Made by a program: the position numbers and the translations under genes | In this document: positions 1 through 26,327 of the stretch, one piece after another | Layout: each line of letters begins with the position of its first letter | Position numbering within the stretch: the stretch's first letter is position 1 | Notes under the pieces: generated by a model | Seen by the model: the letters and a program-made list of their open reading frames with translations, nothing else | Database searches by the model: none | Told to the model about the DNA's origin: nothing | IMG/VR virus record: IMGVR_UViG_3300024346_000440 | Location: 1 to 26,327 of that record | Reading direction: 5' to 3' (one strand) | DNA length: 26,327 bases | Source of the DNA: a virus

Positions 1-1724
1 AATTACATAATGAAATTGATGAAGCTTATAAAAGCGTGTATAGCAAAAAAATACTACCGTCTATGCGATCACTTCAGTTCGGAGGAAAACCGATTGAAAT
101 TAGTCCTAATCGCGTGTATAATTGCGCTTATCTACCAATTGATCACATTGATAGTTTTCACGAAACAATGTTCTTGCTACTTGGAGGAACCGGTGTTGGA
201 TACTCTGTACAAAACCATCACGTAAGTAAAATGCCACCAGTTAGTAAACCTTATGCTAAAAGAACTAGAAGGTTTTTAATTGGTGATAGTATTGAAGGTT
301 GGGCTGATGCAATTAAAGTTCTTATGAAGTCTTATATGGGTGATAAGAGAAGTTCTACTGTAGAGTTTGATTACTCAGATATAAGAGCTAAAGGCGCACA
401 GCTAGTTACGTCAGGTGGTAAAGCACCAGGACCTCAACCATTAAAAGAGTGTATACTAAAGATTAAAGGTATATTCGATGCTAAAGATGATGGTACACCG
501 TTAACAACTGTTGAGGCTCATGATATAGTTTGTCATATAGCTGACTCTGTTTTAGCTGGTGGTATTCGTAGAGCTGCTTTAATTAGTTTGTTCTCTGCTG
601 AAGATAATGAAATGATTAGTTGTAAGTCTGGTAATTGGTGGGAAACAAATCCACAAAGAGGTAGAGCTAATAACTCAGCTGTTCTTATGAGACATAAAGT
701 AACTAAAAGCTTTTTTATGGATCTATGGAAGCGTGTAGAGTTATCAGGATCAGGTGAACCTGGTATATACTTAAACAATGATAAAGACTGGGGTACAAAC
801 CCTTGTTGTGAAATAGCATTAAGACCTTTTCAGTTTTGTAACCTATGTGAAGTAAATGCTAGTGATATAGAATCACAAGATGATTTTAATGAGAGAGTTA
901 AACATGCTAGCTTCATAGGTACACTACAAGCTGGTTACACTGATTTTCATTATTTAAGAGATGTATGGAGAGATACGACAGAGAAGGACGCCCTTATCGG
1001 TGTATCAATGACAGGAATCGCGAGTGCCGCTGTGCTGCCGTTGGATATGAAGGCCGCTGCAAGTATAGTAAAAAGAGAAAACTCAAAGACAGCTAAAGCA
1101 ATTGGTATTAATCCAGCTGCAAGATGCACAACCGTGAAGCCTGCTGGGACGACATCTCTAGCGTTAGGAACTTCATCTGGTATTCATGCATGGCATAATG
1201 ATTATTATACGCGTAGAATCAGAGTTGGTAAAAACGAATCTATGTATAAGTATTTATCTACTAATCATCCTGAGTTAATTGAAGATGAGTTTTTTAGACC
1301 TCATGATACTGCTGTAATTAGTATACCACAGAAAGCACCTAAAGATTCTATATTAAGACATGAATCACCATTTGATTTACTTGAAAGAATTAAAAAGGTT
1401 GCTACAGAGTGGGTTAAGCCAGGTCATAGAAAAGGATCTAACACTCATAATGTTTCAGCCACTGTTAGTTTAAAACAAACAGAGTGGGATCAAGCAGGTG
1501 AATGGATGTGGAAAAATAGAGACCATTACAATGGTTTATCTGTGTTACCTTATGATGGTGGCACATATACTCAAGCTCCGTTTGAAGATATAAGCAAAGT
1601 ACAATACGACATGGCAATGAAGCATCTTAAAGATATTAATCTTAGTAAGATTGTTGAAACAGAAGATGAAACAGATCTTGCTGGCGAAATAGCTTGTGGC
1701 GCAGATGGCTGCGAAATAAAATGA
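1..1724 (+). CDS. nrdJ: Adenosylcobalamin-dependent ribonucleoside-triphosphate reductase (class II), 5' end cut by window edge
   Basis: The frame is open from the left edge (base 3), so the N-terminus lies outside the window and about 574 residues are visible. The enzyme reduces ribonucleotides to deoxyribonucleotides with a B12-generated cysteine radical, supplying dNTPs for phage replication. Visible signatures are YNCAYLPID with the N-terminal active-site Cys (codon 123-125), LLGGTGVGYSV, the active-site block GTNPCCEIALRPFQFCNLCEVN split by position (radical Cys codon about 804-806, partner Cys about 837-839), the KPAGTTSLALGTSSGIH block near 1138-1190, and a C-terminal redox pair CGADGC (codons 1695-1697 and 1710-1712). 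This cysteine set, without the C-terminal tyrosines of class I or the glycyl radical of class III, fits the monomeric class II enzymes. It overlaps the next gene by ATGA. Two GC-rich patches (981-1070, 1111-1180) differ from the rest of the gene. Confidence 0.93.
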   Translation, partial: LHNEIDEAYKSVYSKKILPSMRSLQFGGKPIEISPNRVYNCAYLPIDHIDSFHETMFLLLGGTGVGYSVQNHHVSKMPPVSKPYAKRTRRFLIGDSIEGWADAIKVLMKSYMGDKRSSTVEFDYSDIRAKGAQLVTSGGKAPGPQPLKECILKIKGIFDAKDDGTPLTTVEAHDIVCHIADSVLAGGIRRAALISLFSAEDNEMISCKSGNWWETNPQRGRANNSAVLMRHKVTKSFFMDLWKRVELSGSGEPGIYLNNDKDWGTNPCCEIALRPFQFCNLCEVNASDIESQDDFNERVKHASFIGTLQAGYTDFHYLRDVWRDTTEKDALIGVSMTGIASAAVLPLDMKAAASIVKRENSKTAKAIGINPAARCTTVKPAGTTSLALGTSSGIHAWHNDYYTRRIRVGKNESMYKYLSTNHPELIEDEFFRPHDTAVISIPQKAPKDSILRHESPFDLLERIKKVATEWVKPGHRKGSNTHNVSATVSLKQTEWDQAGEWMWKNRDHYNGLSVLPYDGGTYTQAPFEDISKVQYDMAMKHLKDINLSKIVETEDETDLAGEIACGADGCEIK

Positions 1725-1981
1725 TAGTATCAGCTGTTTACGGATTTGTTGCTGCAATACTGGTTCTTGCAATAACATTTATGGTAGTAATGTTAACTAG
1801 TCGGTTTGCAAAAGCCGGCTATGGCATTATGTACGGAAGCTTATTTATTAAAATGGTAACTTTATCTGCATTTACTCTAGCTGTAAAACCTTATTTAGGT
1901 GACGCTATAATATATGCATCTATTGTTTTAATAAGTATAATGTTTTCTAATGTTTATCTTATAATAAAAATAAAAAAATAA
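1721..1981 (+). CDS. Small multi-pass membrane protein of unknown function (86 aa)
   Basis: The start ATG at 1721 overlaps the reductase stop in a four-base ATGA junction, which indicates translational coupling. An in-frame GTG upstream lies inside the reductase and is less likely to be the start. The protein is almost entirely hydrophobic, with likely membrane segments at about residues 4-26, 36-57 and 62-82, and it ends in the basic tail KIKK. Size, helix count and charged C-terminus would suit a holin or a small membrane accessory protein. No diagnostic motif is visible, and a holin beside a nucleotide-metabolism gene would be an unusual place. The coding call rests on the coupling, the uninterrupted hydrophobic pattern and the lack of competing frames. 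Function unknown. Confidence 0.72.
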   Translation: MIVSAVYGFVAAILVLAITFMVVMLTSRFAKAGYGIMYGSLFIKMVTLSAFTLAVKPYLGDAIIYASIVLISIMFSNVYLIIKIKK

Positions 1982-1984
1982 AAT

Positions 1985-2104
1985 ATGGCAGAAAAATTTA
2001 AACCTCACATGATGTATAAAGGTAAAAGCGCTATAAAAGCTGATACTTATAAAAAACATCTTGAACTAAAGAAAAAAGGATATGGTCATAAAAAACCTAA
2101 ATAA
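1985..2104 (+). CDS. Short basic conserved-type hypothetical protein (39 aa)
   Basis: The ATG lies three bases after the preceding stop, in the same strand and unit. The product is lysine-, tyrosine- and histidine-rich, with the pattern MYKGKSAIKADTYKKHLELK followed by KKGYGHKKPK at the end. Small proteins ending in this kind of KKGYxHKKPK motif are, from memory, common in marine phage genomes, but no function is established. The strong positive charge would allow nucleic-acid binding, which is only an inference. Too short for most gene callers; kept because of the tight spacing, the protein-like composition and the clean TAA stop. Confidence 0.6.
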   Translation: MAEKFKPHMMYKGKSAIKADTYKKHLELKKKGYGHKKPK

Positions 2105-2114
2105 AAATTAAATT

Positions 2115-2156
2115 ATGTGTGAAAATTGTCCGGGCGGATTTTGCCCATGGTGCTAA
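2115..2156 (+). CDS. Possible 13-residue four-cysteine micropeptide
   Basis: A complete 13-codon reading frame (ATG to TAA) encodes MCENCPGGFCPWC. It starts 10 bases after the previous stop and ends five bases before the terminator stem. Four of 13 residues are cysteine, arranged as CxxC-x4-CxxC, and the second pair is CPWC, resembling glutaredoxin/thioredoxin active sites. The DNA is clearly richer in G+C than its surroundings and can also fold a short GGGC/GCCC hairpin, so it may be RNA structure and not a gene. No ribosome-binding site is visible, but none is seen for accepted genes here either. Coding status is uncertain. Confidence 0.35.
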   Translation: MCENCPGGFCPWC

Positions 2157-2160
2157 ATAT

Positions 2161-2193
2161 AAAAAGGGGAAGTCGTAATGAGATCCCCTTTTT
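2161..2193. terminator. Bidirectional rho-independent terminator between convergent units
   Basis: A ten-base perfect stem, AAAAAGGGGA (2161-2170) with TCCCCTTTTT (2184-2193), encloses a 13-base loop. It gives a GC-core hairpin followed by a run of T on both strands. It sits exactly between the plus-strand reductase unit ending at 2156 and the minus-strand late genes ending at 2239, so it can stop both. Confidence 0.9.
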
Positions 2194-2200
2194 TGGTTAC

Positions 2201-2239
2201 AGGAACTTTGGGTATGGTGCCCAGTATTTTATTGTTCCT
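2201..2239 (-). other. Imperfect hairpin overlapping the stop of the giant virion gene
   Basis: Outer arms AGGAAC (2201-2206) and GTTCCT (2234-2239) and inner arms TGGG (2209-2212) and CCCA (2220-2223) can pair with asymmetric interior loops. In the minus-strand transcript this structure forms right at the stop codon of the 2421-residue gene, just before the terminator. It may stabilise the 3' end; it could also be chance. Confidence 0.3.
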
Positions 2240-5200
2240 TATTTAAACTTTAATTTAACTTTTTTTCTTTTTGGTTTAGTTTTATTAAGTTTTTTAACTT
2301 CTTTTTTAGTATCTTTAACTGATGTTTCAAATGTTATTATTTCAACATTTCCGTTTTTAAATTCACTTTGTTCTTGCTTTTTATCCTTAGGCATTATCTG
2401 CCATTTTGGCCAACCAGCTAACATAGCTACAGACTGCCATGTTTCAGCATCTTCGTCCATTGCTCCAGAAATATTATCTACTTTGCTATACACTCTATCT
2501 AGCGGTATATTTACAGTTGCAGATATTACTTTTGCTCCAGCTTCATATGCTGGATTATCTATGCTAAATCCTTTTTCAAATATTTCTTCTCTACGTTTTT
2601 TACTATCAAACTGCCAAGCGGCTCCTCTAATTTTAGATATTTTACTACTTACAGGTGGAGATATTTGTAACAGCTTGTATATAGAATCTACATACTCAGG
2701 TCTTTTTCTTCCAGATCTTTCGTATATATCAGTTAAAAAGTTTTTAATTACAGCAACTGTAGCTCCAGCTAAACCTAAACCTCTTAATTGAGAGTCTAAC
2801 ATACCATTAGCTATCCTTAAATACTTTTTCTTTTTATCTTTTTCATAAGCTTCTAATTGCTTCTCTGTCATGTCATCTTCATCATCTCCAAATCCTAATC
2901 CAAACAGTGCAGATTGTAAAGCATTAAATATTAAATTCTGAACTACAGCATAGTATATAATCTTACTAACATTTGTTTTAGCATCTCCTCTACCATTAAC
3001 TATGTCTTGTAAAGCTCTTTTTTGTATTCTAGCATATTGCATAGGTGTATTAGCAAAAGCTAATATAACTCTTCCCAAGTCACTCGCTTGTTGAGCAGAT
3101 ATTTTACTTGGATCAGATGACTGTTGAGAAACTTCAGCTGTTTCTCTCCACTCTAACATAGCTTGCTTCTTAGCATCAGCTTCTGACATACCTTCGTTCT
3201 TTATTAAATCTTTTATTCTATTACGATAAAAAGTAGCACCACCAGCAGCTATAGCAAAGCTATCAGCAAATTGTGTAGGTAAAAATCCTTTTTGTAATAT
3301 ATAATTAATAGCAGCTTTAGCTTTGTTTTTACTAGTTGCAGCAGCATCAGCTATTTCAGATTCGTTTATGTTTAGTTTTAAACCGTTACGTCTATCAACT
3401 AAATAATCAGAATTAATTAACTCAACAAAATCTTTCCAATATTGAGGTTGATTAGCAAATGCAGCACCTGCTTTTATAGGATTATTAAAACTCCAGTTTA
3501 AAAAGTTTATAGCAGATATAGTTTGAAGAACTGCTGATCTAGTGTTGAAGAACATTATAGCACCAGTAGAATTATTTATATAATCTAAAACCCTATTGCT
3601 AAGTCTATTACCACTAAATATTCTGTTTTTACCAGACTTCATTCTACCTAGTACATTTTCCATAGCTTCTCTATACTTACTACCATAAGCTGCTTCTAGC
3701 TTATTTAAATTATCTTTGCTAAATATCAATTCAGCATTAGCAGTAAATCCAGATTGTTCTAAGTACTTAGCTCTTTTAACAGTGTTTAATACATCAATTA
3801 AATCAGTTGTTATTGTACCAACTAACCAGTTTTCACCTGGTTTAGCATAACCATCGCCTTTAGTTATACTAAATATTTGATCACCAAATGCTTTTAAAAC
3901 GCCGTCAGAATTAACTAAATCTAATAATTCTTTTAAATCTGTCTTAGATATACCAGGAACATCGTAACCAGCTTTGTTAAATAAGTAAACTCTTACAGCT
4001 TGTTCTTTAGTAAAACCTGACTCAGTTTTTTTCCTAAGATCTTTAGGAACTTCTAAAGCTTTTTTGAGAGCTTTAAAATCCTCCATTAATTGTATTCTAT
4101 CAGCTGCTATGTTTTCATTTGCCATAGCGTATGGATCAAGTAAGTTCTTTTTAAACCAAGCCATTTGGCTGTCACCTAATTTACCTTTACTTAATAATGG
4201 ATATATTAATCCCATAAAGTCTTCAGCTGAATAAGGTATAAAGAATTTTTTATTGCCCTTGTTAGCTCCTCTTACTTTTGCTTTAGCTTCTGAATATACT
4301 TTTTCCGATGCTATTCCTGTAGTTTGTTCTATTATTTTATTGAAGTCTTCATTAACAGATTTGCTAAAGTTTATTTTAGCTTGTTGAACTTTAGACTTAA
4401 CATCGAGAACAGACATAGCATCTTTAACAGCTTTTACATTTTGGTATGCATCATCTGCAAAATAAAAGTCATTATATCCTTCTGCTGCTTTATCAACCAT
4501 CCAATTAGCTTTAGCTTCACCCGTAGAGTTACCTAAACCAGTTATATTTTCTAATGGTATATTTAATCCTACACTATCTAAAAATTCTTTAATAGCTACT
4601 TGAGCTTCAGGTGCTCTAGCTGTTAAAACAAATACATCTTCCGTTCCTCTTGCTGCTTGTATTTTTTTAGCTATATCTAATAATGGACCAGGCTTACCTT
4701 TAGTGACTTTGTTAAACTCAGAAAAATCAAATACATAACCCTCTTCTAACAGTCTAGCTCCATCCATAGCAAACTTTTCAGCAGTTAAACTACCTTCAGT
4801 TCCGTCAGGTGCTGTAAATAAAACGTCTGATTTAGTAGTAGCTAATGTATCATCAAAATCAAATACTCTAATTTTTTTAACAGGAGCGTTTGGATCTCTT
4901 GCTACTTTTAAAGCTTCGTCAACTGTTTTAGCATATCCAATAATGCCTTCGTTACTAGTTGTTTTGCTAAAATTTACAACATTGTTTGATAAATTTTTTA
5001 CGTTTATATTTTTAGCTTTTGATTTTAATTTTTCTACTTCAACTGTTGTAGAGTTACCGCTGGCATCAACATTAAACATTTCACCAAACGTCTTGCCTTC
5101 TAAACCTATTATAGAGTTTGGGTCTATACCACCATCTTGGCTAGAAACTATATCGTTAAAATACCTTTGCCACCAAAAATTATCTATAACACTCCAATCG

Positions 5201-8200
5201 TCAGGCATTCTCTTTTGTAAGCTATAGCCACTTTTTGTCCTAACATTTCTAAGCTTATCATCCATAGCTTTGTCTAAAGCTATTAACTTATAATTTTTCA
5301 TAGTTAAATCATAAGCTGTTTCAAAATCACTTTTTGAAAGCGCAGCATCCATTAAATATAAATAAGCAGAAGTAGCAGGCATCGCGTGTTCATATTCATA
5401 TCTAGATCCAGTTATTTGATCTGAATAACCTTCAAATTGAGCGCCTAGCCTATGCCAAGAATTTTTATCATTAGCTACAAACTTTAAATAAGTACCTATA
5501 GATCTAGCTTTTTGCCCCGTTTTATCTTTTGCAATAGCTTCGTTAAAACGTTTCCACATTTCTTTATGTATTATAGAAACTTTTTTATTCCATTCTTTTA
5601 TTTTGCCGTTTTTCAGATTAGCTTGTATTACCTTTTTATTTTTAAATATACTAGAGTATTTATCAATAGAAAAATCCTTAATACCTTTTATTGGTTTTCC
5701 AAACGTTATAGTATCATCAAATTTTAAATCTTGAATTTTTCTTTTAATATCAGCATACGCAGCGGCTTCTTCAGGTTTTTTAAACTGTCCTTTTTTAGGT
5801 CCTTCTTTATATTTTGATCTACTTAATCCATAGCTAGCATTACTACCAGTAAAAGCGGTAGACATGTTTTCACCTTTTCTATGGTCTCCTTTACCAAACC
5901 AAAAGTCTTTAGGCATTAAAGGTAATAGTTGGGTTTTTATAGCTTCTACAAATTGATTTCTCCCCTTCTCAGTTCTTAAATTAAAAGAATCTTCTATTCC
6001 ATAAGATTTTAAAAGTTTGTTTATACCATTTGTTTCTAATTGAAATAAATTTCTTATATTTATTATTTCATCTACAGATTTACTAAAACTAAATCCTTCA
6101 GGTCGTTTTACTTTTTCAGATATTTTAGGTTTAATATCTTTAGGAACTTCTTTACCTTCTATTTCTTGTATCTCTTTAAACTTTTCAAATACTTTAGGAT
6201 CTTCTATAACCTCCATTGTGGCATCTAAAGCCATTTCATCTGCTATAGTTTCTGATAATGCAGTTTTTCTAGTGCCTTTAGTCGATGCTCCTACATCTTC
6301 ACCTAAAAAATAATTAATAAATTCTTCTTTGTTAAAAGGCTTCTTTTTAAATACACCTTTGCCAACAGCTGTTTTTTCTCTAACTTGCTTGCCTTCTTTG
6401 TCTAACACAGGCTCTGCAAAATATTGAAATCTTTTATTAATAGTTTCTTGAGGTATAGATTTATATAATGTTTCAGCATTATTAGTCACAAACATTTTAA
6501 AATCTGATCTAGTGCCCATTAGAGCATTAACTTCTTTTTTAAGTTCTCTTTTATAGCTATCGGATAAAGATTTCTTAAACTTAGGATCTGTAACTTCTGG
6601 AAGCTTTGTACCAAATGTTTTAACTACAGCATCTTTAACTTTGTTATAAAGATCAGAACCTTTTTCAATATTAAGCTTTTTTCTTAAACTTCTTGGTACT
6701 TTTTCCTCTTTAGTTTTAATTTCAACTTCTACTTTAGGAGCCGCTATATCTACTCTTTGGGATATATCCTCTTCAAACGTTTCACCTAAAACTCTTTTTG
6801 ATGCTTCAATAGCTCTAGCTGGTAAAAACTTATTTATATAAGCAGCTAATGGTACACCTGACTCTATATTATAATCTTGTATTAACTCTAATAAACCTCT
6901 TTTACCAGTTTCTATTTCGTCAGTAAGTAATTGTCTATCAAAGTTTGGAGCTTCACTTCTACGTTGTACTATTTTGTTTACAATAGGTTTAAACTCTTCA
7001 ATAATATCTAATGCGCCTGCAACGCCTTGCTCTTCATATATTTTTTGAACATTTTCAGATGCTGTCTTAGACATTGAAATCTCTTGTTTAACAGGTGCAA
7101 CTTCTGCTAATTTTAAAGCTCTAGCACTTATTAACCCTTTTTCAGCAGTTTTATTATAGTCTTTTAAAAAGTTATAAGCTTGCCTTGCATTACTAAAATC
7201 TTTAACTATACCAATTTTTCTAAATATTTCTTGTAATAAATTTTTAAGTTTATTACCAAAGCTTTCATTAAACGCAACTTCCTTCTTTGCTATTGCATCT
7301 GATAATACTGTAAATATCTCAACAGAAGTTTCAGCATCAAAATTAGGGTCTGATTTATAAGCTTTAAATCTATCATTTATAGCTTGATTCTGCTCGTCGC
7401 TTAGTATATTTCTAAAGTCGGATATAAGCTTTTTCTTTTGGTTAGTATTTAAATCATTAAAAGCATTATTAATAACACCATGTAATACTTCGTGTTGGCC
7501 AGTATTAAATGCGCCAGTCTTACCTACTACATCTTTATTTATTACTATAGCGTCACCTAAATAAAATCCATCAGCACTTGATACGTCTTGACTACTTTGA
7601 TCTGGGTTTTCTTTTAAAAACTCATCGTATATTTTTTGAGCTTTATCACCGGCTGATCCTTCACTATCAGTTTCTACTACATATACTTTTTTACCAAGTT
7701 TTTCACCTTGTGTTTCTGCGAACTTAACAGTTTTGTTTATTCTTAAGTCTTTTATTTCTTTTGCAATAGATACTTGCTCTTCAGCTAGTTTTATTTCAGC
7801 TTCACTAGCGCTTGTTTTAGATATTAAATTATCAATTTCTTGTATTCTTTCTTTAGACTTTTTAACAGACTCTTGATTAGGATCAAGTCCCTCTATTTTT
7901 TGTTTTAAATTAGTTTTTTCGTAAATTAAATTAGCTATTTCTTCTTGTTTTTCTTCTAATAATTCAGAGTCAGTTTGTTTAACTGCTTGTTGAAAATCTT
8001 CTACTTTTCTTATAAGCTCGTCCCCTTGTTTTTTAGAAATATTTCCTAACTCTTGTTCTTTTCTTATTTCAGATATAGCTCCTTGTTTAACTTTATTATT
8101 TCTTAATAAAACCTTGCCTGTAGCTCCTAAACTTTGAACAGTACCTCCCATAAAGCTACCTAAAGCAAAAGCTTCAAAAGCATTGCTCATGTAGTCTTCA

Positions 8201-9504
8201 AGTGTTAAGTCTTGAACTCCATAAAAGTCATCTGTTAAATCTTGACCAAGCGAAGTTAAAGCTTCTGTAGTTCCTTCTAAAGCTGTATTTATTCCAAAAG
8301 CTTTAAATATTTCTTTAGCTGTCTTATCACCTAATTCTTTTGATATTTTTTGAGCAGCTTCTTTACCTGCTATATTAAAAGTTTTTCTTACTTGGCTTCT
8401 AATTCCTGATTTAAAAACTTGAAAAGATTTAGCACCAACCGGACCCATGATTCCTTCAAAAAATCCTTCTGCTCCACCTCTTAGAAAAGCTCTACCAAGC
8501 TTGTCTCCTCTAGTAAGCTCTTTTAACTTAGGATCATCTGAAAATCTAGATTCTTCATACTCGTCAGGAATTAAAATACCTGACATCATACCAGAACTTC
8601 CTAAAGCTTGTTTTATTAAAAGTTGTGTTGTTGGTATAGATTTACCTCTTGTAGCTACAGCTGGAAGTGAAGATAAAACCATTAATGGCAAGCTTTCAGC
8701 TGTTGTTCTAAAACCTAAATTAGCCGCATCTGCAAAGTTTCCATTTTTTATACTATTAACAAACCCGTCTTTATACTCTCTTTGAGATTCTCTTAGTTTG
8801 TTTCTTTTTTCAATATTAGATTTAGACATTAAATCTCTATAAGCTCTATAAGCTAATTGAACATTTCCAGGTTTGTAACCTGTAGTTTCTAGTATAACAT
8901 CTTCTACGTAGTTTAACCCAGCATTTTTAAAGTTTTCTATAGCTATACTGCCTGCTTGTAAACTTTCCCAAAGATCAACTAATCTACTTCCAGATTCTTT
9001 TTGCTTTTTTGCTAAAGATTTTAATTTATCATCTCCTTCTGGTATGTCTAATTTAATTTTTTCATCTTGAAGGTCATTTATAAAGTCATTGTCAAAAAGT
9101 TTATTTTTTAAAATTTCTCTATCAACTTCTTTTCCGTCTATGTAATACTTACCAGGAACTTCATCTATATTATATTTAGCTTTTCTAGCTTCTTCTTCTT
9201 TTTTTTGTTCTAAAGCAAAGTCTCCAGTAGTGAACATATCTCTTGATTCAAACAAATCCTCTTGACTAATTTCAGCATCGTCTTTACTTGGCAAAGTTTT
9301 TTCAACTTCTTCAAACTTAAACTCTGGAAATTTAGAATTTGCAACCTCATAGTTGTAGTCTTCTTTTTCTACTGTAGCTGTGTAATCTTTTAAAAGCTGA
9401 GGATCGTACTCAGATAACTCTGGAAATTTATCTAAAACAACATCCCAATTATAATTATCTTGTTGAGCTGTTGCTACTAAATCTTTTAATAATTGTTCAT
9501 TCAT
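2239..9504 (-). CDS. Giant multidomain virion protein (2421 aa) with zincin-like and HAD phosphatase-like domains
   Basis: Likely a large polyvalent-type protein packed in the virion and delivered with DNA. Residues 1-62 hold two copies of a roughly 30-residue repeat (QLLKDxxATxxxxxYNxxVxxxKFPE). Residues about 150-470 are helical with small hydrophobic patches, and 475-590 look like coiled coil. HEVLH at 671-675, after a FYLGDAIVIN strand, is the zinc-binding HExxH of a zincin metallopeptidase, with a possible third ligand in SVEIFTVLSDAI near 729. A complete HAD set follows: DFDDT (1549-1553), VLTAR (1626-1630), Lys1665 and FADD (1682-1685). Other recognisable blocks are KFLPARAIEASKRVLG near 892-907 and YEHAMPAT near 1371-1378. 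The C-terminus has a hydrophobic stretch at about 2240-2258 and a Lys-rich tail. Its ATG overlaps the upstream stop by one base (TAATG). It is the last gene of the late unit. The activities are inferred from motifs only. Confidence 0.85.
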   Translation of the reverse strand: MNEQLLKDLVATAQQDNYNWDVVLDKFPELSEYDPQLLKDYTATVEKEDYNYEVANSKFPEFKFEEVEKTLPSKDDAEISQEDLFESRDMFTTGDFALEQKKEEEARKAKYNIDEVPGKYYIDGKEVDREILKNKLFDNDFINDLQDEKIKLDIPEGDDKLKSLAKKQKESGSRLVDLWESLQAGSIAIENFKNAGLNYVEDVILETTGYKPGNVQLAYRAYRDLMSKSNIEKRNKLRESQREYKDGFVNSIKNGNFADAANLGFRTTAESLPLMVLSSLPAVATRGKSIPTTQLLIKQALGSSGMMSGILIPDEYEESRFSDDPKLKELTRGDKLGRAFLRGGAEGFFEGIMGPVGAKSFQVFKSGIRSQVRKTFNIAGKEAAQKISKELGDKTAKEIFKAFGINTALEGTTEALTSLGQDLTDDFYGVQDLTLEDYMSNAFEAFALGSFMGGTVQSLGATGKVLLRNNKVKQGAISEIRKEQELGNISKKQGDELIRKVEDFQQAVKQTDSELLEEKQEEIANLIYEKTNLKQKIEGLDPNQESVKKSKERIQEIDNLISKTSASEAEIKLAEEQVSIAKEIKDLRINKTVKFAETQGEKLGKKVYVVETDSEGSAGDKAQKIYDEFLKENPDQSSQDVSSADGFYLGDAIVINKDVVGKTGAFNTGQHEVLHGVINNAFNDLNTNQKKKLISDFRNILSDEQNQAINDRFKAYKSDPNFDAETSVEIFTVLSDAIAKKEVAFNESFGNKLKNLLQEIFRKIGIVKDFSNARQAYNFLKDYNKTAEKGLISARALKLAEVAPVKQEISMSKTASENVQKIYEEQGVAGALDIIEEFKPIVNKIVQRRSEAPNFDRQLLTDEIETGKRGLLELIQDYNIESGVPLAAYINKFLPARAIEASKRVLGETFEEDISQRVDIAAPKVEVEIKTKEEKVPRSLRKKLNIEKGSDLYNKVKDAVVKTFGTKLPEVTDPKFKKSLSDSYKRELKKEVNALMGTRSDFKMFVTNNAETLYKSIPQETINKRFQYFAEPVLDKEGKQVREKTAVGKGVFKKKPFNKEEFINYFLGEDVGASTKGTRKTALSETIADEMALDATMEVIEDPKVFEKFKEIQEIEGKEVPKDIKPKISEKVKRPEGFSFSKSVDEIINIRNLFQLETNGINKLLKSYGIEDSFNLRTEKGRNQFVEAIKTQLLPLMPKDFWFGKGDHRKGENMSTAFTGSNASYGLSRSKYKEGPKKGQFKKPEEAAAYADIKRKIQDLKFDDTITFGKPIKGIKDFSIDKYSSIFKNKKVIQANLKNGKIKEWNKKVSIIHKEMWKRFNEAIAKDKTGQKARSIGTYLKFVANDKNSWHRLGAQFEGYSDQITGSRYEYEHAMPATSAYLYLMDAALSKSDFETAYDLTMKNYKLIALDKAMDDKLRNVRTKSGYSLQKRMPDDWSVIDNFWWQRYFNDIVSSQDGGIDPNSIIGLEGKTFGEMFNVDASGNSTTVEVEKLKSKAKNINVKNLSNNVVNFSKTTSNEGIIGYAKTVDEALKVARDPNAPVKKIRVFDFDDTLATTKSDVLFTAPDGTEGSLTAEKFAMDGARLLEEGYVFDFSEFNKVTKGKPGPLLDIAKKIQAARGTEDVFVLTARAPEAQVAIKEFLDSVGLNIPLENITGLGNSTGEAKANWMVDKAAEGYNDFYFADDAYQNVKAVKDAMSVLDVKSKVQQAKINFSKSVNEDFNKIIEQTTGIASEKVYSEAKAKVRGANKGNKKFFIPYSAEDFMGLIYPLLSKGKLGDSQMAWFKKNLLDPYAMANENIAADRIQLMEDFKALKKALEVPKDLRKKTESGFTKEQAVRVYLFNKAGYDVPGISKTDLKELLDLVNSDGVLKAFGDQIFSITKGDGYAKPGENWLVGTITTDLIDVLNTVKRAKYLEQSGFTANAELIFSKDNLNKLEAAYGSKYREAMENVLGRMKSGKNRIFSGNRLSNRVLDYINNSTGAIMFFNTRSAVLQTISAINFLNWSFNNPIKAGAAFANQPQYWKDFVELINSDYLVDRRNGLKLNINESEIADAAATSKNKAKAAINYILQKGFLPTQFADSFAIAAGGATFYRNRIKDLIKNEGMSEADAKKQAMLEWRETAEVSQQSSDPSKISAQQASDLGRVILAFANTPMQYARIQKRALQDIVNGRGDAKTNVSKIIYYAVVQNLIFNALQSALFGLGFGDDEDDMTEKQLEAYEKDKKKKYLRIANGMLDSQLRGLGLAGATVAVIKNFLTDIYERSGRKRPEYVDSIYKLLQISPPVSSKISKIRGAAWQFDSKKRREEIFEKGFSIDNPAYEAGAKVISATVNIPLDRVYSKVDNISGAMDEDAETWQSVAMLAGWPKWQIMPKDKKQEQSEFKNGNVEIITFETSVKDTKKEVKKLNKTKPKRKKVKLKFK

Positions 9505-11078
9505 TATCTAGCAATACCTTGATTTCTATTTAATTCTTGTTGTTGTTTTTGTTTTATTTCTTGCAATGCTTCTCTAAATATAGTGTTTTTTCTCATTTCT
9601 TCTTTTTGAGCATCTGTCATTTTTTCAAAAACAAGACCTGTTTGATTAGTTTCTTTAGCATATTGATCAACTGCATATTTAAGAGCTTCTCTACTAAAAG
9701 TTTGAGCTTGAGTAGGTGTAGTATCTCCAGTTAAAGCATCAACACTTCCACCTTCTTCTTCAGCTGCGTCTAAGTTTATGTCTAAAGTATTTAAATACTC
9801 AGTCATTCTGACTTGAGGTATCATTAAGTCTTTTGGTTTGTTATCATTTATTTGTATTATTAACTTATCTAAGTTGGCGTTTGTAGCTTCTAACTTATCT
9901 AAAGATATTACTTCTGAATATTTTGGTATAGCATCTTTACCAGTTCCCTGGTAAGTTACCCTATAAAGAGTATCATTTTTTACATCAAAAGCAACTGCAG
10001 AACCAGGGTTTTGATCTCTTAAATACTGAGCATATGAATCTAAAGGAGAATCTGATTGTAGTATGTCTAAAGCGGTATTAGCCTCATTTCTAAAGATTTT
10101 AGTATAATCACCTTTTTTAGCATCGTCATTATCTTGCTGCTGCATAAATAAAGTTGTTTGGTTCTCTTTAGCATATTGGTCCATTATCAAGTTAACCTTA
10201 GCGTCTAAAGCTTTTTGAATTTGATCAGAAGTACCTTTAAAAGGCTCGTTAGGATCTATGTTATTTGAAAACTGAGATAAGTATTGGTATTCATCTCCAG
10301 ATATACTAGTTAACAAGTTAGGATCATTATATAAATCTTCTCTTATCTTTTGTCTAGCTAAATCATAATTTTTTCTAGTTGTAGTAGTTATAGTACCATC
10401 AGCTGCTTCAGTTTGTATTTTAATAAGCTTAGGTTCATAATTGCTAGCATATTTATCATATATAGCCTTATACTCAGCACTTGGATCATCTACATAGTTT
10501 ATAGTTCCAGGGCCACCATTTTTTCTAGACTGCATGTAGTTACTTATGTTTTTACTATAACCATTATAGTTTAAAGTAAAATTACCATTTTCATAACCTA
10601 TTTTAGTTCCATTACCTTTATTTAAAGATATATTATTCATAAAAGCTCTAGCTTTAGGATCTGTACTATTAGATATTTTAAACTGACCACTACCGTTTTC
10701 AACTATCTTTTGATACTCTCTACCTTCTTCGTCAAATATAGCTAAACCAGATTGCAAATCTTTAACGCCGTTTAGTAAGTTTGATTGAGCTTTTAAATAT
10801 TCGGTTTGGTCTCTACCAATAGAATTGTAACCTAATCTATATATATTATCTATTTCAGAATTAATTTTAGCAGTTAAACTATCTTTAAAATTTTCTTCAT
10901 CATCAGCACTTAAACTAGATGATATTCTTTTTAACTCTGCATCTTGTAAAGTTAATTCGTTTTTACTTTTTTCAATATTAGCCATTTGAGTATCAAATGC
11001 TGTAACAGCTCCTTGAATACTTTTTGATAAGTATTCAGCACTTCTATTTATTAAGTATGGATTAAAACGTCTTGCCAT
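9504..11078 (-). CDS. Putative virion-associated protein of unknown function (524 aa)
   Basis: Begins MARRFNPYLINRSAEYLSKS and starts 10 bases after the 301-residue gene. Its stop overlaps the start of the giant gene (TAATG). The first 130 residues are predicted helical and charged (AFDTQMANIEKSKNELTLQD and the following stretch), the middle is mixed with many Asn, Asp and Tyr, and the C-terminal 60 residues are again helical and Gln-rich (QEIKQKQQQELNRNQ). No signal peptide, membrane segment or catalytic motif is apparent. Placed between a putative ejection protein and the giant multidomain protein, it is most likely an internal or ejected virion protein. That is inference from position, since I do not recognise the family. 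Confidence 0.72.
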   Translation of the reverse strand: MARRFNPYLINRSAEYLSKSIQGAVTAFDTQMANIEKSKNELTLQDAELKRISSSLSADDEENFKDSLTAKINSEIDNIYRLGYNSIGRDQTEYLKAQSNLLNGVKDLQSGLAIFDEEGREYQKIVENGSGQFKISNSTDPKARAFMNNISLNKGNGTKIGYENGNFTLNYNGYSKNISNYMQSRKNGGPGTINYVDDPSAEYKAIYDKYASNYEPKLIKIQTEAADGTITTTTRKNYDLARQKIREDLYNDPNLLTSISGDEYQYLSQFSNNIDPNEPFKGTSDQIQKALDAKVNLIMDQYAKENQTTLFMQQQDNDDAKKGDYTKIFRNEANTALDILQSDSPLDSYAQYLRDQNPGSAVAFDVKNDTLYRVTYQGTGKDAIPKYSEVISLDKLEATNANLDKLIIQINDNKPKDLMIPQVRMTEYLNTLDINLDAAEEEGGSVDALTGDTTPTQAQTFSREALKYAVDQYAKETNQTGLVFEKMTDAQKEEMRKNTIFREALQEIKQKQQQELNRNQGIAR

Positions 11079-11088
11079 AATTTATTAT

Positions 11089-11994
11089 TTATATTCCAAA
11101 TTTTTGTCTAGTAGAATCTATCAAAGCTTGTAATTCAACAGTTGATTCACCAGCTTGCTTTAGTCTTTCTCTGTCTTTAACCATATTACTTAATCCGGAT
11201 TTTTGCCAATCATTTTTTCCTTGTGGATCAGCGTAAATGTCAGCTGAAAGACTGAAGTCAAAAGAAGGATCTTGTCCAGGGTTCATGAGTTGTATATTTG
11301 CTATTTGATTTAAACCAGCTTGATTTGCCGCTTCTGTAGCATTACGAGTAAAATTAGTATTGTCCATAGTTGATCCAGATACTCCTGGTAACTGTGTTGG
11401 AACTAATCCTCCAGCTAATGTTTCTAATCCTTTACCTAAAGAGCTCATAGCTGATTGTGTAGAGTATATTTCTTGAGCTTTTAATAGGTCAGCTTGATCT
11501 TGAAGCATGTTTAAGTCTCTAACGTCTCTTTGCTCTTGTAGTCCCATAACCTGCATTTGACCTTGGGCTTTTGCCAAATCAACTCTTTGTTGACCTTGAG
11601 CTTGTAGTTTTTGATTTTGAGCTTCTTGTTGTTGTATATTAGCAGAAACACCTCTTTTACTTTGCAATGCAGCTTGTGCTAAAGCAGTTGCTCCACCAGC
11701 TCCAGTTTGTCTTAAATTATCTAATGTATTAGCTAAGGCAATATCTGATTGCTCAGCTTGAAATCTAGCAGCTTCTGTAGCTACAGATAAATTAGCAAAA
11801 GGGTTTGACATGTTAGCGTAAGGATTATTAAGCTGTTGCCTGTTTTCCATTAAGGTTTCTATATCTTTAACTTTATTACCGTAATCTCTTTTTGCTTTAA
11901 TAGCTTGAAAACCAGCTAAAGCGGCAGGAGCAGCCTGCGCAGCGGCTTTCCACCCTGTTCCACTTACTAATTCAAAACCTTCTAAAAAACTCAT
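11089..11994 (-). CDS. Putative internal/ejection protein, Ala/Gln-rich coiled coil (301 aa)
   Basis: The N-terminus has a small Ala-rich hydrophobic stretch (GWKAAAQAAPAALAGFQAIK, about 14-33). Residues about 70-180 form a long Gln/Ala/Asp-rich helix including LRQTGAGGATALAQAALQSK and repeated QAQGQQ-like units. The C-terminal third is Gly/Asn-rich and looks less ordered. This composition is typical of podovirus core and ejection proteins of the T7 gp14 / P22 gp7 type, which leave the capsid with the DNA and help it cross the cell envelope. The gene lies after the nozzle genes and before two further presumed internal proteins, which supports the role. Starts 10 bases after the preceding stop in an A/T-rich context. 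Family membership is not proven. Confidence 0.6.
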   Translation of the reverse strand: MSFLEGFELVSGTGWKAAAQAAPAALAGFQAIKAKRDYGNKVKDIETLMENRQQLNNPYANMSNPFANLSVATEAARFQAEQSDIALANTLDNLRQTGAGGATALAQAALQSKRGVSANIQQQEAQNQKLQAQGQQRVDLAKAQGQMQVMGLQEQRDVRDLNMLQDQADLLKAQEIYSTQSAMSSLGKGLETLAGGLVPTQLPGVSGSTMDNTNFTRNATEAANQAGLNQIANIQLMNPGQDPSFDFSLSADIYADPQGKNDWQKSGLSNMVKDRERLKQAGESTVELQALIDSTRQKFGI

Positions 11995-12004
11995 AATTAT
12001 ATTT

Positions 12005-13687
12005 TTATCTTGATGATACTACAAATTCTGTTGAGACAGCAAACAACTCTTTAGCTCCACCTGGATCTGTAGTTGCATCTGTCGATACTTTTACTGTTGC
12101 TAAATAACCTTTAATACCTGTTGTAGCATCACCAAAGAACACTTCATTTGGTCTAGCTACACTATTATTTATTAAGTTAGCAAAGTATTTATTTTCTTTT
12201 CTGTTAAAACCTGCTCTATAAGGTACTCCACCCTCATTGTATAAACCTTCGTCGTAACTTCTTATTAACTTAGCAGAATCATTAAATTGAGTTTGAGCAT
12301 TTGATTGTACATCAAAACCCTCTGCATCTGATAAGAAATTTTCAACTTGCCATCCGTTACTACCTTCATAGTTTACGGTTTTAAAATTCTTTATTATACT
12401 TGGACTTGCATTAAATATAAACTCTATACTGGATCCATAAGAAACTCCATAGTATGTAGTTCTAGGAGAGTTAGAATCATGGTGCTTATATATATCAGCA
12501 TTAAAAAAGCTATAGTATTTGCCTTTTAAACTACCAGCGAACTTAGGCTCATAATCATGAAAGCTTGTCCAGCCATTAATATCATCTTCAAAAGTTAAAG
12601 TATTATATGTGTCTTGTCCATTTATATCTGTACTTTTTTCTTGCATAGATATTACATAGTTTTTATCATGAATATCCCAGCCACCTACTACTCTGTCTTT
12701 TATATACTTATTAAAAGTTACTTGACCAGCCGCAGGAGTTCCTGGAGATCTATCTAAATATATTACGTTTTCATTAAAAACACCAACAACTAAAGCTAAA
12801 ATATCACCACCACTAGTTTGAGGTATGATAACTTGCATACCTTTTTCTATTTTAGTAATGTTTGATCCAGAAACATTTATTCTAGGTACAGTACCACCTG
12901 TGCTAACATATGTACATGTAAATGATATTGTTTTAAACTCGTCGTTTATTTTAGCAAACTCATCTCTAAAAAAAGATGACATGCCATATTGAGATATTTC
13001 AGTTAAACCATCTCTTGATAATCTCATTACAGCATTTCTATATTTATCTGTAAAATATCTTCTATAGCCAAAGTTAGCAAAAGTTTCTGGGTTTTTACTA
13101 ATACCATATTCTCCTACATAAGGAGTTATTTGGCCTATAACTAATTCAGTTGAACTAACTGGAGTTCCAATACCTTCAGCAGAATAAATAGCATCTTTAT
13201 CTATTAAAGCATTACTTACTTTATTTTCTTGGAATATAGCTAAGTTACTATCTAAAGCATGTATTTTCTGTATAGATCCATTTACTGGATCAACAGCTTT
13301 AGTTATTTCTTCACCTATTGGAAATACATTTGTTTTGTTAACATCTGTTACAGAGTTATATAGCCCTGAATATATTAAAGCATTACTTCTTCTATTTTGC
13401 TCACTAGAATCTTCTCTTAAATAAGCTCTTACACCATAGCCTGTTTCTGTATTATTATAACCGCCTCTAATTCTTGACTCTTCTATAATCCAGTTTCTAT
13501 CATTAGTAGCTGCAGTTCTACCAGTTGCGCTAGCTCCTGAAGTTGAGAATAAAGGATAATCAAAAGTAGCACCAATAGGGTTATTAGGTAAACCAGGAAA
13601 CACAGGCTCATGAGCAGCTAAACCAGTAGTTGTAGCGTTAATATTCTTTTTAAGTACAAAAGCATTGAAGAATTTTATTTTAGCCAT
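12005..13687 (-). CDS. Tail nozzle protein, C-terminal part (560 aa)
   Basis: Beta-rich protein with blocks that I associate with the distal part of marine podovirus tail nozzle/stabilisation proteins: WIIEESRIRGGYNNT near residue 66, NALIYSGLYNS, a segment with NGSIQKIHALDSNLAIFQE, NALIDKDAIYSAEG, and GYRRYFTDKYRNAVMRLSRD followed by GLTEIS. Such proteins form the short tube under the ring adaptors through which DNA leaves. The order of blocks continues from where the 1123-residue neighbour upstream stops, so the two together seem to equal one longer nozzle. The start ATG is 20 bases after the neighbour's stop and in a different frame. A 17-base repeat lies in that gap. Closest alternative: a receptor-contacting tail tip protein. 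Confidence 0.72.
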   Translation of the reverse strand: MAKIKFFNAFVLKKNINATTTGLAAHEPVFPGLPNNPIGATFDYPLFSTSGASATGRTAATNDRNWIIEESRIRGGYNNTETGYGVRAYLREDSSEQNRRSNALIYSGLYNSVTDVNKTNVFPIGEEITKAVDPVNGSIQKIHALDSNLAIFQENKVSNALIDKDAIYSAEGIGTPVSSTELVIGQITPYVGEYGISKNPETFANFGYRRYFTDKYRNAVMRLSRDGLTEISQYGMSSFFRDEFAKINDEFKTISFTCTYVSTGGTVPRINVSGSNITKIEKGMQVIIPQTSGGDILALVVGVFNENVIYLDRSPGTPAAGQVTFNKYIKDRVVGGWDIHDKNYVISMQEKSTDINGQDTYNTLTFEDDINGWTSFHDYEPKFAGSLKGKYYSFFNADIYKHHDSNSPRTTYYGVSYGSSIEFIFNASPSIIKNFKTVNYEGSNGWQVENFLSDAEGFDVQSNAQTQFNDSAKLIRSYDEGLYNEGGVPYRAGFNRKENKYFANLINNSVARPNEVFFGDATTGIKGYLATVKVSTDATTDPGGAKELFAVSTEFVVSSR

Positions 13688-13692
13688 ATTTA

Positions 13693-13709
13693 TATAGTCA
13701 CTTGTTATT
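13693..13709 (-). repeat. 17-base repeat copy 1, after the nozzle gene stop
   Basis: The minus-strand sequence AATAACAAGTGACTATA is identical to the copy at 19300-19316. Here it begins inside the stop codon of the 1123-residue gene and ends five bases before the ATG of the 560-residue gene. Possible promoter, RNA processing site or translation signal. Confidence 0.6.
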
Positions 13710-16700
13710 AGTTGAATATTACATCAAAATCATTAGATAAAGTGCTTAAACCGTTTCCGTTAGCATCTGTTAGTTTTAGTTTGTAAGTTCCATCAACTGC
13801 GTTTGTTTCAGATTTTATAAATCTATCTTGATTAGGTTCTGTAACTACATATATTTCTGAATATAAAACACCTGTAATAGCATCTACAACAACTATAAAA
13901 AGCTGTTCTTTATTTCTATTAGTATCAGCTGACCCATTTAAAAAGCTACTAGCTGTCATAGTGAATAAATCTTGACCTTTATTTTTCTTAGTTACAACAG
14001 GTGGTTGATTAACAAAACTAGGTGCTACATTTTGTAGTTGACAATTTGTTAGTTGTATAGGAGATTGACCTGCCCAAACACTAGTTCCAGACACGTAAGT
14101 AGCTAGTAAATTAAAAGTATAATTTTCATTTACATTGGCATTAGAGTTAAATACAAATAAAGCATTAGTTTGTATTTTATATTTAGTTATAGTGCCTGTG
14201 TTGTCTGTTAATATCTGAAATTCACTTGATCTATTAGCTCCAGTGCCATCTAAAACTGTATCTATCACTAAAGTAGAAACTGCATTTACACCATTACCAC
14301 CTGCATCAACTAAATCAAAAAACAAAGTAGCATCAGAACCGCTAGCTGTAGCTTCAGTGTGTATATATTGTATATTTTGACCTAAAGCAGTGTTATTACT
14401 AGCTGTGTCTAAAATACCTACTGGGTTCACACCTACTACTTCTCCGTTTAAAACTGATATTAAACCAGATGTCGATGTCTCCCAGTATATGTCTAAAACT
14501 GATTTTGTAGGTTCAGTTTCAAAAACACCTAAATCTTGCCAGGCTCTTTCAATACCTAATTTTTGGTTTGGGCTTGAAACTGAGTAGTCAGGCGTTGCAC
14601 CTATTTTAAAGTCTGTTTCTATTTTAGCTATAAATGGGTTAGCTTGAGCGTTAAAAAATATATCATAAAAATTATATTCAGCATTATTAGATGATCCAGT
14701 TCTAAAATAAGGATAAAACGGTTGAGGAATACTATGTTGTAAGTCAGATTGAAAAGGATATAGTTGACCTTTTGTTGTTGTCCAAGAACCTAGCTCTTTA
14801 AAAGGCTCTATAGAGACAACTTTTTCACCCTGCTTGCTAACAGTTGATTGAGTGTTATAAGATCCATTAACGCTAGAGTGTATTGGATTAACTCTATTGT
14901 ACAACAATACTCTACTATCAAAAGTAGTATCATTACCATTTACTTCAGAAAGCTCTCTAGGAATTTTATTTATATTATCTCCAAACAAGTTTAATAATGT
15001 TATTCTGCTCGCACTATGAAAAGCTGGTAAACAATCACTATTTACTATATCTGCAAATTGTACACTACTACCATCCTTTATATCTGCATCCCATATTAAC
15101 TCACCAGCTAAAGCACCTGGAGTATACACGTTATAATAATCTTGCTCTTGTTGTTTAACAACTATTCTATAGCTATAATAACCTAAAGGATTTGTTTCAG
15201 AGTATAAACCTGGATAACCTTCTTTTGATAAGCTGCTAGGTACTTCACCTCTTAATGAAAATTCCATGTAGTTACCCCAAAAGCTCACACTGTCTGATCC
15301 AAAATTAGTATATGGAGCGTATATTGTTGAGTTTTTATTACCTGTAGTTATACTTTCTTCACTATTTAATATAACATTAGAAGCTCTACCATATCTATCC
15401 ATTAACACAACTCCAACTTGATAACTTCTGTTTTGCTTTAGAGTGTGTGTTGGAAACTCAACAGTTAAATCTCTATTAGCCTCGTCATTATCAGAAGACC
15501 CAGATGGATAAGTTTTTTCATTATAAATTAAGTCGTATTGCAGGTTATCTGGAGAGCTATGTTTGTCTAGAAAATTACCATATATAACTCTATTGCTTAC
15601 AACTTCTTGAGTTAAAGCTCTAACTGGTACTCTATCATGTACTCTAATTAATTCTGCTTCTGGTAAAGTTTTAATTGCTTTAGTAGATAAGTAGTTATAT
15701 TCGTAATTAGTTGTATTAGTTAAGTTTGAAACATCAACATCTTCTATAACTCTAACAGCTTGTTCATCAGAGTTTTTTACTAATATTTGTATTTCTTCTA
15801 TTTTTAATTCATTTTTAAGTAAGTCTCCTCTATAGGGTAAGGTAGTATTAAGTTTTACTTGGTCAACTCTGTTTTCCATAAACTTAACATTACCTGATTG
15901 CAATGTTATTTCTTCGTCATTATCTGTAAAGTAACCAAATTGCTTAGGTACAAATGCAGCTTGAGTAAATGGAGCCATTAAAGAATATTCTCCGTCGTCA
16001 TATTTAAACCTATAGCTAAACTTAGAAAATTTATCTTTTAATAATCTAGTATCCCCTTTGTAATTAACGTCATAATATGGATTTCGCCTTTGTATTTTAA
16101 TTTTTAAAGTTCCTGATAGGTTTAATCCTGATTGTATATTTACAGATTGCGCTGCAACTGAAACAGCTATATAACTTTGATCGCTGTCACCTACAGTTAC
16201 TAAATCTCCATCATTTACGTTTCCAAATAAATCAAAATTATCTGAAGTAGTCAAAGGTGTAGTGTATGTTCCGACTAAAGTTATAGCTCCAGAAACGGAA
16301 GCATAAGTTCCAGTTGTTATTATATGGGCTGGTAAATATTCTTCAGAGTTAGATATTAATGTACTATTATCAGAAGTATCTAAAAAACCAAAAGGTTCTA
16401 CAGGCGCGAATTTAGCAACTGAAATATGATCTTCGCTGTAGTAGTAAGGATTATTAGTTCCAGAAAACTCATAGCTATTATCAAAAGCTTTTTGTATATT
16501 TATTTTTCTTGGTTGATTTCTATTGTCAGTCCAAAATAATAAGTTCTCTAATAAACTTATGTTTATTATTTCTTGTGTTTTTGAAAAGTTTAAAAAGTTT
16601 CCAGCTACTAAAACTCTTTTTTCATTAGTTAGCACATTATACTCAACTATGTAACAACCAGCTCCTTTGTATGTAAAAACACCAGGAGGAGTTGTTTCGT

Positions 16701-17079
16701 CTATGTAATCAGCTGGGGCAAAGTTACTAACTCTATCACTTGACGAATCGCTATAGTCAGTTAAAAATAAAAATATCTTGTCAGTTGTATTGTCTACATA
16801 ATAACCGTTTATTTCTAAGTTTGGTAATTCTATTTCGCCAGGTCTTATAGTTGTACCATATTTTTCTGTGACTTTTTGTCTTTCTAAAGCAGCTATGTCT
16901 ACTTTTAAATTAGTTAATTGAGTATTGCCTAATACGTTTTCTAGTGCTCCAACGTCAGAACCTTCAGATCTACTAATACTAACATTTCTAGCATCTCTAT
17001 ATTCACCATTAGGTATAAGTCTAGAATCTAAGGTTTTGTTCATCTTAGATCTTAGAAAAGTATTTTTAATTTCTGGCAT
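13708..17079 (-). CDS. Tail nozzle protein, N-terminal part with C-terminal Ig-like region (1123 aa)
   Basis: Starts with the characteristic block KNTFLRSKMNKTLDSRLIPN then GEYRDARNVSISRSEGSDVG (residues 5-44), followed by ENVLGN. I associate this with the large nozzle (T7 gp12-like, tube-forming) protein of marine podoviruses. Further matching blocks are LLFWTDNRNQPRKINIQKA at 180-198, FSYRFKYDDGEYSLMAPFTQ at 354-373, and the SYRIVVKQQEQDYYNVYTPG block near 636-655. A beta-rich insert rich in Thr/Ser/Gly sits at about 250-330. After residue about 880 the sequence turns into low-charge Thr/Asn/Ser/Val-rich beta segments of Ig-like appearance up to the end. The start ATG is two bases after the ring-protein stop. 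It likely forms the tail tube together with the next gene's product. Confidence 0.8.
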   Translation of the reverse strand: MPEIKNTFLRSKMNKTLDSRLIPNGEYRDARNVSISRSEGSDVGALENVLGNTQLTNLKVDIAALERQKVTEKYGTTIRPGEIELPNLEINGYYVDNTTDKIFLFLTDYSDSSSDRVSNFAPADYIDETTPPGVFTYKGAGCYIVEYNVLTNEKRVLVAGNFLNFSKTQEIINISLLENLLFWTDNRNQPRKINIQKAFDNSYEFSGTNNPYYYSEDHISVAKFAPVEPFGFLDTSDNSTLISNSEEYLPAHIITTGTYASVSGAITLVGTYTTPLTTSDNFDLFGNVNDGDLVTVGDSDQSYIAVSVAAQSVNIQSGLNLSGTLKIKIQRRNPYYDVNYKGDTRLLKDKFSKFSYRFKYDDGEYSLMAPFTQAAFVPKQFGYFTDNDEEITLQSGNVKFMENRVDQVKLNTTLPYRGDLLKNELKIEEIQILVKNSDEQAVRVIEDVDVSNLTNTTNYEYNYLSTKAIKTLPEAELIRVHDRVPVRALTQEVVSNRVIYGNFLDKHSSPDNLQYDLIYNEKTYPSGSSDNDEANRDLTVEFPTHTLKQNRSYQVGVVLMDRYGRASNVILNSEESITTGNKNSTIYAPYTNFGSDSVSFWGNYMEFSLRGEVPSSLSKEGYPGLYSETNPLGYYSYRIVVKQQEQDYYNVYTPGALAGELIWDADIKDGSSVQFADIVNSDCLPAFHSASRITLLNLFGDNINKIPRELSEVNGNDTTFDSRVLLYNRVNPIHSSVNGSYNTQSTVSKQGEKVVSIEPFKELGSWTTTKGQLYPFQSDLQHSIPQPFYPYFRTGSSNNAEYNFYDIFFNAQANPFIAKIETDFKIGATPDYSVSSPNQKLGIERAWQDLGVFETEPTKSVLDIYWETSTSGLISVLNGEVVGVNPVGILDTASNNTALGQNIQYIHTEATASGSDATLFFDLVDAGGNGVNAVSTLVIDTVLDGTGANRSSEFQILTDNTGTITKYKIQTNALFVFNSNANVNENYTFNLLATYVSGTSVWAGQSPIQLTNCQLQNVAPSFVNQPPVVTKKNKGQDLFTMTASSFLNGSADTNRNKEQLFIVVVDAITGVLYSEIYVVTEPNQDRFIKSETNAVDGTYKLKLTDANGNGLSTLSNDFDVIFN

Positions 17080-17081
17080 AC

Positions 17082-18215
17082 TTAATGTTTAATCCATTTA
17101 GATTTGTTTCTAAACACTTGAGAGATCTCTTCTATCTTTATATTGCTTAAACGTATTTTAGCGTTTCTAAGAGCGCTAGAACGGTCTCTCTTGAATCTAT
17201 TCACTACATATTCTGGAATACCTGCTCTACCTGACAGTATAGAATAAGCTATATGCATGTACATCGCTTGCTCTGCCATCTTAGGTAGTTTCATGTCTAA
17301 GTCTACAGATAAACCATCAGATATATATTCTAGTATAATTAATTTACCTGCTAAATCGCTTGAGAAAGAAAAAGTACCTGTTCTTTCATTTATAGTAAAC
17401 ATACCGTTAACTTGAGCTTCTTCAGGTTGTAACCCATATCTCTGGCCTATTAAAAAATCTCTTCTAGGTATTCTGTAATCATCAGGTTGTAAATCAGTTG
17501 TTAAAGATCTACTATCCCATCTAGTTTCAGTTTTTGATTGCTCTGCTAAATTGTTTTCACCTTGAGCATCTTGAGTTGGTATACCATCATCATCTTGGAT
17601 AGGTAGTTCTGTTGGATTAGAAGTTACTCTAGTTGGATAAATAATATGCTTAGCTCCAGCATCGTCTACCCATGAACACTTAACATAGTTAACATAGTCT
17701 TGTGGTATAACTATAGATAAACTTGGTGGTATAGTTAATTCTTGTGATTTAATACTTTTCAATGTATCGTAGCTAAACTCTTGTAAGCCTCTTTTAGCGT
17801 GAAACATTATATCAGTTCTTTTAGCAGATGGTATTAATTTACCAGCTCCTATGTATGCAACCATAAAGTTGTTTATAATATCATCTAACTTTATGTACTC
17901 ATAGCTGCCATAGTTATTATCTATAGCAAACTGTAATAATTTTATTTCTATAACATCTCCAGTAACTTGAGTTCCACCTATTGTTATTTGATTAGCTGCA
18001 GATAACGTATATTGACTAGCACCTGGAGCAGAAGCAACGTATGTTATTGGAGCATTATTAACTAAAACTTTAAAGTTAGTATTAGAAACTCCAGCTAAAG
18101 CTACTACTAAATCAGTGTCTCCAGTCCAGTCGAATACTTGATTTACTACTGCGGGTTGAGTAAATACCTGTTGTCCAGAGTAATATTGAGCGTTAGTTTC
18201 TGTTAATAGTCCCAT
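17082..18215 (-). CDS. Ring/tail-adaptor protein, T7 gp11-like in role, with extra N-terminal beta domain (377 aa)
   Basis: Residues about 103-377 match the pattern I associate with the second ring protein of crAss-like phages and with tail tubular protein A: YIKLDDIINNFMVAYIGAGK (107-126), RGLQEFSYDTLKSIKSQEL (142-160), a LSIVIPQDYVNYVK strand, IIYPTRVTSNP, and a helical C-terminus with EQAMYMHIAYSILSGRAGIP. Such proteins form the dodecameric adaptor between portal and nozzle. Residues about 20-97 are an additional beta-rich module with F-V-LVNN, Y-L and GDVIEIKLL strands, like small decoration or fibre-attachment domains. It follows the 344-residue gene by three bases (stop TAA, TAA, ATG) and precedes the nozzle gene. 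Confidence 0.78.
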   Translation of the reverse strand: MGLLTETNAQYYSGQQVFTQPAVVNQVFDWTGDTDLVVALAGVSNTNFKVLVNNAPITYVASAPGASQYTLSAANQITIGGTQVTGDVIEIKLLQFAIDNNYGSYEYIKLDDIINNFMVAYIGAGKLIPSAKRTDIMFHAKRGLQEFSYDTLKSIKSQELTIPPSLSIVIPQDYVNYVKCSWVDDAGAKHIIYPTRVTSNPTELPIQDDDGIPTQDAQGENNLAEQSKTETRWDSRSLTTDLQPDDYRIPRRDFLIGQRYGLQPEEAQVNGMFTINERTGTFSFSSDLAGKLIILEYISDGLSVDLDMKLPKMAEQAMYMHIAYSILSGRAGIPEYVVNRFKRDRSSALRNAKIRLSNIKIEEISQVFRNKSKWIKH

Positions 18216-18218
18216 TTA

Positions 18219-19253
18219 TTATGATTTTTCGTTTACTTCTTCTTGTTGTACTCTCGATGCTGCAACTTGTACTATTTGTGGATCTCTTATTACCACTCCT
18301 TGATATAGTAGCATTTTTAAAACAACTTCAGTTCTTTCAGAGTTGTGTAATTCAAAATTTGTAGTTCCATATGTGCTACCTGAATTAAAGTCTGCAGCAG
18401 TTAATGTTACTGTAACAGCGGTGCTACCCGCTCCTAATTGACCAGCATTAATAACTACTTGATCACCAACTACATACCCAGTTCCAGGTATTGCTATTGT
18501 AAAAGTAACTGTGCTTGTAGTGTTAACTACAGCGTTAATTACTAAGCCAGTACCACTACCGCCAGTATACGTAACTGCAGGGTAAGTTCCAACAACTCCA
18601 GTTGTTCCTAAGCCAGCGTAAGATGATAATATACCACCATTATTTAATAAATTTGCTCCAAATGTAGTTGTATCGTGTATTAATTGTCCTAAGCTTCCTG
18701 GATAATAACCCCATCTAACATCAGTTGGTTTTTTTACATATTGCATTTTAATATGAGATGGATCAACTATAGCATCAAGACCTGTATTAGGATAAACTAA
18801 AGCTTTATTGTCTTCGTATAAATATATTGGATAGTTTTTTGTAGGTGCAGTTAAAGGAGCTTTTCTAATATTGTATATTTCTGCTCTACCTACTCTCTGC
18901 ATTTCTTTATATGTTGCAGTGTTTGGTTCATAAGTTATTGAACCTAGTCTATATAACTCAGAAGGAGTTGTAAAAGGATTTGTACCACCAATAGTTTTTT
19001 CAGCTACTGTTTGGTCATTTTCAGTTTTAAATTCTGCAATTTTTTCATCTGTAATAGCAACTCTATCTGAATATTCTACATCAGACTGAGGTATACGTAG
19101 TTGTTGATTTAAGTCTTCAAAGTAAGCCTCAAATATTTCTCTTTGTACTTGACTACCTATTTTATTAAATTCATCAGGCGTCATATAACCCCTTTGTTCT
19201 TTATTTAAAATAAGTAATACAGTTTTATATACAGTATCTACGCTTATTGCCAT
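18219..19253 (-). CDS. Ring/adaptor protein of crAss-like type with an inserted Gly/Thr-rich beta module (344 aa)
   Basis: The N-terminal block VDTVYKTVLLILNKEQRGYM then TPDEFN (5-30), FEAYFEDLNQQLRIP (41-55) and YSDRVA closely follow the first ring protein of crAss-like phages, which binds the portal. The family signature continues at VKKPTDVRWGYYPG (173-186) and resumes at TTNFELHNSERTEVVLKMLL (297-316). Between them (about 192-296) lies an inserted beta module, TYTGGSGTGLVIN followed by IPGTGYVVGDQVVI, a repeat type seen in many phage tail proteins. The C-terminus is helical. The start ATG is 17 bases after a stable hairpin, with no Shine-Dalgarno site. Adaptor role is from family knowledge; the insert boundaries are estimates. 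Confidence 0.78.
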   Translation of the reverse strand: MAISVDTVYKTVLLILNKEQRGYMTPDEFNKIGSQVQREIFEAYFEDLNQQLRIPQSDVEYSDRVAITDEKIAEFKTENDQTVAEKTIGGTNPFTTPSELYRLGSITYEPNTATYKEMQRVGRAEIYNIRKAPLTAPTKNYPIYLYEDNKALVYPNTGLDAIVDPSHIKMQYVKKPTDVRWGYYPGSLGQLIHDTTTFGANLLNNGGILSSYAGLGTTGVVGTYPAVTYTGGSGTGLVINAVVNTTSTVTFTIAIPGTGYVVGDQVVINAGQLGAGSTAVTVTLTAADFNSGSTYGTTNFELHNSERTEVVLKMLLYQGVVIRDPQIVQVAASRVQQEEVNEKS

Positions 19254-19262
19254 TTTTAATAT

Positions 19263-19294
19263 TTTAAAAAGAGAGGTTACTTATGTAACCCCTC
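19263..19294 (-). terminator. Hairpin with T-run, terminator or 5'-leader hairpin
   Basis: The minus-strand transcript folds GAGGGGTTAC-ATAA-GTAACCTCTC (arms 19285-19294 and 19271-19280), ten base pairs with one G-U, followed by five T (19266-19270). The G-U becomes a mismatch on the plus strand, so it is oriented for minus transcription. It sits between the 264- and 344-residue genes, 17 bases before the latter's ATG. It could terminate, attenuate or protect a 5' end. Confidence 0.75.
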
Positions 19295-19299
19295 ATAAT

Positions 19300-19316
19300 T
19301 ATAGTCACTTGTTATT
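19300..19316 (-). repeat. 17-base repeat copy 2, after the 264-residue gene stop
   Basis: Exact minus-strand copy of AATAACAAGTGACTATA found at 13693-13709. As in copy 1, it begins at the upstream gene's TAA. Five bases downstream is the hairpin of 19263-19294. Confidence 0.6.
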
Positions 19317-20106
19317 TGAACTTTTTCTCGATAGATTTATAAACTTCAACACCTTCATCAGTTTTAAACCAAGCAGCTAAAGCTGAATATGGGTTTTCGT
19401 CAAAAGGAACGTTCATTAATTTTCTACCATTACTTGCCCAAGTAAATGTTCTTTGATCTTGAGATAAACCTAGTATATTAGCTTCAGTAGCTCTTATACC
19501 AAAGTTTCTAAGAGTAACATTTTCATCATTTGCTAATTCTATAAACAAACTAGGGTTTGATCTAGCAAATAACATTAAATCTCTTTTAAGTTCTTTAGAA
19601 CTCATCTTAGATACACTAGAACCAGATTCAACTCTTAATATAGCTTCAGCTTGGTCAACATCCATAGTTGCAGCAGCATTTAAAGCTTCTATTTCTAATT
19701 CTAAATAATCTAAATCATCAGTTGCTTCTTGCACGTCATCTTTTTCAGAATATAATTTATTTCTGTTTGGATGGTATAGTGAAAGCATTTTTTGTAAAGC
19801 TACGTCAGATTTAGGAACCATTAATACACCATCTTCAAAAACAATATGACCTAAGGTTACAGATCCTACTTGTTCATCAACAAATGGACTTTTCATGTTA
19901 GTTGCATACCTAAGTTCTCTATTATAGCCTTTTGCTTCATCAAAGTACATTAGAGGTTTTCTAGCAGAGTGTTTAGAGTTAATTCTAAATGTTAAAGGAG
20001 ATTTACTGTGCATTAAATGATAATACCTATCTTTAATTTCCCAAGTATCTTTTTTAATTTCTTTTGCTACAGTTTTAGCTGGAGCTTTTTTTTCTTTTGT
20101 TTCCAT
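19312..20106 (-). CDS. Putative head or head-completion structural protein, unknown family (264 aa)
   Basis: Lys/Ala-rich start (METKEKKAPAKTVAKEIKKD) followed by a more ordered region with DRYYHLMHSKSPLTFRI, LMYFDEAKGYNRELRYATN and SPFVDEQ (about 26-80), a HIVFEDGVLMVP strand pair, LSLYHPNRNKLYSEKDD, an acidic helix (residues about 125-150) and a mixed C-terminus ending WFKTDEGVEVYKSIEKKF. The pattern is familiar from uncultured marine phage structural regions but has no named function that I know. Its position after the capsid genes and before the ring genes suggests a head or head-tail joining role. It follows a terminator and has the AT leader TATTATATTATATTATG, so it may have its own promoter. 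Confidence 0.65.
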   Translation of the reverse strand: METKEKKAPAKTVAKEIKKDTWEIKDRYYHLMHSKSPLTFRINSKHSARKPLMYFDEAKGYNRELRYATNMKSPFVDEQVGSVTLGHIVFEDGVLMVPKSDVALQKMLSLYHPNRNKLYSEKDDVQEATDDLDYLELEIEALNAAATMDVDQAEAILRVESGSSVSKMSSKELKRDLMLFARSNPSLFIELANDENVTLRNFGIRATEANILGLSQDQRTFTWASNGRKLMNVPFDENPYSALAAWFKTDEGVEVYKSIEKKFK

Positions 20107-20120
20107 AATATAATATAATA
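20104..20120 (-). promoter_or_regulatory. AT-rich start leader shared with the scaffold gene
   Basis: Reading the minus strand, TATTATATTATATTATG ends in the start codon of the 264-residue gene. The same 17 bases end in the start codon of the scaffold gene at 23091-23107. It is probably part of an A/T-rich translation or promoter region, but low complexity makes chance likeness possible. Confidence 0.4.
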
Positions 20121-20128
20121 TAATAATT

Positions 20129-20154
20129 AAAAAAGACCCCGCCGAAGCGGGATC
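20129..20154 (-). terminator. UUCG-tetraloop terminator after the capsid/91-residue genes
   Basis: The minus-strand RNA GATCCCGC-TTCG-GCGGGGTC (arms 20147-20154 and 20135-20142) is followed by six T (20129-20134). It has an eight-base-pair stem with one G-U that is a C-A mismatch on the other strand, and a very stable UUCG loop. It is a strand-specific rho-independent terminator placed just after the presumed most highly expressed genes. Confidence 0.93.
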
Positions 20155-20165
20155 TTATTATTGTT

Positions 20166-20441
20166 TTAAGATACAGCTGTAAATACAGTTGTATTAGCGA
20201 CTACACCAGAAGCGTCAGGACCAGCATTAATACAGCTTAACCAGCTAATATTAAGGCTAGCTTCTAAAGCTCTAGCAGCAGCAGCGTTAGCTAATGTAAT
20301 AGCTCCAGTAACAGTACCTCCACCAATGTAAGTAAATACACAAGTGTCAGCAGAGTTTGATGCTACTATTTTCATTATACTTTCAGAAGGTATGTAAACT
20401 GGATTTGAATTAGCTCCAGTTACTTTTATATGTTTTGCCAT
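20166..20441 (-). CDS. Small probable head accessory/decoration protein (91 aa)
   Basis: Compact Ala/Thr/Val-rich protein starting MAKHIKVTGANSNPVYIPSE, with a beta pattern (FTYIGGGTVTGAITL) followed by a helix (NAAAARALEASLNISWL) and a Gly/Thr-rich end. It lies 26 bases after the capsid gene and directly before a strong terminator, so it is cotranscribed with the most abundant head protein. That context favours a capsid decoration or minor head protein. No family is recognised with certainty. No Shine-Dalgarno site; the start context is aaattATG. Confidence 0.6.
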   Translation of the reverse strand: MAKHIKVTGANSNPVYIPSESIMKIVASNSADTCVFTYIGGGTVTGAITLANAAAARALEASLNISWLSCINAGPDASGVVANTTVFTAVS

Positions 20442-20467
20442 AATTTCTATCTTTTAAATGTTAATAA

Positions 20468-21928
20468 TTATATAGTAGATTTAAATAACACGAAGTTATT
20501 TGCACCTTGTACACAAAGACATCTTTCAGATAAGAAATGTACTTGCATCGCATCTAATCCAGAAGTGTAAGCTCCGCCTACTGAACCAGTAACCCAAGAC
20601 TTCATTCTTCTATCATCAGCTTCAGAAGCTCTATATCTTACATGTAAGAAAGGACGTCTGATATTTTGACCTAACATTTGATCATAAACAGTAGATGTTC
20701 CAGCAGGAATCAACACACCATCAATATCTCCAGTTAAACCTCTTGTAGATGCATCATTTAAATATTTCCAGTCAGTTTTGTAGAAATCATAAGAACCTCT
20801 TCTAAAACCAGAAAATCCAAAGTTAAGCGCCATATCTTCTTCATTGTTAAATAAACCGTAAGAAGCAGCACCAGTTGAAGCATAACCACCATTCATAGCA
20901 GCAATCATATCATCAAAATCAAGAGCAGTAGCTCTAGATAAAAACAACATGTTTTCTTCAATAGCACCTTGCTTATCTAATTGCTTAAGAATAGCATCGA
21001 AATCACCTAAAGCGCCAGATCCTGGAGCAGCAGCACCAGCAAAGTCGTTATAAATGTTTCCTCTTGCCTCAATAGCAGCAAATAAACCTTCAGAACCAGC
21101 ATCTGTAACACCAGTAGCTAAAGCAACGCCTCCATTAGCGCCGTTGTTTTCAGCTTCAACCATGCTCATTTCTAAGTAATCTTCAAAACGCAATCTTGTT
21201 TCAGATTCAGCTTTTAGATACCATAAGTATCCAGAAGTACCATCTTCAGTAGCAACTTCAACCCATCCAATTTGAGAAGCATCAGAACCAGAAACCTCAT
21301 AGAAGTCTTTTAGTATAATTGGCTTGTTATTGAATTGTTTAAAATCAGGTTGAACAGCCGCGACAGCAGCGCCAGCAGTGTTAACAGTTTCCATTCCTGA
21401 AGTTCCTTTAGCAAATTCAGAACCGTATACAAAAACTTTAGCAGCGCTAGCAACACCAGCTAGTGAAGCCATGTTTGCCACTTTGTAAGTTTCAACAGTA
21501 ACAGTTGCAGTTCTTGGTGGTCCAGCTACAGCTGCAGCTACTCCAGAAACTCTACCTTTTAAAGTTACTAATCCTTCTGAAATTACAATCGTAGAACCTA
21601 CTCTAATAACACACTGTTTTCCAGCTTCAACAGGAACAGTGATAGTAGTATTACTAGCAATGGTACAACCATCATAAGAAATATGTAATCTATTTTGTTC
21701 AGACCAAATTACTTGATCTGATGTCATTGGCATTTCAGCGCCAACCATTCTTAAGAAACCTTGTAACGTTCTGTTACCAAATCTCTCTACCTCTGCCTCA
21801 TACAATTCTGGTAAGTATTGCTGAGCAAAAGTTTGGGTTCCGTCAGTAAAAGAAAGGTAGTTCTCACTTAGAGTAACTTTCTTTTGATGAGGGAGTAATC
21901 CCGGAGCATTAGTTATATCTAATCCCAT
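20468..21928 (-). CDS. Major capsid protein, crAss-like HK97-fold type (486 aa)
   Basis: Length and position (after scaffold, before a short head protein) fit a crAss-like major capsid protein. The N-terminal block LPHQKKVTLSENYLSFTDGT, then QQYLPELYEAEVERFGNRTL and GFLRMVGAEMPMTSDQVIW (about residues 12-82), resembles the N-arm and spine-helix region of that family. A beta-rich, Ala/Val/Thr-rich insertion (about 95-200) follows. Later, residues with NGGYASTGAASYGLFNNEED, GFRRGSYDFYKTDWKYLND and a C-terminal VHFLSERCLCVQGANNFVLF appear. The upstream region is poly-A-rich (aaaacttaaaactaaaATG), as in Bacteroidota leaders. Codons look more GC-rich and uniform than in neighbouring genes, as expected for a highly expressed protein. 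The fold is inferred from the family. Confidence 0.82.
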   Translation of the reverse strand: MGLDITNAPGLLPHQKKVTLSENYLSFTDGTQTFAQQYLPELYEAEVERFGNRTLQGFLRMVGAEMPMTSDQVIWSEQNRLHISYDGCTIASNTTITVPVEAGKQCVIRVGSTIVISEGLVTLKGRVSGVAAAVAGPPRTATVTVETYKVANMASLAGVASAAKVFVYGSEFAKGTSGMETVNTAGAAVAAVQPDFKQFNNKPIILKDFYEVSGSDASQIGWVEVATEDGTSGYLWYLKAESETRLRFEDYLEMSMVEAENNGANGGVALATGVTDAGSEGLFAAIEARGNIYNDFAGAAAPGSGALGDFDAILKQLDKQGAIEENMLFLSRATALDFDDMIAAMNGGYASTGAASYGLFNNEEDMALNFGFSGFRRGSYDFYKTDWKYLNDASTRGLTGDIDGVLIPAGTSTVYDQMLGQNIRRPFLHVRYRASEADDRRMKSWVTGSVGGAYTSGLDAMQVHFLSERCLCVQGANNFVLFKSTI

Positions 21929-21947
21929 TTTATTTTAGTTTTAAGTT

Positions 21948-23093
21948 TTATTTTTGTTTTGTTTTTATTTTTAACTTAGAACTATCTACACCACTGATTG
22001 CTTTTACTCTTAACCCATTAATAAATACATCACCTGTAGATGTTACTCTAGGTTCATTACTTACATTTTTGGATTTAGCCATCACATCTTTTACAGCATC
22101 GGCTTTGCCTTGCTCATAGAAATGATTAGCTATTGTATCAGCGTTTTCAGCAGCATAAATGGCTTTGTGGTAACCAGCATAATCTTTTACTTCACCTTTT
22201 TCGTTCAGGAACTTCCCAACAAAATTAGTTAGATCAGATTGGGTGTTAGCAACACCATCAGTATCCGAAACTCCATATCTAAATTTCTTTTCACCAATAT
22301 TGAAGTCAAAACCTTTGAATTCTTGGTTAAAATAGTTTTTAGTGTTATTCTGGAACCTCTCGTGTTGATTTTGAACCATTTTCTGTTCTTCGTTGTATCT
22401 ATTGAAAAAGTCAGTAGCTTTTTGTTGGTCTTGAGTTACGCCGGGTCTCAACTTGATTTCGTCGTAGTATTTACTCTTAGTGTCCTCTAAAAATTTACGG
22501 GCTTTAGCAATTTCTTCTTTGAAGGCGAGTTTCTTTTTCTTTATATCTCGCTCTTCATCCACTTCTTCGTCAAATGAAAAGTTATCTTCTAATAAGAAGT
22601 TAACCTCTTCGATGTCTAAGTGTGGCTTAGTCTGTTTGTAGTATTCTCTAATTAAAGCGTCATCGTTTATATTACTGTAATCAGCATTTAATCTAACATA
22701 GTCTTCAACTGTGCCACCTGTTTCTTCCATAAACTTAACTAACTTTTCTACATTTTCTGGTAAGTTAATTTCTGGCTTAGCTGGCTCTGGAGCAGTTTCC
22801 ATAACTGGCTCTTTTACTTCTTCTACTTTTTCTTCTTCAGTAACCTCTTGTATTGGTGTTACTTTTTCTTCAGTAGCTTCTTCAGTTTTTTCTTCAACAA
22901 CTTCTTTTATTGGCTCTTCTTTTACAGCCTCTTCCTTAGTTTCGTCAATAACAACTTTTGTTACTTCCTCTTCTACAGGGTCTTTTTTAGATAAATCTAC
23001 TTTTATAGTTTCTTGTTGTTTGGTAAGTTTTTTAGGTCTACCTGGTTTCTTTTTTATTTTAAAAGAACCTTCCTCTTTTACTTCTTCTGACAT
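21948..23093 (-). CDS. Putative scaffolding protein with N-terminal AT-hook-like motif (381 aa)
   Basis: Lies between portal and capsid protein, the usual place of the scaffold that templates shell assembly. Residues 1-125 are low-complexity, rich in Glu, Val, Lys and Pro (repeated EEK/EEVK units). The rest is charged and helical with a segment KKKLAFKEEIAKARKFLEDT, then FFNRYNEEQKMVQNQHERF, consistent with an extended assembly scaffold. Residues 12-24 contain KIKKKPGRPKKL, matching the AT-hook core (GRP flanked by Lys). The C-terminus is basic (SKLKIKTKQK), as in scaffolds that bind capsid protein. Start in the AT leader TATTATATTATATTATG. No protease motif is visible. Assignment rests on position and composition. 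Confidence 0.7.
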   Translation of the reverse strand: MSEEVKEEGSFKIKKKPGRPKKLTKQQETIKVDLSKKDPVEEEVTKVVIDETKEEAVKEEPIKEVVEEKTEEATEEKVTPIQEVTEEEKVEEVKEPVMETAPEPAKPEINLPENVEKLVKFMEETGGTVEDYVRLNADYSNINDDALIREYYKQTKPHLDIEEVNFLLEDNFSFDEEVDEERDIKKKKLAFKEEIAKARKFLEDTKSKYYDEIKLRPGVTQDQQKATDFFNRYNEEQKMVQNQHERFQNNTKNYFNQEFKGFDFNIGEKKFRYGVSDTDGVANTQSDLTNFVGKFLNEKGEVKDYAGYHKAIYAAENADTIANHFYEQGKADAVKDVMAKSKNVSNEPRVTSTGDVFINGLRVKAISGVDSSKLKIKTKQK

Positions 23094-23107
23094 AATATAA
23101 TATAATA
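23091..23107 (-). promoter_or_regulatory. AT-rich start leader shared with the 264-residue gene
   Basis: The minus strand reads TATTATATTATATTATG ending in the scaffold start codon, identical over 17 bases to 20104-20120. It is possibly a translation-enhancing A/T-rich region. Confidence 0.4.
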
Positions 23108-23118
23108 GTTATTAAAAA

Positions 23119-25530
23119 TTACTTAGGGCCAAACTGCTCTAAGCCAAATCCACCCATAGTATCATTACCTGCGGATTCAAAGTTCTTCGGTAATAAATCA
23201 TTTTTTCTTTGATCTATTAACTCAGATTGTTGCGTTGCTTGTATTTTAGTTCGTTCGTCTTTACGATCTTCTTTAAATTCTTCTTGAGTCTTTTTACTTT
23301 GTCCTTGAGCTTGAGTAAGTTGCATATTGTAATTAAACTCTAGTTCCATCAACTGTTGTTTAATTTGTGCTTCTCTCTCCATCTTTTGTACTTCAAAATC
23401 AGATTTAGCTTTTTCAAGTTGCATCTTTTGCTCAGTTAGTATTTGTTGTTTCTGAGCTTCTGCCATAGCTGTTTGTTCTGCTAGCTGTGCATTAGACTGT
23501 GCTTGAGCTTGCATATTAGCTTGCTGTGCTTGTTGTTCTCTAGCTGCTTTTTCTTTTCTACGCTTCTTTAACATTTGATTAGCTAGCTTTAAATTAGCAA
23601 CTTCTCTAATGTCAATAGCGTCTTCAAGACCTATTTGTCCAGCTTGTAAAGCTATTTGAATATTTTGTTCTAGTATTTGTCTTTGCTCTTCATCTGGCTC
23701 TAGTTCTAAGAATATACCAAAGTCGTGTATATTTAATCCAGATAACTCCTCTAGTGTTCCTACGTTATATCTAGATATACTAGACATTAAAGACTGTTTA
23801 GTCATTGGAAACATTAAAGCATCGGCAACTCTTAATGATATGTTTTCACAAGTTCTAAGAGTTAAATATAAACTAGCTTGTAATACGTGTCTAGTAGCTA
23901 CATTTGAATTAGCAGCAGCTAATTTCTGTAAACCGACTAATGATTGTTTATCTGGTAGTGTACCATCTCTAGCTTCATTAAGTCCCGTCACGTCTCTAAT
24001 CATTTTAAGGTAATACTCATAAGTCTGTATTAATGATTGTATTTTACCCATGCCATTTGAAGTAGAGAGCTCTTGTATTGGAACTTTACCTGGATTCATA
24101 CCGCCATCTTGAGTCATTGATCTACCGACTAAAGATCCAGTTTGGAAATACATATTTAAAGCTTCAGCTGGGTTGTAGTTAGTACCATTACCTAAATCCA
24201 CTTCTGCTAAACCATCTATATCCATATAAACTCCATCAGGCACTATCCTAGACATCACCTGTTGTAGTTTTAAGTGAGTTAGCTGTATCATGTCAGCAAA
24301 ACCAGTTATTCTGCTTACAATTGATTCTATGCGACCTTTGTATAATCTAGGAGCTACGATGTTGTAGTTCATATTTACTTTAACAGTGTCAGCATATGGT
24401 CTAGTCATATTCTCTGCCATCTTCCACTCAAGCATTTTTTCATGACCTAATATTTTAGCTCCTGAATACAATACTTCAATTGATCTAAATGCCTTTTTAA
24501 AGTTGTCACCTTCTGGTGCATCTATAAATGTATCTTGTTTTTCTAATGCTTTTTCAAGTCCTGATGCAGTTTGCTTTATTTTAAACACTTGATTAGTATA
24601 AGTCTTATATTCAAAATATAATACTTGTACTGTATTATCATCATAACGACCACTCCAGTTTCTAGTATAGTTTTGATTGCCTGGATACTTTTGTATCTCT
24701 TCTAACTCACTAGGCGTTAAATCAGGAAACTGTTTTTTAAGCTCTGGTAGACTTATTGGTTTTACTTCACCTACATAATATATATCTTCAAAGTTAGGAT
24801 CTTCACTATATGAATAAACTAAACTTGCTGGATCTACATAATCAACAGTAACTCCTTCTGATCTATTAAAAGATGTTTTAGTAGCTGCAATACCTAATAT
24901 AGTTAAATCTTGATTTAATCTTCTTCTAGTTAAATCATATTTGTTTTTAGCTAATACATTATTAATAACTTCTTCTTCAGCTACTTCAATAGACTCTTTA
25001 TAATCCATTTGCATGTGAAGCTGTAAATCTTCTTCACTTTCCATCTCTAAACCTTTACCTTGGGATTTAGAAACATCAAGACCTGTCATTTGCTGTATCT
25101 GGTTGATAAGATCTTTTTGCATCATATCTCTTTGTAGAGCTTCAGCATAAGCAGTTCTTTTCATTATAGACTCAGGATCTTGAGCATAAGCTTTAATGTC
25201 ATAAGATCTTTGAGACATACCATTTACAACAATATCTACAAACTTAGGAATTACTGGTACGGGTTTCCAGTCTAAGTTTAAATAAGATAAGTCACCATTG
25301 ATAGATAATTCGTCTTTGTATTTTTGAATAGATTGTTCTCCTCTGGCATATAGTCTTAACCTATGGAAATTATTATAGTTCGTATTAAACCTATCTTGCC
25401 AACCTCTGTCGTTTCTAAACCACTCAGATTCTATGGCTCTACCAACTTGTAAACCATAATCATAAGAAGCTTTTTCTACATCCGGTACGACCTGATCTGG
25501 AAAAGAACTATTGTAATTAGTTTTTATCAT
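23119..25530 (-). CDS. Portal protein, crAss-like type (803 aa)
   Basis: The portal is the dodecameric ring at the DNA entry vertex, which anchors the terminase during packaging and the ring/tail proteins afterwards. Family-like blocks are FHRLRLYARGEQSIQKYKDE (55-74), LSYLNLDWKPVPVIPKFVDI (81-100) with NGMSQRSYDIKAYAQDPES, the RRRLNQDLTILGIAATKTSF block, and VDYVDPASLVYSYSEDPNFE. The length of about 800 residues fits crAss-like portals. Residues about 653-775 form a Gln/Ala/Lys-rich coiled coil, likely a barrel or crown-like extension into the head, and the end is Gly/Phe-rich (MGGFGLEQFGPK). The ATG directly abuts the terL stop (TAGATG), so translation is coupled to it. Confidence 0.9.
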   Translation of the reverse strand: MIKTNYNSSFPDQVVPDVEKASYDYGLQVGRAIESEWFRNDRGWQDRFNTNYNNFHRLRLYARGEQSIQKYKDELSINGDLSYLNLDWKPVPVIPKFVDIVVNGMSQRSYDIKAYAQDPESIMKRTAYAEALQRDMMQKDLINQIQQMTGLDVSKSQGKGLEMESEEDLQLHMQMDYKESIEVAEEEVINNVLAKNKYDLTRRRLNQDLTILGIAATKTSFNRSEGVTVDYVDPASLVYSYSEDPNFEDIYYVGEVKPISLPELKKQFPDLTPSELEEIQKYPGNQNYTRNWSGRYDDNTVQVLYFEYKTYTNQVFKIKQTASGLEKALEKQDTFIDAPEGDNFKKAFRSIEVLYSGAKILGHEKMLEWKMAENMTRPYADTVKVNMNYNIVAPRLYKGRIESIVSRITGFADMIQLTHLKLQQVMSRIVPDGVYMDIDGLAEVDLGNGTNYNPAEALNMYFQTGSLVGRSMTQDGGMNPGKVPIQELSTSNGMGKIQSLIQTYEYYLKMIRDVTGLNEARDGTLPDKQSLVGLQKLAAANSNVATRHVLQASLYLTLRTCENISLRVADALMFPMTKQSLMSSISRYNVGTLEELSGLNIHDFGIFLELEPDEEQRQILEQNIQIALQAGQIGLEDAIDIREVANLKLANQMLKKRRKEKAAREQQAQQANMQAQAQSNAQLAEQTAMAEAQKQQILTEQKMQLEKAKSDFEVQKMEREAQIKQQLMELEFNYNMQLTQAQGQSKKTQEEFKEDRKDERTKIQATQQSELIDQRKNDLLPKNFESAGNDTMGGFGLEQFGPK

Positions 25531-26327
25531 CTATTTTATTTTTGAATTATAACCCGTGTTATCATATCTTTTAATACCTAAAGCTACAGATTTATTTTGT
25601 CTTTTACTAACTGGTGTATATCTGTTTTTATTACAAGCCATTACAGCTAGACCTGAGCTTATCGAAGCATCGTGCTTTGTTCTATTATTAATATTGAACT
25701 TAGACCAATCTTCTAATGTCTTTTGATGGTACATATCTCCGTAGCCATCATCTTTTAATCCTACATAAGTTTCTATATAAGATTCAATTGCAGCGGCGTG
25801 TGCTTGCTTAATATCTTCACTTGAGTTAGGTATTCCGCCTATTTCTTTTTCAGTTGTAGAAAGTTTATTCCAAACTTTATCAGGACGATTCATAGAATAA
25901 CCTCTATAACCTCTTCTCTTTAAATAATATAAAAACCTAGGTTTGTTGTTTTCAGCTAGTATAGGCATACCATAAAAAACCATAGCCATTAATACATCTT
26001 CAAAGAATATCTCAGCTGTCTGTGGCCTTGATATATATTCTAAAAAGAAATGATTAGGTGGTACATCTTCCATTGAAAACTTTGTAAGTCCGTGTAAAGC
26101 GCCATTGGATCCTTTACCATCAACAGTGCCTGATATATCATAGCTATCAAGCCCAAAAGCCCCAACGTGTTCGTTTCCAGGGTATTTACCGTTACTCTTT
26201 AGTATCACTCGATTTTGAAGATTTTTAGGTGGCACCCAGCTTATCTGGAACCTACCTGATCTATTTGGATTAAATATAACCCTTGAATCTTTAATACCGT
26301 TTTCCCACTGAAAGCTACCTACTGTAA
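25531..26327 (-). CDS. terL: Terminase large subunit, C-terminal nuclease domain, 5' end beyond window
   Basis: The reading frame stays open to the right edge (265 codons visible), so the N-terminal ATPase lies outside the window. The GTG at 26233-26235 is internal, not the start, because upstream codons continue in a protein-like way (NPNRSGRFQISW). The RNase H-like nuclease motifs are visible: GLDSYDISG (first Asp), ISRPQTAEIFFEDVLMAMVF, ILAENNK (Glu), LKRRGYRGYSMNRPDK, and KHDASISSGLAVMAC (last Asp). This pattern closely resembles crAss-like TerL. TerL cuts concatemeric DNA and drives it through the portal. It ends in TAG immediately followed by the portal ATG. Confidence 0.9.
   Translation of the reverse strand, partial: TVGSFQWENGIKDSRVIFNPNRSGRFQISWVPPKNLQNRVILKSNGKYPGNEHVGAFGLDSYDISGTVDGKGSNGALHGLTKFSMEDVPPNHFFLEYISRPQTAEIFFEDVLMAMVFYGMPILAENNKPRFLYYLKRRGYRGYSMNRPDKVWNKLSTTEKEIGGIPNSSEDIKQAHAAAIESYIETYVGLKDDGYGDMYHQKTLEDWSKFNINNRTKHDASISSGLAVMACNKNRYTPVSKRQNKSVALGIKRYDNTGYNSKIK

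Follow-up and report, generated by a model that had tools for sequence, protein, structure and literature searches.

A selected 13-residue peptide gene with two CxxC pairs in marine flavophages, and equivalent peptides in unrelated phages

Introduction

Phage small proteins (<100 aa) are short, conserved and unannotated genes, as reviewed in PMC11323111, and a catalogue of microbial small ORFs reaches down to 30 nt, with taxonomy that, according to PMC11364881, was assigned without phages. The family described here shares these traits but differs in comprising micropeptides of only 11–16 aa. A gene of 13 codons is much shorter than those that phage annotation normally includes, and such peptides are therefore easily missed.

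Thioredoxin, glutaredoxin and NrdH resemble the micropeptide in having a CPWC-like dithiol and, in flavophages, in the neighborhood of a ribonucleotide reductase (RNR). However, thioredoxins and glutaredoxins build a fold of roughly 80–110 residues around the CxxC, whereas the 13-codon ORF has no redoxin fold, carries two CxxC pairs with a variable dipeptide and has relatives without an RNR. Metallothioneins share its high content of Cys (4 of 13 residues) and Gly, and the conserved CxxC spacing expected of a metallothionein-like peptide is found, with four Cys in 11–16 residues throughout subtypes A–F and few exceptions; yet the micropeptide has one Cys4 site at most and about half the length of even short metallothioneins. 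Ambidoxin and other metallopeptides under 20 aa indicate that chemistry allows a minimal metal site to be built from about 12 residues (PMC13348028). Ambidoxin is a designed, synthetic 12-residue 4Fe-4S peptide containing D-amino acids, as described in the same source, whereas the micropeptide is gene-encoded and its metal site putative.

Results

The micro-ORF and its operon

Within the window, that is, the whole stretch of phage DNA analyzed here (26,327 bases), the micro-ORF is the only ORF of 8–20 aa with two CxxC motifs on either strand, and none of 100 windows simulated with an order-1 Markov model contained such an ORF, which rules out a chance occurrence. The earlier note had reported a two-CxxC ORF of 13 residues behind a class II RNR. 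The ORF is present, as read directly from the sequence, and it does belong to the RNR operon, but the two genes are not adjacent, ORFs of 86 and 39 aa lying between them (Table 1).

Table 1. Features of the window and peptide subtypes of the flavophages
Feature	Positions	Strand	Description
Class II (B12-dependent) RNR fragment	3..1724	+	5' end cut by window; C-terminal Cys pair CGADGCEIK
86-aa hydrophobic small protein	1721..1981	+	RNR operon
39-aa Lys-rich basic small protein	1985..2104	+	directly upstream of micro-ORF
A/T-rich leader without Shine-Dalgarno	2090..2114	+	fits flavobacterial translation starts
Micro-ORF	2115..2156	+	13 codons, ATGTGTGAAAATTGTCCGGGCGGATTTTGCCCATGGTGCTAA, encoding MCENCPGGFCPWC and a stop; own start and stop; two CxxC pairs, C-x2-C-x4-C-x2-C
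Terminator-like hairpin	2161..2194		AAAAAGGGG...CCCCTTTTTT; between RNR operon and convergent late operon; fold, alignment of 16 homologues
Conserved element	2195..2240		GGTTACAGGAACTTTGGGTATGGTGCCCAG...GTTCCT; 46 nt; separate from micro-ORF
Convergent 2421-aa gene	2239..9504	-	stop abuts conserved element
Subtype A			flavophage; MC(E/D)xCxGG(F/I)CPWC
Subtype B			flavophage; MC(G/P)LCLGG(I/T)CEYC..
Subtype C			flavophage; MC(P/E)(Y/F/I)C(N/D)(G/S)YCxxC
Subtype D			flavophage; MCELCxG(L/F)CxGC

The RNR fragment scores above the Pfam cut-offs for PF21995 (28.4 versus 27 bits) and PF02867 (28 versus 23.9 bits) and, in tblastn, matches phage RNRs. Its nearest relative (65%), a protein of Microcystis phage Mel-JY01, has no annotation; Vibrio and Oceanospirillum phages encode homologues that carry the label "recombinase", which is probably a misannotation. 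Neither PHROGs nor Pfam matched the 86-aa ORF, and PHROGs gave no match for the 39-aa ORF. Positions 1721–2104 and the homologous stretches of relatives, from RNR to terminator, form a cargo slot whose contents, namely tRNA-like genes, small genes for hydrophobic or basic proteins and the micro-ORF subtypes, are exchanged.

The capsid protein of the window is 41–48% identical to proteins of Flavobacterium and Maribacter phages and of one spring-water phage, and two contigs of a single Flavobacteriaceae MAG likewise contain the element downstream of the micro-ORF. No Shine-Dalgarno sequence precedes the micro-ORF or any of 14 further starts inspected in the window. Among 69 distinct leader-plus-ORF sequences of the group, A occupies positions -10 to -12 in 64–67 and a purine position -3 in 67, in agreement with the start rules measured in Flavobacterium johnsoniae, as given in PMC6847099.

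Downstream of the micro-ORF lie a terminator-like hairpin and a conserved element, neither of which the earlier note mentioned; the hairpin is absent from the output of a consensus scan. The first 30 bases of the element are nearly invariant in 132 sites, and it is single-copy in all 12 records examined, with an operon converging on it from either side in this phage group. A nested hairpin could form in it, with little variation at the paired positions (none of 17 pairs shows compensatory change among 16 sequences). Sense ORFs of at least 60 aa start within 300 nt at 30 of 121 sites and, in most of the 20 shown, the start is an ATG inside the element, over the convergent gene.

Conservation in related marine flavophages

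The exact peptide MCENCPGGFCPWC is encoded in 8 other IMG/VR contigs, with synonymous differences. A broader set of sites was anchored on the downstream element, the ORF itself not being used, and comprised 100 contigs plus 29 obtained by a variant with one extra T; with the two MAG contigs and the window, this amounts to the 132 element sites. Fetching was thus free of any choice of Cys, yet micro-ORFs were recognized by at least three Cys in the motif. The RNR C-terminus was located within 3.5 kb upstream at 100 of the 132 sites, and a double-CxxC micro-ORF lies between RNR and element at 72 of these 100, many contigs being near-identical, so that the counts are not independent events. The remaining 28 sites hold no decayed copy (best ungapped identity 0.60 or less), from which it follows that the micro-ORF is dispensable or replaceable.

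The distance from the RNR stop to the micro-ORF ranges from 8 to 884 nt, and in 14 of the 72 cases it is 8–18 nt, with the RNR itself as upstream neighbor. On the other side, a tRNA-like gene (assigned by eye) separates the micro-ORF from the hairpin in more than 10 loci, and at one locus, L106, the micro-ORF has its own terminator and stays with the RNR, 1.4 kb from the element. The micro-ORF is therefore separable from hairpin and element, and we rule out that it forms part of the latter, against which it also counts that 51 of 101 elements have no Cys-rich ORF within 130 nt.

Evidence of selection on the frame

Flavophage peptides fall into subtypes A–D, with examples such as CENCPGGFCPWC, CGLCLGGICEYC, CPYCNGYCGSC and CELCEGLCQGC. 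One-base changes were counted on minimum spanning trees of distinct sequences, codons with several changes, mostly non-synonymous, being kept apart. Pooled over all lineages, 93 changes are synonymous and 26 non-synonymous, where about 24–28% synonymous changes are expected (p about 1e-29). Subtypes A–D, all of them element-linked, contribute 55 versus 23 changes (A 12/5, B 27/7, C 9/10, D 7/1), and their Cys codons 27 versus 2. Subtype C alone is the weakest, its small synonymous excess reaching p about 0.01. The wider lineages E and F give 7/1 and 31/2, from sequences collected with Cys-fixing patterns, one of which also fixed Glu and Tyr. Over all lineages, Cys codons changed synonymously 42 times and otherwise only twice, in one loss (Cys to Tyr in L095) and one gain.

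This purifying selection on the frame is what a translated phage small-protein gene would display, and frame and both CxxC pairs persist although codons and even most residues change. Moreover, the same upstream gene end, that of one membrane gene, precedes subtype A 13 times, B 8 times and C 6 times, as if function-equivalent cassettes were exchanged behind it. Judged by these patterns of change, the micro-ORF is a real, selected phage gene for a 13-residue peptide, and its translation is strongly supported by the codon changes. The check that the earlier note had proposed thus speaks for a peptide gene, since synonymously altered copies of the micro-ORF recur downstream of the reductases of related phages.

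Equivalent peptides in unrelated phages

A Shine-Dalgarno-anchored pattern that fixed Met and four Cys and nothing else returned 106 matches, of which 23 are shorter than 20 aa; each of these reads MCE(Y/C)C-xxx-C-x-(G/D)-C, and they form the groups MCEYCGGGCGGC, MCEYCKGEC(P/L)GC and MCEYCG(M/T)GCG(D/G)CRG. When MCEYC and two more Cys were fixed in a second pattern, 43 matches were obtained, 42 of which are 12–14 aa long with the stop directly behind; this pattern added the group MCEYCGG(S/N/D)CGGCRG, and 4 of the 42 are flavophage sequences (MCEYCNGYCG(G/S)C). The other 38, together with L154, make up 39 non-flavophage contigs with a peptide of the MCEYCxxxCxGC kind; in tblastn against the loci of these contigs, neither the RNR of the flavophages nor their capsid, portal or 39-aa proteins found a match. 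Few or no ORFs are common to these lineages or shared with flavophages among 16 representative contigs compared. In 15 of 15 records of the wider family, most of them fragments, searches with PF02867 and the window RNR found nothing, two flavophage records being matched as positive controls in the protein search. A partnership with the reductase, suggested earlier from the position of the micro-ORF, thus lacks support as a general rule.

At the loci inspected, starts in the wider family have AGGAGG 4–8 nt upstream or are coupled by an overlapping TAATG to the gene before or behind. At chosen loci, the neighbors of which were labeled by eye, the peptide gene follows a tail-fiber-like ORF or a Cys-rich ORF of 62 aa, or it belongs to a cluster of genes for small Lys-rich proteins close to an ORF that resembles a terminase small subunit. 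In the marine phages L254 (9300–10161), L259 and L265, the clusters near such an ORF, again labeled by eye, comprise numerous tiny Lys-rich proteins, belonging to phrog_14910, to DUF6321 or to no assigned family.

By this comparison, there is a family of 11–16-residue peptides in several unrelated phages, nearly always with four Cys in two CxxC pairs, of the formula M-C-x2-C-x(3,4)-C-x2-C and at most a couple of extra residues. Since several of the collection searches fixed Cys codons, the invariance of Cys is there partly due to selection of the sequences. Deviating variants are few: MCPYCNGYCGSY, and the shortened MCPFCNGYCSC and MCPLCLGVCLCKD, which keep the number or the pairs only in part. 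The dipeptide inside the CxxC varies widely (EN, DG, PW, EY, PY, GS, GL, EL and QG).

A phage family of about 50 aa (L242, L246, L207, L210, L211 and L186) has the N-terminus MC(E/T/N)(V/I)C-x-(G)G-C-x2-C and the motif LQFAS(G/M)KEIEEFYD; it directly follows a Cys-rich gene, zinc-ribbon-like by eye, and is unannotated in two INPHARED records of one phage. It is like the micropeptide in its N-terminal double-CxxC head, led by a Shine-Dalgarno sequence, and unlike it in its conserved tail, which suggests that such heads, fixed here by the search pattern, also occur as parts of larger proteins. A scan covering these longer relatives, as distinct from the 13-residue peptides, whose length is insufficient for such a comparison, found no Pfam or NCBIfam match and only weak PHROGs.

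Hosts, cultured phages and literature

A host gene was rejected as the source, as a loose pattern matched 5 of 397 genomes of the family and 3 of 395 of the phylum of the Flavobacteriaceae MAG, versus 3 of 397 and 5 of 395 for a reversed control; the sole match among these genomes that resembles the peptide family is the phage contig of the center genome itself. No such ORF occurs in the stretches examined of Maribacter phage Panino, of MW202828 and of the HTVC, CRP, MEP and EXVC phages, which are relatives of the wider lineages; in blastn against INPHARED, micro-ORF regions matched only weakly (E 0.9 or worse). With no cultured carrier found, function cannot be read from annotation. Literature searches for the MCEYC string, double-CxxC phage sORFs, phage metallothionein and minimal zinc CxxC peptides returned no description, and the family apparently is undescribed so far, the phage smORF families of Fremin 2022 lying outside the comparison.

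Discussion

The feature that most favors a metal-binding micropeptide is that four Cys are kept in nearly all variants while their spacing (x3 or x4), the inner residues and the tails vary. Retention of four Cys with free variation inside the CxxC would be more easily reconciled with a Cys4 metal site than with one redox dithiol. The four Cys may form two CxxC knuckles, which is the layout of a minimal Cys4 metal site, and a Gly or Ser usually stands two residues after the second Cys, a position that suits the tight turn of a knuckle, as in zinc knuckles. We regard a free-standing Cys4 micropeptide that binds metal, probably zinc, as the best explanation and give it an even chance, a redoxin, a Cys-codon attenuator and an RNA structure being less likely. 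Such a peptide would bind one metal ion, zinc in the first place and iron in the second, and would act during infection as a free-standing metal knuckle or a metal/thiol buffer, alone or docked to a partner; in flavophages, it would be made from the end of the RNR operon via A-rich flavobacterial starts. It counts against this reading that a partnerless 13-mer can hardly fold before the metal is bound and may be degraded quickly. From the comparative data, then, we infer a stable product, metal binding and a biological role.

An alternative that we consider unlikely is a dedicated miniature redoxin, the CxxC pairs of which would serve as reductants for the C-terminal disulfide in the class II RNR that the phage encodes, in place of an absent glutaredoxin or thioredoxin. 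CPWC resembles redoxin sites and speaks for it, as do the place of the flavophage gene within the RNR operon, directly behind the RNR stop in the 14 cases given above, and the L106 micro-ORF, which stays with the RNR at a distance from the element. Besides, none of 25 flavophage records has a glutaredoxin or thioredoxin match, and neither protein is found elsewhere in the window record. However, the 25 records comprise 18 with and 7 without the micro-ORF, and those 7 belong to the same group and have the RNR, so that the missing phage redoxin does not track the micro-ORF. The freely varying CxxC dipeptide and the equivalent peptides in phages without an RNR (15 of 15 records, which may be fragments) also stand against a redoxin, as does the finding that host thioredoxin is enough to serve a phage class II RNR in vitro, according to PMC6459318. 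Given that no RNR turned up in these relatives, the simplest account of the link is that one phage group has both genes in a common operon; a partnership would be lineage-specific, and the peptide may still have a role with the RNR in flavophages.

Somewhat more doubtful is a docking knuckle, in which the metal-bound peptide would be a cofactor for adjoining small Lys-rich proteins, for instance in DNA packaging. Small Lys-rich genes do adjoin it in several lineages (1985–2104 in the window, L254, L259, L265 and L126), but small basic proteins are common in these phages, and the upstream neighbor in 14 of 72 flavophage cases is the RNR.

It is very improbable that the ORF is a leader peptide, the clustered Cys codons of which would sense Cys-tRNA and control the terminator-like hairpin. 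Four Cys codons do lie a few nucleotides before that hairpin, and polycysteine attenuators exist in mycobacteria (Canestrari 2020, as cited in PMC13236596). What disfavors attenuation is that the window has no same-strand operon directly behind the terminator: the convergent 2421-aa gene abuts the element and leaves no target on the + strand, and at 92 of 121 sites a convergent ORF of at least 100 aa ends within 150 nt of the element. Further, tRNA-like genes intervene between micro-ORF and hairpin, the L106 micro-ORF has its own terminator, the hairpin is missing after the micro-ORF in several other lineages, and the residues between the Cys are conserved lineage by lineage, which codon counting would not need.

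An RNA structure, be it the GGGC/GCCC hairpin or part of the terminator or element, with an incidental ORF can be practically dismissed. The stem noted earlier over the same bases is there as sequence, adjoins structured RNA and is intact in all 15 distinct type-A ORFs, but it is conserved in that subtype alone: the 24 type-B ORFs have the same codon spacing, yet each of them allows only 2 of the 4 pairs. Moreover, the folding energies of the ORFs resemble those of shuffled sequences (mean z -0.28 to -0.50 across four groups), the synonymous bias is frame-specific, and neither the micro-ORF region nor the element matches an Rfam family.

The comparison of sequences alone thus reveals a 13-codon peptide under strong selection in several phage groups, kept independently of hairpin and RNR. 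More tentatively, and with rather more doubt than confidence, we propose that phages carry gene-encoded, free-standing Cys4 metallopeptides of 11–16 residues, among the smallest natural metalloproteins, which would be exchanged among unrelated phages and used in infection, possibly for metal hijack, for metal delivery to phage enzymes or as a knuckle for partner proteins. A cheap test is at hand, as the peptides MCENCPGGFCPWC and MCEYCGGSCGGCRG can be made synthetically and titrated. If they bind metal, they would push down the size limit for a natural gene-encoded metalloprotein and offer a biological counterpart to the designed minimal iron-sulfur and zinc peptides.

Follow-up and report, generated by a model that had tools for sequence, protein, structure and literature searches.

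Why would a phage place a zincin-type protease site and the motifs of a HAD phosphatase in one protein of 2421 residues, encoded at the very end of its late genes? This question is raised by a 26-kb virus fragment (26,327 nucleotides; this whole stretch of DNA is called the window), in which an earlier note had described such a protein as a component of the virion. As argued below, this protein (P0001) is probably an injected, self-processing polyprotein, in which the zincin would cut the linkers of its own chain and free an end-healing-type phosphatase as well as a further domain with an invariant Glu-His site; while the domains are recognized computationally, the cleavage is what we infer.

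The open reading frame of P0001 is confirmed at positions 2239..9504; it starts with ATG and lies on the minus strand, as do all the features for which positions are given below. The window contains a late gene block transcribed leftward in the order of the C-terminal part of terminase, portal, a 381-aa protein, capsid, several virion proteins, and then the genes for proteins of 560, 301, 524, and 2421 aa, and P0001 is indeed the late gene closing the structural operon. Its start codon overlaps by 1 base the stop of the 524-aa gene (9504..11078) immediately upstream, which by position is a candidate for another ejection protein, and on the opposite side, a gene for a class II ribonucleotide reductase runs toward P0001. 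The 301-aa gene (11089..11994) encodes a homolog of gp120 in Cellulophaga phage phi18:3 and of the counterparts in elemo, phi38:1, and Panino (E 9.6e-6 for elemo, 2.8e-4 for gp120, and 8e-4 and 1e-3 for the phi38:1/Panino counterparts) and is found on the same strand, upstream of the giant gene, in 106 of 177 loci. Capsid and portal were closest to those of a Manatee Spring podovirus, Maribacter phage Panino, Elemovirus, and Cellulophaga phages, and the nearest isolates by these two proteins were Elemovirus, Panino, and Pervagoviridae. Panino, Elemovirus, the Cellulophaga phages, and the Manatee Spring podovirus have the same gene order with a single giant gene at the last position, and the product of this syntenic last gene in phi18:3 (gp123) is annotated, together with gp120, as a virion protein based on MS/MS. 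Homology between P0001 and gp123 was not detected by sequence, and the placement of P0001 in the virion therefore rests on position; from this synteny, P0001 is probably a virion or ejected protein, as had been claimed. The operon had also been called crAss-like, a label that we do not retain: the capsid scored 15.4 bits against Crass_capsid of Pfam, the cut-off of which is 27, and neither the records nor the taxonomy consulted puts Elemovirus, Panino, and Pervagoviridae in Crassvirales.

When the whole of P0001 was compared with Pfam and with the sequences in PDB, no useful match was obtained. Also, a tblastn search of 50,697 phage records did not reveal any isolate with a relative of the full-length giant or its HAD domain, and its C-terminal module gave one weak match (E 0.3). 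In IMG/VR, a relative at locus L001 was 63% identical across residues 119-2389, 13 more relatives were hit, and the C-terminal region retrieved more than 450 candidate loci. The family examined here comprises 177 unique giants recognized by their conserved helical C-terminal module; the 5'-complete ones number 168, with a median length of 2722 aa, and the phages carrying the giants are marine Bacteroidota phages. HExxH was present in 162 of the 168 and in 1/168 after shuffling, HAD was present in 156, and both were present in 150, which extends to the family the pairing first noticed in a single gene. Both domains were likewise found in 67 of the 71 giants recovered through the C-terminal query alone, and the other four had HAD without HExxH. 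In one of the six giants without HExxH, the site is an HExxxH variant, and in the other five, EE[LI]FH occupies the place where HExxH would be expected. The idea that P0001 is a product of chance or an assembly chimera is contradicted by the shuffles and by the 14 independent relatives.

The zincin-type domain covers residues 561-839 (6988..7824), with HEVLH at residues 671-675 (7480..7494), exactly where the earlier note had placed it. In an alignment of 80 homologs with a mean identity of 21%, the invariant columns were H671, E672, H675, E729, and one Phe. E729 (7318..7320), which is a candidate for the third metal ligand, falls within the acidic SVEIFTVL segment (from residue 727) that had been pointed out near the motif. 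P0001 contains only six histidines, and HExxH appeared in 0.08% of its 5000 shuffles. In the AlphaFold2 model (pLDDT 85.7), a small sheet (strands at model residues 46-50, 86-89, and 92-96) precedes the HEVLH helix (108-123), and E729 starts the following helix (169-179); the motif is hence predicted to lie on a helix beside a sheet and not to be buried in a helix of a non-metalloprotease. The best 36 matches of this model in VIA were all M34-type zincins such as lethal factor and PPEP (Z 3.9-5.7, the highest of which is a middling score). A Foldseek search against PDB gave no significant match (best E 0.56), and we thus base the fold on the residues and the topology. Pfam M78 was matched by 10 of the 80 homologs (best 1.1e-4) and no family by P0001 by itself, and an HMM of the zincin found the same domain in a "structural protein" of elemoA (E 3.6e-11). 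Residues ~561-839 are, therefore, well supported as a predicted metallopeptidase of the zincin superfamily, and relatives have several sequence-divergent zincins in this one slot.

The HAD domain spans residues 1540-1713 (4366..4887) and contains motif I DFDDT at 1549-1553 (4846..4860), motif II VLTAR at 1626-1630 (4615..4629), motif III K1665 (4510..4512), and motif IV FADD at 1682-1685 (4450..4461), all at the positions reported earlier. Even a loose HAD-like pattern was found in 1.1% of 5000 shuffles of P0001, and the conservation in the family goes far beyond chance: T-A-R of motif II, the Lys, and D-D are kept in all 156 giants with HAD, while D-x-D-x-T of motif I is kept in 140/140 within the HMM match and was recovered by the pattern in 14 of the 16 others. 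The segment was modeled as a Rossmann HAD fold that matched many solved HAD structures at Z 9-13, as would be expected if the motifs converge on one site; membership of P0001 in the HAD superfamily is well supported. The earlier note had proposed nucleotides or nucleic-acid ends as the substrate, and the comparison narrows this to a predicted activity resembling that of Pnkp-type polynucleotide 3'-phosphatases. Indeed, the best match in VIA was the 3'-phosphatase of T4 Pnkp (5uj0; Z 13.4, rmsd 2.4 over 126 aa), the top four were all polynucleotide kinase-phosphatases (Z 11.9-13.4), and among PHROGs the domain matched phrog_415, "polynucleotide kinase," at 1.3e-5. Furthermore, HAD motifs I and II are separated in nine relatives by an insert of ~200 aa that carries a kinase-type P-loop (Walker A or nearly so); the three inserts tested matched AAA_33 (4e-13 to 1.4e-14) and also, over the cut-off, Zeta_toxin. 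One other relative gave a weak ART-PolyVal match in the HAD loop (E 0.0014), and this loop is therefore an insertion site. A kinase placed beside the phosphatase speaks for, and is not proof of, a function at nucleic-acid ends.

It is a real if lesser possibility that the HAD domain is instead a nucleotidase or another phosphatase of small molecules. The fold of a HAD protein does not reveal its substrate, other HAD phosphatases matched as well (Z 9-11.6), and the 60-70 kb contigs of this group mostly lack RNA ligase, RtcB, and a stand-alone AAA_33 kinase; this reading is nevertheless opposed by the phrog_415 match, by the best Pnkp exceeding the first of the other HAD phosphatases by about 2 Z units, and by AAA_33 kinases inserted within the very same domain of relatives. 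R176 and D254 of T4 Pnkp presumably have no evident counterparts in P0001, as judged from motif spacing. An RNA-repair operon was considered separately and rejected, with RNA ligase over the cut-off in 0/30 and RtcB in 0/30 of the contigs of relatives and AAA_33 found only within one giant.

Between the two enzymes lies a middle domain (residues 1321-1483; 5056..5544), in which E1372-H1373 is kept in all 48 sequences aligned (mean column identity, 25%), and N1404 and D1415 are frequent. Pfam and PHROG searches with this EH-site domain gave nothing above noise, and an HNH nuclease, which the EH1372-1373/N1404/D1415 pattern might suggest, is without support from either and is kept as a lead only. 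The C-terminal end of the protein (residues 1717-2421; 2242..4356) is the conserved, all-helical module defining the family. Foldseek, VIA, and family searches, by which this helical module was barely covered, did not suggest any virion RNA polymerase domain.

What connects these domains is a short motif recurring at their borders. By a search for the tetrapeptide pattern [FM]S[KREQ][ST], P0001 was found to have four putative cleavage sites: namely, MSKT after the zincin (J1; residues 811-814, 7063..7074), FSKS before the EH-site domain (J2; 1140-1143, 6076..6087), FSKT before HAD (J3; 1512-1515, 4960..4971), and FSKS right after HAD (J4; 1713-1716, 4357..4368). At least four copies were found in 0.08% of P0001 shuffles; a fifth copy, MSKS at 226, is outside the known junctions, and one FSKT occurs in a neighboring 1123-aa protein. 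In the model, pLDDT falls below 50 at residues 1711-1713 (model residues 490-492) and dips also at ~1481-1521, as would be expected if J3 and J4 are in linkers. Because the motif was noticed in P0001 before it was counted, the weight is carried by the family-wide tests. In 138 giants, the density of the motif per 1000 aa was 10.4 after HAD, 5.7 before HAD, 2.2 before the EH-site domain, 1.0 after the zincin, and 0.23 elsewhere, the HAD borders being 25-45 times denser than elsewhere, and a clear pair at J3/J4 was present in only 77 of the 138.

Giants with other zincins are often without FSKS and have their own motifs repeated at their own junctions; such private motifs include AKNIDVD, QAKDID (four copies in L059), NTSEKM, ASKR, FSEK, and others. 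The similarity between the junctions before and after HAD of the same protein was 20.7 versus 18.1 when permuted (sd 0.25; ~10 sd), and it persisted in 76 proteins after thinning (p=0.0002) but not in a negative control window (p=0.84). At a third site, furthermore, the motif of the protein itself outperformed that of another protein (p=3e-8), and the third copies were mostly located 165 to 195 residues after HExxH and 211 to 221 residues before EH. The codons at matched junction residues were identical in 185 cases versus 192.1 expected from codon usage; the repeats are thus not at the DNA level, and selection would have acted on the protein. Internal repeats in the giants of elemoA, phi38:1, phi18:3, and Panino were not clearly above those in shuffles. 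Longer internal repeats were observed in ctfjg026.

The motifs also covary with the protease. When similarity was measured between non-homologous junctions of different proteins, that of the motif tracked that of the zincin given the C-terminal module and HAD (partial Mantel r=0.22, p=0.0005), also after thinning (r 0.18, p 0.0005). Given the zincin, the region on its N-side, the EH-site domain, and the N-terminus added nothing to this correlation, the region on its C-side was borderline (p=0.058), and the C-terminal module retained a small residual (r 0.11, p 0.001); these Mantel correlations are modest, and the counts are of sequences and not of independent events. A natural swap is seen in L218, L221, L239, and L259, the C-terminal halves of which are mostly 80-96% identical from about J3. 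L239 and L259 have a zincin in common (similarity 0.92) and ASKR at J2, J3, and J4 (MASKR at J2 and J3 and ...QLAKASKR... at J4), whereas L218, with a zincin unrelated to theirs (0.09) on the same C-terminal backbone, has FSKT/FSRS and ...QIAKFSKT... at J4. On a near-identical C-terminal half, the exchange of protease is therefore accompanied by that between AKFSKT and AKASKR. L221 is a partial counter-example, in which the zincin is unrelated to that of L218 but J4 has a similar FSK motif (FSKM). Also, the mean zincin similarity within the ASKR group is only 0.22, and KFSK junctions are kept in four of the five giants with EE[LI]FH replacing HExxH.

Three other explanations of the motifs were weighed against these data. 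That the motif serves another virion protein, such as the portal, a scaffold, or the 301/524-aa proteins, as a tag for docking, packaging, or unfolding, with the zincin acting on a substrate elsewhere, appears unlikely: such tags would also be placed in linkers, and the residual correlation with the C-terminal module would fit them, but the motif follows the zincin rather than the C-terminus, EH-site domain, or flanks and switches with it between L239/L259 and L218. We similarly doubt that the zincin is an effector against host proteins and that the motifs are incidental linkers in a domain-shuffling polypeptide; while zincins acting as effectors have been described in conflict systems and proposed for polyvalent proteins (PMC5512222), and the HAD loop is a hot spot for domain insertion, private motifs without DNA-level repeats and their covariation with the protease would not be expected from this reading, although both roles could coexist. 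It is very improbable that the motifs are scars left where linkers recombine or undergo gene conversion and so mediate the exchange of modules, since the codon count weakens this explanation even though modules do exchange at the junctions, with unrelated N-terminal halves joined to the similar C-terminal ones.

We thus favor self-processing, for which P0001 has both its own protease and candidate cognate sites at the domain junctions, covarying across the family. The earlier note had suggested virion or host proteins as possible targets of the protease, and the likeliest substrate is now the giant itself at its repeated junction motifs. The giant would be made as an internal virion protein and ejected with DNA. 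The embedded zincin (~561-839) would recognize FSKS/FSKT/MSKT in flexible linkers at 811, 1140, 1512, and 1713 and cut them to give a fragment with the N-terminus and the protease, one from the middle of the chain, the EH-site domain, HAD (~200 aa), and the C-terminal helical module. The freed HAD would then dephosphorylate polynucleotide ends in the manner of a Pnkp-type 3'-phosphatase early in infection, possibly healing the nucleic-acid ends left by host nucleases, and the protease and its cut sites would co-evolve. A bolder version, which we offer tentatively and believe somewhat less readily than its opposite, is that zincin and linker motifs co-diversify and are swapped as a matched set that re-specifies the cut sites and that the freed, injected end phosphatase, with a kinase in some giants, pre-empts the nuclease defenses of the host.

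Several known systems resemble parts of this arrangement. Like the polyvalent proteins of phages and plasmids, in which zincin is the commonest domain and autoprocessing has been proposed in general with no sites identified (PMC5512222), P0001 is a giant that combines a zincin and other, unrelated catalytic domains in one polypeptide adjoining late virion genes, and its architecture and context support counting it among them. A HAD phosphatase is, however, absent from the text of that paper, and neither cognate motifs nor protease-site covariation was reported there (PMC5512222). Coliphage N4 gp50 is likewise a giant that is ejected; it has an HExxH domain, and its C-terminal part is large and helical (PMC12633501), but P0001 has no identified RNA polymerase domain. 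The N4 virion RNA polymerase is packaged uncut despite its zincin, whereas DdrB of phage P1 is cut before packaging (PMC5512222), and the giant may accordingly be processed in the head or after injection. With T4 Pnkp (5uj0, 1ltq), P0001 shares the predicted HAD fold and the pattern of D-x-D-x-T, T/S-x-R, K, and DD; unlike T4 Pnkp, it has no kinase domain, and its HAD is embedded in a virion polyprotein. HExxH and a downstream Glu on the next helix are common to P0001, anthrax lethal factor, and PPEP-1/2/3, but the domain of P0001 is embedded in cis in a phage giant and has no significant sequence or Foldseek match to them. The prohead proteases of T4 and SPN3US are reported to trim internal head/ejection proteins at a short consensus motif (PMC5694885, PMC10052503) and, unlike the covarying protease and sites within the one polypeptide of P0001, are encoded by a separate gene and act in trans.

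In conclusion, neither these classes of enzymes nor autoprocessing as a general idea is new, while the literature searched did not contain the sites, the covariation, or a Pnkp-like phosphatase. Zincin-mediated self-processing of giant phage proteins was put forward in 2017 and has stayed at the stage of a proposal; the sequences now give candidate cut sites, predicted fragments, and a natural series of protease swaps, making the idea directly testable. If true, P0001 and its relatives would be a counterpart in bacterial viruses of polyprotein processing and would supply a collection of protease-site pairs shaped by co-evolution (FSKS, ASKR, QAKDID, NTSEKM, and others), possibly useful as orthogonal proteases, and a predicted polynucleotide-end phosphatase joins the candidate enzymes that phages may deliver at the start of infection.

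In terms of the zincin domain, EE[LI]FH was found in place of HExxH in the giants of the relatives L254, L044, L078, L039, and L025; either the first ligand is an atypical one in these domains, or the protease has lost its activity. Also, L217 possesses HEILGH at residue 1400, namely an HExxxH zincin variant, which has been described for polyvalent proteins. The HAD domain is furthermore interrupted between motifs I and II by a P-loop kinase-type domain in nine relatives (L264, L132, L130, L128, L261, L225, L179, L122, and L118), and all three inserts tested (L264, L225, and L122) matched both AAA_33 and Zeta_toxin. The same HAD loop in L114 holds an insert (11391-11888) that is possibly an ADP-ribosyltransferase, with a match to ART-PolyVal below the cut-off (E = 0.0014).

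Among the syntenic giants, the 3859-residue protein in MW202828.1 (741-12320) has two HExxH sites, and its annotation as "reticulocyte binding/rhoptry protein" is misleading. The 1829-residue giant of Panino (PP540027.1, 28228-33717), annotated as "tRNA methyltransferase," has neither HExxH nor the HAD motif set.

A gene for a B12-dependent ribonucleotide reductase, of which the window covers the C-terminal part (3-1724, plus strand), is convergent with the structural operon. At the N-terminus of the giant itself, the segments QLLKDLVATAQQDNYNWDVVLDKFPEL and QLLKDYTATVEKEDYNYEVANSKFPEF resemble each other and lie in tandem (residues 1-65; 9310-9504, minus strand). In its unnamed middle domain, the Glu-His pair at residues 1372-1373 (5386-5391, minus strand) is invariant in the alignment (48/48), frequently alongside N1404 and D1415. 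The pair may represent a third catalytic site of the giant, one that resembles HNH in its pattern only.
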